Positions 1 to 64,000 of a DNA stretch of 64,000 nt are shown piece after piece (positions within the stretch are counted from its first letter, which is position 1; each line of letters opens with the position of its first letter). The DNA comes from Pontibacter populi (GTDB lineage Bacteria > Bacteroidota > Bacteroidia > Cytophagales > Hymenobacteraceae): the NCBI RefSeq assembly GCF_019336435.1, contig NZ_JAHWXQ010000001.1:992001-1056000 (forward strand). Reading direction: 5' to 3'. Below the pieces are notes generated by a model that worked only from the letters and a program-made list of their open reading frames with translations, made no database searches and was not told where the DNA came from. The position numbers and the translations under genes are program-made.

Positions 1-1
1 G

Positions 2-610
<609 letters not shown>

Positions 611-719
611 TGGCTAAATGGTTGAATTGCTTAATTGTAGGGCCTTGCTGATAGCTGGTTTATAGTTATTGTTTAGCCTTTCAACAATTTAACCATCAAA
701 CAATTTAACCATTTACAAG
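611..719. repeat. AACAATT/AACCATT intergenic repeat
   Basis: The spacer between pheS and hbd carries AAATGGTTGAATTG near 616 and the near-complementary AACAATTTAACCAT repeated at about 681-716, so it can fold back on itself. Related AACAATT strings occur at about 40115-40140 and 52345-52400, again just upstream of genes. It also holds one TATAGTT half-site at 661. Confidence 0.6.
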
Positions 720-1577
720 ATGAAATTCGAAGACATACAGACGATAGGTATAGTTGGGGCTGGCACGATGGGGCAAGGTATTGCGCAGATCTGTGCACAG
801 GCGGGCTATAAAACCATCCTGTTCGATATAAATGCTACCGTACTGGACAAGGCGCAGCAAACCACCACTATAAACCTGGATAAAGGCATAGAACGTGGCA
901 AACTGACACAAGCTGACAAAGAAGCTACACTGGCTAACCTGACCTTCACTGGTAATACGTTAGATCTTCATTGTGATGTCATCATTGAAGCCGTGGTAGA
1001 GCGCCTGGAAGTAAAGCAGAGCATTTTTAAAGAGCTGGCCGATATCAACTCCGACCAAACTATACTGGCTTCTAACACTTCATCTATTCCGATAACCCGC
1101 ATCGCGGCTGGTGTGCCAAACCCAGAGCGCGTGGTAGGCATGCACTTCTTTAACCCGGCCCATATAATGAAGTTGGTAGAAGTGATCTCTGGTGCAGCTA
1201 CAAGCCCTGAAGTAGCGCATACTATAAAAAAGCTGGCCCAGAAACTGGAGAAAACACCGGTTATGGCGCAAGATTCGCCTGGATTTATCGTTAACCGTGT
1301 AGCGCGCCATTATTACGTGGAAGGACTGAAGCTGCTGGAAGAAGGCATAGCCGATGTAGAAACGATTGATAAGCTGATGCAGGCCAGTGGCTTTAAAATG
1401 GGCCCGTTCGAACTGATGGACCTGATCGGCGTAGACACCAATTTCTCAGTAACGACTTCGATGTTCGAGGCTTTCCATTATGATCCTAAATTCAGACCAA
1501 GCCGCATACAACAGCAAAAAGTGGACGCCGGCCACCACGGGCGCAAATCTGGCAAGGGCTTCTACGACTATAAATAA
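720..1577 (+). CDS. hbd: 3-hydroxybutyryl-CoA dehydrogenase
   Basis: NAD(P)-dependent oxidation or reduction of short-chain 3-hydroxyacyl-CoA in fatty acid/butanoate metabolism, cytosolic. At 285 aa it has the usual length of the single-domain enzyme. The Rossmann glycine motif GAGTMG is at residues 13-18, the SNTSSIPIT and GMHFFNPAHIMKLVE segments carry the catalytic Ser, His and Asn region, and the C-terminal half (QDSPGFIVNR, MGPFELMDLIG) is the substrate and dimer domain. The ATG follows the intergenic repeat directly. Its last codons overlap the presumed start of the next, lipoprotein gene. Confidence 0.95.
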   Translation: MKFEDIQTIGIVGAGTMGQGIAQICAQAGYKTILFDINATVLDKAQQTTTINLDKGIERGKLTQADKEATLANLTFTGNTLDLHCDVIIEAVVERLEVKQSIFKELADINSDQTILASNTSSIPITRIAAGVPNPERVVGMHFFNPAHIMKLVEVISGAATSPEVAHTIKKLAQKLEKTPVMAQDSPGFIVNRVARHYYVEGLKLLEEGIADVETIDKLMQASGFKMGPFELMDLIGVDTNFSVTTSMFEAFHYDPKFRPSRIQQQKVDAGHHGRKSGKGFYDYK

Positions 1578-1983
1578 GTGGCTTGCGCTGCTGGCTATAG
1601 TTATACTTAGTGCTTGTGATAATGATAATGTAGGCCCAGGCATACCCAATGTGCCGGTCAGTGAACAGATCAGCGTAAACAGCCTGCAATACCCCATGTT
1701 ACGCCAGGACGGCGGCTATGCCTATATACAAGCAGGCTACCGGGGTATTATAGTTATCCGGCAAACAGCCAATACCTATTATGCTTTTGAGCGTGCCTGC
1801 CCTTACGACCCAGCTGCCAGCTGCGGGATAGTTACTGTCGATCAATCTAACCTGTTCCTGACCCATAGTTGCTGTGGTTCGCAGTTTAACTTCCAGGGAA
1901 ATGTTACAGCCGGGCCGGCGGTTTATGGCCTGTTGCAGTATAAAACATCGCTTGCCAACAACATCCTTTACATCACTAATTAA
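1570..1983 (+). CDS. Rieske-like lipoprotein with altered ligand residues
   Basis: Predicted small envelope lipoprotein: the hydrophobic segment WLALLAIVILSAC is a signal peptide with a lipobox cysteine. The body resembles a Rieske [2Fe-2S] domain, with box 1 seen as ACPYDP and box 2 as THSCCGSQF followed by G-x-x-x-x-GPA. The canonical CxH and CxxH ligands are not preserved: box 1 has CPY and box 2 reads HSCCGS instead of CPCHGS. The start is uncertain. The only upstream ATG in frame (1480) would overlap hbd by 98 bp and add about 30 residues before the signal peptide. The codon that would give a perfect signal peptide is ATA at 1570, overlapping the hbd stop. It may be translated from a rare start or have lost its start codon. 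Confidence 0.6.
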   Translation: MNKWLALLAIVILSACDNDNVGPGIPNVPVSEQISVNSLQYPMLRQDGGYAYIQAGYRGIIVIRQTANTYYAFERACPYDPAASCGIVTVDQSNLFLTHSCCGSQFNFQGNVTAGPAVYGLLQYKTSLANNILYITN

Positions 1984-2042
1984 ATTTTTGCTTTGAGTTT
2001 CAGAATCTTATAAAAAGATGAAAGATTTTTTCAGAGTAGTAC

Positions 2043-2073
2043 TTGCATAATCGATCAAGAGGCTGTAATATTG
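2043..2073 (+). promoter_or_regulatory. Promoter of tRNA-Asn
   Basis: TTG at 2043-2045, a 20-base spacer and TAATATTG at 2066-2073 match the Bacteroidota primary sigma consensus (TTG, about 19-20 bases, TAnnTTTG) with one mismatch. The predicted transcript start is 30-40 bases before the tRNA. Confidence 0.55.
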
Positions 2074-2113
2074 CATCATCATTCGGCGGTAGAAGCCGCC
2101 ACTGGACATAAAT

Positions 2114-2187
2114 TCCTCCTTAGCTCAGTCGGTTAGAGCACCTGACTGTTAATCAGGGGGTCCCTGGTTCGAGCCCAGGAGGGGGAG
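2114..2187 (+). tRNA. tRNA-Asn (anticodon GTT)
   Basis: Complete cloverleaf of 74 nt. The acceptor stem pairs TCCTCCT with AGGGGGA (one G-T pair), the D arm is GCTC/GAGC, the anticodon stem is CCTGA/TCAGG with loop CTGTTAA, placing the GTT anticodon at 2148-2150, and the T arm is CCTGG TTCGAGC CCAGG. The discriminator is G. CCA is not encoded (CAA follows), so it is added after transcription. A terminator hairpin follows at once. Confidence 0.97.
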
Positions 2188-2219
2188 CAAAAGCCACTCA
2201 GAAATGAGTGGCTTTTTTG
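2188..2219 (+). terminator. Terminator of tRNA-Asn
   Basis: AAAAGCCACTCA, loop GAAA, TGAGTGGCTTTTTT: a 12-bp stem with a T run, directly after the tRNA. Confidence 0.85.
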
Positions 2220-2376
2220 TTTCTATGCCTTTCCTGTACTCTCCTCGCAATTCCTTCCTATCAACCTTTTACCCCGATTTATAGTATCAACTAATAAGTA
2301 TATTTTCATATGACGGGCCGGTTTATAGTTTAACTACAAGTAGTTCGTCATTCGGCAAAACTAAAAAGACAGAGCT

Positions 2377-2547
2377 ATGAATAATTTAAGAACATACCTA
2401 ACCATGCTGTTTGTACTGATGGCATTTACGCTGAGCAGTTGCGAACTGGTAGGAGATATTTTCAAGGCAGGCATGTGGACTGCACTCGTTGTTATAGTAA
2501 TCATCATTCTCCTGGTTGTCTGGATTTTCAGGAAATTCAGAGGATAA
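2377..2547 (+). CDS. Small membrane-anchored lipoprotein, 56 aa
   Basis: A 56-codon gene with an N-terminal lipoprotein signal (MLFVLMAFTLSSC, lipobox Cys near residue 22), the short segment ELVGDIFKAGMW, then one strongly hydrophobic helix (ALVVIVIIILLVVWIF) and a basic end (RKFRG). I recognise this as a widespread small Bacteroidota protein type (SCELVGDIFKAGMW core) of unknown role; some database entries carry an unsupported cytidylyltransferase name. It stands alone between tRNA-Asn and a convergent gene, and shares a bidirectional terminator with the latter. Confidence 0.75.
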   Translation: MNNLRTYLTMLFVLMAFTLSSCELVGDIFKAGMWTALVVIVIIILLVVWIFRKFRG

Positions 2548-2576
2548 AAAAAGGAGCCCGATGGGCTCCTTTTTAC
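2547..2576. terminator. Bidirectional terminator
   Basis: GGAGCCC, GAT, GGGCTCC flanked by A and T runs. It lies between the 56-aa lipoprotein gene (plus) and the T9SS gene (minus) and can serve both. Confidence 0.8.
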
Positions 2577-2583
2577 TTTTAAA

Positions 2584-4917
2584 CTAATTGGGTAAGTGCA
2601 CCAACCGCATTGTTTGCCGCCCTGCACTGCTTTGTAGCTGCACTATATAAACACCCTCCGGAAGATGCTGCAGATCAATTTCTACTGGCTCTGCGGGCGA
2701 TAATACAATTGTTTTCATGAGCATCGTTTTACCGTTCATGTTTCGCAGCACAAGGTCTGTTTTACCGGTTATAGTTGCTGATGTAAGGTATAGTTTGCCA
2801 CGCCCCGGATTCGGATAAGCTACTATTCTTGTTGGTCCATCTTCTTTTGCGTTTACACTTACTGTCCTGGAATATGATTTCTCACCATCTTCGGCATACT
2901 CTACCAGTCTGTAGTAAACTATACCATTCGTAGTTGGCAGGTGCGTGAATGTATAATTGTTAACTACTGAGCTGAAACCTGCCGCTTTAACCTGCCCTAC
3001 TTCACTGAAATACTTCCCATCCAGGCTTACTTCTACAGAAAAGTAATTGCTGGCTCTTTCAGAGGCTGTAGTCCATTTTAAGGTAGTAATGCCGTCTTTG
3101 TATCTGGCTGTAAATGCTGTAAGCTCAACCGGCAACGGATTACGTGGCGGCTGCCATACACCATACATACCGCCCCTGGCGTTAGCTAAGGTAACTGAGT
3201 TTGTTGGCAGCGCTGCTGCTGCACGTACGCCGGCAGTAGTCGCAAACACCCCTCCCGCTGATTCCCATGCCGTGCCGTTATAGTAAGCCATTTCTGACAT
3301 GGCTCGGTCAAAGTCCGGTAGCTCGTCTTCAGGGTTCCAGTAAAAAGTCACTTCTGCATCCGGACTGGTAGCACCCTCCTGGTCAATCATCCATACTTTA
3401 TTTACCAACCCACCTTGTAATGGCTCACCAAGGCCCTTGCGGGAGGCGTCGTAATGCACGTAAATACCGTCTTCTATAGTTACGCTTACATACCTCGCAA
3501 CCTTACCTGCCGGCAATGTGATACCAACGGGTGTATAACTACGCTCTGAGCCCACCGGAAGAAACCTGGTACTTCCCGATTGCAGATACTGCTTTACATT
3601 TCCCTGAGATCCTAATTTAATAAAGGCTGCATCGCCGATGTGTTCTATAGTTGCCCCGTTTTCTAAGATTATGGTTGTGTTCTGCACCTTTACTCCTGTA
3701 TCTTTCAGCCTTAACTTGCCCCGCACTTGTACGGGCCTGTCAATTACCTTCTCTTTGCTTCCGGTTATATGCAGATTGCCAAAATTGCCTTGTATAGGGG
3801 CATCTGTACTATCTGTGTTATAGATCACATTGCTATTGGGTGCCAGGTTACCAAAGGCAGGAGCCCTGGTAGCGTGATTTATAATTAGCGTGGAGCCGTT
3901 GGCAATATCAACTAAGGCCCTAAGTCTGTATTTATTGGGTATTGTTAGCGTTGCTATAGCAGTCTCTTCCCCAAGTATAAGTTTAGAGTTAAGCCCGGAG
4001 ATAGTAAAGTTCTGATTAAGCTTATAGTTGCCGGCTGCAGCCACTACAAAAGTCTGGTCTATATCTGTAAAGTTCTTAGGAGTTCTGCCTGAGTTTGTGC
4101 CATCTATCGTCCAGCTTGATTCATGGTTAAGCATCTTACTTACCGCATAAAACACATCGTTCTGAATAAACTCGATCTGCACATCATCCAGCGCTATTGA
4201 TGGATATTCGCTTTTGTTATTCGATTCATAAGCGGCATCTTCCTGGTTCCAGCGCAACATTATCTCCTCTCCGGGAGCCAGATTTACCTGCATTATCAGG
4301 TCCTGCCGTAACACTCTGTAAGCAGGATCATTACCATCGGTTGTTTTTGCGCTATTGTTCCAGGATGTAGTTTCAACAACCCCGCCTAATTTTCCTACTG
4401 CTATCCAGTCAGCAGAGTTAGCCGGATCAGTTACAGAAGCACCTTTTTTATAGGAAAAGCTGAACGGAGAAGTGGCTGTTTTTGTCCAGTACCATTGCTC
4501 TACAGCAAAACTTACCCGAACATGTTTGATGGTTCCGCCTGAGTTATTTATAAACCGGGCTGCGTAGTAGTATCTGCCCCAGCCATCTGCCCCATGCCCG
4601 CCTAATGCTCTATCTGCGCTGCCTGTGCTCCCGAAACTATATAACCCAACTTCCCGGGATGATCCGTTGTTAGCGGCAATAGTTGATGGTGTAGTACCGC
4701 TTTGAGGCGTAGCATACCACCCTGGCAAGGTGCTCCCGTTTACCCAGTTACCGGTAGCTGGCAGCGAATTAAAGTCTTGGGAATAGATATGCTTCAGCTG
4801 GTAGCCGTAAGCCGTCATTTGCGGAATACTGATCTGTGCAGCAGCAGGCATCATGGTTAAGCTGCACATCATGAAAAAGAGAATAAATACACTTCTGCAG
4901 GTTATTGGCTTCTTCAT
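2584..4917 (-). CDS. Secreted protein with T9SS C-terminal sorting domain, 777 aa
   Basis: Extracellular or cell-surface protein exported by Sec and then the type IX system. The N-terminus is a signal peptide (MKKPITCRSVFILFFMMC.. ending AAAQ). The middle has no catalytic motif I recognise: a jelly-roll-like N-terminal part (residues about 30-250), then a stretch rich in short beta repeats (about 290-480). The C-terminus (about 700-777) is a type A sorting domain starting YPNPGRGKLYL and ending in a TMRLVHLPN-type strand. A TACCTTTG -7 element lies 55-62 bp upstream. It stands alone in its transcription unit. Function is unknown; adhesin or matrix protein is possible. Confidence 0.85.
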   Translation of the reverse strand: MKKPITCRSVFILFFMMCSLTMMPAAAQISIPQMTAYGYQLKHIYSQDFNSLPATGNWVNGSTLPGWYATPQSGTTPSTIAANNGSSREVGLYSFGSTGSADRALGGHGADGWGRYYYAARFINNSGGTIKHVRVSFAVEQWYWTKTATSPFSFSYKKGASVTDPANSADWIAVGKLGGVVETTSWNNSAKTTDGNDPAYRVLRQDLIMQVNLAPGEEIMLRWNQEDAAYESNNKSEYPSIALDDVQIEFIQNDVFYAVSKMLNHESSWTIDGTNSGRTPKNFTDIDQTFVVAAAGNYKLNQNFTISGLNSKLILGEETAIATLTIPNKYRLRALVDIANGSTLIINHATRAPAFGNLAPNSNVIYNTDSTDAPIQGNFGNLHITGSKEKVIDRPVQVRGKLRLKDTGVKVQNTTIILENGATIEHIGDAAFIKLGSQGNVKQYLQSGSTRFLPVGSERSYTPVGITLPAGKVARYVSVTIEDGIYVHYDASRKGLGEPLQGGLVNKVWMIDQEGATSPDAEVTFYWNPEDELPDFDRAMSEMAYYNGTAWESAGGVFATTAGVRAAAALPTNSVTLANARGGMYGVWQPPRNPLPVELTAFTARYKDGITTLKWTTASERASNYFSVEVSLDGKYFSEVGQVKAAGFSSVVNNYTFTHLPTTNGIVYYRLVEYAEDGEKSYSRTVSVNAKEDGPTRIVAYPNPGRGKLYLTSATITGKTDLVLRNMNGKTMLMKTIVLSPAEPVEIDLQHLPEGVYIVQLQSSAGRQTMRLVHLPN

Positions 4918-4971
4918 TAGTTATTTTGTAATAGTCTATATAGTATTCATCCTATATTTTAAATCAAGGTG

Positions 4972-4979
4972 CAAAGGTA
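4972..4979 (-). promoter_or_regulatory. -7 element for the T9SS protein gene
   Basis: CAAAGGTA on the plus strand is TACCTTTG on the minus strand, an exact match to TAnnTTTG, 55 bp before the start codon. No clear TTG is visible at the expected upstream distance. The rest of the 318-bp gap 4918-5235 holds A/T-rich sequence and one terminator. Confidence 0.45.
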
Positions 4980-5183
4980 GGTACACATATTAACACATCC
5001 TAATATAACCATATATTAGAATGTTGCTAATCAACAACTTATATTAAAAAGTAAGCTATTTAAATTTGAGCTGTATTTATATAGTACAATAAAGGGCCAC
5101 TGAATATCAGGAACATAAAGTGTTTAAACATTGATTTTTCCCTATCTGCTGTAGACGAAGAGAAGTTCTGGGCAGGCAACAAA

Positions 5184-5206
5184 AAAAGGAGCATCTGGCT
5201 CCTTTT
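5184..5206 (-). terminator. Terminator of the fatty acid hydroxylase gene
   Basis: AAAAGGAGC, loop ATCTG, GCTCCTTTT just past the stop of the minus-strand gene. Confidence 0.75.
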
Positions 5207-5235
5207 AAAATATGCTACGAAAAAATTAAGTACAG

Positions 5236-5844
5236 CTATTTAGCTCTTTTTGGCATAGTCCCCAGCAGGTAATCCCAAAGAGGCGACGACACACCATAGG
5301 CTACATCCGGGTCTTTGTAATGATGAATGCTGTGGTGGATCCAGAGCGTTTTCAGGAAGTTTTTAGGAGGTGCGTAGGCATGCACGGCATAGTGCACCCA
5401 CAGGTATAAAGCGTACCCAAATAATACGCCGGCTAATATCCCGAACACAAACTGCCCGAAGATCAATTTAAAAACAAAAAACAGCAACGATGCAATGAGA
5501 ACGCTAACTATAGGGGGCATTGCCAGCCGCTCCTTGTCTTTCGGGTACTCGTGGTGGTTGCCATGAAACGTGTACTGGATGCGGGCTTTTACTGCCGTGT
5601 CGGTATCCATATGGAAAATGAAACGGTGCGCCGCATACTCCATTAAGCTGAAAATAACCCAGCCCAGGAAGAAAAGCCCTACTGCTTCCAGCACATCTAT
5701 AAAACCATAGGTAATGCCATAGTAGATAAGGCCCACCGAGATAGCTATAAAGATGAAAATAGGCAGGGCAATGTGTGTTCTGGTTAGTCTTTCGAGAACT
5801 GGGTTCTCAAAGATCTGGGCTCGTCCTTTGTGATTAGGCTTCAT
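5236..5844 (-). CDS. Fatty acid hydroxylase (sterol desaturase superfamily)
   Basis: Integral membrane di-iron enzyme of the Scs7/FA2H type, expected to 2-hydroxylate the acyl chain of sphingolipids or related lipids, which Bacteroidota make. The 202-aa protein has transmembrane helices at about residues 27-75 and 115-155 and the histidine clusters HRFIFH, HGNHH, HYAVH and HHSIHH in the right order. The C-terminal GVSSPLWDYLLGTMP is characteristic of the family. It is encoded 107 bp from aroK on the same strand. Substrate is inferred from family and phylum, not from sequence alone. Confidence 0.88.
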   Translation of the reverse strand: MKPNHKGRAQIFENPVLERLTRTHIALPIFIFIAISVGLIYYGITYGFIDVLEAVGLFFLGWVIFSLMEYAAHRFIFHMDTDTAVKARIQYTFHGNHHEYPKDKERLAMPPIVSVLIASLLFFVFKLIFGQFVFGILAGVLFGYALYLWVHYAVHAYAPPKNFLKTLWIHHSIHHYKDPDVAYGVSSPLWDYLLGTMPKRAK

Positions 5845-5951
5845 AGTTTTAGTTTACGCAATAGTTTTTTCAGACCGCAGAACTTAATAAAACAGAAAAG
5901 CTGCTTCGCCGGAAAAGGGACTAATAAATGTATGGATTCGGCAACCTATAG

Positions 5952-6458
5952 TTACAGCGGAAGCAACGCCAGCAATGCATTTATAGTATACGGCGGACTC
6001 GCAACTAGGTGCTTTGCCTGCTCATAAAACCGGCGTCTTTCTGATAATGTTTTGCCTAAGAACGAGATTAATTGAGATTGTGTTTTGCCAGCCAGCAAAG
6101 GACGGGCAGATAGGTCTGATTGTGAGAGTCTTTGGGCTATTAAATTTACCGGCACATCCAGAAAAATGGTCTCACCGGCAGTGTTCATCAATGTCATGTT
6201 ACCGAAAAAGCATGGGGTGCCGCCGCCAGTAGCAACTATAGCTTGTTTATAGTTGGCAACTATAGTTTGCAAAGCCCTCCGCTCTACCTCCCGAAACCTC
6301 TCCTGCCCTTCTGCGGCAAATATTTCAGCTATAGTTCTGTTCTCACTCTGCTCAATAACCGCATCCAGATCCAGGAAAGTATAGCCCAGCTTTTCTGCCA
6401 GTTCCCTGCCCAGCGTGCTTTTGCCGCTACCCATCATACCTGTTAAGAAAATTAGCAT
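5952..6458 (-). CDS. aroK: Shikimate kinase
   Basis: Phosphorylates shikimate with ATP, the fifth step of the chorismate pathway, in the cytosol. The 168-aa protein is of usual length. The P-loop GMMGSGKST is at residues 7-15, the shikimate-binding DLD at about 31-33, the VATGGG motif at about 74-79, and the lid with RPLL near residue 118. The coding end contains a TATAGTA near-motif and the 5' third holds an AACTATAGTT palindrome (6258-6267). Upstream lies an AATTAGAAATT repeat pair. Confidence 0.95.
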   Translation of the reverse strand: MLIFLTGMMGSGKSTLGRELAEKLGYTFLDLDAVIEQSENRTIAEIFAAEGQERFREVERRALQTIVANYKQAIVATGGGTPCFFGNMTLMNTAGETIFLDVPVNLIAQRLSQSDLSARPLLAGKTQSQLISFLGKTLSERRRFYEQAKHLVASPPYTINALLALLPL

Positions 6459-6465
6459 TTTCTTT

Positions 6466-6556
6466 AAATTAGAAATTATGAATTAGAAATTATGAATTGG
6501 TGGTATGTAATGAGGCTTAAGATCATTTCTAACTTCTAATTTTTAATTTCTAATTA
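6466..6556. repeat. AATTAGAAATTATG repeat pair
   Basis: AATTAGAAATTATG appears twice in tandem at about 6468-6497, and AATTTCTAATT in opposite orientation at about 6545-6555, so the segment between aroK and the permease gene can form a long A/T-rich hairpin. I take it to be one of the low-complexity intergenic repeat types common in this phylum. Confidence 0.55.
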
Positions 6557-6569
6557 GCATAGCGCAGCG

Positions 6570-7631
6570 TTAATCCAGCTTCACGCGTGGATCGAGGGCG
6601 GCGTAAAGCAGATCTACAAAGATATTGATGACCACAAACAGGAACGCTACAAACAAGGTGGCACCCATTACCAGCGGAAAGTCGAGATTTTGAACAGCCT
6701 GTATAGTTACTGCGCCCAGGCCTTTCCAGTTAAAGATGTATTCGATAAAGAAGGCGCCGGCCATAAGCGAAGCCATCCAGCCAGACGCTGCTGTAACTAC
6801 TGGGTTAAGGGCATTTTTAAGAGCATGCCCAACTATAACGTTGCTTCTGTTAAGTCCCTTGGCGCGGGCCGTACGAATGTAATCCTGCGACATCACATCG
6901 AGCATAGAACTACGCGTTAGCTGAACTATAACTGCCAACGGACGAATACCCAAGGCAAAAGCTGGAAGCAGCAAGTTACGCAACATCAGCTCTTTTCCTT
7001 CGAAAGGGTCAATCTCGTATAGTTGGCCGGTCAGGCTCAGCCCGGTCCAGTCGCTCCAGTAAAAACCGAATGTAATGGCGATAAGAATAGCTGCTACAAA
7101 AGACGGCACTGAAATGCCTAATACGGATGTGGTGATAAGCGTATGGTCTAAGGTACTATGCGGTTTGAGCGAGGCCAGCACCCCGAAAAGGATACCGAAT
7201 ATCGTAGCAATAAGCATGGCAGAAACAGCCAACCATAACGTGCCCGGAAAATGATCTAATAGGATATCGGTTACAGATTTATTACTCTGGAACGAGCGGC
7301 GCAAATAAGGCGTTTTCCAGACCAGCACATCTTCGCCAAAATCAACTATAGTATTGTATTCATACTTCTGTTGGTTAGCCTCTGTATCTTCGTGCACCGA
7401 CAACGGCGACACATCATTGATATAGTACAGCAGCTGCGCGGGCAATGGCTTATCCAAGCCAAGGTCCTTGGTAATGGCTTCACGGGTGCTCAGGTCGGAA
7501 CGCTGGCCGGCCAGCATCGCCACCGGGTCGCCGGGCAGCACATTGAAAAGGAAAAATACCACCACCAACACACCCAGCATGATCAGCAGGCCGTGCCCCA
7601 TTCGGCTAAGTATAAATCCTATGAATTTCAT
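6570..7631 (-). CDS. Oligopeptide/dipeptide-type ABC transporter permease
   Basis: Inner-membrane permease of a peptide/nickel-type ABC importer or exporter (DppB/OppB family). The 353-aa protein starts with the typical helix and FNVLPGDPVAMLAGQR motif, has a long periplasmic loop (about residues 45-130), then five helices and the ATPase-contact EAA-type loop YIRTARAKGLNRSNVI. The C-terminus LYAALDPRVKLD is standard. No partner permease, ATPase or binding protein is in the window, so the other subunits must be encoded elsewhere. The downstream neighbour aroK is functionally unrelated. Confidence 0.9.
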   Translation of the reverse strand: MKFIGFILSRMGHGLLIMLGVLVVVFFLFNVLPGDPVAMLAGQRSDLSTREAITKDLGLDKPLPAQLLYYINDVSPLSVHEDTEANQQKYEYNTIVDFGEDVLVWKTPYLRRSFQSNKSVTDILLDHFPGTLWLAVSAMLIATIFGILFGVLASLKPHSTLDHTLITTSVLGISVPSFVAAILIAITFGFYWSDWTGLSLTGQLYEIDPFEGKELMLRNLLLPAFALGIRPLAVIVQLTRSSMLDVMSQDYIRTARAKGLNRSNVIVGHALKNALNPVVTAASGWMASLMAGAFFIEYIFNWKGLGAVTIQAVQNLDFPLVMGATLFVAFLFVVINIFVDLLYAALDPRVKLD

Positions 7632-7644
7632 TTAACTATATATT

Positions 7645-8289
7645 TTAAGATACCCAAAGTTGCACGTTGTCGACAATCTTCCAACGCCCGTTCACTTTTT
7701 CAAAACCTATCAATTCTCCTTTACCACACTTTCCACCACAGTAGAATTCATAATACAAAACTCCCTTATCCAGCTGTTTATTCCATCGCATCTCAGAGAA
7801 ACTTACTTGCCCTATTGCATTTACTTTCTGTTCAGCTTTTAATTCATACAAGTTTTCAGCCTTACCTAAAGAATCAACTTTAAAAGTACATGCCTGAAAA
7901 TCTGAGACCCAATACTTTTGCTGTGCTTCACTTAAATCTGCAAAGATGGCGGCGTTGTCTAAATCATACTTTGCAAGTAACGGCCTTATTTCATCATTTA
8001 CACCAGGAGCCGGAGCCTTCCATAAACCAATTTTAAACTCTTCGAAAAGCTCTTTGTGATAGCTTTTGTGGCTTAAATAAATTGTTTTAAAACTAGTAGT
8101 ATCTGTGCTGCCCTCACCGAAACTCAAACTATAGAATTTCCCTTCAACTAATTCAATTAGTAAGTCATTATAGACCTGTAGCTGTGGATCATCAGTTTTA
8201 TATTCACATACTGAAGTTTCTGCGACCTTCTCTTTACAAGACAGAAGCAGAAAGCTCAACAAAACAAATACAAACCAATTCCTCATCAA
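7645..8289 (-). CDS. Hypothetical lipoprotein, 214 aa
   Basis: A lipoprotein signal peptide (WFVFVLLSFLLLSC, lipobox Cys at residue 18) is followed by about 195 soluble residues with no recognised domain. The C-terminal part (GVLYYEFYCGGKCGKGEL...NGRWKIVDNVQLWVS) contains two nearby cysteines and an NTF2-like-looking end (GRWKIVD), which is only suggestive. The gene is visibly more A/T-rich than its neighbours and ends 13 bp before the permease gene starts, so co-transcription is possible. A REP-like palindrome lies just upstream. Confidence 0.7.
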   Translation of the reverse strand: MMRNWFVFVLLSFLLLSCKEKVAETSVCEYKTDDPQLQVYNDLLIELVEGKFYSLSFGEGSTDTTSFKTIYLSHKSYHKELFEEFKIGLWKAPAPGVNDEIRPLLAKYDLDNAAIFADLSEAQQKYWVSDFQACTFKVDSLGKAENLYELKAEQKVNAIGQVSFSEMRWNKQLDKGVLYYEFYCGGKCGKGELIGFEKVNGRWKIVDNVQLWVS

Positions 8290-8324
8290 TTACCTACTAT
8301 CTATTTTAGCAACTATAGTTTATC

Positions 8325-8395
8325 GTTGTCATTTCGAGTGCAGCGAGAAATCTGTCTCAAATACTAAATAGATCTCTCCTTTCGTTGAGATGACA
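8325..8395. repeat. REP-like palindromic element, copy 1
   Basis: GTTGTCATTTCGAGTGCAGC at the left and TCGTTGAGATGACAC at the right are imperfect inverted repeats around GAGAAATCT/AGATCTCTC. A second copy in inverted orientation lies at 10070-10142, and partial copies at 17663-17692, 36530-36570, 58220-58248 and 58611-58643. It lies between the 214-aa lipoprotein gene and the DoxX gene. An exact AACTATAGTT (8311-8320) abuts it. Confidence 0.7.
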
Positions 8396-8412
8396 CTATT
8401 GAGTAACAACCA

Positions 8413-9510
8413 CTACTTAGCAAGCGCAGCCTTTACTTCGTCTATAGTTGGTGTGTTGTTGTGGTGCCACAGGCCTTTGGTGGTTCCGTCTTTCAGTAGC
8501 CAGATACCCGGGTTGGAGCGAATAATGGTTTTTAGTACCGTATGGTCGCCAAAGTAGTAAGGAGCGGCCAGGTTTACTTCGTGGCGGAAAGCCTCAAACT
8601 CCTGCGCGCCGCTGCTGGTAATAACAATCGGCGTGATGCCCTCCTTCTCAGCTGCAGCCACTAAAGCGTTTATTCTTTCAAAATTATCGGTGTTTGCTTT
8701 GGTAACGTTATGCACAACTATAACCAGTTTGGTACCAGTTAGTACTTCCTGCGTGTGGTCGCCTTCGTCGTTCCAAACGTTAAAATCAGTAATCTTCGGG
8801 CCATCTTCCGGGTTAATAGCCACCATCTCTTTAAAAGTCCAGGTAGTGTCGGTCGGGTATTCTGTGAACACCTGCTCCTGGCCGCCTTTGGTCATAATAT
8901 ACTTATACTTCAGCGGTGCCGATGGCTTCATGAGCGTCGGGATGTTGTTACCGATCTTATAAGCGCGGAAGTCGATGTAAGGAAGATTTTCGTAAGCGTA
9001 CCAGCCAATGCCTACTGATAGTATAGCGGTAAGCGCGGTTATAGTTGCCCCAACTTTCTGGCTAATAAATGGCTGCAGGTAACGCTGTGTGATCAGCAAC
9101 ACAACGATCATCACAAGCAGCACGATGTCCTTGGTAAACGACTCCCAAGGGGTTAGTTTAATGGCATCGCCGAAGCATCCGCAGTCGGTCACTTTGTTGA
9201 AATAGGCTGAATAGAACGTGAGGAAGGTGAAGAATACGATCATAGCTAGCAATAGCCACAGCACTTCTTTCAGTTTCCAGCGAACGAGCAGTGCTACGCC
9301 CAGCACAATCTCCAGCGCACTCAGGAAAATAGAGAGAAACAACGCAGCCGGCTTCAGGGAGCTAAAGAACGGCGCAATGTCTGTCGAGAAAACTTCGAAA
9401 TACTCTTCCAGTTTAATAGCGGTGCCTACCGGGTCGTTTATCTTGATCAACCCAGAAAAGATGAACAGCACGCCCACAAAGAGCCAGAAGAATTTGGTGA
9501 TGTATTTCAT
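8413..9510 (-). CDS. DoxX/MauE-like membrane protein with thioredoxin-like C-terminus (BT_3928-like)
   Basis: Membrane protein of 365 aa. The first about 145 residues form a four-helix DoxX/MauE-type domain with the cysteine motif DCGCFGD, as in methylamine-utilisation MauE. A further helix at about 160-175 is followed by a soluble thioredoxin-fold-like region (VHNVTKANTDNFERINALV...PIVITSSG) that lacks a CxxC pair. In Bacteroidota this family usually sits beside DUF1599 and folP genes, and here both follow upstream. A role in envelope redox is inferred only. The gene contains several AACTATA half-sites. Confidence 0.82.
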   Translation of the reverse strand: MKYITKFFWLFVGVLFIFSGLIKINDPVGTAIKLEEYFEVFSTDIAPFFSSLKPAALFLSIFLSALEIVLGVALLVRWKLKEVLWLLLAMIVFFTFLTFYSAYFNKVTDCGCFGDAIKLTPWESFTKDIVLLVMIVVLLITQRYLQPFISQKVGATITALTAILSVGIGWYAYENLPYIDFRAYKIGNNIPTLMKPSAPLKYKYIMTKGGQEQVFTEYPTDTTWTFKEMVAINPEDGPKITDFNVWNDEGDHTQEVLTGTKLVIVVHNVTKANTDNFERINALVAAAEKEGITPIVITSSGAQEFEAFRHEVNLAAPYYFGDHTVLKTIIRSNPGIWLLKDGTTKGLWHHNNTPTIDEVKAALAK

Positions 9511-9583
9511 GGTTCTGCTTTCAGTTAGAAAGTTAATTGGTTTATAGTTGTGTGGTTACTTCCTTGTTAAAGATGGGGCAAGA

Positions 9584-10015
9584 CTATAGTAGCATTACCT
9601 TTTGTTTTCTCTTCTCCATTAAAATTAGAGCAACTGGTATTCCTACAATGATAAAATTGCTAAGTATTATGAGCAACCTTTTACTTAAAACATATCTATA
9701 GTCACTTATCACGAACTCCATTATAGTTGATCCCAATAAGTAAGCAATAAGGGTATATAAGAAAATATCATATGCTCTCTTATGCTTAATTATTACCGAC
9801 CCACCACCTATTATAAATAGAAGACAAACAAAAAGCGATATATATAAGTCAGCCATTTCTAGAGCTAAAAAGTCAGCAGGTATGTAATTAGCTCCTATCA
9901 ACCATGGTCTTTGAAGATAATCAACATAAATTGATGAATAGATTGTGACTATACCCATAAGCATGTAAACCCAAGCAAATAGTTTAATAAATAACTTAGT
10001 ATAGTTTTTCATCAT
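9584..10015 (-). CDS. Hypothetical four-helix membrane protein, 143 aa
   Basis: Four hydrophobic segments (about residues 8-28, 53-74, 84-103, 116-136) and a basic tail (MEKRKQKVMLL). I do not recognise the family. The gene is A/T-rich compared with its neighbours and separates the DoxX gene from DUF1599, two genes that are often adjacent in the phylum. It is bracketed at a distance by the two inverted REP-like copies (8325-8395 and 10070-10142). It could be a recent insertion. Confidence 0.65.
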   Translation of the reverse strand: MMKNYTKLFIKLFAWVYMLMGIVTIYSSIYVDYLQRPWLIGANYIPADFLALEMADLYISLFVCLLFIIGGGSVIIKHKRAYDIFLYTLIAYLLGSTIMEFVISDYRYVLSKRLLIILSNFIIVGIPVALILMEKRKQKVMLL

Positions 10016-10069
10016 TGCTTTCTTATAAAACTAAAGTAGTTACGTACTTGGAATAACCATAAAACACCT

Positions 10070-10142
10070 TGTCATCTCGAACAAGGTGAGAGATCTATCT
10101 CGAATTCTATATAGATTTCTCGCTGTACTCGAAATGACAACA
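10070..10142. repeat. REP-like palindromic element, copy 2 (inverted)
   Basis: Read on the minus strand it gives GTTGTCATTTCGAGTACAGC followed by GAGAAATCT, nearly identical to copy 1 at 8325-8395. The other arm is GATCTCTC...TCGAGATGACA. The two full copies therefore form an inverted pair about 1.75 kb apart. Confidence 0.7.
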
Positions 10143-10205
10143 TGAGAAAGCAACTATAATTCCCAACTACAGCAGCAAACTATAGAACCCAACCTATATA
10201 AACTA

Positions 10206-10757
10206 CTACACCTTCTCCGCAGCACCCAGCTTTATCAGCGCGAAAACGGCGTAGTTGATCATGTCGCGATAGTTGGCTTCTACTCCTTCCGAAATCAGCG
10301 TCTGGCCTTCGTTATCTTCTATCTGCTTGGTGCGGTATAGTTTCATCAGGATAATGTCGGTGATGGAGCTGACACGCATATCGCGCCAGGCTTCGCCGTA
10401 ATCGTGGTTTTTGGCCGTAAGCAGCTTTATGTTCTCTTCGATGTGGTGCGTGTACTGGCGCTCTACTTCATCGGCTGGCAAGGTTTGCTCGGCATCGGCT
10501 GGCAGGCTAAGCTGCATCAGGGCAATTACGCAGTAGTTTATAATGCCTACAAACTCGTCGCGGATGTCGTCTTCCACCAGTTGCTTGCCTTTTTCCTGGA
10601 TAGAGCGGATGCGCTGCGCCTTGATAAAGATCTGATCGGTAATAGAAGGTAGCCGGAGCACGCGCCAGGCCGTGCCATAGTCTTTCGTCTTTTTAACAAA
10701 AGTATCTTTGCAGCGCTGTACTACCTGATTATATTCCTGGAGTGTTTGACTAATCAA
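10206..10757 (-). CDS. DUF1599 protein with internal duplication
   Basis: Cytosolic 183-aa protein made of two copies of one helical unit. Copy 1 (about residues 8-85) reads KTKDYGTAWRVLRLPSITDQ and later IINYCVIALMQL. Copy 2 (about 100-180) reads KNHDYGEAWRDMRVSSITDI and later MINYAVFALIKL. This is DUF1599, also described as a nucleotide-modification-associated domain, of unknown biochemical role. It is divergent from folP with only 35 bp between start codons. The folP-DUF1599-DoxX neighbourhood is common in Bacteroidota. Confidence 0.88.
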   Translation of the reverse strand: MISQTLQEYNQVVQRCKDTFVKKTKDYGTAWRVLRLPSITDQIFIKAQRIRSIQEKGKQLVEDDIRDEFVGIINYCVIALMQLSLPADAEQTLPADEVERQYTHHIEENIKLLTAKNHDYGEAWRDMRVSSITDIILMKLYRTKQIEDNEGQTLISEGVEANYRDMINYAVFALIKLGAAEKV

Positions 10758-10792
10758 CTTTTTAGCTTTAATTTTAAAATCAATAGACCTAA

Positions 10793-11659
10793 ATGCCTAC
10801 ATTGGATTCGAAAGATACGCTTTTTAAGAAAAAATCCACACTCAATTGCCGCGGAAAGCTACTCTCTCTGGACACGCCGCTGGTAATGGGCATTCTCAAC
10901 CTTACCCCCGATTCTTTTTACCCCGGCAGCCGCCTGAACTCCGCCGAAGAAGCCGTTGAACGTGCGCGCATTATGCTCTCTGAGGGTGCCGATATATTGG
11001 ATATTGGCGGTTACTCTACCCGTCCCGGCGCAGCAGATATTTCGTCTCAGGAAGAACAGGATCGGTTGATACCAGCCATCGAAGCTATAGTTAAGGAATT
11101 TCCGGATGTAGTACTTTCTGTGGATACGTTCCGTGCTGATGTAGCCGAAGCAACTATAAATGCCGGCGCAGCTATAGTTAACGATGTAGCAGGCGGCACG
11201 TTGGATGACAACATGTTTGAAACCGTGGCCCGGCTGCAGGTTCCGTACATTTTAATGCACATGCGCGGCACGCCAAAAACTATGCAGACTTTGGCCAACT
11301 ATAGCAATGTAACTATAGAAGTGCTGGACGAACTGCAGCTACAGGTGGCTAAACTTACGAAGCTCGGTGTGAATGATATCATACTTGATCCGGGGTTTGG
11401 CTTTGCAAAAACAACAGAACATAATTTTGAATTACTGAACCGTCTGGAAGATTTCCGTATATTGGGTTTACCTGTGCTGGCGGGCATGTCGCGCAAATCG
11501 ATGGTTTACAAAACGCTGGGCATTCACCAGACCGACGCCTTAACCGGAACGATTGTTGTGAACACGATTGCGCTGATGAAAGGGGCCGCTATTTTGCGCG
11601 TGCACGACGTAAAAGAAACTAAGCAGGCTGTAGAACTTTACAAGAAAACAATACTTTGA
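10793..11659 (+). CDS. folP: Dihydropteroate synthase
   Basis: Condenses 4-aminobenzoate with hydroxymethyl-dihydropterin pyrophosphate in folate synthesis. At 288 aa it is a full TIM barrel. Family signatures: MGILNLTPDSF near residue 34, GGYSTRPGA near 66, SVDTFRADVAEA near 103, NDVAGG near 125, ILDPGFGFAKT near 193, and GMSRKSM near 227. It overlaps the next gene cdaA by 4 bp (TTGA), so the pair is translationally coupled. The gene has at least five AACTATA/TATAGTT sites, encoding EAIV, AIVN, ATIN, NYSN and VTIE. Confidence 0.96.
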   Translation: MPTLDSKDTLFKKKSTLNCRGKLLSLDTPLVMGILNLTPDSFYPGSRLNSAEEAVERARIMLSEGADILDIGGYSTRPGAADISSQEEQDRLIPAIEAIVKEFPDVVLSVDTFRADVAEATINAGAAIVNDVAGGTLDDNMFETVARLQVPYILMHMRGTPKTMQTLANYSNVTIEVLDELQLQVAKLTKLGVNDIILDPGFGFAKTTEHNFELLNRLEDFRILGLPVLAGMSRKSMVYKTLGIHQTDALTGTIVVNTIALMKGAAILRVHDVKETKQAVELYKKTIL

Positions 11660-12495
11660 CATTCTTATTCACGATAGGGTTTTTAGAGATCGAGCTGCTG
11701 GATATTATTGATATTCTGCTTGTAACGGCCCTGCTATACCAACTATACAAGCTGCTTACCGGTAGCGTTGCCCTTAAGATCTTCTTAGGCCTGCTATCTA
11801 TTTACCTGCTGTACCTGGTGGTACGTGCCGCCGGCATGGAGCTGCTCAGTATTATTCTGGGCCAGTTTATGGGCGTGGGTGTGCTGGCTGCCATTATCCT
11901 TTTCCAGCCCGAAATCCGTCGTTTCCTGTTGATGATCGGCAAAACCACGGCCCTTAACCACGAGCGTTTCTGGGGTTTCCCGTGGCGCCGCGACACAACC
12001 GAAAAGCTTAGCCTGACGCCCTTTATAGAAGCCGCAAAATCATTGGCCGCAAAAAACACCGGTGCCCTCATTGTTTTCGCGAAGAGCTCCGAACTGAAAT
12101 ACTATGCCGAGTCAGGGGATTTGATTGATGCCGTTATTTCGAAGCGCTTGCTGATGTCGATCTTTAACAAGAACAGCCCGCTGCACGATGGTGCCGTGAT
12201 TATTGCCAATAACCGCATCAAAGCGGCCCGCTGTATTCTCCCAGTCTCTGAGAACCAGGAAATTCCGGCTTCAATGGGCCTCCGTCACCGCGCAGCCATC
12301 GGCTTAACTGAGATCACAGATAGTATTGTTTTGGTTGTTTCGGAAGAGACGGGGCAGGTAGCACTAGTGCGTAACGGCGAAGCTTTCCGTAACCTTTCAT
12401 CCGCAGACCTTCGCGTTAAACTTAACCAGTTCCTGTTCGACACCGATCAGCGACCAACTATAAGCCCTTCCGAAAAATCGGTCAGTGCTGCCTAG
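11656..12495 (+). CDS. cdaA: Diadenylate cyclase CdaA
   Basis: Makes cyclic di-AMP from two ATP, membrane-bound. Three N-terminal helices (about residues 5-95) precede a DisA_N catalytic domain with PLHDGAVII (DGA motif, about 175-183) and MGLRHRAAIG (RHR motif, about 206-215). It starts with TTG inside the folP stop (TTGA overlap). That start is favoured because the N-terminal helix would otherwise be cut and the operon spacing fits. The last 10-15 residues (RPTISPSEKSVSAA) are a variable tail containing an AACTATA site. Confidence 0.94.
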   Translation: MTFLFTIGFLEIELLDIIDILLVTALLYQLYKLLTGSVALKIFLGLLSIYLLYLVVRAAGMELLSIILGQFMGVGVLAAIILFQPEIRRFLLMIGKTTALNHERFWGFPWRRDTTEKLSLTPFIEAAKSLAAKNTGALIVFAKSSELKYYAESGDLIDAVISKRLLMSIFNKNSPLHDGAVIIANNRIKAARCILPVSENQEIPASMGLRHRAAIGLTEITDSIVLVVSEETGQVALVRNGEAFRNLSSADLRVKLNQFLFDTDQRPTISPSEKSVSAA

Positions 12496-12625
12496 ATTAG
12501 CAATTAAAGAGGGAAACAGATTTATTAAAATCCCTGCCTGAACAGGGATTAATAGGGATTGAATAGATTTCCAGGATGTAACTTCTCTCCCGCTAGTTTT
12601 TATTATTCCCGCTTCAGAAAACTAA

Positions 12626-12850
12626 TTACAGGTTTCTTTTACGGCGTTGCCAGAATACCCAGTAAGCTATCAGCCCAACTATAGGAATTACCCACAACAC
12701 CAGCATCCAGAGCAAGCGTTCGGTCAGGTTATAGTTTGTTTTAAAGATAAGGTGGATAAGAGAGATGAATGCGCCACCGTAGTAAATGATCAGTAGCGTA
12801 AATACGATGCTATACACCAAACTGCTGTTTCCAGGAGTCAGAAATTCCAT
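12626..12850 (-). CDS. Small membrane protein with PLDc_N-type fold, 74 aa
   Basis: Two transmembrane helices (about residues 12-36 and 46-66), the second in the pattern LWMLVLWVIPIVGLIAYWVF, followed by a basic tail (WQRRKRNL). This matches the short 'phospholipase D-nuclease N-terminal' membrane domain found alone in many bacteria; no catalytic part is present. It stands alone and convergent to cdaA. Confidence 0.75.
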   Translation of the reverse strand: MEFLTPGNSSLVYSIVFTLLIIYYGGAFISLIHLIFKTNYNLTERLLWMLVLWVIPIVGLIAYWVFWQRRKRNL

Positions 12851-12894
12851 TGTAATTCTATAGTTTAGACATCAAGTTACAAAATATCAGGCAT

Positions 12895-12928
12895 AAAAAA
12901 GCCACTCCTGTTATAAGAGTGGCTTTTT
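12895..12928 (-). terminator. Terminator hairpin, probably of kbl
   Basis: AAAAAAGCCACTC, eight-base loop, GAGTGGCTTTTT. It is about 150 bp beyond the kbl stop on the minus strand, after the G-rich inverted repeat. Confidence 0.65.
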
Positions 12929-12956
12929 GTTTGGATAAATTAGTTCGCAAAAGTAC

Positions 12957-13060
12957 TCATCCCCCTACCCCCTTCAAAGGGGGACAATCAGCAATTCGTA
13001 ATTCAAAATGTTGTTTACGTTAGCAGATAAAGTCCCCCTTTGAAGGGGGTAGGGGGATGA
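12957..13060. repeat. Perfect 29-bp G/C-rich inverted repeat
   Basis: The arm at 12957-12985 (TCATCCCCCTACCCCCTTCA plus AAGGGGGAC) is the exact reverse complement of 13032-13060, with 46 bp between. Each arm also contains the internal palindrome CCCCCTTCAAAGGGGG. Relatives of one arm are at 36944-36976 and 58170-58200. An exact AACTATAGTT follows at 13063-13072. Confidence 0.85.
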
Positions 13061-13076
13061 CAAACTATAGTTGATC

Positions 13077-14273
13077 TTACTTAATCACACCCAGCTCTCT
13101 ACCAACTTCGGTAAAGGCAGCGATACACTTATCGATATGCACACGGTCGTGCACGGCAGATAGCTGAACACGGATACGTGCCTGGCCTTTTGGTACAACA
13201 GGGAAATAGAAGCCAATTACGTAAATACCTTTGTCCAGCATACGGGCTGCAAATTCCTGGGCTAGTGGCGCATCGTATAACATTACCGGAACGATCGGGT
13301 GTTCGCCTGGCTTAATATCGAAACCGGCTGCAGTTATCTGCTCACGGAAATATCTGGTGTTCCACTCCAGTTTATCGCGCAGCTCGGTGGTAGAGCTCAG
13401 CATATCCAAAACAGCAATAGACGCACCAACTATAGAAGGCGCCAGTGAGTTAGAGAACAGGTAAGGACGCGAACGCTGGCGCAGCATATCAATCACCTCT
13501 TTGTGGCCTGATGTAAAACCGCCCATCGCACCACCAAGCGCTTTGCCGAGTGTACCAGTAATGATATCAATCTTACCCATTACATTGTGGTACTCGTGCA
13601 CGCCGCGGCCGGTCTTACCCATAAAACCAGTTGAGTGCGAATCATCCACCATGATCAGGGCTTTGTACTTATCAGCCAGCTCCACAATCTTATCCAACTG
13701 GGCAACTGTACCATCCATCGAGAACGAACCGTCAGTAACAATGATGCGGTGTTTGGTATTGGCATTTACAGCTTCCTGCAGTTTTGCTTCCAGGTCGGCC
13801 ATGTCGTTGTGCTCGTAACGGAAACGTTGCGCCTTGCATAAACGCACGCCATCAATAATAGACGCATGGTTCAGAGCATCTGAAATAATAGCCGAATCCG
13901 CATCAAACAATGGCTCGAAAACGCCCCCGTTCGCATCAAAAGCAGCTGCGTAAAGAATTGTATCTTCAGTACCTAAGAACTCAGATATCTTGCGCTCCAG
14001 CTCTTTGTGAATATCCTGTGTACCGCAGATAAAACGTACCGAGCTCATGCCATAGCCATGTGTATCAATGGCCTCTTTGGCAGCTTCGATCACTTTCGGG
14101 TGAGCAGAAAGGCCTAGGTAGTTGTTGGCGCAAAAGTTAAGTACATGCGGCTGCTGCGTGGTGTCAATGTCAGCGCCCTGCGGTGTAGTTATAATGCGCT
14201 CTTGCTTATATAGTCCGGCAGCCTTTATTTCTTCCAGCTGTTTTTCCAGGTCAGGTTTTAAGGTTTCGTACAT
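13077..14273 (-). CDS. kbl: Glycine C-acetyltransferase (2-amino-3-ketobutyrate CoA ligase)
   Basis: PLP enzyme that splits 2-amino-3-ketobutyrate with CoA into glycine and acetyl-CoA, the second step of threonine breakdown. The 398-aa length is normal. Signatures: [14 protein letters not shown] near residue 46, [12 protein letters not shown] near 75, [15 protein letters not shown] near 210, and the PLP lysine in [13 protein letters not shown] near 243. Alpha-oxoamine synthases also include serine palmitoyltransferase, which the phylum has. The nearby SDR-type threonine dehydrogenase supports the kbl call. Confidence 0.93.
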
Positions 14274-14317
14274 AGTTATGTATAATTATTAGTTGCTTGT
14301 TATTCGTGCGTTTTCAG

Positions 14318-15502
14318 TTATAGTTCGGTATCTGGCTTAGGTGGAGGCCTTTTGATAATTGGTCTCGGACGCCCCGGCTTTGGTTTTAAAGTTTCGTCGG
14401 CAGGCGCTTCCGGCTGCTCAGCTTTCGCTTCATCTATAGTTGGTGGAGCTGGTTCTTCCGGTTGTACATCAGCTATAGTTGGTTCTGCAGGGGGCACTGG
14501 CCGTTTTATAACAGGTCGTGGCCTTGGCGGTTTAGGCGCAGGCACAGGCTCCTCGGTCGTGTTTATAGTTGGTTGCTCCTCCGGCTTTTCTACTTCCGGC
14601 TTAGCTTCTTCAGTTGTAGGTTTCTGCAATGCAACCGGTCGCTTTATTACAGGCCGTGGGCGTGCAGGTTTTGCAGCTTCAGTATCTCCTGTAACTATAG
14701 TTGCTTCCGGATTTATAGTTTCACCTATATTATCTGCTGCTGGTTTTTCTGTTTCCGAAGGATTTTCATCCGTTGGTTTTTGTAATGCAGCCGGTCTTTT
14801 GATAACCGGTCTCGGTCGTGCGGCCGGTTTTGGTACTTCAGCTTCCGGAACTATAGTTGGCTCTGCAGGTTTGACGGTTTCAGTTTCTTCAATAGCAGGC
14901 TTCTGTAAAGCGGCAGGTCGCTTCATAACCGGCCGTGGCCTGGCTGGCGCACCACCTTCTGTTGCAGGTTTTTCTACAGAGTTTTCGCCTTCAATAGCTG
15001 CCGCAGGTTTAGAGATAACCGGTCGTTTTATTACTGGTCTGGGCTTGGCTGCTTCTGATGGTTTAACTTCCTCAGGGTCTATAGTTTCACCTTCGGTTAT
15101 AGTTGGCTTTGCTATAGTTGGGCGCTTTACTACAGGTCGCGGTTTAGGTGTAGGCGTAGTTTCTGCTGTTTCCTGTGGAACGGCTGGCTGAGCTGTTTCA
15201 CTTATTTCAGTAGCCGGCGCGGCACGACGCATCACTGGCCGTGGAGCAGCTGGTACAGGGGCAGTTTTTTGAATATCCTCTTCTGCCAGGTGATACCGTA
15301 ACCGCACATCATTAATTACCATTTTAGTGGCAATGTAAAAGCTGTTCTGGTGCATTTGGTCGTACATATCGGCCCATGCAGCAAAGCGCGCGGGGTTACC
15401 GGCGGCAAATGCAGCTTTATTGATGCGCTTCTTTACAAGGTATTCTTCAAATGTCATGCCCTGACCTTCTGGTAATATCTCTACAAATATAGGTAAATCC
15501 AC
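14318..15502 (-). CDS. Proline-rich repeat protein with eight PRPVIKRP units
   Basis: 394 aa without signal peptide or membrane helix. Residues 1 to about 80 form a compact domain (LPIFVEILPEGQGMTFEEYL, AGNPARFAAWADMYDQMHQN). The rest is low-complexity sequence with eight copies of a basic-proline motif, PRPV(I/M/V)KRP and variants (first PRPVMRRAA, last PRPIIKRPPPK), spaced 25-45 residues apart by acidic linkers rich in E, T and P. Many linkers contain PTI or ETI because AACTATA sites are built into the gene, at least nine of them. I do not know the function. Alternating basic and acidic segments suggest an extended binding scaffold. It is 44 bp from kbl on the same strand. Confidence 0.8.
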   Translation of the reverse strand: MDLPIFVEILPEGQGMTFEEYLVKKRINKAAFAAGNPARFAAWADMYDQMHQNSFYIATKMVINDVRLRYHLAEEDIQKTAPVPAAPRPVMRRAAPATEISETAQPAVPQETAETTPTPKPRPVVKRPTIAKPTITEGETIDPEEVKPSEAAKPRPVIKRPVISKPAAAIEGENSVEKPATEGGAPARPRPVMKRPAALQKPAIEETETVKPAEPTIVPEAEVPKPAARPRPVIKRPAALQKPTDENPSETEKPAADNIGETINPEATIVTGDTEAAKPARPRPVIKRPVALQKPTTEEAKPEVEKPEEQPTINTTEEPVPAPKPPRPRPVIKRPVPPAEPTIADVQPEEPAPPTIDEAKAEQPEAPADETLKPKPGRPRPIIKRPPPKPDTEL

Positions 15503-15641
15503 TGCACAAGCCAGTACGCCGACACCTGCTTTTGCGGCAATGTTATATTATAGTTAACTCTGCTGCCTGCTGTTCCGGGAGATAAATAACCGGCTTACCT
15601 TTGATGCAAGATGAGTGAAAAGTTAGATTAGTTTAAGTACC

Positions 15642-15676
15642 AGAGAGCATTTGCTGTTAGCAGATGCTCTCTTTTT
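15642..15676 (+). terminator. Terminator hairpin without an obvious gene
   Basis: AGAGAGCATTTGCT, GTT, AGCAGATGCTCTCTTTTT. It lies in the 287-bp gap between two divergent genes. Upstream on the plus strand is only a six-codon reading frame (MSEKLD, from 15611), so it could end a small RNA or act as an attenuator; neither is shown. Confidence 0.55.
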
Positions 15677-15789
15677 GCATTTAAGCCATAATCTGCTGGC
15701 TAAAAATCACAAGCGGCTGTGTTTGTTATAAGTTATGCTTTCAGGATTGCACCGAAATAAGTTACTTTGTGCAAACGACTTTAGTAACT

Positions 15790-16764
15790 ATGGCAAACAC
15801 TAGCGACACGGTACTGGTAATAGGTTCGAGCGGCCAGCTTGGCTCCGAACTGACAATGGAGCTTCGTAATATGTATGGCGGAAGTAATGTGGTGGCGGCA
15901 GATATTGCAGCACCCAAACATGCCGACCTGCGCGACTCCGGACCTTTTGAGAAAATAGATGTGCTGGACCCAAAAGCAATGGGCGAACTGGCAGCAAAGT
16001 ATAAATTCAAGCAGATCTATCACCTGGCAGCTGTGTTGTCGGCCACTGGCGAAAAGAATCCGAAATTTGCCTGGAAACTGAACATGGACGGCCTGTTTAA
16101 CGTGCTGGACCTTGCCCTGGAGCAGAAAGTGGAGAAAATTTACTGGCCAAGCTCTATTGCCGTTTTCGGCCCGAACACGCCACGTCAGAATACCCCGCAG
16201 CATACCATCATGGACCCAAACACAGTTTATGGTATCAGCAAGCAGGCCGGTGAGCGCTGGTGCGAATATTATTTCGAAAAGTATGGACTGGATGTGCGTA
16301 GCCTACGTTACCCCGGCCTTATTGGCTACAAAGCCCTACCAGGTGGCGGTACCACAGATTATGCCGTAGATATTTACCACCAGGCACTGGAAAGCGCCAG
16401 CTACGAATGCTTCCTGAGCGAAAACACTTACCTGCCGATGATGTACATGCCGGATGCCCTGAAAGCTACACTGGACCTGATGCATGCCCCGGCGGAGCAG
16501 GTAAAAGTACGCAGCTCGTATAACCTGAGCGCTATGAGCTTCTCTCCTAAAGAGATTACTGAGTCCATCAAAAAGCATATCCCGGAATTCGTGATCAGCT
16601 ATAAGCCGGACTCACGCCAGCAGATTGCCGACTCGTGGCCACAAAGCATAGACGATAGCGCCGCACAACAAGACTGGAACTGGAAGCCAGCCTACGACCT
16701 GGATGCTATGACTGCTGATATGTTGTTGAATCTGAAAAAGATGAAAGAAGAACAGGCTGTATAA
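15790..16764 (+). CDS. tdh: NAD-dependent epimerase-type L-threonine 3-dehydrogenase
   Basis: Short-chain (extended SDR) threonine dehydrogenase that oxidises threonine to 2-amino-3-ketobutyrate, feeding kbl. 324 aa from the ATG at 15790; a GTG 21 bp upstream is less likely. Signatures: VIGSSGQLGSEL near the N-terminus (NAD binding), PSSIAVFGP, and the catalytic YGISKQAGERW (Tyr and Lys). The C-terminal half has MYMPDALKATLDLMHAP, typical of this subgroup rather than of GalE. It is divergent from kbl with the repeat protein between. A terminator follows. Confidence 0.9.
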   Translation: MANTSDTVLVIGSSGQLGSELTMELRNMYGGSNVVAADIAAPKHADLRDSGPFEKIDVLDPKAMGELAAKYKFKQIYHLAAVLSATGEKNPKFAWKLNMDGLFNVLDLALEQKVEKIYWPSSIAVFGPNTPRQNTPQHTIMDPNTVYGISKQAGERWCEYYFEKYGLDVRSLRYPGLIGYKALPGGGTTDYAVDIYHQALESASYECFLSENTYLPMMYMPDALKATLDLMHAPAEQVKVRSSYNLSAMSFSPKEITESIKKHIPEFVISYKPDSRQQIADSWPQSIDDSAAQQDWNWKPAYDLDAMTADMLLNLKKMKEEQAV

Positions 16765-16786
16765 GTTTGTGAACTATAGATTAAAG

Positions 16787-16817
16787 AAAGGCGATGCAGC
16801 AATGTATCGCCTTTTTT
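16787..16817 (+). terminator. Terminator of tdh
   Basis: AAAGGCGAT, ten-base loop, ATCGCCTTTTTT, 23 bp after the tdh stop. Confidence 0.8.
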
Positions 16818-16849
16818 GTTTTGTCTAAATTAGAATTTGCAGGATTTAG

Positions 16850-17293
16850 CTATAGTTGTGATGATGGTTTTATAGTTAACCATTTTGCTGGCGCGAGCGT
16901 CCTCGCTCGTGACTTACTATGGCGTTGAGTCTCCTGACTCAATTGGCCCGATAGGGACGGGAATTGTCTGAATCAGGATTTACAGGATTAATAGATTTTC
17001 AGGACTGGCCTTATGCTATAGTTGGAGTTAATGTTTTATAGTTGCTGTTGGTCCAACCACCCCCAGTCCCTCCTTGTCCAAGGCGGGGAGCTTTAAGCCT
17101 TTGCTATAGTTTGCCCCGTAGTATTATAGTTGCGGGTTTAACCCACCCCTGCCCCTCCCGAGAGGGGAGTTTCTGCTGTTGCTATAGTAGAGGCTATCAG
17201 TTTTATAGTTAACACTTTAACACCCTTTAGTCCCCTCAAGGAGACAATTGCTGGCTTTACTAGTTTCTAAACTATAGTTCCATAGTTACACAC
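16850..17293 (+). repeat. Repeat island 1, upstream modules
   Basis: A gene-free stretch made of short repeat modules separated by TATAGTT/AACTATA sites. Module A (16887-16960) has hairpin CGAGCG/CGCTCG and ends GGCCCGATAGGGAC. Module B (about 16965-17000) is CTGAATCAGGATTTACAGG. Module C (17051-17099) is TCCAACCACCCCC...GGCGGGGAGCTTTA. Module D (17140-17180) is ACCCACCCCTGCCCCTCCCG plus AGAGGGGA. Module E (17218-17248) is a diverged CACCCCT...GGGGACT type. Counterparts are at 36900-37130 (inverted) and 57890-58260. No coding potential is seen. Confidence 0.8.
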
Positions 17294-17294
17294 C

Positions 17295-17586
17295 ACGAGC
17301 AGGGCAGGTTTACCTGTTCCTACGAAAATATCCTCACGATCAATCTCGAAGCTTCCCTATTCAACCTATAGATGCTGGTTGCTATGCGAAACTTCACAGT
17401 CTTTGGGTTGAGCGCCTTTGACTTGTTGCGGTGGCGCAGCCAACCCGAGGCACGAGGGTAGCAAGAAGGCAGCAGCGCAATGCCCGAAGACGGGGCCTCC
17501 CGGCCGTGAGGGCACCAAAGCTGGTTTGAAACGATAGGTTACTAGAGCTCTCAGGATTGAAAGTGGCTTGAAAGGATGGCTTGGCA
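17295..17586 (+). ncRNA. 292-bp repeated element F, copy 1 (candidate structured RNA)
   Basis: Shared with 36608-36899 (minus) and 58268-58562 (plus). Order of parts: hairpin around CAGGTTTACCTG; GATGCTGGTTGCTATGCGAA; the invariant CAGTCTTTGGGTTGAGCGCC (17397-17416); a variable segment with hairpin TGGC-gca-GCCA (17432-17442); an almost invariant 39-bp core starting GCCCGAAGACGGGGC (17482-17520), itself able to form two G/C hairpins; then GAGCTCTCAGGATTGAAAGT. The stem changes in a compensated way between copies. No reading frame is kept in all three, so RNA or a mobile repeat fits better than protein. Confidence 0.55.
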
Positions 17587-17662
17587 TAAGTTGCAACTAT
17601 AGCACATCAGACGCTAGTAGGAGCTGCGCACGCTGCTAGGTCTTCGTCAACTATAAGACATA

Positions 17663-17692
17663 TAAGATCCCTCAGTTTCACTCGGGATGACA
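17663..17692 (+). repeat. REP-like fragment after element F copy 1
   Basis: AGATCCCTCAGTTTCACTCG plus GGATGACA resembles one arm of the REP-like elements at 8325 and 10070. Elements F copies 2 and 3 are followed by a related arm (36530-36570, 58611-58643), so it seems to be part of the island. Confidence 0.5.
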
Positions 17693-17786
17693 GTAAAGCT
17701 TTACGGCACTATTCCAACCTCCCCTCTGTTACGAAAGCTAAAACTATACTAACTTGCGCTGCAATTTCAGAAAACACTATAACCCT

Positions 17787-19229
17787 GTGAGATCCACAAC
17801 CTTTATAGCAACACTGTTGCTAACAGTTATACTTTATTTAACAGGCTGTACCAGCACGTCTAAACTGCAAACCGAAGCACCGGTTGCTACAGCATCTGCG
17901 GTTCCGGTTTACCAACCAAAGCTATCTTCTATAACTATACCTGTAAGTGTGCAGGTGGCTACCCTGGAAGAAATGCTGAACCGGCAATTTGCGGGCGTAC
18001 TCTACAACGATACCAACCTGGATGATGACGATGTAGCGGTAACCGTGAGCAAAAATGGCCGCATGAGCATCCGGGCTGATAAGGATAAGATTTACTTTAG
18101 TGTGCCGCTTAACATTTATGCCAAAGGCCGCTGGAAATGGGATCCTTGTAAACTTTGCCCGGCCATTGATAAGACTGAAGACACCCGATTTGATATGGTG
18201 ATCAATACAGAAAGCAAAATCGGGCTGACAGAAGACTATAAACTAAAGACCACCACTACCGGCGATTTTGAATGGGGCAATACCAAACCTGTGCTGGAAT
18301 TGGGTCCGCTGAAAATTGGGCTGGCGCGTTTTGTGGAGCCAGCACTTCGTAAGCAGATGGCAACGCTGACCAAACAACTGGATGCGGAGCTGCAGAAGCA
18401 TATCGAAGTTAAGAAATATGTACAGCAGGCCTGGAATATGCTGCAGGAGCCTGTTAAAGTAAACGACGACATGAACGCCTGGCTGCAGGTGTTGCCGCAG
18501 GATGTGCGCGTTACACCGCTTCAGGCCCGCAACGGCACACTGGCAATGCGCATTGGTATTACCTCGTACATCAATGTTACCACCGACGGAAAGCCAAAAG
18601 CACAATCTCTGAAGAAATTACCAAACCTGGTATTGGATACCAAACTAACCGATAACATACAGGTTGGCCTTACGGCAGATATACCATACACACAGGCCAG
18701 CAAAATGCTGCAGCAGCAGATAGCTAACCAGACCTATAAGTTTGATGACGGCAAAAGCCAGCTGACTGTGAAAGATGCAACTATAAGCCCGGGCGGCGAC
18801 CAACTGGTACTGATGCTGGATGTGGATGGCAAAACAAAGGCGGGCTTGTTTACAAAAAAGATCGTGGGCAAGGTATACCTTCGCGGCACCCCGTATTACG
18901 ATGCAGCTACCTCTTCTATAAAAGTGCGTGATGTAGATTATACCCTCGAAACGAAAGACAAGCTACTGAACACGGCCAGCTGGTTAGCTAAGAATAAGTT
19001 TAAAGATATGATTCAGCAGCAGGTAAACATTCCTGTGAAAGACCAGCTAACCGATGCACATAAGTCTCTGCAGCAGGCACTGGATAAGCAGGGCCGCGTG
19101 CATGAGTCGGTGATGCTGAAAGGAAAGATACAAACTATAGAACCGGACAATATTTACCTTACCCCTACTGCTATCCGCGCGGTAATAACTGCCAAAGGCA
19201 ATCTTACCGCAACTATAGACAAACTATAA
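17787..19229 (+). CDS. DUF4403 family lipoprotein
   Basis: Envelope lipoprotein of about 480 aa. Signal peptide STTFIATLLLTVILYLTGC gives a lipobox cysteine. GTG at 17787 is preferred to the upstream TTG (17754), because the latter would add an 11-residue polar tail before the signal. The body shows family features: SITIPVSVQVATLEEMLNRQ followed by GVLYNDTNLDDDDVAVTVSK near the N-terminus, and two similar lipid-binding-like halves (DIPYTQASKMLQQQIANQ, VNIPVKDQLTDAHKSLQQAL). Function is unknown. The reading frame ends AAACTATAA, a motif-supplied stop codon. Confidence 0.85.
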   Translation: MRSTTFIATLLLTVILYLTGCTSTSKLQTEAPVATASAVPVYQPKLSSITIPVSVQVATLEEMLNRQFAGVLYNDTNLDDDDVAVTVSKNGRMSIRADKDKIYFSVPLNIYAKGRWKWDPCKLCPAIDKTEDTRFDMVINTESKIGLTEDYKLKTTTTGDFEWGNTKPVLELGPLKIGLARFVEPALRKQMATLTKQLDAELQKHIEVKKYVQQAWNMLQEPVKVNDDMNAWLQVLPQDVRVTPLQARNGTLAMRIGITSYINVTTDGKPKAQSLKKLPNLVLDTKLTDNIQVGLTADIPYTQASKMLQQQIANQTYKFDDGKSQLTVKDATISPGGDQLVLMLDVDGKTKAGLFTKKIVGKVYLRGTPYYDAATSSIKVRDVDYTLETKDKLLNTASWLAKNKFKDMIQQQVNIPVKDQLTDAHKSLQQALDKQGRVHESVMLKGKIQTIEPDNIYLTPTAIRAVITAKGNLTATIDKL

Positions 19230-19242
19230 GTAAAAGGCTATC

Positions 19243-19283
19243 AAACTATAAACGGTGACCAGACAGGTGGCCGTTTATAGTTT
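19243..19283. terminator. Bidirectional terminator built from two AACTATA half-sites
   Basis: AAACTATAAACGG (19243-19255) and CCGTTTATAGTTT (19271-19283) are perfect 13-bp inverted repeats. It lies between convergent genes, and the right arm contains the stop codon of the minus-strand gene (19275-19277). Confidence 0.75.
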
Positions 19284-20030
19284 ACGGATAGGCGTTGGAC
19301 TGTTAAAGACTGCTGCAGGCACTTGCTTTGGAGTTGCAATGTTTTCTAGCGTAAAGTCACTCTCGGGGTTGCTGCGATCCGATGCCAGCCTTATAGTTCC
19401 ATAGTTATCGTAATCCGACCAACGGCGCATGAAGGTGGGCTTTTTATCGTTAAAATTTTTGTAATACGCCCACTGCGTGACCAGACCTGATTTTTTATCT
19501 ATCCACAGGTGGTACTTATTTTCCGGAGTCAGGCCAACATGGTCAAAGGTCATTTCAAGCATATCTGCTGTTGCACCATCCATAGTTTTGTCTTCGCCAA
19601 TGTACTTCAGGTTTACACCGGGGTCCTGTAGTTTAAAAGGCATTACCAGCCAGTAAGAATTATTTATCCAGGCAGCATAGACCTGATCCAGCAATTTGCG
19701 TTTTTCTTCCCCGTTCTGCAGCTCCTTGCCGTCAACATATACTTTCCCGTCTTTTGTATCAGTGCTGATAATAGCAACCAGGCTGTCTTTTTCCCACCGG
19801 AACCGATCGGCCTTTTTGTCCCAGACCTGGTACTGGTCTCTAAAGCTCCAGGCTATAAAGCGTGCATTGTCCCAGCCTCGTTTGCCACCCATGTTTTTTA
19901 ACGTTCGTTGCGCCACTGCCCGCGCTTTTGCATCCTGACCCAGCGCTGTAACCGGGCCAACCACAGCTGCCAACAACAATAAAAACGCCAGCAGCCCTGC
20001 TGCACCAAAAGTAAATTTGTGCTTATCCAT
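19275..20030 (-). CDS. Secreted LolA-like protein of unknown function, 251 aa
   Basis: Signal peptide (LLAFLLLLAAVVGPVTALG) followed by a soluble domain whose pattern (AQRTLKNMGGKRGWDNARFI, YQVWDKKADRFRWEKDSLVA, LWIDKKSGLVTQWAYYKNF) looks like the LolA/LolB-type half-barrel seen in many Bacteroidota periplasmic proteins. There is no catalytic motif. Its stop codon is inside the shared terminator hairpin. The yihY gene is divergent, 135 bp upstream. The fold assignment is from pattern resemblance only. Confidence 0.7.
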   Translation of the reverse strand: MDKHKFTFGAAGLLAFLLLLAAVVGPVTALGQDAKARAVAQRTLKNMGGKRGWDNARFIAWSFRDQYQVWDKKADRFRWEKDSLVAIISTDTKDGKVYVDGKELQNGEEKRKLLDQVYAAWINNSYWLVMPFKLQDPGVNLKYIGEDKTMDGATADMLEMTFDHVGLTPENKYHLWIDKKSGLVTQWAYYKNFNDKKPTFMRRWSDYDNYGTIRLASDRSNPESDFTLENIATPKQVPAAVFNSPTPIRKL

Positions 20031-20165
20031 GTTATAACCGGTTTATAGTTTGATTTTTATACGTTCAGGAAACGTAAATTGCCACATATGTAAGTGTTTA
20101 TAGCTAAATCCAACTATCATATCTGGCAAGACGTAATCAAAACCCACAACAAAGGCATAAAACGA

Positions 20166-21128
20166 ATGGCTACTTATACTTTTAAAGATATATTTTCTCT
20201 TCTTAAATCTTCGGTTTCGGAATTTCTGGATAACGAATCGTTGCGACTGGCGGCAGCGCTGGCTTTTAATGCTATTTTCTCGATTCCACCCCTGCTCCTG
20301 ATCATTATAAAAGCGGCAGGTTTTTTTCTTGGGGAGGCAGCTATCTCCGGCGAACTTTCAAACCAGATATCATCCGCAATTGGCCCCGAAGCAGCTAAAG
20401 AAGTAGAAGCTATTGTTCAGAATGCGAGCTTAAGCGAAAGCGGATGGGCCCTCTGGGTTGGTATCGGCACGTTGCTGTTTGCAGGCACTACCTTTTTTGT
20501 AACACTGCAACAATCACTGAACACGGTCTGGAACCTGAAAGTGAAGGCTACGAATGGCATTATGCGCATGGTAAAAGAGCGTATCTTTTCGTTCGGCATT
20601 ATTCTTAGCATTGCCTTGCTGATGCTTTTCTCGCTGGTGATGAGTGCGGCTATCTCTATTTTAAGCGGCTATATATCTGACATGATGCCCGGCATAGGTG
20701 TCTGGCTTATCAAACTCATCGATTTTATAGTTTCTGTAGGGCTGATCTCCCTGCTGTTCACCCTGATTTTCAAATACCTGCCTGATGGTATCATTCGCTG
20801 GAAAGACACGTTGATCGGTGCCGTTGTAACGGCTTTGTTGTTTGGCTTGGGTAAGTTCCTGATCAGCTGGTATATCGGCACTTCAGACCCGGGTTCGGCT
20901 TACGGGGCAGCAGGCTCTATTATCGTTATCCTTGTCTGGATCTATTATTCGTCGATGATCGTGTTTTACGGCGCTGAATTTACCCAGCAATACGCTGAGC
21001 GCTACGGTCAGCATATCCGCCCAAAACCACACGCCGTTTTTGTGCGCATTGTCGAAGAAACATCCGATAAAGCTGATAAAGCCAGCGGCAGACCAAAACC
21101 AGAAGGCAGGTATAATAAGAATCCGTAA
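20166..21128 (+). CDS. YihY/BrkB family membrane protein
   Basis: Inner-membrane protein of the YihY (formerly RNase BN/BrkB) family, of unclear role. From ATG 20166 it has 320 aa; the GTG start 72 bp upstream is unlikely. Features: LRLAAALAFNAIFSIPPLLL at the first helix, GTTFFVTLQQSLNTVWNLK, five to six helices, and the conserved DPGSAYGAAGSIIVILVWIY YSSMIVFYGAEFTQQYA near the C-terminus, split here for readability. A hydrophilic, lysine-rich tail follows. A good terminator lies at 21132. Confidence 0.92.
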   Translation: MATYTFKDIFSLLKSSVSEFLDNESLRLAAALAFNAIFSIPPLLLIIIKAAGFFLGEAAISGELSNQISSAIGPEAAKEVEAIVQNASLSESGWALWVGIGTLLFAGTTFFVTLQQSLNTVWNLKVKATNGIMRMVKERIFSFGIILSIALLMLFSLVMSAAISILSGYISDMMPGIGVWLIKLIDFIVSVGLISLLFTLIFKYLPDGIIRWKDTLIGAVVTALLFGLGKFLISWYIGTSDPGSAYGAAGSIIVILVWIYYSSMIVFYGAEFTQQYAERYGQHIRPKPHAVFVRIVEETSDKADKASGRPKPEGRYNKNP

Positions 21129-21131
21129 GTT

Positions 21132-21163
21132 AAAAGGGCCTGCTAAGTATAGCAGGCCCTTTT
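21132..21163 (+). terminator. Terminator of yihY, shared with the convergent gene
   Basis: AAAAGGGCCTGCTA, AGTA, TAGCAGGCCCTTTT, a 14-bp perfect stem. Confidence 0.85.
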
Positions 21164-21188
21164 AACTTCTATACTTTTATAAACAGTA

Positions 21189-22436
21189 TTAGAAAGCCAT
21201 TCCAAGCAAAACAGAAGAAATGTTATTCTTCTGAATAAATCCTATGCCTGCAGATAAGCCATGATTTCTTTCCTGACGAAGTTCCAACGAAAGTGATCTT
21301 TTACCGAAAGCTTCTGTCTTAATACCTAACCCGCCAATAAAGCCTAGTTCTATTTCTCTATAGTCTGGCATAATATCGAACTCATAGTTGTTTTCCTGTG
21401 CGCCAAACTTACCGTATCGCTTTACATTAGAGTCGGCACTTAATAAAAAGCCTGCTTGTGCACCCGCATTTATATAAGCTCTGAATTTACCTTTTGGCCA
21501 GGTATACCGGATCATGGCCGGCACTTTTATATGCTTTGCTTCCAGATAATAGTCGTAGGTATAGTATGAACCTCCGGCGTAATCTTTTTTGTATTTGCCC
21601 TCAACCCTGTATTGCTGATACATAACACCAGTGTAAAGGCTTAATTTATTGCTCAGTTTAGCGGCTGTGATATTAAAAGCAATACCTCCTGTTACATCTA
21701 ACGATGGGGTGATATCTCCTTTGGTTGCGTAGTCATCGACGCTCTGGCTTGAAGAGAATGTTGCATTTGTATATGTCCCCCCAACTATGATCAACTTCTC
21801 AACTTTCGTTTTCACGTCGTCTTCGGTTCTTGCAACCTGAACCTGTGCTGGAGCAATGCATGCATTATACTTATTTACCACCTTTATCATATCAGATTGC
21901 TCAAGCCGCGCCTTTTCAATCAATGGTTGTACTTCGGCACACGCATTAAGCACAGAGGTTAACATCCCAACATATGGCTTCAGTGTGACATTGTATATTT
22001 TACCGTTTCCTTTATCAACACGTCTGCTTTCCTGAATCAACTCATGTATGCGCCCATCATTTGTAGTTACAAAAAAGCGCTCTTTCACACCATCATGTTT
22101 CATAAAATATAAGGTGGCAGCCCCCTTTGCCAATACTTCCATAAAGTAAGTCTGACTTATCTTATCTGCACTTACAATAGTTATACTTTCATACTGCTTG
22201 TCATCAGCTAGACCATAACCTATAATTTGTGATGGGTTATAGACTATTGGCTGAGTATCATTACTTGTTTAAAAAGCAACCTGCAAAGCAGCATTAGAAT
22301 TTGTGCCTCGGTAATCTATCAGGCCATTTGTACGACTGCTGTCTGTAGTAAGAATATATCCTGGTTTAAAATTGGCTTGTGCTAAGGCCGAAACAGAGAA
22401 GGTCAATGTGAGAAGGGTAATGTAAAATTGTTTCAT
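21189..22436 (-). pseudogene. Outer-membrane beta-barrel-type protein gene interrupted by one stop codon
   Basis: A single frame runs from ATG at 22436 to the stop at 21189 (416 codons), broken only by TAA at 22269-22271. The first part encodes a good signal peptide (MKQFYITLLTLTFSVSALA) and QANFKPGYILTTDSSRTNG LIDYRG, the usual start of a Bacteroidota family. The frame continues in register after the stop (TQPIVYNPSQIIGYGLADDK) into the 317-aa remainder ending in a beta-barrel-like domain (GGLGIKTEAFG...LSLELRQERNHGLS). A lysine is expected at the stop position, so AAA to TAA is the simplest event. It could be a true pseudogene, a sequencing error or a recoded gene. Confidence 0.8.
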
Positions 22437-22519
22437 TAAAATTTAAAAAAATAATTGATTGTAAATTTAGGCGCGCAAGGTAGGCAAATGTTATTCCTAA
22501 TAAAATGACGATAAAACAG

Positions 22520-22555
22520 AAAAGCCTTTTTATATTACTATAAAAAGGCTTTTTG
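22520..22555 (-). terminator. Terminator of rlmN
   Basis: AAAAGCCTTTTTATA, TTAC, TATAAAAAGGCTTTTT: a long perfect stem just past the rlmN stop. Confidence 0.8.
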
Positions 22556-22576
22556 CTATATAGGTAAGGTGTATAC

Positions 22577-23650
22577 TTACACCGTCTGCTTCTCTTTTAC
22601 GGCCAATTGTCCGCAGGCTGCATCAATATCTTTACCACGACTACGGCGGACGTTTACCTGGCAACCACGATCTGCTAAGTAGTAAATAAAGTTCTGCAAA
22701 CGGTCGTCATCGGTATTCACGAAATCAGCGTTGGCAATCGGGTTATACTCTATCAGGTTGATCTTGCAAGGAATAATTTTTGAGAACTGCAGCAGTTCTT
22801 CAGCATCCTGCAGGGTATCGTTAAAGTTATCGAATACAATGTACTCGTATGTTACCTTGCGGCCTGTAACCTGGTGATAATGCTTCAGGGCATCTTTAAT
22901 GGCTTCAAGCGAGTTGGTCTCGTTTATTGGCATGATTTGGTTACGCTTCTCATCGTTAGCTGCGTGCAACGATAGAGCCAGGTTCGCCTTCACACCATCA
23001 TCAGCCATCTTCTTGATCATTTTGGCAATGCCCGCTGTACTTACCGTAATGCGGCGCGCGGCCATGCCCAGTCCATCGTGCGCAGTTATACGCTCAATGC
23101 TCTTCATCACGTTGGCATAGTTCAGCATTGGTTCGCCCATGCCCATATACACAATGTTGGTAAGTGGTTGCCCGTACTGGCGAAGGCTTTGCTCGTTTAT
23201 GCGCACTACCTGGTCATAGATTTCGGCAGCATCGAGGTTACGAACGCGGTCCATGTAGCCGGTAGCGCAGAATTTGCAGGTAAGTGAGCAACCCACCTGG
23301 CTACTCACGCAGGCTGTTTTGCGCTCATCATGCGGTATCAGTACGCCTTCTACAATGTTACTGTCGTATAGTTTGAACGCAGATTTTATAGTTCCGTCGT
23401 TGCTCAGCTGCTCTGTGGCAACCTGCACCGCATTAATAGCAAAGTGCTGCTCCAGCTTTTCGCGCAGGGCAAGGCTTACATTGTTCATCTCCGCAAACGA
23501 CTGGATAGAGTGCTTCCAGAGCCACTCATAGATCTGCTTGGCACGGAAAGGCTTCTCGCCCTGCTCTACCAACCAGGCCTTCAGGTCGTCCAGCGTAAGC
23601 TTACGGATGTCTTTTTTATTAAGAATCGGAATATCTGCGATCAACGTCAT
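22577..23650 (-). CDS. rlmN: 23S rRNA (adenine2503-C2)-methyltransferase / tRNA A37 methylase
   Basis: Radical-SAM enzyme that methylates C2 of A2503 in 23S rRNA and A37 in some tRNAs. At 357 aa it has the normal length. The [4Fe-4S] motif CSLTCKFC is at about residues 121-128, MGMGEPMLNY binds SAM, and the catalytic C-terminal cysteine is in DIDAACGQLA. The N-terminal helical accessory domain (LVEQGEKPFRAKQIYEWLWK) is present. A thioesterase gene ends 21 bp upstream, so co-transcription is likely. Confidence 0.97.
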   Translation of the reverse strand: MTLIADIPILNKKDIRKLTLDDLKAWLVEQGEKPFRAKQIYEWLWKHSIQSFAEMNNVSLALREKLEQHFAINAVQVATEQLSNDGTIKSAFKLYDSNIVEGVLIPHDERKTACVSSQVGCSLTCKFCATGYMDRVRNLDAAEIYDQVVRINEQSLRQYGQPLTNIVYMGMGEPMLNYANVMKSIERITAHDGLGMAARRITVSTAGIAKMIKKMADDGVKANLALSLHAANDEKRNQIMPINETNSLEAIKDALKHYHQVTGRKVTYEYIVFDNFNDTLQDAEELLQFSKIIPCKINLIEYNPIANADFVNTDDDRLQNFIYYLADRGCQVNVRRSRGKDIDAACGQLAVKEKQTV

Positions 23651-23671
23651 ACTGCAAAATTACAAAAATAC

Positions 23672-24100
23672 TTAGGCTTTAGTTTCAATTTTAGCCTTTA
23701 CTTCGTCGGGCAGTGTCATTAGTTTGCGCTCGTTGTAGTTAAAGCACAGCATTCCGGTTTTAGCGCGGGCTACTTCTTTGTCGTGCTGGTTGAGCACATT
23801 GTAGGTAATATCGAATCCATACTTACTGATGTCATCAAAAGCCAGGTGTATCGTTAGCACATCGCCGTAAAATCCTTCGCCCTTATACTCTATCGCCACA
23901 TCGGCCATAATCATACTTGCACCACCAATCTGCAATTCGCTCCATCCGAAGTGTCCCAACAGCTGCATACGGGCTTCGTGCAAAATAGAGAGAAGGGCAT
24001 CGTTGCCCAGGTGGTTGCCATAGTTCAGGTCGGTTACGCGTACCGGTATAGTTGCGGTAAAGTGTGTGCGTTCGGGTATCGTTACTTTTATGCGTGCCAT
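23672..24100 (-). CDS. Hotdog-fold acyl-CoA thioesterase
   Basis: 142-aa single hotdog domain of the 4-hydroxybenzoyl-CoA thioesterase/YbgC type. The N-terminal PVRVTDLNYGNHLGNDALLS holds the DxxxxxHxxN-like active-site loop, with the catalytic Asp followed by YGNHLGN. The segments IEYKGEGFYGDVLTIHLAF and VARAKTGMLCFNYNERKLM are typical strands. Substrate cannot be told from sequence. It lies directly upstream of rlmN on the same strand. Confidence 0.85.
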   Translation of the reverse strand: MARIKVTIPERTHFTATIPVRVTDLNYGNHLGNDALLSILHEARMQLLGHFGWSELQIGGASMIMADVAIEYKGEGFYGDVLTIHLAFDDISKYGFDITYNVLNQHDKEVARAKTGMLCFNYNERKLMTLPDEVKAKIETKA

Positions 24101-24306
24101 TTTAAGTGGTAATGAAGGGATACTCCCTGTTTCAGATGATTATTTTATCGGGGTACAAGTTGTAAAGATGAGGGGATAAGAGGAATTTTGCGTCAATTTA
24201 ATGCTGAAACTTCAGGATACCTGCGTACTGGCTCCTGTATCAGCAGATTATAAACTATAAGATCAGCTCAATCTGTAAAATCTTGTGAATCACTGTCCAC
24301 TATTAG

Positions 24307-24337
24307 TTGCAGACAGTCACCGGATAGGTTACATTTG
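24307..24337 (+). promoter_or_regulatory. Promoter of mnmD
   Basis: TTG at 24307-24309, a 20-base spacer and TACATTTG at 24330-24337: an exact Bacteroidota-type promoter, with a predicted leader of about 12 nt before ATG 24356. The rest of the gap 24101-24355 shows nothing recognisable. Confidence 0.6.
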
Positions 24338-24355
24338 TAGCTTACCTCAAAAATC

Positions 24356-25033
24356 ATGCACCTCGAAATCCGGCAGACGAAAGACGGCTCCAACACTTTG
24401 TATGTACCTGAACTTAACGAGCACTACCACTCGGTGCACGGCGCGTTGCAGGAGTCGCAGCATGTGTTTATAAAGCACGGCCTGGAGTATGCCCTGGAAC
24501 AGAAACGCGATGTAAAAATACTGGAAGTTGGTTTTGGCACCGGCCTTAATGCTATCCTGACCCTGCCTTTTGCCCTGGCCCAGCAGGCGTTCATCCAGTA
24601 CGATACCCTCGAAAAATACCCGCTTACAGCCGAAGTAGTGGAGCAACTACACTTTGAGCAGTTTATTCTTAACCCGGAGCTGCTGGACTACTTTAAAAAG
24701 ATGCACGCTGCTCCCTGGAACGTGCCTGCAGACCTGAGCCCGTATTTTACGCTGCAAAAGATCCACGAAACGCTGGAGGAGTTCTCCCCGCCGGATGCTT
24801 ACTACGATGTGATCTACTTCGATGCGTTTGCACCCGAAAAACAGCCGGAACTATGGACAGCAGAAGTGTTTGCCAAACTATACAAAGCAGTGCGCCCCGG
24901 CGGCGTGCTGGTTACCTACTGTGCCAAAGGTGCCTTTAAGCGCAACCTGAAAGCGGCAGGATTTACAGTGGAAGCGCTGCCCGGCCCTCCCGGAAAACGC
25001 GAAATGACACGCGGCACGCGACCTGTACTATAG
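24356..25033 (+). CDS. mnmD: tRNA U34 (5-methylaminomethyl-2-thiouridine)-forming methyltransferase
   Basis: SAM-dependent methyltransferase that completes mnm5s2U34 in tRNA wobble positions. It corresponds to the methyltransferase half of MnmC without the FAD oxidase half (225 aa). Signatures: LEVGFGTGLNAI near residue 60 (SAM loop), YDVIYFDAFAPEKQPELWT near 143, RPGGVLVTYCAKGAFKRNL near 178 and PGPPGKREMTRG at the C-terminus. The stop codon is part of an ACTATAG string. Bacteroidota commonly carry this stand-alone form. Confidence 0.92.
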   Translation: MHLEIRQTKDGSNTLYVPELNEHYHSVHGALQESQHVFIKHGLEYALEQKRDVKILEVGFGTGLNAILTLPFALAQQAFIQYDTLEKYPLTAEVVEQLHFEQFILNPELLDYFKKMHAAPWNVPADLSPYFTLQKIHETLEEFSPPDAYYDVIYFDAFAPEKQPELWTAEVFAKLYKAVRPGGVLVTYCAKGAFKRNLKAAGFTVEALPGPPGKREMTRGTRPVL

Positions 25034-25194
25034 TTTATTTCTGCCTGCATATCAGTTAATTACACTTCCACAAAGTATAACTATAGCTGTAACAGCCTTG
25101 CATTTATACTTTTATTTGGCAAGTGAACTTTAACTTTCCGGATATTGTAGTATTTTGCATTAGCTTGAAATATCCTTTACCCTATCGTTTACAA

Positions 25195-25536
25195 ATGAAG
25201 AAATTATTTACTAAAGCAATAAGCCCGATCAAGGCAATTGGCCGTGGCGTTGTAAAACCGTTCCAGTCGAAGTACGAAGTGGTTTGCACTACCTACCAGG
25301 TGATACCGGGCCTGCCGGTTAGCAAAAACGAGCAGACGCACGCCTTTGAGCGCGGTGCTTCCTTACAGGCAAGAGATTTTTATACCAAAGTGGTATCTTC
25401 TGACATGACCAAAACTATGGCCCCTGTGGAAGTAAAACTGCGCAAAATTTACCTGAGCGGTAAAACGATAGAGCAGGCAGAGTTTGGCCCCGTACAACAC
25501 CTGAAAAGCCTGAACGCAGGTAAGAAAAAGAAATAA
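25195..25536 (+). CDS. Hypothetical small basic protein, 113 aa
   Basis: Start at ATG 25195 (MKKLFTKAISPIKAIGRGVV). An upstream ATG at 25123 would add 24 unrelated residues. It has no signal peptide or helix, has a lysine-rich end (LNAGKKKK), and contains no domain I recognise. A clear terminator follows, which supports a real transcription unit. Confidence 0.6.
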   Translation: MKKLFTKAISPIKAIGRGVVKPFQSKYEVVCTTYQVIPGLPVSKNEQTHAFERGASLQARDFYTKVVSSDMTKTMAPVEVKLRKIYLSGKTIEQAEFGPVQHLKSLNAGKKKK

Positions 25537-25555
25537 CAGCTTCGGCTATAGTTAT

Positions 25556-25593
25556 AAAAGCCCTCCTGACATAAACTGTCGGGAGGGCTTTTT
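25556..25593 (+). terminator. Terminator of the 113-aa gene
   Basis: AAAAGCCCTCCTGACA, TAAAC, TGTCGGGAGGGCTTTTT, a 16-bp stem with a single mismatch-free core. Confidence 0.9.
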
Positions 25594-25672
25594 GAGTTTA
25601 GTTGTATGAGGTAATATTAACTACGGTTAACTAAATGCGTAATGCTGCATTATATACCCGTAATACAATACA

Positions 25673-26809
25673 TTGCCTGCTAAACCTAAACCATCTGCCC
25701 TTATCAGAAGACCTGCTGTAGTAATAGCACTACAAGCCCTGGCTACGTTTTCTATTCTTGCTACACTTTTGCCATTGCTGCACTCACAGGAGTGGTACAT
25801 CCGCGTGTTCGATTACCCTCGTCTGCAGCTTTTTGCGCTGGCTGTTATTAGCTTTATACTTTACCTCTGGCTGGCTCCAAAAGAACGTAAACGCGATAAA
25901 TTTTTACTTTCTGCCCTCACTATTGTTATCATTTACCAGGCTGTTAATATTTACCCTTATACTTTCCTGGCACCCAAAGAAGTAAAGGACGCAGACAAAA
26001 ATACGCCTGCCAATACCTGGCTTAGCTTACTGGTCTCTAATGTATTGATGTACAACAAAGAGCATGATAAGCTTGCTGCACTCATACAAAAGCAGGAACC
26101 CGATATTGTGTTACTGTTAGAATCTGATATGGCATGGCAGCAGGGCCTGGCACCTGTTACCAAACAGTATCCCTACCGCGTCGAGATACCGCTTGAAAAC
26201 ACTTATGGCATGCACCTTTACAGCAAATTGCCACTGCGCCAGCAAAAAGTAAGTTACCTGCTTGATAAAGACATTCCTTCCATTAAAACATTTGTAAAGC
26301 TGCGAAATGGTACCTGGGTAGAACTGCATGTGGTACACCCAAAACCACCCGTACCAACCGAGGACGCCACATCTGAAAAACGCGATGCCGAGATCGTAAT
26401 GATTGCCCGTGACATTGCCAACTCGAAGTACCCGGTAGTAGTAGCCGGCGATTTTAACGATGTGGCCTGGTCCCGTACCACAGAGCTTTTCCAGGAAGTA
26501 AGCGGCCTGCTGGACCCACGCTTAGGCCGTGGTTTTTACAATACCTTTAATGCCAATTACCTCTTCCTGCGCTGGCCTTTGGATCATGTTTTCCACTCTA
26601 CTCATTTTAAAGTTGAAAGTATAAAGCGGCTGCCCAACATCGGATCAGACCACTTCCCTATGTTTATCAGGCTAAGTTTTGCGCCCGAAAACAAGTATGA
26701 ACAGGAAGAGCCCGAAGCTGATACCCAAACCCAGGAAGAAGCAAGTGAACTGATTGAGGAAGGGAAAGAAGAAGCTGCAGAAGATAAACGGGAAGGAAAA
26801 TCAGAATAA
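25673..26809 (+). CDS. Membrane-anchored endonuclease/exonuclease/phosphatase family protein
   Basis: 378 aa. Three N-terminal hydrophobic segments (about residues 15-35, 48-65, 76-96) precede an EEP domain facing outside. Catalytic motifs: EPDIVLLLESD (metal-binding Glu), VVHPKPP, VVAGDFNDVAWS (GDFN), LDHVFHS and GSDHFPMFI (catalytic His). The substrate is not predictable; a phosphodiester or phospholipid head group is possible. The C-terminal 40 residues are a strongly acidic, lysine/glutamate-rich tail. The start is TTG: it is the first possible start after the in-frame stop at 25661 and no ATG precedes the helices. Convergent to the 5-FCL gene. Confidence 0.85.
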   Translation: MPAKPKPSALIRRPAVVIALQALATFSILATLLPLLHSQEWYIRVFDYPRLQLFALAVISFILYLWLAPKERKRDKFLLSALTIVIIYQAVNIYPYTFLAPKEVKDADKNTPANTWLSLLVSNVLMYNKEHDKLAALIQKQEPDIVLLLESDMAWQQGLAPVTKQYPYRVEIPLENTYGMHLYSKLPLRQQKVSYLLDKDIPSIKTFVKLRNGTWVELHVVHPKPPVPTEDATSEKRDAEIVMIARDIANSKYPVVVAGDFNDVAWSRTTELFQEVSGLLDPRLGRGFYNTFNANYLFLRWPLDHVFHSTHFKVESIKRLPNIGSDHFPMFIRLSFAPENKYEQEEPEADTQTQEEASELIEEGKEEAAEDKREGKSE

Positions 26810-26811
26810 AC

Positions 26812-27384
26812 CTACTTCCTCCACACCCCGTCCGGCATTATCACAGCATCCAGGGGCACATCAAAAGGATTAGGGTCAGCTATAGTTAACACGGGCGGCT
26901 CCAGGGATAAACCTACCTTCAGCACGTCAGGCCGGCAGTCTGCCAGAAAGCGGTCGTAAAAGCCTTTACCGTAGCCTACCCGGTGACCTACGCGATCAAA
27001 TGCCAGCAACGGTATCAACACCAGGTCAACTTCGGGAGCAAGTATATGCTGTGCGTTTTGCGGCTCCGGTATTCCCCACGGGTTCTCTACCAGTATGGCT
27101 TCGTTGGTCAGGTGGTGGTGCGTCAGGATGTTTTGCTCTACATCGGTTACCGGCACGGCTACGCGCACTTGGGGGTGCTTCAGTCGCAGCCGTTCAATAA
27201 TGGGCCAGGTGTTTACTTCGTTGTTCTTTACGATCGGTAGAAAAACATGCACGGTTTGCCCGGGCTGCAATGGGAAATTGGCAAAAAACTGATCGGCAAT
27301 AGCTTCACTTCTGCGCTGCACCTCTTCCAAAGGCAGAGCGCGGCGCTTTTGCAGCATCAGTTTTCGTAATTCCGCTTTCAGCAT
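26812..27384 (-). CDS. 5-formyltetrahydrofolate cyclo-ligase
   Basis: Converts 5-formyl-THF to methenyl-THF with ATP, in folate one-carbon recycling. 190 aa, the usual size. N-terminal LRKLMLQKRRALPLEEVQRR, the middle NPWGIPEP and the C-terminal VDLVLIPLLAFDRVGHRVGY followed by GKGFYDRFLA are standard signatures. Its ATG overlaps the stop of bshC (TAATG), indicating translational coupling. Confidence 0.93.
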   Translation of the reverse strand: MLKAELRKLMLQKRRALPLEEVQRRSEAIADQFFANFPLQPGQTVHVFLPIVKNNEVNTWPIIERLRLKHPQVRVAVPVTDVEQNILTHHHLTNEAILVENPWGIPEPQNAQHILAPEVDLVLIPLLAFDRVGHRVGYGKGFYDRFLADCRPDVLKVGLSLEPPVLTIADPNPFDVPLDAVIMPDGVWRK

Positions 27385-28964
27385 TATTCTTCTTCCAGTA
27401 TCGTAAGCTTAAACTCCAGTGGCTCAAAGGCATCTACCAGTGCAGAAATAAAGTCCGGGTTGTTTGCCTGTATAGAAAGCAGGTTGTCGTGGCGCTCCTG
27501 CAGGCTACCGCCCGGGTACAATTTCTCTTTCAGGTTTTCGAGTTGCTTAAAGGTTTGCTCGTGCTTGCTGTCGCGTGCTTTGGATAGCTTCTTTTCCAGC
27601 ATCTGCAGGGCATTGTGCGCTTTCTGTTCTTCGGCAGCCACTGCCTTTACCAACGTCGGGTCTATCGTTTGCGCCAGTTTTTCTACTTCTTTAAAAGCAG
27701 CTTCTATAGTTGTGCGTTGTGCTTCCAGGTTAATTTCTTCGTCGTGTAGCTGGCCAGAGAGGTGCTTCTTTAGCTCTAAGTATGGCTTAAATAACTCCTC
27801 CGGAGTCAGGCCTAATTTGTGCATGCGGCTGGCGCTGCCACGGTTTATATACAAAGCAGAGTTACGCAGCATCAGCAGCGGGAAAGCCACGTTATAGTGC
27901 CCAAACACCTGCTTCAACTGGAACCAGTACACCACCTCGGCCCCGCCGCCAATATACGCCAGGTTCGGCAGTATCAGTTCTTCGTACAGCGGCCTCAAAA
28001 TCACATTCGGACTAAACTGCTCCGGATGCTCTTTGGCTAACTGCAGTATCTCTTCCTTTGTAAAGCTGGTGTCTGTATTTAAAACTTTATAGTTGCCATT
28101 CTCTTCAACTATACGCTCACGCAAGCTATCTTCTAAATAAAACAGGTTGATCTCGCGCGAAAAGACCTGCGGTTTGTAGCCTAATTCCTCTAACTGTGCG
28201 CTTGTCCCAGTTACCAGCTTATGCGACAGGTTTTCGGTCAGCTCTTTTTCAACTATAGGCGTCAGGGCTTTTTTCAGTTCGGCATGATCGCCATCTATAG
28301 TTACCAGGCCGTATTCGCCAAACAGACTATGGGTAATGGCGCGGGTTGCTTCGGCTAAGGTATTGCTGTTGCGGTAAGCATCTTCAAAAACAGGGAATTT
28401 TTCTGGCAGTTCATCCAGTAATTGCTCCAGCCCTTCTGTCGAGAACCTGCCCACGGCACCTTTCTGCTCGCTCTCCCATCTGTAGCTTTTCCCAAACAGG
28501 TTAAAGTGGTTGATCTCGGCAAAATCGTGGTCTTCGGTGGCCATCCAGTATACCGGCACAAAGTTATAGTTCGGGTAAGCTGCCTGCAGTTGCTTACAGG
28601 TATTTATAGCTGTGATGATCTTGTACACAAAATATAACGGCCCGGTAAAAATGTTGAGTTGGTGGCCGGTGGTAATGGTATAGGTATTGGGTTGCAACAA
28701 CAAATCCAGGCTCTGCTGCACCTTCGGGTTGATCTCTGATACCGAACTATACTGCTCTTGCAGGGCCTTGTATAACACCTGCCTTTGCTCCTGGCTAAAG
28801 CTTTTCTCCTGTAGTTGCGCTTCAAATGCAGCTATAGTTGGGAAATGGTTATAGAATCGCGTTAGCTTTTCGTTTTGAGAAAGGTAGTCGGCTATAGTCT
28901 GGGAGAAGGCGCCGGTGGCGGCATAATCCATCTTCGTAATCTTCATTGTTGTTACTTCCATCAA
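27384..28964 (-). CDS. bshC: Bacillithiol biosynthesis cysteine-adding enzyme BshC
   Basis: Last step of bacillithiol synthesis, adding cysteine to glucosaminyl-malate. 526 aa, normal length. Signatures: ITTGHQLNIFTGPLYFVYKI near residue 96, PVYWMATEDHDFAEINH near 138, ILRPLYEELILPNLAYIGGG near 310, and a long coiled-coil segment at about 390-480. The start could also be the internal ATG seven codons in. Overlaps the 5-FCL start by one base. It shows that the organism probably uses bacillithiol rather than glutathione. Confidence 0.94.
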   Translation of the reverse strand: MMEVTTMKITKMDYAATGAFSQTIADYLSQNEKLTRFYNHFPTIAAFEAQLQEKSFSQEQRQVLYKALQEQYSSVSEINPKVQQSLDLLLQPNTYTITTGHQLNIFTGPLYFVYKIITAINTCKQLQAAYPNYNFVPVYWMATEDHDFAEINHFNLFGKSYRWESEQKGAVGRFSTEGLEQLLDELPEKFPVFEDAYRNSNTLAEATRAITHSLFGEYGLVTIDGDHAELKKALTPIVEKELTENLSHKLVTGTSAQLEELGYKPQVFSREINLFYLEDSLRERIVEENGNYKVLNTDTSFTKEEILQLAKEHPEQFSPNVILRPLYEELILPNLAYIGGGAEVVYWFQLKQVFGHYNVAFPLLMLRNSALYINRGSASRMHKLGLTPEELFKPYLELKKHLSGQLHDEEINLEAQRTTIEAAFKEVEKLAQTIDPTLVKAVAAEEQKAHNALQMLEKKLSKARDSKHEQTFKQLENLKEKLYPGGSLQERHDNLLSIQANNPDFISALVDAFEPLEFKLTILEEE

Positions 28965-29089
28965 TACAGGAGTTCTTTTATAGCTACTTTAACAGCTTAA
29001 TCGGGTTTGTGTTTCAGGTAAACTATAGTTTACCGGCCACGCCACAAAGTACGGCTTTTATTTAGTTGTCTGAAACTTTAAATAGGTCC

Positions 29090-29275
29090 CCCACCCTAAG
29101 GATTTACAGGATTTCAGGATTGACAGGATGAAAAGACATGCACCCGCCACAGATATCAGAATCTAACGTATGAATGCAGAAACCAGAAATGAGTATTTCA
29201 AAAAATATAGAACGGCAGGTTTTACATTCTGGATAATCCTGCTCATCTTAAAATCCTGTAAATCTTGATTCCGAC
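29090..29275. repeat. CAGGATT-type repeats bracketing a gene-free stretch
   Basis: GGATTTACAGGATTTCAGG (about 29099-29117) and, in opposite orientation, AAAATCCTGTAAATCTTGAT (29250-29269) flank about 130 bp. Related strings are at 16970-16999 and 57903-57920. The 338-bp gap 28965-29302 also has an exact AACTATAGTT at 29021-29030 and no gene. Confidence 0.55.
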
Positions 29276-29302
29276 AAATTTCAAACTATAAAACATAAAA
29301 CT

Positions 29303-29683
29303 ATGGGATTACTAAGCGGCCTGATGGGCCATGCTTCCGAAGTGTCGATTGAAAAACTGACGAACGAATTTCAGCCGATCCTGCTGGATAACGAACAGAT
29401 AGAGAAAGCCTACAAACTTATCCGCGACATGCTGGTGTTTACCAACAAGCGGCTGATACTGGTAAACAAACAGGGTGTAACTGGCTCAAAAGTAGATTAC
29501 CAGAGTATCCCGTACAGCAGTATTAAAATGTTTTCGAAAGAAACAGCCGGCATGATGGACTTCGACGCCGAGCTAAAGATATGGCTGACCGGCGAGTCGG
29601 CACCAACTATAAAACAGGATTTCCGGAAAGGCGACAATATAAATGAAGCCTATAAAGTGCTGAGCAAGTACGTGCTTAAGTAA
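29303..29683 (+). CDS. Bacterial PH-domain protein, 126 aa
   Basis: Single bacterial pleckstrin-homology domain (bPH_1-type), cytosolic, function unknown. Typical pattern: EQIEKAYKLIRDMLVFTNKR followed by LILVNKQGVTGSKVDYQSIP and YSSIKMFSKETAG, then a helix (NINEAYKVLSKYVLK). Stands alone and convergent to the next gene, with 5 bp between the stops. Confidence 0.85.
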   Translation: MGLLSGLMGHASEVSIEKLTNEFQPILLDNEQIEKAYKLIRDMLVFTNKRLILVNKQGVTGSKVDYQSIPYSSIKMFSKETAGMMDFDAELKIWLTGESAPTIKQDFRKGDNINEAYKVLSKYVLK

Positions 29684-29688
29684 TAATT

Positions 29689-30084
29689 CTAAAAAGAATT
29701 GAGCCAGCCTTCGGCCTCCTTCACTGTATCAAAGCCTTTTACGATACCACTTTTCACCATGCGGATGGTTTTATCGGTAGATAATCTGCTGAAGAGATCC
29801 TGAGAGTAAACGGCTGCATGGTATTCCAAGCCGGCTGCTTCGGCGCGCGGGTGCCAGTCATTGGCACACCACTCTGCAAGTTCGGCCCACAATCCCTTTA
29901 CATCGTAGTGGTTGTCGAGCAGTTTGTGACTATGCTCTCTTTTCAGGTAAAACAGTATGTTTTCATACCCCTGAACTATTGCATCGTTTGTCAGATTACC
30001 ATGCCAGTCTGCAAACAAGAAATCATCAACGGCATTGTATTCAATGGTAAGAAACTCTGTCGTAAGTAGTTTTATATGTCGCAT
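29689..30084 (-). CDS. STAS/SpoIIAA-like hypothetical protein A, 131 aa
   Basis: No signal peptide or helix. The beta-alpha pattern (FLTIEYNAVDDFLFADWHGN, HKLLDNHYDVKGLWAELAEW, AEWC..HPRAEAAGLEYHAAV) looks like the SpoIIAA/STAS-like proteins common in Cytophagales. A second protein of the same size and similar layout lies at 31877-32269. No specific role can be given. Confidence 0.6.
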   Translation of the reverse strand: MRHIKLLTTEFLTIEYNAVDDFLFADWHGNLTNDAIVQGYENILFYLKREHSHKLLDNHYDVKGLWAELAEWCANDWHPRAEAAGLEYHAAVYSQDLFSRLSTDKTIRMVKSGIVKGFDTVKEAEGWLNSF

Positions 30085-30242
30085 GGTTAATTTCAGGCTT
30101 TCGCCGCCGGGTTAAGGCAGCTGAAGGTACTAAAGGGCTCATTTGTGCTATAAATACAATTTTGAGCCGCACATGTTCAAAAAAGTACAGATGTAAACTA
30201 TAGCAGCTACAAATTAGCCACAGATATGCTTATTTACAAAAG

Positions 30243-30278
30243 AAAAGTCCTTACCGGCGCAGGCCGGTAAGGACTTTT
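30243..30278 (-). terminator. Terminator of rimO
   Basis: AAAAGTCCTTACCGGC, GCAG, GCCGGTAAGGACTTTT, a perfect 16-bp stem. Confidence 0.9.
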
Positions 30279-30297
30279 ATAGTTTAATTATAATTAG

Positions 30298-31611
30298 TTA
30301 TGCTACTACTTCGCCATAAAGGTCGAAATCAGAAGAGTCGGTGATCTTTACATTTGCGAAATCGCCCAGGCGCACATAATTGCTATCGGCTGGCACCAGC
30401 ACTTCATTATCTACTTCCGGAGAGTCGTATTGGGTACGACCAACAAAATAGCCGCTCTCTTTTCTGTCGAACAGCACTTTGTAAGTTTTGCCTACTTTCT
30501 CTTCGTTCAGTTCAACCGAAATGCCCTGCTGCAATTCCATAATGGCATCAGCACGCTCCTGCTTTACTTCTTCCGGCACGTTGTCTTCCAATGTGTAAGA
30601 GTGCGTGTTATCTTCGTGCGAGTAAGCAAAAATACCGAGTCTGTCGAAACGGGTTTCTTCCACCCAATCGTATAGTTCCTGGAAATCCTGGTCTGTTTCG
30701 CCCGGGTGGCCGGCAATAAGCGTTGTTCTTAAGGCAATGTCTGGCACACGCTGGCGGATAGAATCTACTAACTCAATGGTTCTGCGCTTGCTGATACCGC
30801 GGCGCATCGTCTTCAGCATGTTGTCCGAAATGTGCTGCAATGGCATATCCAGGTATTTGCAGATATTGTCACGCTCAGCCATCACATCAAATACTTCCAT
30901 CGGGAACTGCGACGGGTACGCATACTGCATTCTGATCCACTCAATGCCTTCCACATCCGAAAGGTTACGCAATAAATCAGCCAGCTTGCGCTCGCCATAC
31001 TGCTGCAAACCATAGTAGGTAAGATCCTGGGCAATCAGAATAAGTTCTTTGGTGCCCATACCAGCCAGTCGCTTTGCTTCCTTTACCAGGTCTTCTATCG
31101 GGCGATCCACGTGTTTGCCACGCATCAACGGTATCGCACAGAAAGAGCAAGGGCGGTTACAGCCTTCGGCAATTTTAAAATAAGCGTAATGCGATGGCGT
31201 AGTCAGTAAGCGTTCGCCGATCAGTTCATGCTTATAGTCAGCCTCCAGTGTTTTAAGCAAACGTGGCAACTCCAGTGTACCAAAGTAAGCATCTACCTGC
31301 GGAATCTCTGCTTCCAGAGAATCTTTGTAGCGCTGCGAAAGGCAACCGGTCACGTATAGTTTGTCTATCTGGCCGGCTTCTTTGGCATCGGCGTAGCGCA
31401 GAATGGTGTCTATAGATTCCTGCTTGGCATTGTCTATAAAGCCGCAGGTGTTTACAATAATGATGTTCGAATCATCTTTGTCAGACTCGTGTGCCACATC
31501 AAACTCGTTAGCACGCAGCTGCCCCATCAGCACTTCCGAATCCACCAGGTTTTTAGAACAACCCAATGTAATTACGTTTACCTTATCTTTTTTGAGTGAT
31601 CTTACTTTCAC
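30298..31611 (-). CDS. rimO: Ribosomal protein S12 methylthiotransferase
   Basis: Radical-SAM enzyme that adds a methylthio group to Asp88 of ribosomal protein S12. 437 aa. The N-terminal UPF0004 domain has TLGCSKNLVDSEVLMGQL and later TCGFIDNAK and GCLSQRY (three Cys). The radical-SAM motif is CNRPCSFCAIPLMRGKHVDR, and a C-terminal TRAM domain runs to the end. A TACCTTTG element about 85 bp upstream is the probable promoter. RimO rather than MiaB is chosen for the CNRPCSFCAIPLMRG motif. Confidence 0.96.
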   Translation of the reverse strand: MKVRSLKKDKVNVITLGCSKNLVDSEVLMGQLRANEFDVAHESDKDDSNIIIVNTCGFIDNAKQESIDTILRYADAKEAGQIDKLYVTGCLSQRYKDSLEAEIPQVDAYFGTLELPRLLKTLEADYKHELIGERLLTTPSHYAYFKIAEGCNRPCSFCAIPLMRGKHVDRPIEDLVKEAKRLAGMGTKELILIAQDLTYYGLQQYGERKLADLLRNLSDVEGIEWIRMQYAYPSQFPMEVFDVMAERDNICKYLDMPLQHISDNMLKTMRRGISKRRTIELVDSIRQRVPDIALRTTLIAGHPGETDQDFQELYDWVEETRFDRLGIFAYSHEDNTHSYTLEDNVPEEVKQERADAIMELQQGISVELNEEKVGKTYKVLFDRKESGYFVGRTQYDSPEVDNEVLVPADSNYVRLGDFANVKITDSSDFDLYGEVVA

Positions 31612-31693
31612 TTACTTATACTTTTAATGAAATACGCTACAATCAATAAAAACCCTTATCAGGCACTATTGGTTCGTTTTGGAAACCAGTTTG

Positions 31694-31701
31694 CAAAGGT
31701 A
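31694..31701 (-). promoter_or_regulatory. -7 element for rimO
   Basis: CAAAGGTA on the plus strand reads TACCTTTG on the minus strand. It would give a leader of about 70-80 nt. No clear upstream TTG. Confidence 0.4.
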
Positions 31702-31876
31702 CAATTTGTTTGGCTAATAAAAGACGGCCTGCAAAACAACTGAGCCTTATCTGGTTAGTTTATTTAGTTTTAGCATCAGGAAGGGCGTGCCGTATGGATT
31801 ACAGAACAGGTGAAAAGGCAGTTTTACTTTTCACGAACTATAGCAGTATGTTCTTTTTGCTTCAGAAGGGTACTGA

Positions 31877-32269
31877 CTAGAGCCGGGAAAACCATTGTAA
31901 TGCTCCGGAGCGGTTCTTTACCAATTTAACTGCAATGGGCAACTTATAAGTGGCTACCAGCAAAGCAATTACCTGGTACAGATTATTATCCCATAGGTAA
32001 TCGGGCGACTCCATGATGGCAATATTTCTTAGCGGAGTGCTGGGAATCTGCTGGATAAAATATTCTATGATCTCTTCGGTAAGTAAGCCGCCGGCCGGAA
32101 TGCCAGAGTCAACTACCAGGTTTATAACCTGCTTTTGCCGGATAGTGGCGAACAACGATATTATAGTTTCAAAAAACTGAGCTGATTCTACGCTTAACTC
32201 ATCAGACCATTTTACACTCAGTACATTCCGGATGTCATCATATGCTAATTCCATTAAGCTGACTTCCAT
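31877..32269 (-). CDS. STAS/SpoIIAA-like hypothetical protein B, 130 aa
   Basis: Soluble alpha/beta protein. The pattern AYDDIRNVLSVKWSDELSVE, FATIRQKQVINLVVDSGIPA, NIAIMESPDYLWDNNLYQVI resembles STAS-like proteins and the size equals protein A at 29689. ATG at 32254 (MELAYDD) is an alternative start. It sits alone. The 287-bp gap upstream (32270-32556) shows no gene I can support. Confidence 0.6.
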   Translation of the reverse strand: MEVSLMELAYDDIRNVLSVKWSDELSVESAQFFETIISLFATIRQKQVINLVVDSGIPAGGLLTEEIIEYFIQQIPSTPLRNIAIMESPDYLWDNNLYQVIALLVATYKLPIAVKLVKNRSGALQWFSRL

Positions 32270-32556
32270 AGCGTATATCTTTAGTAAGGTGCAGGTGATT
32301 AACCATCGGTAATTTCATGAGCTAGCCTTATATTTCTGCTGCCTTCCACATCACACAGCTTTCCCTAATGAAACCGATTATGCTTAGTTCCATATAATTA
32401 CTCCTTTGAATATAGCAATTATTTTTGATTTGAGCTATATCACCCTGAACTATAAAGAGTTCGGTTTCGCGGGTAAGCAGCAAAAAAACTTGAAGGTATA
32501 TGTTACTGAAGGGAGCAGAAAAGACATTTACTGCTTTGGGAAAGTGAAGAGATGGG

Positions 32557-33072
32557 CTAATAGCTCGCCTGGTAATTTATCAGGAACTCTATCGTCGTTA
32601 CCTCCCCTTCTTTCACTTCTACCGGAAATATGTTCATCTCACCGTCGAACATATTCGCATACAGTCCCTTTTCTTCTTTGGTAAAAAGGCTATACCGGCC
32701 GGGTTTTAGCGCTACAGAAAAGAATCCGTTGGCATCTGAAGTAGTTTCTGCTACTAGTTTAGTCTGGATGTTGGTGTGAAATACACCGTTTTGAGTGGTA
32801 ACCTGGTTGGCATTGGTGAGCTCGTAGATATAAACCGTACGCTCTACACCGCGTTTGTTCTCGGTTGGCGGTGCATCAGGCGAAGGCATCTGGTTACCAG
32901 CCTGCCATAAAATGCGACCGGTTATCCCTTGCTTGATGGCTGCCTGGCTTTGCTGCACTTGTGTAGCGTTAACTGAAGTTGTGTCTGTTTCTGAGCCTGC
33001 AGTTGCCTTGCCTTGCTTGCTACCGCAGCAGGCCGCCAGCAATAGCAGCGCCGAAAACAAAACTCCCTTCAT
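32557..33072 (-). CDS. Lipoprotein with carboxypeptidase-regulatory-like domain
   Basis: 171 aa. Signal peptide GVLFSALLLLAACC with a double cysteine at the lipobox. The later part (GITGRILWQAGNQMPSPDAP, SDANGFFSVALKPGRYSLFT) has the beta-sandwich pattern of carboxypeptidase-regulatory-like repeats, usually structural and binding. It lies 7 bp downstream of ftsY on the same strand, so it probably shares its transcript. Confidence 0.75.
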   Translation of the reverse strand: MKGVLFSALLLLAACCGSKQGKATAGSETDTTSVNATQVQQSQAAIKQGITGRILWQAGNQMPSPDAPPTENKRGVERTVYIYELTNANQVTTQNGVFHTNIQTKLVAETTSDANGFFSVALKPGRYSLFTKEEKGLYANMFDGEMNIFPVEVKEGEVTTIEFLINYQASY

Positions 33073-33079
33073 AACTATT

Positions 33080-34042
33080 TTACTTCCTGCGCGAGAAGAA
33101 CGACTCTACAAACTGCTGCTTATCGAACAACTGCAGGTCTTCAATTTTCTCACCCACGCCAATATACTTCACCGGAATCTTGAACTCATCCGAAATACCT
33201 ATCACTACGCCGCCTTTAGCTGTGCCATCCAGTTTGGTAATGGCCAGGGCTGTAACGTCCGTAGCTTTGGTAAACTCACGGGCTTGTAGCAAAGCATTCT
33301 GGCCTGTGCTGCCATCCAATACCAGCAATACTTCGTGTGGAGTATCTTCTGTTATTTTCTGCATTACACGCTTGATCTTCGAAAGCTCGTTCATCAGACC
33401 AACTTTGTTGTGTAGTCGGCCAGCCGTGTCAATGATCACCACATCCGCACCAATCTCCACGCCTTTCTTCACCGCATCGTACGCCACCGAAGCAGGATCA
33501 GTGTTCATGCCATGCGATATAACCGGCACACCTACACGCTCGCCCCAGATAATCAGCTGATCAACGGCAGCGGCACGGAACGTATCGGCAGCGCCTAGCA
33601 CTACTTTTTTGCCAGCCTTGTGGAATTGCGAGGCAAGCTTGCCAATGGTTGTTGTTTTACCTACACCGTTTACACCTACCACCATAATCACGTATGGCTT
33701 TATACCGGCAGGAAGATCAAAGTTTGCTCCGTCACCGGCTTTGTTTTCTTCCAGCAGGGCAGCTATCTCTTCGCGCAGAATTTTGTCCAGTTCCGATGTA
33801 TTTACATACTTATCGCGGGCTACACGCTTCTCTATGCGGTCAATGATCTTTACAGTCGTCTCTACCCCCACGTCGGCATGCACCAGAATTTCTTCCAGCT
33901 CATCCAGCACTTCTACATCAACAGTAGATTTACCTATAACGGCTTTGCTCAGTTGACCAAAAAAACTGTCTTTGGTTTTCTCCAGCCCTTTGTCCAGCGA
34001 TTCCTTTTTCTTCTCTTTACTGAAAAAGTCAAAAATTCCCAT
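33080..34042 (-). CDS. ftsY: Signal recognition particle receptor FtsY
   Basis: GTPase that docks SRP-ribosome complexes at the membrane. 320 aa, a short form with a minimal basic N-terminal region (FSKEKKKESLDKGLEKTKDS) and a complete NG domain: VGVNGVGKTTTIGKLA (G1), DTFRAAAVDQL, DTAGRLHNKVGLMNEL (G3), TKLDGTAKGG (G4), then KYIGVGEKIEDLQLFD at the end. It follows the DUF4295 terminator, so it probably has its own promoter though the order rpmG-DUF4295-ftsY is kept. Confidence 0.97.
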   Translation of the reverse strand: MGIFDFFSKEKKKESLDKGLEKTKDSFFGQLSKAVIGKSTVDVEVLDELEEILVHADVGVETTVKIIDRIEKRVARDKYVNTSELDKILREEIAALLEENKAGDGANFDLPAGIKPYVIMVVGVNGVGKTTTIGKLASQFHKAGKKVVLGAADTFRAAAVDQLIIWGERVGVPVISHGMNTDPASVAYDAVKKGVEIGADVVIIDTAGRLHNKVGLMNELSKIKRVMQKITEDTPHEVLLVLDGSTGQNALLQAREFTKATDVTALAITKLDGTAKGGVVIGISDEFKIPVKYIGVGEKIEDLQLFDKQQFVESFFSRRK

Positions 34043-34094
34043 GCGGCGTTGTTGTTGGGGTAAGCTTTTGCGATGAAACGGTAATATACTAAAA

Positions 34095-34114
34095 AAGTCC
34101 CAATGCAGGGACTT
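34095..34114 (-). terminator. Terminator after DUF4295
   Basis: AAGTCCC, ATGCA-type loop, GGGACTT followed, on the minus strand, by a T run. Confidence 0.65.
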
Positions 34115-34151
34115 CTTCGTGTTATCTATCTAAATAGTAGAGTAGGCTGTA

Positions 34152-34304
34152 TTACTTTGCAAGAACTTCCTGCACTTTATCAACAGGAACCATTTCTTCT
34201 TTAAAGCTGTAAGCACCAGTTTTTGGCGACTTAACGGCTTTGATCACTTTTGCCCAGTCTTTACCTGTGGCGGTCTTTAGGGTTGCAACTACCTTCTTTG
34301 CCAT
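34152..34304 (-). CDS. DUF4295 protein, 50 aa
   Basis: A 50-residue basic protein found in Bacteroidota next to rpmG. It reads MAKKVVATLKTATGKDWAKV followed by IKAVKSPKTGAY and ends VDKVQEVLAK. It starts 2 bp after the rpmG stop, so it is in the same operon. A ribosome-associated role is a reasonable inference from its size, charge and constant neighbours, but is not shown here. Confidence 0.93.
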   Translation of the reverse strand: MAKKVVATLKTATGKDWAKVIKAVKSPKTGAYSFKEEMVPVDKVQEVLAK

Positions 34305-34306
34305 GG

Positions 34307-34495
34307 TTATTTAATTTCTTTATGTACAGTTACTTTTTTCAACACCGGGTTATACTTCTTAAGCTCTAAACGCTCAGCCGTATTCTTTCTGTTTTTGGTA
34401 GTGATGTACCTTGAAGTTCCAGGCAGGCCAGTAGCTTTATGCTCTGTGCATTCCATAATAACCTGGATTCTATTACCTTTTGCTTTTTTAGCCAT
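34307..34495 (-). CDS. rpmG: 50S ribosomal protein L33
   Basis: Large-subunit protein, 62 aa. [39 protein letters not shown] and [15 protein letters not shown] are standard. It has only the single Cys in ECTEH, i.e. a zinc-free form. Usually directly downstream of rpmB in this phylum; here the pepP gene stands between. Confidence 0.96.
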
Positions 34496-34640
34496 CTCTC
34501 TAGTAATTTTTTATTTGGGACTGCAAATATAGGGTCTTAAATTCTTAACTACAAACAAACTATAAATTTTCTTCCAAAGTTCAGCTTCAGGCGCCAAAAC
34601 TATAGTTCAAAATCCGCTAAAACACGGTTTATAGTTTAAT

Positions 34641-36050
34641 TTACTCGATTTCCGGAAGTACAAAATCATCCAGCGCACTGGGCTGTGCCATCATTTTTTC
34701 AATTTCGGCTACAGTTCGCGGCGCTTGTTTTGACAGGTTCTCCCAGCCTTTTCCGGTGATCAGGATGTCATCTTCAATCCGGATGCCTATCCCCCACCAT
34801 TTCTTATCGCATGGGCTGCCCTCCGGTATGTAAATTCCCGGCTCCACTGTTACCACCGAGTTTGGCTTAAACGGGCCGTACGTACCGGCGTCGTGCACAT
34901 CTAACCCAATGTAGTGCGTGGCACCATGCGGAAAATAACGACGCACTTCAGCTTTATTTTTGATGATGCCCAGCTTTATAAGGCCTTCTGCGATAACCTC
35001 CTGTGCTGCCTGTGTTGGTGCCGAAAACTGATTGCCAACTTTACACTGTTCGATTCCGGCATCCTGGGCTTTTAAAACCAGCTCGTATATAATTTTCTGT
35101 TCCGGAGAGAATTTACCGTTGGCAGGTATCGTTCGGGTTACGTCGGCGGTGTAGCCTTTATACTCGGCCCCCACATCCATCAGCACCAGCTCACTGTTGC
35201 CTATAGTCGGCTTGGCACTTTCGATGTAATGCAGTACACAACCGTTGTTGCCGGCGCCAACTATAGACGGATACCCGACAAAGTGTGCGCCGTACTTATT
35301 ATGCACAAATTCATGCAGGCCTTGTATCTCTAACTCCGACATACCTGGCTTCATGGCCTTCATTACTTCTACCTGCCCCATCGCCGAAATAGAAACGGCT
35401 TTACGCAACAGGTTAATCTCTTCCGGTGTCTTTTGCTCACGCATCTGCCCCATCACCAGCTCCAACGCTTTTACATCAGTAGTCAGGTTTTTGGCTTTAA
35501 ACTGTTCCAGCAAACTATACAGGTCAGCGTTATCGCGTTTATCGTCGCGTACATCAGCTGGCAGCGGTTTGGCGTATACCTGCTGTAGCTTCGCTTTATC
35601 GAGGTAAGGTTTGAAGGTTGTGTTGGGCTGAGTCGCTATTCCCAGTGCTGCAGAAGCACCTTCTACGCCAAGGCGTTTGCCATTCCATTGTTCGGCGCGC
35701 GGGTCGTTGGGCTGCACAAACAGCAGATCCTGTACCTGCTTGCCATCTATAGTTTGCGGCTCGCCATACACTATAAGCACCGCGTTTGGTTCAGTGTAAC
35801 CGGTCAGATAATAGAAATCAGGGTCCTGATGATAGTAGTAATCTACATCATTGGAGCGGTTACGAACGGGCGCGGCAAAAAAGACGGCAACGGAGCGAGC
35901 TGGTAACTGCTTACGCAATTGCTCTCTCCGTTGCCGGTGAAATTCTTTATCTAAAGTATCAGATGGCTTGTCCGGTAATATACGCGACTGTGCCGTGGCA
36001 GCTGTTATAGTTGCCCAAACCAGCAGCACGCATAGCCGGAAGGCGGCCAT
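34641..36050 (-). CDS. pepP: Secreted Xaa-Pro aminopeptidase (M24B)
   Basis: Removes N-terminal residues before proline. 469 aa with a signal peptide (LCVLLVWATITAATAQS), so periplasmic. The N-terminal creatinase-like domain (about residues 35-180) is followed by the M24 pita-bread fold with metal ligands in VLMDVGAEYKGYTADVTRTI, HYIGLDVHD, TVEPGIYIPEG and IRIEDDILITG. Its ATG overlaps the rpmB stop by one base (TAATG), so translation is coupled to L28. The gene for L33 is 145 bp downstream. Confidence 0.93.
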   Translation of the reverse strand: MAAFRLCVLLVWATITAATAQSRILPDKPSDTLDKEFHRQRREQLRKQLPARSVAVFFAAPVRNRSNDVDYYYHQDPDFYYLTGYTEPNAVLIVYGEPQTIDGKQVQDLLFVQPNDPRAEQWNGKRLGVEGASAALGIATQPNTTFKPYLDKAKLQQVYAKPLPADVRDDKRDNADLYSLLEQFKAKNLTTDVKALELVMGQMREQKTPEEINLLRKAVSISAMGQVEVMKAMKPGMSELEIQGLHEFVHNKYGAHFVGYPSIVGAGNNGCVLHYIESAKPTIGNSELVLMDVGAEYKGYTADVTRTIPANGKFSPEQKIIYELVLKAQDAGIEQCKVGNQFSAPTQAAQEVIAEGLIKLGIIKNKAEVRRYFPHGATHYIGLDVHDAGTYGPFKPNSVVTVEPGIYIPEGSPCDKKWWGIGIRIEDDILITGKGWENLSKQAPRTVAEIEKMMAQPSALDDFVLPEIE

Positions 36051-36289
36051 TAGTACAGGATATAGCCTTGCTCTACTGCTTTGTTAAGAACAGCAGTGAT
36101 ACCATTCTTGTTGATAGTTCTTAAAGCTGAAGTAGAAACTTTCAGTGTGATCCAAGCATCCTCTTCAGGGATGTAGAAACGCTTCTTCTGAAGGTTTGGA
36201 TAAAATCTACGCTTCGTTTTATTGTTAGCGTGTGATACGTTATTTCCTACTTGAGGTCTTTTACCGGTTAGGTCGCAAACTCGTGCCAT
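36050..36289 (-). CDS. rpmB: 50S ribosomal protein L28
   Basis: 79-aa large-subunit protein. [40 protein letters not shown] and [16 protein letters not shown] are family signatures. First gene of the run rpmB-pepP-rpmG-DUF4295, with a one-base overlap to pepP. Confidence 0.97.
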
Positions 36290-36529
36290 CTTATATTATC
36301 TTCTAAATTATTCCAATAGGGGTGCAAATATCTGCAAAATGATACACAATGTCAAAGCCATAGCAGATATTTTTATAGAATCCGCTTTTAAATGCTCCTA
36401 AGCTGCTTTTCAGTTACTCGTTTATTGGTCCCAGTTTGCTTCTATAGCTGCAACTGTCTACAAAACTAGTATTTATAGTTGTTATTTGAAGTAAAGCAGA
36501 AGAATGTTAATCTTTTTATAGCTTCTCTC

Positions 36530-36570
36530 TTGTCATTTCGACCATAGGGAGAAATCTATCTCAGCTTCTA
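36530..36570 (+). repeat. REP-like fragment beside element F copy 2
   Basis: TGTCATTTCGACCATAGGGA plus GAAATCTATCTCAG. Read on the minus strand it follows element F copy 2, as related arms follow copies 1 and 3. Confidence 0.55.
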
Positions 36571-36607
36571 GTTGAGGTTGATTGTTACAGACTATAATTG
36601 CAATTTA

Positions 36608-36899
36608 ATCCAAACTATACTTTCAAATCACTTCAAATCCTGGGAGCTCTACTTGCCTATCGTTTCATTTTTAGCTTTGGTGCCCTCATGGCCGGGAGGC
36701 CCCGTCTTCGGGCATCGCGCGGTGTACATTTCTTTTGTTCGTTCCTCACAATACCTTCGGTACCAGAAATCTACAAGGCGCTCAACCCAAAGACTGAGAT
36801 CTTTCGCATAGTAACCAGCATCTAAAGTTTGATTCGGTAAGCTCCGAGATTTATCGTGGCTATAATTCCGAAGGGCCAGGTAAACCTGTCCTGCTCGTA
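36608..36899 (-). ncRNA. 292-bp repeated element F, copy 2 (candidate structured RNA)
   Basis: Inverted copy of the element at 17295-17586. On the minus strand: GGACAGGTTTACCTGGCCC hairpin, GATGCTGGTTACTATGCGAA, CAGTCTTTGGGTTGAGCGCC (36777-36796), variable part with hairpin TACC-gaa-GGTA (36752-36762), then the 39-bp core starting GCCCGAAGACGGGGC (36675-36713, one difference from copy 1), and GAGCTCCCAGGATTTGAAGT. It is oriented like both flanking genes, rpmB and the arginase-like gene. Confidence 0.55.
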
Positions 36900-37136
36900 G
36901 ACTGGAACTATAAAACTACAACTCTAAATATAACTATAGAAGCAAAGTCCCTCTTTGAAGGGGCAGGGGGATGACAAACGGCAACTCTAATCATAACTAT
37001 AGCCGAAATTCCCCTCTCGGGAGGGGCAGGGGTGGGTTAATACCGAAACTATAAAACTCCAGCTTAAACTATAGCACTAGCCGTAAAGCTCCCCGCCTTA
37101 GACAAGGAGGGACCGGGGTGGTTGGAACAACGCCAA
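36900..37136 (-). repeat. Repeat island 2, upstream modules (inverted)
   Basis: On the minus strand, modules C (37081-37127, CCAACCACCCCGGTCCCTCC and GGCGGGGAGC), D (37005-37039, AACCCACCCCTGCCCCTCCC and GAGAGGGGAATTTC) and E (36944-36976, GTCATCCCCCTGCCCCTTCA) follow in the same order as in island 1, each separated by TATAGTT-containing spacers. No coding potential. Together with element F this fills the 847-bp gap 36290-37136. Confidence 0.8.
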
Positions 37137-38009
37137 CTATAAAGCCTCAGCCGTCCGTACTTTCAGCCCCACACTTACAACATCATGTAGCAACTCAACT
37201 AATCTTTTACCATTATTACCATCCTCATCTTTTATAGCCGAGAACTCTGTCACTTCCATAGCTATAGTACGCGGGTCGGCTACAATGCTGGTTAACAAAT
37301 AGCGGCACTCCGCTATAGTTAGCCCTGTTTCGCTGGGTGCGTAGGCAGCTGGCATTTCGTCTTTACCAATACTATCCACATCAAAATGGATCAGGATCTT
37401 ACCATCTGCAGGAATACCGGAAAGCACAGTTTCTATAGTGTGCTGCATGTTCACGCGTAGCTGCTTCAGGCTTATAGTTTGTATACCGTAGGTTTCAGCT
37501 GGTAGATCCTGGCAGGCCAGTACAGTTATTTGCTGCGGTTTTATAGTTGCCGGCTTTTGCCAGAGCAGGTTCTCGTTCGTTAAAAACCACAGCCCCATGG
37601 CTGCCGCACCTACACATACATTTGGGTCTGGCTTTACCACATCTACGTGTGCATCTATCACCAGCATGTATAGTTTATCGCCGTACAGGCTTGCCAGGTG
37701 ATCTGCTACCCCAACAACTATACTACAGTCGCCACCCAGTAACAGGTTAACCTTTTCAGGATCGAACCAATTGCTACCCTGCTCAACTATAGTTTCCCAG
37801 ACCATACGCGGAGATGGCCAGTTACGTACCGGCGCTGTGTTATGTCGTGGCAGGTAATCTGGTAACGCTAAGTCCCCAAAATCCGAAACTTCAATACCTG
37901 ACTTTACTATCGTTTCTTTTAAACCATGCTTGCGTAAAGCTGCCGGAGTTTCATTGGTTCCGGGGTAAAGGGCGCCGGCAAAGGTGGGCACACCAATGAG
38001 TTGGATCAT
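37137..38009 (-). CDS. Arginase/ureohydrolase family protein
   Basis: 290-aa Mn-enzyme fold for hydrolysis of arginine, agmatine or formiminoglutamate-like substrates. The metal motifs are VIDAHVDVVKP (DAHxD) and HFDVDSIGKDEMPA (DxDxxxxD). The first motif reads LLGGDCSIVVG, with Cys in place of the usual His of GGDH, so the first manganese ligand set is altered. Near rocD, arginine to ornithine is the natural guess, but the altered motif makes the substrate uncertain. The gene ends inside a TATAGTT-rich border of repeat island 2. Confidence 0.8.
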   Translation of the reverse strand: MIQLIGVPTFAGALYPGTNETPAALRKHGLKETIVKSGIEVSDFGDLALPDYLPRHNTAPVRNWPSPRMVWETIVEQGSNWFDPEKVNLLLGGDCSIVVGVADHLASLYGDKLYMLVIDAHVDVVKPDPNVCVGAAAMGLWFLTNENLLWQKPATIKPQQITVLACQDLPAETYGIQTISLKQLRVNMQHTIETVLSGIPADGKILIHFDVDSIGKDEMPAAYAPSETGLTIAECRYLLTSIVADPRTIAMEVTEFSAIKDEDGNNGKRLVELLHDVVSVGLKVRTAEAL

Positions 38010-38024
38010 AGTTTTAGAGTTGGG

Positions 38025-38204
<180 letters not shown>

Positions 38205-38336
38205 TCACTTATGTATTGCCTACAAATATCTGTAAATATGATGCGTTAGCCAAAAATACAGGTTCAGCGCACTCCCAATACGCTTACAAGCGTTATGCTA
38301 TTGTATAGTTCTGTTTCCTCTTTAATACATCAGCCC

Positions 38337-38645
38337 ATGCCTACCTACCAAACGCTTTCCGATGCTGTTAGAGATATGCGGGCCCGAGGCTTTGTAAACA
38401 CCTTTACCATACAACAGCGCCAGCTATTCTGCTCCGAGCTTTCTATTCCTGTCTCCCCTGCCCAACTTACACTACTGGAAAAACATCACGTAGAGGCACA
38501 CGACACAACAGGCCACCGGGAAATATACGGCTTCAGGACAATGGATAACAAGCTGGGTATTATGACGGACACCTACGCCGAATATGCTCCCGAAGAGTTT
38601 GAAGCTATAGTTGGCCGTTACCTGAGGCAGGCACCTCGCGCATAG
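38337..38645 (+). CDS. Hypothetical protein, 102 aa
   Basis: Start at ATG 38337 (MPTYQTLSDAVRDMRARGFV); the longer frame from 38295 adds 14 unlikely residues. A small soluble protein with an alpha/beta look (GHREIYGFRTMDNKLGIMTD) and a C-terminal segment containing EAIVGRY encoded over a TATAGTT site. Seen as a small conserved phosphoribosylpyrophosphate-synthetase-unrelated protein; I do not know its family. Divergent from DUF5522 and upstream of rocD. Confidence 0.55.
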   Translation: MPTYQTLSDAVRDMRARGFVNTFTIQQRQLFCSELSIPVSPAQLTLLEKHHVEAHDTTGHREIYGFRTMDNKLGIMTDTYAEYAPEEFEAIVGRYLRQAPRA

Positions 38646-38764
38646 TTGTCATAGTTTTAATTCAGTGCGGGTTTTGCTACATTTACAACAATAAACTTTT
38701 TTTTATGTAAAAGTATAACGGCAAAGGTATATCCACGCCTGAACAAGAGCTTACGTTAAAAACT

Positions 38765-40006
38765 ATGAACACACCTACCATTTCATCGAGCCAGGAAGCC
38801 ATCGATATCGAGCATAAATATGGCGCTCACAACTACCATCCGCTACCCGTTGTACTTACCCGTGGCGAAGGCGTACACCTCTGGGATGTAGAAGGCAAGC
38901 ACTACTACGATTTTCTGTCGGCCTACAGTGCCGTAAACCAGGGTCATTGCCACCCGCGCATTATAAACGCACTTACCGAGCAGGCGCAGCAACTTACACT
39001 TACCTCCAGGGCTTTTTATAACGATAAGCTGGGCATCGCTGAAAAGTACATCTGCGAGTATTTCGGTTACGACAAATCCCTATACATGAACTCGGGGGCC
39101 GAGGCCGTAGAAACTGCCATAAAACTGGCGCGCAAGTGGGGCTACACCAAAAAAGGACTGGCACCAAATACTGCCGAGATCATAGTGGTAGAGCACAACT
39201 TCCATGGCCGTACCACCGGCATCATCTCTTTCTCTACCGACCCGGATTCTACCAAAGGTTTCGGACCTTATATGCCGGGCTACAAAGTAATACCTTATAA
39301 CGATACCGATGCTTTAGAGCTGGCTTTAAAAGAGAACCCGAACGTTTGTGGTTTCCTGGTAGAGCCAATTCAGGGTGAAGCCGGCGTTATGGTACCCGAC
39401 GAAGGTTATCTGGCTAAAGCATACGCGCTTTGCAAAGAGTACAACGTGCTGTTTATGGCCGACGAGATACAGACAGGTATCGGCCGTACCGGAAAATTAC
39501 TGGCTACTTATTATGATGATGTAAAAGCCGACATTCTGATACTTGGTAAAGCTTTATCTGGTGGCGTGCTTCCGGTTTCGTGTGTGCTGGCTAATGATGA
39601 TATCATGCTGTGCATAAATCCGGGCGAACATGGCTCTACATTTGGTGGTAACCCACTGGCTGCAGCCGTTGCCATGGCAGCCCTGGATGTCATTAAAGAT
39701 GAACAGCTGACCGAAAACGCATATAAACTGGGCCATATCTTTAGGGAGCGCATGGAACAGATAAAAATGGAGCGCCCGGAACTGGTAACTATAGTTCGTG
39801 GTCGTGGTTTACTAAACGCTGTGATCATTGAGCCAACGGTAGATGGACGTACGGCCTGGGATGTATGCGTGCTGCTGATGGAGAAAGGCCTGCTGGCCAA
39901 GCCAACGCACGGCGACATCATCCGGTTTGCACCGCCACTAGTTATTACCGAAGAGCAACTGCACGAGTGCTGCGATATTATAGAATCGGTACTGATGAAT
40001 TTTTAA
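38765..40006 (+). CDS. rocD: Ornithine--oxo-acid transaminase
   Basis: PLP enzyme turning ornithine and 2-oxoglutarate into glutamate semialdehyde and glutamate, in arginine/ornithine catabolism. 413 aa. Signatures: [20 protein letters not shown] near residue 20, [19 protein letters not shown] near 58, [19 protein letters not shown] near 109, [15 protein letters not shown] near 222, and PLP-Lys in [14 protein letters not shown] near 262. Supports a catabolic module with the divergent arginase-like gene. An AACTATAGTT palindrome lies in the coding sequence at 39787-39796. Confidence 0.95.
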
Positions 40007-40025
40007 GCAACTATAACTTACATGC

Positions 40026-40065
40026 AAACTATAAAAGCGGCGCCTTGGTGTCGCTTTTATAGTTT
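40026..40065 (+). terminator. Terminator of rocD built from two AACTATA half-sites
   Basis: AAACTATAAAAGCG (40026-40039) and CGCTTTTATAGTTT (40052-40065) form a perfect 14-bp stem 20 bp after the rocD stop. Confidence 0.75.
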
Positions 40066-40149
40066 AAAACAATCGCCTGCCAATTCCTGTTTTTTGTACT
40101 GCAGCAGGATTAAAACAATTTAACAATTCAACAATCAGCAATTAACTCG

Positions 40150-40157
40150 TACCTTTG
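40150..40157 (+). promoter_or_regulatory. -7 element for hemB
   Basis: TACCTTTG, an exact TAnnTTTG match 44 bp before the hemB start. It is preceded by an AACAATTTAACAATTCAACA-type repeat instead of a clear TTG. Confidence 0.45.
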
Positions 40158-40201
40158 CAGTACATTGATTTACACGCTTTTTATATTTATTTGATATAGA
40201 T

Positions 40202-41176
40202 ATGATGACCAGAAGACCACGACGTAACCGTCAGAGTGAAGTTATCCGGAACATGGTGGAAGAAACTACCCTGGGCCTGAACGACTTCATTTTTCCCCTT
40301 TTTATAATTGAAGGCCAGAACAAGAAAATAGAGATCAGCTCTATGCCTGGCATTAACCGCTTCTCCATCGATACCCTTTTAGAAGAAGTGAACAGCTGCG
40401 TGGAACTGGGCGTAAAAGCCTTTGCTCCTTTTGCCAGCATACCGGAGCAGTTGAAAGATAAAATGGCCTCCGAAAGCCACAATCCGGATGGCCTTTTCCC
40501 GAGAGCGATACGCGAGATAAAGAAGAATTTCCCGGATGTAGTACTGATGACTGACGTAGCCCTGGACCCTTATAGTTCGGATGGCCACGATGGTATTGTA
40601 GAGAACGGCGAGATATTGAACGATGAAACCCTGGAGGTTTTAGGCAAGATGGCCTTGGTACAGGCGCAGGCTGGTGCTGATATAGTTGGTCCTTCAGATA
40701 TGATGGATGGCCGTGTTGGCTATATCCGGAAAGTGTTGGATGATGCCGGTTATAACAAAGTTGGCATTATGAGCTACACAGCCAAGTACGCCAGCTCTTT
40801 CTACGGTCCGTTCCGCGATGCCCTGGACTCAGCCCCTAAAAAAGGTGACAAGAAAACCTACCAGATGAACTTTGCCAACAGCCGCGAAGCCCTGATAGAA
40901 GCCGAACTGGACACCCAGGAAGGCGCAGACTTTTTGATGGTGAAACCGGCTTTAGCTTACCTGGACATCATAAAACTGCTCCGTGAGAACTCGCATCTGC
41001 CAATTGCAGCTTATAATATCAGTGGTGAATATGCCATGGTAAAAGCTGCTGCCCAGAATGGCTGGATAGATGGTGAAAAAGCAATGGTGGAAGTACTGAC
41101 AAGTATAAAACGCGCCGGAGCCGACATTATTCTTACCTATTTTGCCAAAGATTACGCCCAGTTCATCCGCAGATAA
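40202..41176 (+). CDS. hemB: Porphobilinogen synthase
   Basis: Condenses two 5-aminolevulinate molecules to porphobilinogen in haem and tetrapyrrole synthesis. 324 aa. Signatures: TRRPRRNRQSEVIRNMVEET at the start, VLMTDVALDPYSSDGHDGIV near residue 116, Schiff-base lysine segment VGIMSYTAKYASSFYGPFRD near 188, and VKPALAYLDIIKLLREN with its lysine near 247. The cysteine zinc triad is absent (DVALDPYSSDGHDG), as in the magnesium-type enzymes. Confidence 0.95.
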   Translation: MMTRRPRRNRQSEVIRNMVEETTLGLNDFIFPLFIIEGQNKKIEISSMPGINRFSIDTLLEEVNSCVELGVKAFAPFASIPEQLKDKMASESHNPDGLFPRAIREIKKNFPDVVLMTDVALDPYSSDGHDGIVENGEILNDETLEVLGKMALVQAQAGADIVGPSDMMDGRVGYIRKVLDDAGYNKVGIMSYTAKYASSFYGPFRDALDSAPKKGDKKTYQMNFANSREALIEAELDTQEGADFLMVKPALAYLDIIKLLRENSHLPIAAYNISGEYAMVKAAAQNGWIDGEKAMVEVLTSIKRAGADIILTYFAKDYAQFIRR

Positions 41177-41197
41177 AACCTCCCAACTATAGTTTTG

Positions 41198-41227
41198 AAA
41201 AGCACCGGCTACTACCGGTGCTTTTTT
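41198..41227 (+). terminator. Terminator of hemB
   Basis: AAAAGCACCGG, CTACTA, CCGGTGCTTTTTT, just after the palindrome AACTATAGTT at 41185-41194. Confidence 0.85.
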
Positions 41228-41356
41228 ATTTGCCCCTCTCCTATAACCATTGTTATAAACCGTTTAAAAAAATTATATCTTAGCAGGAACAACTTTGGCT
41301 TTCTATAGCTTAAGTAGTAACTGAAGCAACTATATGACTATTACTTTTACCCGTTT

Positions 41357-44300
41357 ATGAGAAGATTAAGCCTCTGGCTCGCAGTCATTTCCCTGGCTAC
41401 GACCACTTCGGCACTTGCCCAACAAACAGAAGTACGCACAAATCTGAAAAAGCTGGACAAGATTGCAACCGCAGCAGCAAAAGATTACAAAGCGAACAGA
41501 GCCAAAGCGCTTAAAATAGCGAAAGCACAAGGTTGGGTTATTGAGAAAGCTTATCCGGATGGTAGCCGCATTTCTTTGCAGGGCCTTGACTCGCAGGGAA
41601 TGCCTATTTATTACATTACCTATAACAACGCCCGGGCAGCTGCTACTGTTGGCACCGACCAGCTCTGGGCAGGTGGGTCATTGGGCCTTACACTAAGCGG
41701 CTCCGGAAGTGCTGTGGCGAATAAACTTGGCCTCTGGGATGGTGGCAAGGTCCGCGAAACACACCAGGAGCTTACAGGTCGTGTAGACCAAAAAGATAAA
41801 CCTTCGGATATAGATGACCATGCCACACACGTGGCCGGAACCATGATTGCTTCGGGCGTGAACAAGCTGGCAAAAGGGATGGCTTTTGGCAACAAAATGC
41901 TGGCTGCCTACGATTTTAACAGCGATGTTTCTGAAATGGCAACCGCCGCAAAAGATTTGCTGATCTCTAACCACTCGTATGGTTCTATTACCGGATGGCG
42001 CTATAATTCCGACAGAAAAGGGACCGCCACAGACCCTTACTGGGAATGGTGGGGCAACACCGCCATCAGTGCTACCGAAGACTATAGGTTCGGTTTTTAT
42101 GACAACAGCACTGCTAAATGGGACCAGATAGCTTTTGAAGCACCGTATTATCTTATAGTTAAGTCGTCGGGTAATAACCGCAACGAAAACGGCCCTGCGC
42201 TTGGTCAGCCATACTTCCAAAGATCCAGTAGCGGCGCTTTTAACCTCGTAACTTCACGCAGCGAGGGGCTTAGCAGCAACGATGGCTACGATATAATCTC
42301 GACGTATGGCAATGCCAAAAATATACTCACAGTTGGCGCTGTAAACCCGATCGCAAACGGGTACATTCAATCTTCAGATGTGCAGATCTCAGATTTCAGT
42401 AGCTGGGGGCCGACCGATGATGGCCGTATTAAGCCGGATATTGTAGGAAATGGCGTAAATGTAATGTCTTCAGTGGGAACAAGCAATACGGCTTATGCGC
42501 AGTATAGCGGTACATCAATGGCGTCGCCGAACGTGGCAGGGTCGTTACTTTTATTGCAGGAACACTATTCTAACGTAATGGGCGGCAGTGTTATGCGTGC
42601 AGCCACCCTTAAAGGGCTTGTGATTCATACCGCCAACGAAGCAGGCAACGCGCCTGGCCCTGATTATATTTATGGCTGGGGATTGCTGAACATGACACGT
42701 GCCGCAACGGTTATCACAGCTGCAAAAGCTTCTCCTAACCCGAAGCACCTGCTGGCAGAGCGTCTGTTGCAGAACAATGAAGTTTATAGTTTTGATGTGG
42801 TAGCCTCAGGCGAAGGTCCGCTTATAGTTACCATCTCCTGGACAGACCCGGAAGCATCGCCGGTAGTATCTAACCTTGTTAACAACAGAACACCACGCCT
42901 GGTAAACGACCTGGACCTGCTCATACTTCGCAACGGAACATACTACCGGCCATGGACCATGGACCCGGCAAATCCTGCAGCTGCAGCTACACCCGGCGAT
43001 AACAAACTCGATAACGTAGAGCAGGTATTTATAGCGAATGCTGTGCCCGGCGAAACATACAAAATCTATGTTCGTCATAAAGGCGCACTTGCAAAAGGCC
43101 TGCAGGCGTATTCTATGGTTGCCAGTGGCATTGGCGGTACCACTTACTGTACCTCTGCTCCCACCTCAGACCAGGGAGCCCGCATCGAAAGCGTAACGAT
43201 AGATGGCACAAAAATATCGCCTACACGCGCGCCTGGCTGCACTACCTACAGCAACTTTACCGAATCACTGTTTACGCTGGAAAGCGGCCAGACCAGAACG
43301 ATAGCTATAACCCCAGGCACCTGCACCACAAATGCCAGCAAAATAGCGAAGGTATTCATAGACTGGAACGGGAACGGTAGCTTCGCAGATGCTGACGAGC
43401 AGGTTGCAGTATCGGGAGTAATAACAGATAACACAACTATAACTGCCGCGCTTAAAACGCCAGCATCAGCTAGAACAGGCAGCAAAGTACGTATGCGTAT
43501 TGTGTTATCTGAAACTACCGATGCGGCCAGTGTAAGCCCATGCGGCGCTTACGCAAATGGCGAAACCCAGGACTATGTAGTACAGCTTAGCAAACCCGCA
43601 AAAGACATTGAAGCTATACTGGTAAGCACAGCCGGGCAGGCCATATGCGCCAGCCCGGAACAAGCTATCGTGGTAAAGATCCGTAACAATGGTGCCCTAC
43701 CAATAAGTGACATACCGGTAACTGTAAAAGTGCGCAAAAACGGTAAAGAGATCTCTCAGCTTACTACCGTTTATAAAGGAACTATAAATCCTTTGCGCGA
43801 AGCTGAGCTGACACTTACTTCTTTTGCTACCGAAGCCGGTGCTACTTATGAACTGGAGGCAGTAACTACCTTACAGGATGACGCACAGGCTGCAAACAAT
43901 ACAATAAGTGCCAGCTTTACGGTTCCGAATCCTGAACCTGCGCCGGAGGCTTCTGTTTTCCGTTGCGGCGATACGCCCAATTACTCGTTAACAGGCTCCG
44001 GAAACGGCACTATTTACTGGTATACTTCTGCTACCGATACGCAACCTGTAGCCGCCGGAAACCAGTTACAGTTACCGAAGCAAAGTATAGGCACTAAAAT
44101 GTTTGCTGCTCTTAATGATTTCAGCGCGACCGTGGGTTACAGGAAAAAATCTGACCTGCCGCTGGGTGGTTATAACCAGTTTACTCCGGATGTAACCGTT
44201 AAGGCGTACGCCCCGATGATGCTGGAAAGTGCCAGGTTATATATTGGTCATAGTGGTAAGATCACCTTTACGGTTTATAACCAGAATAACGTGCAGGTGT

Positions 44301-45118
44301 CTGAAAAAACACTGGAAGTAACAGCAACCAGAACGAACCCGGCACCGGGAGTACAAGCTAACGACCCGATGGACCAGGGACAGGTATATTACCTGGGCTT
44401 AATGCTGCCAGAAGCCGGCGACTATAGAATTGCCATTTCTTACGGCGAGGATGCTACGATCTATAGAAACAACCAGGCAAACGTACCTTACCCGCTGGGT
44501 ATACCAAATGTGTTCCTGATAACCGGAAACACTGCAGGTACCGATACCAATACCTATTTCTATTACTTCTACGACCTAAAAGTGAAAGCCCTGGGTTGTA
44601 AGAGCGAGCGCAAAGAGGTAACGGTTAAAGGTACAGAGCCACTTGCGCAGCCGGTAGTTTCCCGCGAAGGTCTGAAGTTGCGCTCCAGTGCAGCAGAAGG
44701 TAACCAGTGGTTCCTGAACGGAATAGCTATAGTTGGAGCTACTGCCCAGGAGTTCTCTCCTCAGGAGAGTGGAGAATACACCGTAGAAATTCAGAAAGAC
44801 GGCTGCGTATCGGACAGATCTCAGCTGTATCGCTTCTCTTATAAGCCGGAAAAAGCTGCGTTAGGAAAAGAGTTTGTAGTATCGCCTAATCCAAGCAAAG
44901 GCATGTTTACAATTGAAGGTGAACTCGCGCTGGATGATGTGGTAACCTTTACCGTTTATGATATGCTGGGTAACACCATGCGCAAAGGAAGCATAGACAA
45001 CTATAACGGCCAGTATGAAGCCCAGGTAGACCTCACTTCTGCTGCATCGGGCATGTACCTGCTGCGCATTCAGAAGAACGACGAGATTATTGTAAAACGA
45101 ATAGTAGTGCAGCATTAA
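41357..45118 (+). CDS. Secreted subtilisin-family protease with T9SS sorting domain, 1253 aa
   Basis: Extracellular serine peptidase (S8) exported by type IX secretion. Signal peptide RLSLWLAVISLATTTSALA. The catalytic triad: Asp in GLWDGGKVRETH (near residue 131), His in DIDDHATHVAGTMIASG (near 157), Ser in YSGTSMASPNVAG (near 388). Next come a P-domain-like beta sandwich, a GEVED-type domain (VFIDWNGNGSFADADEQVAV near 670-690), a CARDB-type adhesion domain (about 755-855), and a type A sorting domain at the end (VVSPNPSKGMFTIEG...MYLLRIQKNDEIIVKRIVV). Stand-alone gene with its own terminator. Confidence 0.95.
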   Translation: MRRLSLWLAVISLATTTSALAQQTEVRTNLKKLDKIATAAAKDYKANRAKALKIAKAQGWVIEKAYPDGSRISLQGLDSQGMPIYYITYNNARAAATVGTDQLWAGGSLGLTLSGSGSAVANKLGLWDGGKVRETHQELTGRVDQKDKPSDIDDHATHVAGTMIASGVNKLAKGMAFGNKMLAAYDFNSDVSEMATAAKDLLISNHSYGSITGWRYNSDRKGTATDPYWEWWGNTAISATEDYRFGFYDNSTAKWDQIAFEAPYYLIVKSSGNNRNENGPALGQPYFQRSSSGAFNLVTSRSEGLSSNDGYDIISTYGNAKNILTVGAVNPIANGYIQSSDVQISDFSSWGPTDDGRIKPDIVGNGVNVMSSVGTSNTAYAQYSGTSMASPNVAGSLLLLQEHYSNVMGGSVMRAATLKGLVIHTANEAGNAPGPDYIYGWGLLNMTRAATVITAAKASPNPKHLLAERLLQNNEVYSFDVVASGEGPLIVTISWTDPEASPVVSNLVNNRTPRLVNDLDLLILRNGTYYRPWTMDPANPAAAATPGDNKLDNVEQVFIANAVPGETYKIYVRHKGALAKGLQAYSMVASGIGGTTYCTSAPTSDQGARIESVTIDGTKISPTRAPGCTTYSNFTESLFTLESGQTRTIAITPGTCTTNASKIAKVFIDWNGNGSFADADEQVAVSGVITDNTTITAALKTPASARTGSKVRMRIVLSETTDAASVSPCGAYANGETQDYVVQLSKPAKDIEAILVSTAGQAICASPEQAIVVKIRNNGALPISDIPVTVKVRKNGKEISQLTTVYKGTINPLREAELTLTSFATEAGATYELEAVTTLQDDAQAANNTISASFTVPNPEPAPEASVFRCGDTPNYSLTGSGNGTIYWYTSATDTQPVAAGNQLQLPKQSIGTKMFAALNDFSATVGYRKKSDLPLGGYNQFTPDVTVKAYAPMMLESARLYIGHSGKITFTVYNQNNVQVSEKTLEVTATRTNPAPGVQANDPMDQGQVYYLGLMLPEAGDYRIAISYGEDATIYRNNQANVPYPLGIPNVFLITGNTAGTDTNTYFYYFYDLKVKALGCKSERKEVTVKGTEPLAQPVVSREGLKLRSSAAEGNQWFLNGIAIVGATAQEFSPQESGEYTVEIQKDGCVSDRSQLYRFSYKPEKAALGKEFVVSPNPSKGMFTIEGELALDDVVTFTVYDMLGNTMRKGSIDNYNGQYEAQVDLTSAASGMYLLRIQKNDEIIVKRIVVQH

Positions 45119-45136
45119 GCTAAACTATAACCCAAC

Positions 45137-45168
45137 AAAAAAGGCTCTGACTAATCAGAGCCTTTTTT
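45137..45168. terminator. Terminator of the subtilase gene
   Basis: AAAAAAGGCTCTGA, CTAA, TCAGAGCCTTTTTT; works in both directions between two convergent genes. Confidence 0.88.
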
Positions 45169-45295
45169 GTTTAAAGCGGTTTCGTTTTCAAAATATGTTA
45201 GCAGATAACTATAGCATAAAGCGTTACCAACTATAGTTTCGAGGTTGGAAGGCGATCTCAATTCAGCCAACTGTATTCTGCCTGCTGGTTTTAAA

Positions 45296-47845
45296 TTACA
45301 ATCTGCCTTTCCCGAATTTGTTTTTCAGGGTCAGGTAATCGATGTAGTACAGTACTTTTACAGACAGCATATTAGATTGCGGTGAGCTGAACGTATGGTT
45401 TACGTTATCAAAATAGCGCGATTTCAGTGTATGCACTTCTTCCCGGAAGGCATCTTTCCAGACAATTGCTAACTCACTACCAGGTGCAAACCACCATGAA
45501 TACACCATATCCAGGTTAAAGTAATTGGCATTCAGGTCATGGTTTGCATTGTAATGTGCCGGATTATAGTCAGTTTCGGCAATTTTGCCATCTTTATTCA
45601 AGATGAAATAGTCTCTATAGTTTACTTTGTACCAGTTATGGCGGGCCACCAGCGACAAAGACATACGGTTGTTAAAGGTATATTCCACCTGCAAGCTGTT
45701 CGATATTTCATCTACAGCCCGCAATCCGAATACAATACTATCTCCCTTAATCTCCTGCAGTGTAAATTTATTCTTCTCGCCCCTCAGGTTTTTAGCGAAT
45801 CCGATATCGTTGTGGCGATACCCGTTGTTAAACCTGTAAACCAATAAGAGCTTAGTACCTGCCCTGAAGCGCGGAGACACTTGGTAACTGAAGTTATTTC
45901 TGTTTCCGCGATCATCAAATTTGCGGTAATCCATACTTACATCCAGCGCAAACTTTTTGCTATAGTTGGTAGATACATAACCACCAACGCTATAGTTTAC
46001 CGGATATTCGTAGTACCAGCCTGCTGCACGTGCCTCAAAAAAGTCGTAAGTTTTAACAGGCTCCAGGTTTGCGTATAGTCCGACAGCTGTAAAGTTTTTA
46101 AGGGTGGCATTCAGGTTCGAGAAGATCACAAAATTCTGGAAAGTATCAGGCTTATACCTGCGCGCATAGATTGCACCAATATTGGTGTACATGTTCAGAA
46201 ACTTCCAGAAAGGCTGGTAAATGTTATAGTTAAAATTTACCGTTTCCTCCATACTGTTATTAGAGAACAGAATGCCCAGGTCGTTAGGGTTGTAGGTATC
46301 AGACTCAACGGAGTGGTTAAAGTTATAGGTAAACTTACCGCTTGTTTTGCCTGCTCCTACACTATAGGTATAGCCCAGTTTGGTATCGTTGGTAAAATAT
46401 TGCTGACTCAGGGCGGCTCTGCCATCTACTGCGTATTTGTTATCCTTAGTGTTTAGCCTGAAAAGGAATGCTGTTAAGTTGGCATCGTAGGTGCTGCCCT
46501 GGCGCATTACGTTGGTGTTTACAAGGGTAACATAGGAGTTGTTTTTGAGTGTCTGGTCCAGTACTGCTACATTATAGTTGGTAAGCGGCTGCACTTCACG
46601 CTCAAACTCAGCACCTGTTAGTGTATCTCGGAGCGTGGCATAGGCCCTGCCAATTACAGCATTAAACACACCCACACCAAGCCCTGACTTTGTACGGCCC
46701 GAGATCTTGGTACCGTTGATCATTTTGGTTTCAATGGGATTTTCAGCAACTATAACATGCTCCGGCAGGTCATCATCGGCCTTGCCGAAGTTTACAGGAA
46801 AGCCACCTACCCTGCGCGAGTAAAAGAATCCACCTTTGTTAAAGAGTTCTGTACCTTCTAAAAAGAAAGGCCTGTTCTCGTTATACTGTATCTCAAATGG
46901 CGAAAGATTAAGTACCTGGTTATCGGACTGTACCTGGCTAAAATCAGGCACCAGCGTCATGTCGAGAGTAAACGCATCGCTGATACCATACTTCAGGTCC
47001 ATGCCGCCACTAAACTTAACCTCCTCTTTATACTCTGTGCGGTCGGAGCCGCTGGCCCCGCTCGGAAAACGCTCTGCTGTGGCAGAAACATATGGCGTAA
47101 ACGACAGGCGCACCGGTGGTGTAATACTCTTAATACCTTTCAGCAAACCCCATTGGTTCACGAAACCATCTTTTGCCGGATCAACGTGGCTCCAGAAATA
47201 ACCCTGACGCGTAGACTGGCGGTTGCGCATAAAGTTAAGGCCCCACAACTGCTCTGGCCGCTCACTGAAACGGATGGCCGAATACGGAATTTTGACCTCT
47301 ACAAACCAAGTGTTGCCTTCTATAGTTGCATTGCTCTCCCATACAGCATTCCAGCTGAAATCTTCGCCAATCGAAGAGTAACGGGCATCAAGCTGCACAC
47401 CGGCAGGTGTTACAAAAAAGCCGTAGCCGTTTATCTCATCGTTATAAGTATCCAGGAAAACACCAAAGAAGTCAGAATTACCTGTATCGTCGCGGCCACT
47501 CAGGTTATCGAAAATGCTGTCGCGTGAAGCATCCTGAACTACGGCACCAATGTAAAGGGCAGCATCATCATACAGTATCTTTACCTGGGTAGGGTATCTT
47601 TCCTTCGGGCCCGGGTTCGGCCTGTTCTGAATAAAATCGGTAGCGATCTGGGCCTGCTGCCATTCAGGCTCGTCCAATACCCCGTCAATCTTAGGTGTTG
47701 ATGTTACCCGCAGTGCGTTCAGCTCTTTTTTTGCAGGTACAGACTGTGTTTTTTTGGTTGTCTGCCCCATTGCATGCAGGCCTGGTAAGCATAACAAGCT
47801 GCAACAGAAAGCCTGCAACATAAATGCCTGTAAATGTTTTTTCAT
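45296..47845 (-). CDS. DUF5916 outer-membrane protein with CBM9-like domain
   Basis: 849 aa, signal peptide LQAFMLQAFCCSLLCLPGLHA. Residues about 50-215 form a carbohydrate-binding-family-9-like domain (PKIDGVLDEPEWQQAQIATD, VKILYDDAALYIGAVVQDAS, WFVEVKIPYSAIRF). The rest is the DUF5916 region, rich in aromatic alternating strands with the pattern PFEIQYNENRPFFLEGTELF, looking like a C-terminal outer-membrane barrel. Common in Bacteroidota and often paired with proteases or TonB systems; function is not established. Convergent to the subtilase. Confidence 0.88.
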   Translation of the reverse strand: MKKHLQAFMLQAFCCSLLCLPGLHAMGQTTKKTQSVPAKKELNALRVTSTPKIDGVLDEPEWQQAQIATDFIQNRPNPGPKERYPTQVKILYDDAALYIGAVVQDASRDSIFDNLSGRDDTGNSDFFGVFLDTYNDEINGYGFFVTPAGVQLDARYSSIGEDFSWNAVWESNATIEGNTWFVEVKIPYSAIRFSERPEQLWGLNFMRNRQSTRQGYFWSHVDPAKDGFVNQWGLLKGIKSITPPVRLSFTPYVSATAERFPSGASGSDRTEYKEEVKFSGGMDLKYGISDAFTLDMTLVPDFSQVQSDNQVLNLSPFEIQYNENRPFFLEGTELFNKGGFFYSRRVGGFPVNFGKADDDLPEHVIVAENPIETKMINGTKISGRTKSGLGVGVFNAVIGRAYATLRDTLTGAEFEREVQPLTNYNVAVLDQTLKNNSYVTLVNTNVMRQGSTYDANLTAFLFRLNTKDNKYAVDGRAALSQQYFTNDTKLGYTYSVGAGKTSGKFTYNFNHSVESDTYNPNDLGILFSNNSMEETVNFNYNIYQPFWKFLNMYTNIGAIYARRYKPDTFQNFVIFSNLNATLKNFTAVGLYANLEPVKTYDFFEARAAGWYYEYPVNYSVGGYVSTNYSKKFALDVSMDYRKFDDRGNRNNFSYQVSPRFRAGTKLLLVYRFNNGYRHNDIGFAKNLRGEKNKFTLQEIKGDSIVFGLRAVDEISNSLQVEYTFNNRMSLSLVARHNWYKVNYRDYFILNKDGKIAETDYNPAHYNANHDLNANYFNLDMVYSWWFAPGSELAIVWKDAFREEVHTLKSRYFDNVNHTFSSPQSNMLSVKVLYYIDYLTLKNKFGKGRL

Positions 47846-47976
47846 AGTGAGTTTGCGCGTTCAATTTAAAGTAAGGTACAAATGTATGACATTGCCTGAT
47901 GCCGCATGTAAGCTTAATGAGATAAAGATGCAACAAACTCACAAATAGTTGCTTGAGCTAAGCCTAAACTATAAAA

Positions 47977-48007
47977 TAAAAAGCCACGCATGGCTGCGTG
48001 GCTTTTA
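47977..48007 (-). terminator. Terminator of the GroES-like operon
   Basis: AAAAAGCCACGCA, TGGC, TGCGTGGCTTTTA. The rest of the gap 47846-48154 shows only an AACTATA site and a short REP-like AGATCCTTTCAGGATGACA (48101-48119). Confidence 0.7.
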
Positions 48008-48154
48008 GAGAGGAGTAGTTTCAGGGCTGCTGTATCCCCTTCTGTTATTCTGTTAAGCAACCTGGTGAAGGAGAGGTTTAGCCTTTACTATTAACCCAAA
48101 AGATCCTTTCAGGATGACAAAATGGTTATCAAGCAGCTATATGGCTACTGTAAA

Positions 48155-48547
48155 CTATAGATCTTCTTCGCGCACCAGCATCAGTACTGCCGACTGCGGA
48201 ACTATAAAATATTTCTCGCCGATGTAGTTTATTTCAATGGCATCGCGTTGCAGGTAAATGGCCAGGTCGCCTTCTTTTGCCTGTAACGGTATATAGCGCA
48301 CATCTTCTTTGTCTTCGTCCCAGTCTTCTTCTTCAAAACTATAGTCGGCGGGAATCGGGTAGCCGGGACCTACGCGCATAATGTAGCCCTCCTGCACTTT
48401 TTCTTTTTCCTGCACACCGGGTGGCAGGTACAAACCGCTTTTGGTTTGCTCTTTAGATGATTTTGGTTTGATAAGAACCCTGTCACCTACTATAATGATC
48501 TTCTCCAGTTTATTCTTCTCAGATATTCTCATGGATAGTGTATGCAT
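48155..48547 (-). CDS. GroES-like protein with acidic insertion, 130 aa
   Basis: Co-chaperonin fold: IIVGDRVLIKPKSSKEQTKS near residue 18 and later GDLAIYLQRDAIEINYIGEK and YFIVPQSAVLMLVRE, in the order of a GroES barrel. The mobile-loop region is KSGLYLPPGVQEKEKVQEG. An acidic insertion (PADYSFEEEDWDEDKEDVRY) is absent from standard GroES, and no groEL partner is here, so it is a divergent family member rather than the main co-chaperonin. ATG at residue 6 is an alternative start. Its ATG overlaps the stop of the upstream gene (TAATG). Confidence 0.85.
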   Translation of the reverse strand: MHTLSMRISEKNKLEKIIIVGDRVLIKPKSSKEQTKSGLYLPPGVQEKEKVQEGYIMRVGPGYPIPADYSFEEEDWDEDKEDVRYIPLQAKEGDLAIYLQRDAIEINYIGEKYFIVPQSAVLMLVREEDL

Positions 48548-49077
48548 TAAATAGGATCTGCGGTTACTTTAAAGCGCATCGCTGCGTTAACGTTAACATC
48601 TTTAACCACAGTATTGCGCAGCTTGGCAGCAGTACGTAATGTGTAGCTGTCTTTTTTAATGTACTCATCCAGTTTGGCATTAGTCAGTTTCATATCCAGC
48701 GTTTTCACATCCTTTGGCACTTCTTCCAGGTAGGCAATGCGCACTTCATCCAGTCCGTCAGCTTTTATAAAGATCTCTATAGTTTCCAGGAAATCGAAAT
48801 CAGCGCTTTTTGCAGTATCAGCTATACTTAGAGTGAGTTTGTTAAGAGTTACATCTTTTACCAATTCGGCCCGGGTCCTGTTATTCTTAAAAGTCTCTTC
48901 GGAGTTAGTAGGCACTGTAATCGGGGCAAATGCTACCAGGCCAATCGGGAAGTTAGACTCTACAACTATAGTTTCTTCTTCGTTAATATAAAAGGTAAGC
49001 AGGTCGTCGATTGTATCGCAGGATGCGGTTGCAGCCAAAACAAAAAGCAGCATAACTGCAGCAAATAACTTTTTCAT
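48547..49077 (-). CDS. Hypothetical envelope protein, 176 aa
   Basis: Signal peptide LFAAVMLLFVLAATASC, probably a lipoprotein (Cys at residue 20). The remainder (VVESNFPIGLVAFAPITVPT, NKLTLSIADTAKSADFDFLE) is beta-rich without a recognised domain. Translationally coupled to the GroES-like gene by a one-base overlap. The 5' part has an exact AACTATAGTT at 48964-48973, which encodes T-I-V on the minus strand. Confidence 0.7.
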   Translation of the reverse strand: MKKLFAAVMLLFVLAATASCDTIDDLLTFYINEEETIVVESNFPIGLVAFAPITVPTNSEETFKNNRTRAELVKDVTLNKLTLSIADTAKSADFDFLETIEIFIKADGLDEVRIAYLEEVPKDVKTLDMKLTNAKLDEYIKKDSYTLRTAAKLRNTVVKDVNVNAAMRFKVTADPI

Positions 49078-49101
49078 GGGAAAGGGTAAACGTAAAAAAC
49101 T

Positions 49102-49135
49102 GGCCGGAGCAACTATAGTTTGATGGCTGCTCCGG
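49102..49135 (-). terminator. Terminator of hmgA with a motif in its loop
   Basis: GCCGGAGCA and TGCTCCGGC form a 9-bp stem. The loop holds the exact palindrome AACTATAGTT (49111-49120). It lies 19 bp past the hmgA stop. Confidence 0.65.
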
Positions 49136-49153
49136 CTATTAGAATAATATTTA

Positions 49154-50356
49154 TTAGTCCATCATATCAGCCGGGCGCGGACCATTGGTGTCGTGGTGTT
49201 CGCTCCAGCTCATCGGGTAATTCTTGTCCATCAGGTTTACGGCATATTCGGTCAGATGCAGCGGTTTAAAGGTGTCGATCATCACAGCATATTCGTGCGT
49301 TTCCTTTTTGCCGATGCTTGCCTCTACCGTGCCCGGGTGCGGACCATGCGGAATACCGCCCGGGTGTACTGTAAATGACGCCCTGTCTACGCCTTTTCGG
49401 CTCATAAAATCACCTTCCACGTAGTACAGCACCTCATCAGAGTCTACGTTAGAGTGGTTGTATGGCGCCGGTATAGCCAGTGGATGGTAATCGAACAGCC
49501 TTGGCACAAACGAGCAGATCACGAAGTTATGTGCCTCGAAGGTCTGGTGCACGGGAGGCGGCTGGTGGACGCGGCCGGTTATCGGTTCAAAATCATAGAT
49601 CGAGAACGCATACGGGAAGAAATACCCATCCCAACCTACAGCATCAAACGGACTGAATTCATAGTAATACTGGTGCAGATAACCTTCTTTTTTGATCTGT
49701 ACACGGTATTCGCCTTTCTCGGTTTCGGTAATGAGCTCTACCGGTGGGCGCATGTCGCGCTCACAGAACGGCGAGTGCTCCAGCAACTGGCCGAAGTGGT
49801 TACGGTAACGGCGCGGCGTTTCTACAGGGCTGTGACTTTCAATGATCAGCAGCCTTGTCTTACCTTCATCGAACCTGAATTTATGGATAACTGTGCGCGG
49901 AATTACCAGGTAATCGCCGGGCTTGAACGGGATGCGGCCCATCTGGGTAAGCAAATCGCCGCTGCCATCGTGTACAAAAACTACTTCGTCGCTGGCTGCA
50001 TTTTTATAGTAGTAGTTCATTTCGTGCTCGCTCGGGTTGCAGATGCTGATATCCACATCGTTGTTGAGCAGCACGGTTTTGCGCGCATCCAGGTAATCGG
50101 TTCCGGTCGTTTCGATCTGCAGCGTGCGCAGGTGGTGCGGCGCCAGTTTTATACCTTCGGCCACTTTTGGTTTAAAGGGCACAGGCTCCTCTATGCGGCT
50201 TATTTTGGTGGGAGGATTTATATGGTACAGCAACGACGAAACGCCACTGAAACCCAGCGTGCCCACCAGCTGCTCGGCATACAAACTGCCATCCGGCTGC
50301 CGGAACTGTGTGTGTCTTTTTGGAGGGATCTCTCCCAGTTTATAATAAAATGGCAT
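49154..50356 (-). CDS. hmgA: Homogentisate 1,2-dioxygenase
   Basis: Iron-dependent ring-opening of homogentisate in tyrosine and phenylalanine degradation. 400 aa cupin-type protein. Seen: LLYHINPPTKISRIEEPVPF near residue 40, DEVVFVHDGSGDLLTQMGRI near 128, NFVICSFVPRLFDYHPLAIP near 275 and YYVEGDFMSRKGVDRASFTV HPGGIPHGPHPG near 310, where the metal-binding His and Glu residues lie. A TACATTTG element is 46 bp upstream. Confidence 0.92.
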   Translation of the reverse strand: MPFYYKLGEIPPKRHTQFRQPDGSLYAEQLVGTLGFSGVSSLLYHINPPTKISRIEEPVPFKPKVAEGIKLAPHHLRTLQIETTGTDYLDARKTVLLNNDVDISICNPSEHEMNYYYKNAASDEVVFVHDGSGDLLTQMGRIPFKPGDYLVIPRTVIHKFRFDEGKTRLLIIESHSPVETPRRYRNHFGQLLEHSPFCERDMRPPVELITETEKGEYRVQIKKEGYLHQYYYEFSPFDAVGWDGYFFPYAFSIYDFEPITGRVHQPPPVHQTFEAHNFVICSFVPRLFDYHPLAIPAPYNHSNVDSDEVLYYVEGDFMSRKGVDRASFTVHPGGIPHGPHPGTVEASIGKKETHEYAVMIDTFKPLHLTEYAVNLMDKNYPMSWSEHHDTNGPRPADMMD

Positions 50357-50401
50357 GCGCTATAGCTTTATTTAAGGTATAACTTATAGTTGAGAGCTCT
50401 A

Positions 50402-50409
50402 CAAATGTA
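50402..50409 (-). promoter_or_regulatory. -7 element for hmgA
   Basis: CAAATGTA on the plus strand reads TACATTTG on the minus strand, the same octamer as the mnmD promoter, 46 bp before the hmgA start. Confidence 0.4.
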
Positions 50410-50430
50410 CAAATATCTGAGACAGTGCTT

Positions 50431-52092
50431 TTACACTCCGCCTTTTGCCAGTTTCTGTGCCCGCCCAAACTGCTTCAGCGCAGCCTGAAAATCTTCATCT
50501 GCTTCGTGCAGCACCGGGAAGAAACCAGCGTTACCATACACACTGCGTGCAATAAAGGCCTTCAGGTTGTTTCTTATCAGGCTTTTAGAACGGTTAAACT
50601 GCTCGGCATTATACTCTACTTCGCTTTTGCCTGCCAGCTTCACCATGTCCTGCAGCATTTTATCTGTTACATCAAAAGACTTTTTGTACTGCGCAAAGCT
50701 CATTTTCTCCAGTTGTTTCTGGTTGTTTTTGTAGTAGGCCAGGGCATATTCGCGCATTACGTTTTTGTTGTATAGCTGGCTCAGGTACTCCGAGAACGCT
50801 GTAGTATCGCGCGGCACGAACACATCCGGCATAATACCGCCACCGCCATATACTATACGACCTTTCGAGGTTTTATACTTCAGCGAATCTACAAACAAAC
50901 TGCTGTCCGGGTGAAAGTACTCGCCGCTCTCCAGTCGGTGCAACATGTCTTTAGCATACTCTTCAGTACCATTTTTATATGATTTCTGGATAGAGCGCCC
51001 GCTTGGCGTATAGTACCTGGATATAGTTAAGCGCAGCTCAGAACCATCATTCAGCGGGATCGGCATTTGCACCAGTCCTTTCCCAAACGAACGGCGGCCA
51101 ACTATAAGCCCGCGGTCATTGTCCTGTATAGCGCCGGCCACAATTTCTGAGGCAGATGCACTGCCTTCATCAAGCAGGATGATTAAAGGCCCGTTTTCAA
51201 AATCGCCCTTGGTACGTGCAAAGCTTTTAGAGTCGTATCGGGTGCCTTTGCCATCGGTGTAAACCAGTAGTTTGTTGCCAGCCAGAAACTCGTCGGCCAT
51301 ACGGGTAGCATGGTCCATGTAGCCACCGGGGTTGCCGCGCAGGTCAAGTATCAGCTGGTTCATACCTTTCTTTTTAAGACCGGTGAGTGCCTCCTTAAAC
51401 TCCTCAAAAGTATTAGCTGAGAAACGACTCACTTTGATGTAACCGGTCTTATCACCTACCATGTAGCTCACATCCACCGACACAGTAGGAATCTTATCGC
51501 GCTGAATGGTAAATGGCAGCAGTTTTGTATTACTGCCGCGCATAACGCTAATGTTAACTTTAGAACCTTTTTTGCCGCGCAGGCGCTTAAACACACCTTC
51601 GTTGGTAATGCCCGTCCCGGCTACTGTCTCGCCATCTACTTTTATAATCTTGTCTCCAGCCAGCAGACCAGCTGCTTCTGACGGGCCTCCGCTCAGAGGC
51701 GTGATCACATAAACGGTATCTTTAAAAATATTGAACTCCACTCCTATACCTTCAAAATCGCCTTCGAGGTACGAGCGGGCCATAGCCATATCTTTCGCCG
51801 GAATATAGGAGGTGTGCGGGTCCAGCTTCTCCAGCATTTCGGTTATGGCGTGGTCTGTCAGCGCTTCTATATCCACTGTGTCCACGTAGTCGCGGTCTAT
51901 GTAGCTTAGTATGTCACGGAACTTGAGGTAGCTTTTGGCAGTATCCTGCGGGTTGGTAGTGGATGGCGAAAAAGTGTTTGCCCCAATAAGTACGCCTGCT
52001 GCCAGAGCCAGCGCAATAAATAGCGGCAGTTTTATCTGAATAGGCGAATTGCGGATATCTTTCCTTTCTTCGCTGTGCTCCATTTTACTCAT
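50431..52092 (-). CDS. S41 family C-terminal processing peptidase
   Basis: Envelope serine protease of the CtpA type. Start taken at ATG 52092 (MSKMEHSEERKDIRNSPIQI), because the longer frame adds a 12-residue non-family tail. One membrane anchor (LPLFIALALAAGVLIGANTF) is followed by a PDZ domain (about residues 95-175) and the S41 catalytic core: Ser in DEGSASASEIVAGAI and Lys in VGRRSFGKGLVQMPI. C-terminal helical region to the end. ATG 52083 is another possible start. Confidence 0.92.
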   Translation of the reverse strand: MSKMEHSEERKDIRNSPIQIKLPLFIALALAAGVLIGANTFSPSTTNPQDTAKSYLKFRDILSYIDRDYVDTVDIEALTDHAITEMLEKLDPHTSYIPAKDMAMARSYLEGDFEGIGVEFNIFKDTVYVITPLSGGPSEAAGLLAGDKIIKVDGETVAGTGITNEGVFKRLRGKKGSKVNISVMRGSNTKLLPFTIQRDKIPTVSVDVSYMVGDKTGYIKVSRFSANTFEEFKEALTGLKKKGMNQLILDLRGNPGGYMDHATRMADEFLAGNKLLVYTDGKGTRYDSKSFARTKGDFENGPLIILLDEGSASASEIVAGAIQDNDRGLIVGRRSFGKGLVQMPIPLNDGSELRLTISRYYTPSGRSIQKSYKNGTEEYAKDMLHRLESGEYFHPDSSLFVDSLKYKTSKGRIVYGGGGIMPDVFVPRDTTAFSEYLSQLYNKNVMREYALAYYKNNQKQLEKMSFAQYKKSFDVTDKMLQDMVKLAGKSEVEYNAEQFNRSKSLIRNNLKAFIARSVYGNAGFFPVLHEADEDFQAALKQFGRAQKLAKGGV

Positions 52093-52413
52093 AGTTCTTT
52101 GTGTGTCTGTGTAGTATCCGCTCAACAACTAAGCCACAATACCAATTACTCTTAAATATACGGAAGGGCTACTTATCTATACAAATACAAATTTAACAGG
52201 GTTGCGTTTTACCGCACTACTACAGCCAGTGTTATAGTTTAAGAGTTATAGAGTTTGTGAGTTTTGGAGTGAATTAAGTTTGGAAGTTAGAAGGTTAAAA
52301 AGTTAGAAAGTCAGGAGTCAAGGTTTATAGGTGAACACTTCAATCTTAAACAATACAGCAATTCAACAATTAAACCTCCAAACAATCAACAATTAACAAT
52401 CAGCATAAATACT

Positions 52414-52421
52414 TACCTTTG
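52414..52421 (+). promoter_or_regulatory. -7 element for ruvX-def
   Basis: TACCTTTG, 17 bases before ATG 52439. It suggests a leader of about 10 nt. The preceding AACAATTAACAATCAGCAT-type repeat stands where the TTG would be. Confidence 0.4.
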
Positions 52422-52438
52422 TGGTGCAAAAGCAAACT

Positions 52439-52858
52439 ATGGGCAGGATACTGGCAATTGATTACGGAACAAAACGCGTTGGCATAGCCGCTACGGATGT
52501 GCTGCAAATAGCTGCCAACCCGCTGGATACGGTACACTCCAAAGATGCGCTGGCTTACCTGAAAGCCTATGTGCAACGCGAACCCGTAGAGGCTATAGTT
52601 ATAGGCATGCCGCGCCGCCTTTCCGGCGAAGATTCGGATGCAACGCAGCATGTTGTCGGGTTTATGCGTATTCTTCAGAAAGAGTTTCCGGCTATACCGG
52701 TACATACCATAGACGAGCGTTTTACATCTAAAATGGCACAGGCGGCTATGCTGGCCGGCGGCCTTAAAAAGAAAGACCGCCAGGACAAAGGCACTGTAGA
52801 CCGTGTGAGTGCAGCCATCATTTTACAATCGTATTTAGAGAGCAAAAACATATTATGA
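52439..52858 (+). CDS. ruvX: Putative pre-16S rRNA nuclease / Holliday junction resolvase YqgF
   Basis: 139 aa from ATG 52439. RNase H-like fold: MGRILAIDYGTKRVGIAATD (first catalytic Asp), VIGMPRRLSGEDSDATQHVV, and TIDERFTSKMAQAAMLAGGL with the Asp-Glu pair, then DRVSAAIILQSYL. YqgF processes the 5' end of 16S rRNA in E. coli; a junction-resolving role is also proposed. Overlaps def by 4 bp (ATGA). Confidence 0.92.
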   Translation: MGRILAIDYGTKRVGIAATDVLQIAANPLDTVHSKDALAYLKAYVQREPVEAIVIGMPRRLSGEDSDATQHVVGFMRILQKEFPAIPVHTIDERFTSKMAQAAMLAGGLKKKDRQDKGTVDRVSAAIILQSYLESKNIL

Positions 52859-53424
52859 TTTACCCTATTGTAGCCTACGGCGACCCTGTACTTAAAACAG
52901 AAGCAGACGATCTACCAAAGGATTTCCCGAACCTGAAAGAACTGGTAGACGACATGTATACCACTATGTACCATGCGCATGGCGTTGGCCTGGCAGCACC
53001 GCAGATCGGTAAAGCCATCCGCCTGTTCGTGATAGATTCGGAGCCGATGATGGACGATAAAGACGAAGGAAAAGGTGTAAAAAAAGCCTTTATTAACGCT
53101 GAGATACTGGAAGAATCCGGTGACGAGTGGGGTTTTGAAGAAGGCTGTTTAAGTATACCTGGCGTGCGCGAAACTGTTTACCGCCCGGAGCGCATTGTTA
53201 TCCGTTACTTTGATGAGGAATGGAATGAGCACACCGATACCTATGATGGCATGACTGCCCGTGTTATACAGCACGAGTACGACCACATCGAAGGCATTCT
53301 GTTCACAGACCACCTGAACGGCCTGAAAAAGCGCCTGATTAAAAATAAGCTGACCAAAATATCCAAAGGCGAAGTAGACGCAGACTATAAAATGAAGTTC
53401 CCGGCTGCTGATAAGCGCCGCTAA
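52855..53424 (+). CDS. def: Peptide deformylase
   Basis: Removes the N-formyl group from nascent proteins, Fe/Zn enzyme. 189 aa. The three motifs are HGVGLAAPQIG (residues about 42-52), EEGCLSIPGV and QHEYDHIEGILF (HEXXH-type). Coupled with ruvX. The stop codon is followed by TAAACTATAGTTTA, with an exact palindrome at 53424-53433. Confidence 0.96.
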   Translation: MIYPIVAYGDPVLKTEADDLPKDFPNLKELVDDMYTTMYHAHGVGLAAPQIGKAIRLFVIDSEPMMDDKDEGKGVKKAFINAEILEESGDEWGFEEGCLSIPGVRETVYRPERIVIRYFDEEWNEHTDTYDGMTARVIQHEYDHIEGILFTDHLNGLKKRLIKNKLTKISKGEVDADYKMKFPAADKRR

Positions 53425-53443
53425 ACTATAGTTTAGTAACATG

Positions 53444-53479
53444 AAAACGGCCTGCTATAGTTTTATAGCAGGCCGTTTT
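53444..53479 (+). terminator. Terminator of ruvX-def
   Basis: AAAACGGCCTGCTAT, AGTTTT, ATAGCAGGCCGTTTT: a 15-bp perfect stem containing a TATAGTT string in its loop. Confidence 0.88.
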
Positions 53480-53606
53480 AAGTTTTGGATTAACGTGTTT
53501 GTATATGCCTGTGCAAGAAGCAGCCAAACCTTTACTATCGTGTTAGCGGGTAATTAGCTGTTCAGTCTCCATCATAGCAACTATAAGAGCATTCCATTTT
53601 ACCCGT

Positions 53607-53969
53607 TCATTTAATAGACAGTACTTTGATAGCTTCTGACAGGGAAGAAACAAAGTTGATTTGTTTGCCTTTGTTACTTTCAGAAATGAAGTCTTGGATA
53701 CTCTTGCGGTTATATTTTGAGAAGTCGCCAACTATAGCCAAACGAACACGATAATTGGAGAACTTTTGTAATATTTCGCCTGCAATCCCGTTTTTCAGGT
53801 CGAAAAAATCAGGTGTAATGTTCCTTTCGTGAATTATAATTTTATCAAAATCCTGATAGTAAATGCTTACCAATAAGTCTACTCCATCCTTAATGTTAGT
53901 TACTACCACATCTACCGAAATCACTTCGGCAATTTTTGTGTCGTTTATAGTATGGGTTTCTATTTTCAC
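53607..53969 (-). CDS. DUF4180 protein, 120 aa
   Basis: Soluble alpha/beta protein of the DUF4180 family: KIAEVISVDVVVTNIKDGVD, YYQDFDKIIIHERNITPDFF, DLKNGIAGEILQKFSNYRVR LAIVGDFSKY. The fold is related to STAS-like domains and the function is unknown. The next gene to the left on the map is def, convergent. Confidence 0.82.
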   Translation of the reverse strand: MKIETHTINDTKIAEVISVDVVVTNIKDGVDLLVSIYYQDFDKIIIHERNITPDFFDLKNGIAGEILQKFSNYRVRLAIVGDFSKYNRKSIQDFISESNKGKQINFVSSLSEAIKVLSIK

Positions 53970-54083
53970 TTTGTCTCTTTTATTGCAAAGGGGTCTTGTA
54001 GCAATATCTGCTAACGATTCATGTATTGCGTCAGCCCCGCTTTTGGCAATTCCCTGTTGTGCGTTCGTGCTCTAATGTGTTTA

Positions 54084-55481
54084 TTACTTTTCTTCAATAT
54101 TTCCCTTTGCCCCTTTTGCATCCAATCCTGACCTGTCGGTAATGTTCCCCTGGTCAATTTGTACAGCGATGCCTTGTTTGGAGACTGCTGCGATATTGGT
54201 TAATGGCGTTTGCCCGTCTGCAGTAACCGCTACCGCAACTGAATTTTTCCCGTTAGCTTCCACTGCTCCTTTAATGTCCAGTTGGTGAACAATGCCGCCT
54301 TCCACACTGAAAGAATGCACCCCGTCGCCATGCGTTTTAATGCCGCCAGCTATAGTTAATTGCTTGATTTCACCTCCGGGTTTAACACTAACACCGTCAG
54401 CAGGAAGCTCCATAATAACGCCTTTTACCAGCGTTTGCCCCTTGGAGCCGCTTGTAACAATTCCGTTTTTTACAGTGATGCTGCCTACTGGCTTACTTAC
54501 CTGCATGCCAATAGAGCCGTTGCCGTGCGTAACCAGGGAATGAAAAGTTGCTTTATTAACCGTTCCGTCATACTGGTTAAAGCCGCGTGCCCCTAAGCCA
54601 AAAGTTTCGATCTTGTCTTTTGCCTCAAATTCATTTACAGTACCAAAATTCACAAAACCAATTCCACTTGGGCCATAAGATGTGATAGGCTTCTCTGCTG
54701 TCCATTTTTTCACTTCACCCCACGTATCCAGTACCATATCGTTCACGCCGTAGGTAGTAACTGTACCCATGTGCGTTATGTTTTTTACCCTGGTGCCATT
54801 TACAATAAACACACCAGCAGTAATCATATCGGGCTGGCCATAGGGCAACATGCCGTTCGAATAAATATCTCCCGTTGTGATAGTATCCGCAACTACCCAA
54901 CCGCCTTTATCGCCAAAGCCGCAAACAAACAGCCCTGAACCAATAACGCCCCCCCCTTTGCGCCCCAAACGGATGTTGGTTAAAGTAGCATTGATGACAC
55001 TCTCTGTATTGCTGTTGAAGTTGTAAACCGTAAACGCACCCTGATACACATTTACCCCATATTTCTGTGGCTGCTCCGAATACCGGCGGGCATCGCAGGC
55101 CACTACATCAATGTTGTCGGCAATAAGATTGGTTTTGTCTGTTCCAGCCCTGGTTAAGATCTGAACCTGCCCGGTAATGGTAAGATTTTTTAAGGTCAGT
55201 GTTCCCAGGTCGGCCTGGCTGCTGAGTAACCAGATGGCCCGGTTGTTTGGATTGGTCTGAATGGTAAGATCAGCAACTTCGTTATCAGCCGTGAGCCCGA
55301 TACCGTCGCCATTGCTGAAACTTAAGATACATGTGTCTTTGTCGGCGCCCGTAATGCTAAACCCCGGGGGCAGGGTAATGGCATAAGGACAGAGAACAGA
55401 GGTCTGCAGTTCCAGCGTTGCCGGTTTGGCATTCGTCAGCGCTGCCATCAGTTCTATCAGGGAATTTATTTGTGTTTTCAT
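54084..55481 (-). CDS. Parallel beta-helix-type protein, 465 aa, function unknown
   Basis: There is no signal peptide. The whole chain is made of short degenerate strands of the beta-helix type, with G-G and NG turns (KNLTITGQVQILTRAGTDKT, NVYQGAFTVYNFNSNTESVI, AKDKIETFGLGARGFNQYDG, IKTHGDGVHSFSVEGGIVHQ). The last part IAVQIDQGNITDRSGLDAKG has a highly polar tail. Only one AACTATA half-site occurs in the 1.4 kb (54349), well below the rest of the window. Enzyme, phage-like tail fibre or adhesin are open; I cannot decide. Confidence 0.65.
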   Translation of the reverse strand: MKTQINSLIELMAALTNAKPATLELQTSVLCPYAITLPPGFSITGADKDTCILSFSNGDGIGLTADNEVADLTIQTNPNNRAIWLLSSQADLGTLTLKNLTITGQVQILTRAGTDKTNLIADNIDVVACDARRYSEQPQKYGVNVYQGAFTVYNFNSNTESVINATLTNIRLGRKGGGVIGSGLFVCGFGDKGGWVVADTITTGDIYSNGMLPYGQPDMITAGVFIVNGTRVKNITHMGTVTTYGVNDMVLDTWGEVKKWTAEKPITSYGPSGIGFVNFGTVNEFEAKDKIETFGLGARGFNQYDGTVNKATFHSLVTHGNGSIGMQVSKPVGSITVKNGIVTSGSKGQTLVKGVIMELPADGVSVKPGGEIKQLTIAGGIKTHGDGVHSFSVEGGIVHQLDIKGAVEANGKNSVAVAVTADGQTPLTNIAAVSKQGIAVQIDQGNITDRSGLDAKGAKGNIEEK

Positions 55482-55630
55482 AGTTTATGCTTTTGTGGTA
55501 GGTTACTTATGTGTGACGTACAACTAGTATATAAACGGAACTCTATTAGGCTTATCTATCGAAACCAACAAATAAACCGAACAACCACTTTCTAACTATA
55601 GCAGTCTATAGTTTAAACGATAGTATCGCC

Positions 55631-56683
55631 TTACTTCCGCTTTGCAAGAGAGATTCTTGTTTTACGGATATGTCTTGTCGCCAGGAACTGAAGCCTTTCG
55701 TTGAAGAGTATCCAGCCGCCTATAGCGCCAATTACGCTGCCGGTTAAAATATCGAAGAAACGAGCCGTGATCAGCTCACTTGGGTTTATAGTTAAAGCGG
55801 TTCCGGTCTCTGCCAGAAAAATGGTGAGCACAGTGATGAAAACAACCGCAATGCCATAGTTGCGCACTACCAAAAACTCTACAATTATCTGCAGCAGGAT
55901 TATACTCAAACAGATGGCGAGCATAGAGGGGGTTAGCAACAGAATGAACCATGTTAATACGAGTCCTACAAATGTGCCCAGCACCCGTTGCGCACTGCGT
56001 TGCCAGATATGTGTCGCGCTGATTCCCTGCATTACAGCGGCACACGAGGTAGGCACCCAGTAAGGTGTATCCAGTTTCATTAAATGGGCAATGAGCAACG
56101 AGATACCCACAAAAAACCCGAACGTAAGCGACTCTAAAAAATTGACATACTGGTTTTTGGTAACTTTTATAACTTCATCAGCAGCATTGGTCTTTCTTAA
56201 AACTACCAAACTATAAACCAACCCAAGCAGGCACGAGATCATGGTTCCGATACCTATCAGCCCTATCTTATGTGGCACTGTTTCGAGGTTGTGCGGCAGG
56301 GAGATGGCTACCGACGCGATCATGATAAAAAAGAAGTTACCCGGCGGGCGCACCATTTTAAGGTAATAAAGCACCAGGTGTACTGTAAAAGCATACAGGC
56401 CCAGCACTATAGATGCCACTACCGGGTTAAAACCGAACAAAGCTCCCACCGCATACGACACCATGATACCAAAAGAGCTCGCCATCAGCACGATCATACG
56501 GCGGGCAATACTCTGGGATTGTATGTACAGGATAACGAGCGCGGCCATCGAAACCAGTTTACCATCCTGCAGGTTATCCGTAAAGTAACCCGCCAATACC
56601 GGAATGCCCACACAAATACCAGCCAGTACCGGCAAGTGCCATTTCCGGTCTGTTTCTCTGAATTCGAAAAGTTGCTTTAACAT
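55631..56683 (-). CDS. FUSC family inner-membrane protein
   Basis: Aromatic acid exporter-like family (FUSC). Start taken at ATG 56683 (MLKQLFEFRETDRKWHLPVL), because the predicted promoter (56728-56735) would leave only about 9 nt before the longer start at 56713. Two blocks of about five helices each, with the family motif WVPTSCAAVMQGISATHIWQ RSAQRVLGTFVG (about residues 230-260). A typical transporter or membrane stress role; substrate unknown. Confidence 0.85.
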   Translation of the reverse strand: MLKQLFEFRETDRKWHLPVLAGICVGIPVLAGYFTDNLQDGKLVSMAALVILYIQSQSIARRMIVLMASSFGIMVSYAVGALFGFNPVVASIVLGLYAFTVHLVLYYLKMVRPPGNFFFIMIASVAISLPHNLETVPHKIGLIGIGTMISCLLGLVYSLVVLRKTNAADEVIKVTKNQYVNFLESLTFGFFVGISLLIAHLMKLDTPYWVPTSCAAVMQGISATHIWQRSAQRVLGTFVGLVLTWFILLLTPSMLAICLSIILLQIIVEFLVVRNYGIAVVFITVLTIFLAETGTALTINPSELITARFFDILTGSVIGAIGGWILFNERLQFLATRHIRKTRISLAKRK

Positions 56684-56727
56684 GTGCGGCATACCTGTAT
56701 AACGTAACCTCATTATCTAACTGGTTT

Positions 56728-56735
56728 CAAAGGTA
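56728..56735 (-). promoter_or_regulatory. -7 element for the FUSC gene
   Basis: CAAAGGTA on the plus strand is TACCTTTG on the minus strand. It places the transcript start near 56721 and therefore favours the shorter FUSC start. Confidence 0.45.
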
Positions 56736-56908
56736 TAGGTTAAGCTGATTACCTGTTTTGTTTAAGATCACAAATTAAATATCAGCGCCAACTATACTGC
56801 AAATTGTAGAGTCAAACCTGAGCTTCTAATCATAGTTCTATAATACATCAATAGCTTTCCGGGGAGGTGTAAATCGGTTTCAAATCAACTTGCAAGTTTG
56901 TTCCGTAC

Positions 56909-57889
56909 ATGGCAGTTATGGCCCGGACTATAAAAACTATACTTGTGTTGTTTGCGTTGCTGATGCCTTTGCATAGCTATAGTTGGGGCTTTTATGCGCA
57001 CCAGCGCATTAACCGACTGGCTGTGTTTGCGCTGCCTCCCGAAATGGTCGGGTTCTATAAAAAGCACATCCGTTACATTACCGAGAATGCCGTTAACCCC
57101 GACAAGCGCCGTTATGCGGTAGAAGGCGAAGCCCCTCGCCACTACATAGACCTGGACATGTACGGCGACAGCGCCCTGTATAAACTGCCCCGTTACTGGC
57201 AACCGGCCGTAGAGCAATTTACCGAAGACACCCTGATGGCATATGGCATTGTGCCCTGGCACATCAACTTTATGAAGTACCAGCTCACGCAGGCTTTTAA
57301 AGAACGAAATTTAGATAAGATTCTGAGGGTTTCGTCTGATTTGGGCCATTATATTGCCGACGCCTGCGTGCCCCTACACACTACCAGTAACTATAACGGT
57401 CAACTTACCGGCCAGCGCGGCATACATGCTTTATGGGAATCGCGGTTGCCGGAGCTGTTCTCAGATAACTATGACTTTTTTGTAGGCCCGGCTCAGTACA
57501 TCACCAACTCGCAGCTCAAAGCCTGGGACCTGGTAGCAAGCGCCAACATTGCGCTGGATTCTGTACTTCATTTCGAACGGCAGCTAACTATAGAGTTTGA
57601 TGAAGAGAAGAAATACGGATTCGAACTGCGCAATAACCTGACGACCCGTGTGTATTCCCGTGAATTTTCGGAGGCCTACAGCAGAAAACTGAATGGCCAG
57701 GTAGAGCGGCAGATGCGTTTAGCAGTGCAAGCCGTCGCCAGCTATTGGTACACAGCATGGGTAGATGCCGGCCAGCCAAGTTTAGGTACACTCGCCACGT
57801 CTCTCACTCCCGAAGAACTACACCGCCTGGAAATGGAGAAGAAAGAATACGAAACCGGTCCGCATAAGGCTAGAGAGGAAGGGAATTAG
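56909..57889 (+). CDS. Secreted zinc-dependent phospholipase C/S1-P1 nuclease-like protein
   Basis: 326 aa with a signal peptide ending LLMPLHSYS, after which Trp would be the N-terminal residue of the mature protein (WGFYAHQRINRLAVFAL), as in zinc PLC/S1-P1 enzymes where it coordinates zinc. Other His and Asp of the trinuclear site: GEAPRHYIDLDMYGD, PWHINFMKYQL, LGHYIADACVPLHTTSNYNG, GIHALWESRLPELF. Hydrolyses phospholipid head groups or nucleic acid 3' phosphates; substrate not predictable. Starts at ATG 56909 and ends just before repeat island 3. Confidence 0.85.
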   Translation: MAVMARTIKTILVLFALLMPLHSYSWGFYAHQRINRLAVFALPPEMVGFYKKHIRYITENAVNPDKRRYAVEGEAPRHYIDLDMYGDSALYKLPRYWQPAVEQFTEDTLMAYGIVPWHINFMKYQLTQAFKERNLDKILRVSSDLGHYIADACVPLHTTSNYNGQLTGQRGIHALWESRLPELFSDNYDFFVGPAQYITNSQLKAWDLVASANIALDSVLHFERQLTIEFDEEKKYGFELRNNLTTRVYSREFSEAYSRKLNGQVERQMRLAVQAVASYWYTAWVDAGQPSLGTLATSLTPEELHRLEMEKKEYETGPHKAREEGN

Positions 57890-58267
57890 GTGGTTTTGTC
57901 TGAATCAGGATTTCAGGATTGGGCTGTACTGCTGGCGCGAGTCTCCAGACTCGAGACTTTCTATGGTGTTGAGTCTCTCCTGAAACAACTGGCCCGATAG
58001 GGACAGAGATAAGTAGTGGTTTGGGCTATAGTTCTATAGTTGACATTTTACCTCACCCCAGCCCTCTCCTAAAAACAGGAGAGGGAGTTAACCCACCCCT
58101 GCCCCTCCCAAGAGGGGAATTTCTGCCATAGCTATAGTTTAATTAGTAGTTCTATAGTTGACATTAATAACACCCCTGCCTCCTTCGAAGGGGGACTTTT
58201 CAACCACTGCCTTCCATCCGTCATTTCGACGAAAGGAGAAATCTGAATTAGCTATAGTTACAGACCC
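57890..58267 (+). repeat. Repeat island 3, upstream modules
   Basis: Modules B (about 57897-57922, TGAATCAGGATTTCAGGATT), A (57931-58004, hairpin CGAGTCT/AGACTCG, ends GGCCCGATAGGGAC), a C-like module (about 58051-58090, CACCCCAGCCCTCTCC...GGAGAGGGAG), D (58089-58127, AACCCACCCCTGCCCCTCCC, AGAGGGGAATTTC), E (58170-58200, CACCCCTGCCTCCTTCGAAG) and a REP-like piece (58220-58248), with TATAGTT/AACTATA sites in the spacers. No gene. Confidence 0.8.
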
Positions 58268-58562
58268 ATGATCAGGACAGGTTTACCTGGCCCTTTGAAA
58301 CTATAACCACGATAAAGCTATGCAACTATAGAATCTGCTTAAACTATAGCTTTTACTATCGAACTGATCTCAGTCTTTGGGTTGAGCGCCTCGAGAGGTT
58401 CCGGTGCCGACAGGCATGGCGACGTTAGGAGCCAAGGAAGCGAAAGCAGCGCGATGCCCGAAGACGGGGCCTCCCGGCCGTGAGGGCACCAAAGTCAACT
58501 ATGACAACTATTGGTGAGTAGAGCTCCCAGGATTGAAAGTGGTTTGAAAGGAAGGCTTGGTT
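58268..58562 (+). ncRNA. 295-bp repeated element F, copy 3 (candidate structured RNA)
   Basis: Third copy: GGACAGGTTTACCTGGCCC hairpin, CAGTCTTTGGGTTGAGCGCC at 58371-58390, hairpin TGCC-gaca-GGCA (58405-58416), 39-bp core 58456-58494 identical to copy 1 over the part I compared, then GAGCTCCCAGGATTGAAAGT. Two more pieces differ: the region after the core begins GTCAACTATGACAAC instead of GCTGGTTTGAAACG. In the frame that looks protein-like in copies 1 and 2 there is a TAG just upstream, so it is unlikely to be coding. Confidence 0.55.
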
Positions 58563-58610
58563 CGGATGGTATAGTAGCAAACTATAGCACTATAGATTTT
58601 CTAACTATAA

Positions 58611-58643
58611 TCTGAGATAGATTTCTCTACGTTCGAAATGACA
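58611..58643 (+). repeat. REP-like fragment after element F copy 3
   Basis: TCTGAGATAGATTTCTCTAC followed by GTTCGAAATGACA, one arm of the REP-like family, here placed as in the other two islands. Confidence 0.55.
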
Positions 58644-58736
58644 AAAGAGAAACTATAAAACCCAGATTTCTGCCGATGCCCAAACGACACAAAAGCAAAA
58701 ATCCCTATCTTGCTGCACCTTAAAACATTCTTCTTC

Positions 58737-60311
58737 ATGAACATAAACTATACTTCCCGCATCAGCTATACATGGCTGTGCCTTGTTTTTTGCCTCTTGC
58801 TGCAGCCCGCTTTTGCTCAGAAAGCCAACACGGCATCCACTATAACCAAGCTCGATGCCTACTATCAGAAAGCTTTAAAAGACTGGGATGTGCCTGGCAT
58901 GGCTATCGCAATCGTAAAAGACGACTCTGTGATCTTTGCCAAAGGTTATGGTGTGCTTAACAACAAAACCGGCGGTCAGGTAGATGCCAACACTATTTTT
59001 GGAATTGCATCCAACACGAAAGCCTATACTTCGGCTGCACTTGCCACGCTGGTAGATGCCGGTAAAATAAAATGGACGGATAAAGTGAACCAGTACATCC
59101 CTTACCTGAAGATGTATAACCCTTACGTTACCGAAAACCTAACGATAGAAGATCTGCTGAGCCACCGCGCCGGATTAAAAACATTTAGTGGCGATCTGCT
59201 TTGGTACAACACCAACTATAGCCGCGAAGAGATCATCCGAAGAATGCAGTACCTGGAGCCTGCTTATGGTTTCCGGGATGGCTATGGCTACTCTAACCTG
59301 ATGTTTATTACTGCCGGCCAAGTGATTGAAAATGTAACCGGCAAAACCTGGGAAAACTATATCAAGGAAACCTTCTTCCAACCACTGGGCATGAACCGTT
59401 CTTATACTTCGGTAAACGAGTTGAAGGGTGTGCAGAACGTGGCATCGCCTCATGGTTTTGATGCTGCAGAAAAGCCTGTAGCCACCACATTAAATGCCTG
59501 GGACAACTGGAACCCAGCTGCCGGTATTTTTACGAGCGTAAATCAACAAGCCCAGTGGATGCGCCTGCAATTAAACCGCGGCACCTACAAAGGCAAGAAG
59601 ATCTTTTCTGAGAATGCCAGCCGCCATATGTGGCAGGCTCATAATCCGATACCAGTATCGAAAGGAGCTGAAGAGTTTACGCCATCCACACACTTTAATG
59701 CTACAGGGTTAGGCTGGTTTGTAAGTGATTACGAAGGTCGTAAAATGGTTTACCATGGCGGTGGCCACGAAGGTATGAACAGCCGTACAGTACTTGCCCC
59801 GGAAGAAAACCTGGGTATCGTGATCCTGACCAACAGCATGAGCAGCATTATGACACCCTTGGCCAACTATACCTTAGACCAGTTCTTTGGTGTGCAGAAC
59901 GGCCGCGACTGGAGCCAGTTTTTATTGGATATGACAGCCAAAGCTAAAAAAGAACAGGCCGAAGCAGCAGCAAAGGCCCCTAAAGAAAAGAAAAAGAGTA
60001 AGAGCAGGCCAACGATGGACCTGAGCGCTTATACCGGGACGTACCATAGCCAACTATATGGTAATGCTACAGTTACTTTAAAAAATGGCAAACTGGATTT
60101 GCAACTGGAACCGGCACAAACTTTAGGTGGCACCTTAAACTACTGGCAGCACGATATTTTTGACCTTGACTGGAAAAACGATTTCGCCCTGTTAACACCA
60201 ACACGCGTGCGCTTCCTGGTAGGCGAAGACGGAACCATAAGTCAGATGCGCCTGGACTCCGACAACCCTGACTTCCATTTTGATGAGCTTAAATTTGAGC
60301 GTGTAAAATAG
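58737..60311 (+). CDS. Serine hydrolase, class C beta-lactamase family, with DUF3471 C-terminal domain
   Basis: Secreted penicillin-binding-protein-like esterase or peptidase. Start at ATG 58737 (MNINYTSRISYTWLCLVFCL), giving a signal peptide ending LLLQPAFAQ. Active-site motifs: SNTK in FGIASNTKAYTSAALAT (SxxK), YSN in FRDGYGYSNLMFIT (YxN), and HGGGHEGMNSR (HxG). A lysine/alanine-rich linker (about residues 413-435) leads to a small C-terminal beta domain of the DUF3471 type (about 440-524). Substrate cannot be read from the sequence. Confidence 0.93.
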   Translation: MNINYTSRISYTWLCLVFCLLLQPAFAQKANTASTITKLDAYYQKALKDWDVPGMAIAIVKDDSVIFAKGYGVLNNKTGGQVDANTIFGIASNTKAYTSAALATLVDAGKIKWTDKVNQYIPYLKMYNPYVTENLTIEDLLSHRAGLKTFSGDLLWYNTNYSREEIIRRMQYLEPAYGFRDGYGYSNLMFITAGQVIENVTGKTWENYIKETFFQPLGMNRSYTSVNELKGVQNVASPHGFDAAEKPVATTLNAWDNWNPAAGIFTSVNQQAQWMRLQLNRGTYKGKKIFSENASRHMWQAHNPIPVSKGAEEFTPSTHFNATGLGWFVSDYEGRKMVYHGGGHEGMNSRTVLAPEENLGIVILTNSMSSIMTPLANYTLDQFFGVQNGRDWSQFLLDMTAKAKKEQAEAAAKAPKEKKKSKSRPTMDLSAYTGTYHSQLYGNATVTLKNGKLDLQLEPAQTLGGTLNYWQHDIFDLDWKNDFALLTPTRVRFLVGEDGTISQMRLDSDNPDFHFDELKFERVK

Positions 60312-60335
60312 ACTCAGACCAAGGCAACTTTAAAT

Positions 60336-60368
60336 ACAAAAGCCGCACTTACGGGTGCGGCTTTTGTA
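60336..60368. terminator. Bidirectional terminator after the serine hydrolase
   Basis: ACAAAAGCCGCAC, TTACGG, GTGCGGCTTTTGT, between a plus-strand gene and a small minus-strand frame. Confidence 0.85.
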
Positions 60369-60389
60369 TTTCCCTACGGAACAATTAAC

Positions 60390-60488
60390 TTAAGAAACCA
60401 GCATTGCAATAACGCCAACAGCGGCAAAATATCCTGCAATGATCCAGTAAGCTAACTCATCTTGATTTTGGTAAACGTTTTTCATCAT
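60390..60488 (-). CDS. Possible small membrane peptide, 31-32 aa
   Basis: ATG at 60488 or 60485: MKNVYQNQDELAYWIIAGYF and later AAVGVIAMLVS. One hydrophobic helix after a polar start. A terminator stands directly beyond it in the right direction. Very short, so real coding is uncertain; the rest of the gap 60312-60770 is A/T-rich with nothing else recognisable. Confidence 0.45.
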   Translation of the reverse strand: MMKNVYQNQDELAYWIIAGYFAAVGVIAMLVS

Positions 60489-60716
60489 AAACAACCTTTA
60501 ATCGTTAAACACTGATTTATCCCTTTGGCTGTCTTTATATTATGGGCTACGTGTCTTGTTATCAATTTGTTAACACAAGACAAAAGAAACTCTAAACAGA
60601 CAAATTATAATTATTATAATGCAATTATTTTTAATTAAAATGTAATAATACTTCTGTTTTGAGGAGGTAGAGGGGTGTAGGCTGAAAAGGTTAACGACGG
60701 GTGTTATGCAAAAAAG

Positions 60717-60752
60717 AAAAGGCTCGCTGCAAATATTGCAGCGAGCCTTTTA
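60717..60752 (-). terminator. Terminator of ettA
   Basis: AAAAGGCTCGCTGCAA, TAT, TTGCAGCGAGCCTTTT, a 16-bp perfect stem. Confidence 0.9.
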
Positions 60753-60770
60753 AACTATATAAAAACTGTA

Positions 60771-62441
60771 CTAAACCAGTTTTTTGTAACGGATACGCTT
60801 CGGCTCTATATCGCCCATGCGCTTCTTTTTATTTTCTTCGTATTCGCTATAGTTACCTTCAAACCAGTATACCTGCGACTCGCCTTCAAACGCCAGGATG
60901 TGTGTACAGATTCTATCAAGGAACCAACGGTCGTGCGAGATAATCACGGCGCAACCGGCAAAATTCTCCAAAGCATCTTCCAAGGCACGGATCGCATTTA
61001 CGTCCAGATCGTTGGTAGGCTCATCGAGCAGCAACAGGTTACCGCCTTCTTTCAGGGTCATAGCCAGGTGCACGCGGTTACGCTCACCACCCGATAACTT
61101 GTCTACTTTCTTTTCCTGGTCGCCGCCCGAAAAGTTGAACTTACTCACATACGCTCTGGAAACAACCTGTCGGCCCGCCATCATCATGTGCTCCGTACCA
61201 CCCGATATCACTTCAAAAACAGACTTGTTTGGATCCAGTTGCGCGTGTTCCTGATCTACATAAGAGATCTGTACAGTAGAGCCAACTGTGAAGTCACCGG
61301 CATCTGGTTTCTCCTGGCCGGTTATCAGCTTAAATAAGGTTGTTTTACCTGCACCGTTCGGCCCGATGATACCAACTATACCACCCTGCGGCAGGGCAAA
61401 GTTCAGGTCTTCGAAAAGCAGTTTATCGCCGTAGGCTTTGCTTACATGGTTCACTTCCACTACCTGGCTACCCAAACGCGGGCCATCCGGTATAAACAGC
61501 TCCAGTTTTTCTTCTTTCTTGCTGGCCTCTTCGCTGGCAAGTTTATCGTACTGGCTGATTCGGGCCTTTGATTTGGCCTGACGTGCTTTCGGAGCCATGC
61601 GCACCCATTCCAACTCACGCTGCAATGTTTTCTGGCGCTTGCTTTCAGTCTTCTCTTCTTTAGCCAGTCGGTTAGCTTTCTGCTCCAGCCAGCTGCTATA
61701 GTTGCCTTTCCACGGAATACCTTCGCCACGGTCCAGTTCCAGAATCCAGCCAGCTACATTGTCCAGGAAGTAACGGTCGTGGGTTACGGCAATTACAGTT
61801 CCTTTATATTGCTTTAAGTGTTGCTCCAGCCAGTCTACCGATTCAGCATCCAGGTGGTTGGTAGGTTCATCCAGTAACAATACGTCCGGCTCCTGTAATA
61901 GCAGACGGCAAAGGGCTACACGGCGCTTCTCACCACCCGACAGGTTTCCGATAATGGCATCTTCAGGCGGAGTTCTAAGAGCATCCATAGCGCGCTCCAG
62001 GCGGTTGTCCAGTTCCCAGGCGTTATGGTGGTCCAGTTTCTCCTGCACTACACCCTGGCGGTCGATAAGCTTGTTCATCTCATCGTCGGTCATCTCCTCG
62101 CCAAACTTCATGTTGATTTCGTCGAATTCCTTCAACAGGGCTACCACTTCGGCAACACCTTCTTCAACTACTTCGCGCACCGTTTTGGTAGGGTCCAGTT
62201 GCGGTTCCTGCTCCAGGTAACCCACACTATAGCCTGGGCTCCAGACTACTTCGCCTTGTATCTGCTTATCTACACCTGCAATTATCTTCAGCAAGCTTGA
62301 TTTACCGGAACCGTTAAGGCCCAGCACACCAATTTTAGCGCCGTAGAAAAAGGACAGGTAAATGTTTTTAAGTACTTGTTTTTGAGGAGGGTAAACTTTG
62401 CTTACCCCAGCCATCGAGAAAATGATCGTTTCGTTGCTCAT
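60771..62441 (-). CDS. ettA: Energy-dependent translational throttle protein EttA (ABC-F)
   Basis: Ribosome-binding ATPase that gates the first elongation steps by energy state. 556 aa, two ABC domains. Domain 1: GLNGSGKSS, signature LSGGEKRR, Walker [15 protein letters not shown]. Domain 2: [33 protein letters not shown]. The arm insertion of EttA is in domain 1 and the linker has charged helices ([20 protein letters not shown]). The C-terminus ([15 protein letters not shown]) is standard. Stand-alone gene. Confidence 0.96.
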
Positions 62442-62775
62442 GCTATCGTTCTGTCAGGTTATACTATTCGAAAATACCAAAACTGCTTATACAACAATGC
62501 TAAGCCATCGTTTCGGTTTTGTTGTTAATTACAAAGATCGTAAAAATTCATGCATTTACCCTTTAGTATATTGCCACGAAATCGTTAAACTTGTAAAATA
62601 CTGTTGGGTTTAGTATACTTATACTTGCTTTGCAACAAGTATGCCTGTAAACTGTTTAATCTCTCCGCTTTTACGGATGTGCTCATTTAAACACGAAAGG
62701 TAAAGCTGCGTATGCTAAAGTTAGTTTAAAAAGTGCCCTTACCCTATTTTTCGACGCAAAACCCGATCCAGTCAA
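62442..62775. other. Gene-free gap between ettA and the DUF349 gene
   Basis: 334 bp of A/T-rich sequence between divergent genes. I see no repeat module, hairpin or exact AACTATA site in it, which is unusual for this window, and no clear promoter octamer. Both promoters must lie here. Confidence 0.5.
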
Positions 62776-64000
62776 ATGGAAAACAACGATCTATTGGAAG
62801 AAGCCATGAAATATGGCTTTATTCAGGACCAGCAGGTGTGGCTGAAACCCTTCATGAGCTACCCGGCACGCCAGGTTGGCGAAGTAAAAGAATCTGAGAA
62901 CGACTCCTTAGTGTACTTTGCGAGACGTTTTGAAATGTTCCGTGAAAAAGTAAACTCCCTGTTGGAGCGAATAGCGTCATCCGAGAACAAGGGGTCCTTT
63001 CTGATGAAAGTGCTTCATATGAAAGAGCAAGTAGGCAACTACGACGCACTTGGCGATTTTGAAGCTATTTACCATATCCTTAGCAAAGCCGAGGAAGATA
63101 TAAACGAAACTATAAAACAGAACCGGGAGAAAAACCTGGCTATTAAAATAGGCCTGATACAGGAAGCTGAAGCGCTGCAGGAAAGCATTGAGTGGAAAGA
63201 AGCATCGGACCAGTTAAAAGAACTGCGCTCTACCTGGATAAAGACCGGCCCTGTAGACAAAGACCTGACCGAAGAGATTGAAGAGCGCTTTAGAACTCCG
63301 ATTGAGGCGTTTTTTGAGCGTAAGAAGAATTTCTTTGAAGATAAGAAGCGCATGCAGAACTATGCCTACGATAAGTATAAAGATCTTATCAGGCAATCGA
63401 TAGCGCTGCAGAACTCTGACGACTGGGAAAATACCACAGCAAAGCTGAAGCAGCTGCAAAATCAGTGGAAAGACATAGACAGCAGCCTGCCGCGTAAAGT
63501 AACCAGCAAACTGTGGACAGATTTCAGGAAAGCGCACAATCACTTTTTCGAGCGCCTGAAAGTGAAGATCAACAGCGAGAAGAATGCATCGCGTGAGCAG
63601 TTTTATGATACCAACTACGAAAAGAAAAAGCAGCTGGTAGATGAGGCCAATGGTTTGTTGCAGCAGCACAGCCTCAACGATGCCGTACGTCGCGCGAAAG
63701 AACTACAGGCCGAATGGAAAAAAGTTGGCCCTGTGCACCCTACGGTCTCAGACCAGGTGTGGGAACAATTTATAAAAGCCTGCGACAGGATATTTGAAAC
63801 CAGCAGCCTGGAACATTATATCCGTAAGCGCCAGCAGGCCAGCAATGAGAAACTGAGTGAAGCAGATGGCCTGAACGCCCGCATTAACGCCCTGAAGGAT
63901 TTCATAAAATCTGATAAGAGCGAACTCGAAGTGCTGGAAGAAAACCTGGATAAGCTAAGCGACTCACCGAGCAACGACACGTTCAGAAGTATGCTGCAAG
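62776..64000 (+). CDS. DUF349 repeat protein, N-terminal part
   Basis: ATG at 62776; the frame is open to the right edge (408 codons seen, C-terminus outside). A highly charged, helical protein made of repeated DUF349 units of about 70-75 residues, each ending in a W-K-x-x-G-P-V or W-K-x-I-D pattern (LRSTWIKTGPVDKDLTEEIE, LQNQWKDIDSSLPRKVTSKL, LQAEWKKVGPVHPTVSDQVW) followed by helix F-x-x-F-F-E-R. Common in Bacteroidota; role unknown. The first 80 residues (AMKYGFIQDQQVWLKPFMSY) are a conserved leader. Confidence 0.9.
   Translation, partial: MENNDLLEEAMKYGFIQDQQVWLKPFMSYPARQVGEVKESENDSLVYFARRFEMFREKVNSLLERIASSENKGSFLMKVLHMKEQVGNYDALGDFEAIYHILSKAEEDINETIKQNREKNLAIKIGLIQEAEALQESIEWKEASDQLKELRSTWIKTGPVDKDLTEEIEERFRTPIEAFFERKKNFFEDKKRMQNYAYDKYKDLIRQSIALQNSDDWENTTAKLKQLQNQWKDIDSSLPRKVTSKLWTDFRKAHNHFFERLKVKINSEKNASREQFYDTNYEKKKQLVDEANGLLQQHSLNDAVRRAKELQAEWKKVGPVHPTVSDQVWEQFIKACDRIFETSSLEHYIRKRQQASNEKLSEADGLNARINALKDFIKSDKSELEVLEENLDKLSDSPSNDTFRSMLQ

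Follow-up and report, generated by a model that had tools for sequence, protein, structure and literature searches.

The window analyzed here is a stretch of 64,000 nucleotides (64 kb) from the genome of Pontibacter populi. It contains, on the minus strand, a gene for a 379-residue protein that is composed of a short N-terminal domain and a long tail of basic-proline units separated by acidic linkers (Table 1). The sequence-only reading of this DNA had extended the open reading frame (ORF) to a GTG codon at position 15502. We rejected this start because it is not conserved among orthologues, and placed the start at the ATG at 15457, for which an equivalent Met is found in all 52 orthologues (50 by a start pattern that missed G005 and G106). 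These were obtained from all 50 congeners searched and from two of the five genomes representing other genera of the family. The gene is flanked by two conserved neighbors: an aminotransferase, which we take to be of the 2-amino-3-ketobutyrate CoA ligase (kbl) type, and an NAD-dependent epimerase-family protein, presumably resembling the epimerase-type threonine dehydrogenase (TDH). Homologues of both neighbors reside at the gene's locus in 52 of 52 family genomes; among five loci in other families, one has both neighbors and one has the epimerase.

Table 1. Features of the repeat protein gene and its surroundings (positions in the window).
Feature	Position	Strand	Evidence or remark
CDS, repeat protein, 379 aa	14318..15457	-	orthologues, common Met start
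N-terminal all-helical domain, ~58 residues, motif-free	15284..15457	-	30-sequence alignment, AlphaFold2
Low-constraint tail, basic-proline units and acidic linkers	14321..15217	-	13.3 motif matches per kb
Repeat unit 1, PRPVMRRA (degenerate)	15221..15244	-	
Repeat unit 2, PRPVVKRP	15119..15142	-	
Repeat unit 3, PRPVIKRP	15020..15043	-	
Repeat unit 4, PRPVMKRP	14915..14938	-	
Repeat unit 5, PRPVIKRP	14792..14815	-	
Repeat unit 6, PRPVIKRP	14636..14659	-	
Repeat unit 7, PRPVIKRP	14498..14521	-	
Repeat unit 8, PRPIIKRP	14345..14368	-	
AACTATA, encodes TI	15113..15119	-	
AACTATA, encodes TI	15098..15104	-	
AACTATA, encodes TI (ETI)	15080..15086	-	
Palindrome AACTATAGTT, encodes TIV	14849..14858	-	
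AACTATA, encodes TI (ETI)	14714..14720	-	
Palindrome AACTATAGTT, encodes TIV	14693..14702	-	
AACTATA, encodes TI	14564..14570	-	
AACTATA, encodes TI	14474..14480	-	
AACTATA, encodes TI	14435..14441	-	
AACTATA at gene end, GAA CTA TAA	14319..14325	-	last sense codon and first two stop bases
Neighbor aminotransferase, Pfam Aminotran_1_2	13077..14273	-	conserved; outside the motif system
Neighbor NAD-dependent epimerase-family protein, Pfam Epimerase	15769..16764	+	conserved

The repeat protein has no sequence match in Pfam, NCBIfam or PDB. Its N-terminal part had been described as a folded domain of 80 residues; a domain is indeed present, albeit of only about 58–60 residues according to the 30-sequence alignment and AlphaFold2, which predicted four helices with a pLDDT of 88–92 across residues 1–50. 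No fold in the PDB matched this domain at E ≤ 0.001, the best hit having an unusable E of 8.4. We detected the domain in eight of 14 genomes from other families of the order, and at four other-family loci with a delimited ORF (L026, L027, L029, and L030), it constitutes a stand-alone protein of 60–67 residues. In the tail, the eight basic-proline units claimed earlier were confirmed as PRPxx(K/R)R units, of which seven end in KRP and the first is degenerate.

Between 14318 and 15502, the word AACTATA or its complement TATAGTT occurs in 12 overlapping matches corresponding to 10 distinct places, where at least nine had been reported, and two of these places are the palindrome AACTATAGTT. Nine places encode Thr-Ile, all in the frame xxA.ACT.ATA, as expected from the recurring PTI and ETI read from the sequence; the tenth departs from this pattern and overlaps the stop codon. 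The N-terminal 240 bp contain no match, against 12 in the 900-bp tail, whose density from codon 81 to the stop exceeds the intergenic mean of 8.3 per kb. The gene is the ORF with the highest motif density in the window, as had been noted, and ranks first among the 176 ORFs that reach 900 bp and fifth among 361 mechanically called ORFs in 464 kb, the four denser ones lying outside the window. In motif density, the tail behaves like intergenic DNA.

One could suppose that selection on the protein favors Thr-Ile in the linkers and that codon bias produces the word, as the nine sites share one reading frame, and likewise do those of the orthologues. When the same tail was recoded with the codon usage of the genome, however, only 0.29 matches were expected, with no more than 3 in any of 2000 draws; the actual tail has 11 when the stop codon is not counted. 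The common frame also fits mere tolerance, since Thr-Ile is the commonest permitted coding of the word.

AACTATAR across the genome

The word is iterated throughout the genome. The 4.30-Mb genome contains 12,640 copies of AACTATA (6,358 forward and 6,282 reverse), compared with 833 of the reversed control word, so that about 2% of the genome consists of it (12,640 × 7 bp). With 219 copies in the window against 10.9 expected, the enrichment is about 15- to 20-fold. Over 464 kb, the word has the sharp 8-bp form AACTATAR, in which position 8 is A or G; positions 9–10 are weakly biased, and no other position carries more than 0.08 bit. The 1475 matches in these 464 kb include 104 pairs forming AACTATAGTT. 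The sites are spread throughout this stretch, with a mean gap of 314 bp and 18–52 sites per 10 kb in 46 bins.

The density of the motif is 8.3 per kb in intergenic and 2.2 per kb in coding DNA, both values being approximate because ORFs were called mechanically, and it peaks at 13.1 per kb between genes that converge. Among the intergenic clusters of imperfect repeats, some include AACTATA. Within the window, less conserved ORFs carry more motifs (Spearman −0.44, P 0.006, 38 ORFs), a trend carried by seven ORFs at 70–80% identity, as the 80–90% class is no higher than that at ≥90%.

In tandem intergenic regions, the two orientations relative to transcription are balanced (169 and 184), which disfavors a function at the RNA level. 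Within ORFs, 575 matches are in sense and 301 in antisense orientation, distributed over the frames as 349/148/79 and 223/66, respectively, with one antisense frame barred by a stop codon. Thr-Ile is the commonest coding (349 of 865 coding matches), and the other frames code Asn-Tyr, Leu, Ile-Val, or Tyr-Ser, or are barred by the stop; the permitted reading frames can explain the sense excess. The sharp 8-bp form, the lack of strand bias and, in tandem intergenic regions, of bias relative to transcription, and the higher density in intergenic than in coding DNA indicate that AACTATAR is a DNA-level word filling sequence able to carry it.

Chi and polarity motifs are strand-biased along the replichore. 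Short words of 5–8 bp of such a kind are overrepresented in many genomes, which would fit a Chi-like, replication-polarity, or segregation motif. Against this, AACTATA occurs 707 times on the forward and 768 times on the reverse strand, without a consistent sign in eleven 40-kb bins, in a test covering 464 kb or about a tenth of the genome. We consider such a motif very unlikely.

Dialects of the word and their imprint on proteins

Word enrichment in relatives revealed AAGTATAA, AGGTATAG and, in one genome, ATATATA (127 copies in 80 kb against 3.0 expected), which is probably a further dialect. The genus thus includes genomes with AACTATAR, AAGTATAA, or AGGTATAG, others in which words are mixed, and some where no word is strong; a TATA core is constant among the dialects. 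AACTATA is abundant in seven of 50 congeners (6,094–13,168 copies) and intermediate in G079 (3,531), and the remaining 42 have 532–1,969 copies. Outside the genus, its count in 100 genomes from five further genera of this family is at most 1.15 times that of the control word. AAGTATA occurs 4,114–11,818 times in 20 congeners outside the AACTATA clade. AGGTATA occurs 5,748–9,303 times in all 12 genomes of a third clade, and elsewhere among the 28 genomes searched for it 720–3,132 times in 14 other congeners and 427 and 794 times in two outgroups. Three genomes inside the AACTATA clade are mixed, with 8,118 AACTATA and 7,552 AAGTATA copies in G070, 6,094 and 9,116 in G092, and 11,674 and 5,110 in G055.

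In a tree of 52 genomes built from the two neighboring genes, the AACTATA and AGGTATA clades are each monophyletic (UFBoot 99 and 100, respectively), while some backbone nodes are weak (43–60). Because the AAGTATA genomes are spread over the remainder of the tree outside these two clades, AAGTATA is probably the older word. A group without a strong word (G024, G007, G002, G120, G141, G065, and G143; support 85) suggests word loss. Of its members, G007 and G002 retain residual AAGTATA (2,905 against 723 control copies and 2,052 against 832). A second group (G040, G133, G131, and G050) is without the three main words. For G024, G065, G120, G143, G050, G131, and G133, the state beyond the words counted in whole genomes refers to 15–20 kb each. 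Sampled with one genome per species, the dialects are almost certainly real and clade-coherent.

The gene reports the dialect of its genome, as seen in its orthologues from 52 genomes, among which the alignment of linkers between dialect groups is uncertain owing to indels. In the seven AACTATA genomes, 65 of 66 Thr-Ile (TI) dipeptides are coded as A.ACT.ATA. The 45 genomes outside this clade have 12 TI in total, three of them in G079 and two in G010, and none is coded by the motif. In the 20 AAGTATA genomes, 32 of 34 Ser-Ile (SI) dipeptides are A.AGT.ATA and six of six Gly-Ile (GI) are A.GGT.ATA. Fifteen of these genomes have at least one SI coded as A.AGT.ATA, and in the other five the dialect word is absent from the TI/SI/GI frame of the tail, as it is in two of the 12 AGGTATA genomes. 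In the other ten AGGTATA genomes, 21 of 21 GI are A.GGT.ATA; across this group, one of six SI is A.AGT.ATA. Eleven other genomes and the two outgroups lack any motif-coded TI, SI, or GI.

The sequence-only reading had suggested that the motif makes up the linkers and thereby spreads or is preserved in low-constraint sequence, and the 52-genome comparison supports this view. Its refuting pattern, namely orthologues with the same PTI/ETI content in other codons, did not emerge. The number of repeats, which it had proposed to compare, varies, with 5–9 units across the 50 congeners and 7–8 in the AACTATA clade, but this number does not track the motif. That the motif arose through expansion of the repeat units was rejected on account of these ranges and because the sites lie between the units.

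Selection for Thr-Ile is likewise at odds with the lack of motif coding outside the clade, with the change of dipeptide that accompanies a change of dialect, and with intergenic DNA being denser in motifs than coding DNA, which leaves it extremely improbable. We are therefore close to certain that what writes the tail is a force acting on the DNA and not selection on the protein.

The imprint extends to the proteome, as sampled in 16 genomes with 80 kb each (400 kb for G000, the source genome). The ratio of TI to expectation is 1.48–1.66 in six genomes of the AACTATA clade, 1.23 in the mixed G092, and 1.21 in G079, compared with 1.03–1.11 in the eight other genomes examined. In the ORFs of the source genome, 278 of 661 TI are motif-coded. 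The overall ratios of SI and GI do not follow the dialect, since three genomes that do not belong to the AAGTATA group have a raised SI as well (1.37–1.49) and GI reaches 1.29 in G141; only the motif-coded share does. Motif-coded SI account for 24–30 of 104–118 in G092, G079, G106, and G004, and motif-coded GI for 27 of 121 and 30 of 141 in G010 and G016, respectively.

Preservation, gain, and in-place replacement of sites

We assessed the retention of sites against G111, a relative with 88% identity over 384 kb. Among ungapped counterparts, 876 of 1145 motif sites are identical in G111, as opposed to 4143 of 7511 sites of 104 control words made by permutation, including some that overlap the motif, and 3237 of 6144 once five overlapping or similar permutations are removed. 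Preservation is evident at synonymous positions. Where the amino acid is unchanged, codons were retained more often inside the motif than outside: ACT 250/277 vs. 698/1193, ATA 395/420 vs. 1380/1710, CTA 56/63 vs. 228/636, TAT 156/160 vs. 1430/1808, GTT 153/165 vs. 1142/1542, AGT 44/47 vs. 474/716, and AAC 106/108 vs. 2814/3258. Around conserved motif sites, the flanking sequence evolves faster than around control words that are conserved (identity 0.874 vs. 0.919). The control words are not identical across the codon-retention and flank comparisons and those with G106 and G007 described below.

Within the 64-kb window, the commonest difference at AAGTATA sites of relatives that are one base off in the source genome is the G-to-C change yielding AACTATA. 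It accounts for 16 of 31 differences to G092, 12 of 28 to G106, 12 of 26 to G004, 11 of 28 to G070, 9 of 29 to G079, 5 of 19 to G055, and 0 of 9 to G111, while among differences of every kind the C:G share is 8–10% in the four genomes for which it was measured. Some AAGTATA sites have accordingly been replaced in place. Such conversion does not account for the majority of AACTATA sites, as only 12 of 108 sites aligned with G106 read AAGTATA there and four read AACTATA. In comparison with G007, a species without a strong word, three of 73 sites were kept, against six of 23 controls. As they are less conserved than controls in such a species, AACTATA sites are recent gains in this genome.

Sites present in one species only show no excess of counterparts with multiple mismatches (two or more against one mismatch 119:150, controls 1262:1645, P 0.80), a pattern that speaks against a purely recombination-borne origin. 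Gapped counterparts are commoner for the motif (67 of 336 non-identical, controls 392 of 3299). Repair of the VSR-like type acts on one mismatch type; we rejected it because single-base differences between sites of the source genome and G111 fall on all seven positions.

A past burst of a mobile element or of slippage could have scattered the word, which would now be decaying, and the imperfect-repeat clusters that contain it would suit such a history. The sharp 8-bp information boundary without shared flanks is at variance with it, and preservation above controls together with in-place replacement is the opposite of decay, so that we regard a burst as highly improbable.

Direct selection for binding by an abundant nucleoid or chromosome-organizing protein, whose DNA-contact residues would set the dialect, agrees with the strand-symmetric, genome-wide spread of 18–52 sites per 10 kb, the strong preservation of sites, and the constant TATA core. 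Such selection, acting at more than 10,000 sites, would have to fix rare G-to-C changes in place, and we know of no precedent for binding selection at such a site density. We judge this explanation unlikely.

A putative self-DNA language and its likeness to known systems

We tentatively favor a joint explanation in which a DNA-level force adds and preserves AACTATAR, dialect switches rewrite the linkers, and the force is recognition of self-DNA. A sequence-specific force acting genome-wide would add and preserve the 8-bp word wherever the encoded function allows. Disordered linkers rich in acidic residues and proline would tolerate almost any dipeptide and could thus fill with the word above the mean intergenic density, always in the single reading frame giving Thr-Ile. 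During the radiation of Pontibacter, the word would have changed from AAGTATA to AACTATA in one clade and to AGGTATA in another, whereby the same linkers would be rewritten as Ser-Ile, Thr-Ile, or Gly-Ile. Of these elements, the iteration, the dialects, the in-place replacement at some sites, the synonymous preservation, and the imprint on the protein are observed, whereas the precedence of AAGTATA and the nature of the force are inferred. The force would be exerted in the uptake and recombination of conspecific DNA, and the candidate receptor would not be a type IV pilin. A basis in uptake or recombination is plausible, if slightly less likely than not. With slightly more reserve, we suggest that this may be a self-DNA recognition language without type IV pili, whose receptor may have changed its specificity at least twice in the genus, each time rewriting thousands of sites and the proteins overlapping them. 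Under such a reading, the tail of the repeat protein might be a record of the word of each lineage.

The word would work like an uptake-sequence language, and we do not file it as one; it does not qualify as a DNA uptake sequence (DUS) because our search yielded no complete ATPase of the type IV pilus. Searching 27 genomes with the type IV pilus/T2SS ATPase family PF00437 gave no full match in any of them, only short, P-loop-sized ones, of which 26 were below the cut-off and that in G092 was just above it (60 positions, 25.9 vs. 24.9 bits); all 14 control genomes gave the match. On the basis of the ATPase, the known kind of receptor machine looks absent. A ComEC-family protein occurs in 27 of 27 genomes, including species without a strong word, so we rejected ComEC as an explanation of word loss for want of a contrast between species with and without the word. 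In the literature, no established uptake sequence for the phylum was found, at least among the listed matches of broader searches, whose titles and abstract openings contained no such motif in Pontibacter either. Queries for AACTATA, AACTATAG, or CTATAGTT, and for Pontibacter together with “uptake sequence,” returned no paper within a coverage that leaves out most subscription journals.

An alternative drawn from a known word is a mechanism like that of cyanobacterial HIP1, in which the word would be marked by an orphan DNA methyltransferase and would owe its creation and maintenance to methylation-directed mismatch repair, a new target of the enzyme giving a new dialect. The density of HIP1 and its replacement by “alternate HIPs” with matching methyltransferases form a close precedent (PMC4390886). 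The density here is of the HIP1 order, and PF07669-type matches are found in all seven genomes of the AACTATA clade. These matches, however, lie in frames of 497–1334 residues, are mostly weak and partial, and share no single length common to the seven. PF01555 has no match in five of the seven (G000, G111, G018, G135, and G092), nor does PF02086 in five (G000, G111, G055, G070, and G092). Among the three families searched (PF01555, PF02086, and PF07669), none clearly fits a conserved methyltransferase. HIPs are palindromic, whereas AACTATAR, with A or G at position 8 and weak bias at positions 9–10, is not, and CAGGTATAGC is no palindrome; moreover, ATATATA has no cytosine, so that a cytosine methylase cannot serve this dialect. 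The HIP1-like cause is thereby weakened, and we deem it unlikely.

Within a single genus, Pontibacter combines three well-counted groups of dialects, intermediates that mix words, and probable losses, as well as one gene whose TI, SI, and GI report the dialect. This makes it a natural experiment on the origin and switching of iterated words in genomes and on their molding of proteins. Should the agent prove to be an uptake receptor, direct tests of natural transformation and genetic isolation would become feasible in Bacteroidota; should it be a methylase or a nucleoid protein, the long-unexplained HIP class would gain a tractable relative. Either way, part of the dipeptide and codon usage in such genomes reflects a DNA word and not the protein.

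A close likeness in form is that to the DUS of Neisseriaceae and the USS of Pasteurellaceae, also short non-palindromic words present in thousands of copies on both strands. The Neisseriaceae use eight DUS dialects around a CTG core, comparable to the clade dialects around TATA here; Simonsiella muelleri carries two dialects in near-equal number, and the mixed genomes G070, G092, and G055 likewise hold two words; DUS make up about 1% of the N. meningitidis genome and 2.5% of one kingDUS genome, compared with about 2% in Pontibacter (PMC3630211). DUS sites lie in permissive sequence and are conserved above their surroundings, again like the sites described here (876/1145 against 3237/6144), whereas DUS that only a single Neisseria genome carries are reportedly often more divergent than point mutation could account for (PMC2397512). 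In Pontibacter, unique sites show no excess of multiple mismatches. Pontibacter also differs in belonging to another phylum, in having some species without a strong word, and in giving no full match to the type IV pilus ATPase, which leaves no route through a ComP-like pilin. Riemerella and Pontibacter both belong to Bacteroidota. Natural competence is reported for Riemerella, which is placed in the Flavobacteriaceae, as is a preference of R. columbina for its own DNA, but no uptake word was established there (PMC7965970).

Like Chi, AACTATAR is an overrepresented short asymmetric word, but it has no strand bias in 464 kb and an enrichment of about 15- to 20-fold. HIP1 is replaced by other words in some relatives and infrequent in others, and its function is described as unsettled; its copies per genome are of the same order as those here (PMC4390886), and one copy per few hundred bp corresponds to the mean gap of 314 bp. 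In contrast to HIP1, the Pontibacter word is not palindromic, two of the three methyltransferase families are missing from most genomes of the AACTATA clade, and several related dialects occur inside one genus with mixed intermediates caught between them.

Spacing of the motif in the Pontibacter populi genome

Gaps longer than 2 kb between consecutive copies of the motif (AACTATA(R) or its reverse complement TATAGTT) numbered 13 in the 464 kb examined of the window's own genome, against 2.5 expected from an exponential. Motifs cluster in an intergenic stretch of the window, which contains three imperfect copies of a 29-nt sequence. Because these copies open with GCTATAGTT and close with TTATAGTT, each places two motifs 20 bp apart, and the same spacing recurs at two further pairs in the window.

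Coordinates of motif features and motif-free gaps
Feature	Region	Position
Longest motif-free gaps (among others)	464 kb of own genome	449961-454241; 71289-74328; 20726-23366
Intergenic motif cluster	window	16765-17760
29-nt imperfect copies	window	16849; 17015; 17103
Further pairs at 20 bp	window	23367/23387; 37047/37067
Word overlapping a stop codon	window	14319-14325

Gene ends and the N-terminal domain

The word overlaps stop codons at the tabulated site and at other gene ends. AACTATAA lies close to the ORF end in 10 of the 374 ORFs called mechanically over the same 464 kb. The motif-free N-terminal domain of the repeat protein also stands alone, as proteins of 60-67 residues in other families of the order (L026, L027, L029, L030); among these, Pfam gave no match above cut-off for the three peptides scanned, nor did NCBIfam for two.

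Words in two congeners

ATATATA probably constitutes a fourth word in the congener G040 (loci L109-L112, 80 kb), with 127 occurrences observed against 3.0 expected, and its top 10-mer there is TTATATATAA. In a second congener, G133, GGTATAC occurs 14 times (0.8 expected) and CCATACC 16 times (1.7 expected) within the 16.7 kb of locus L148, and AGGTATA totals 3,132 copies genome-wide; the G133 words possibly represent a further dialect or a fading one.
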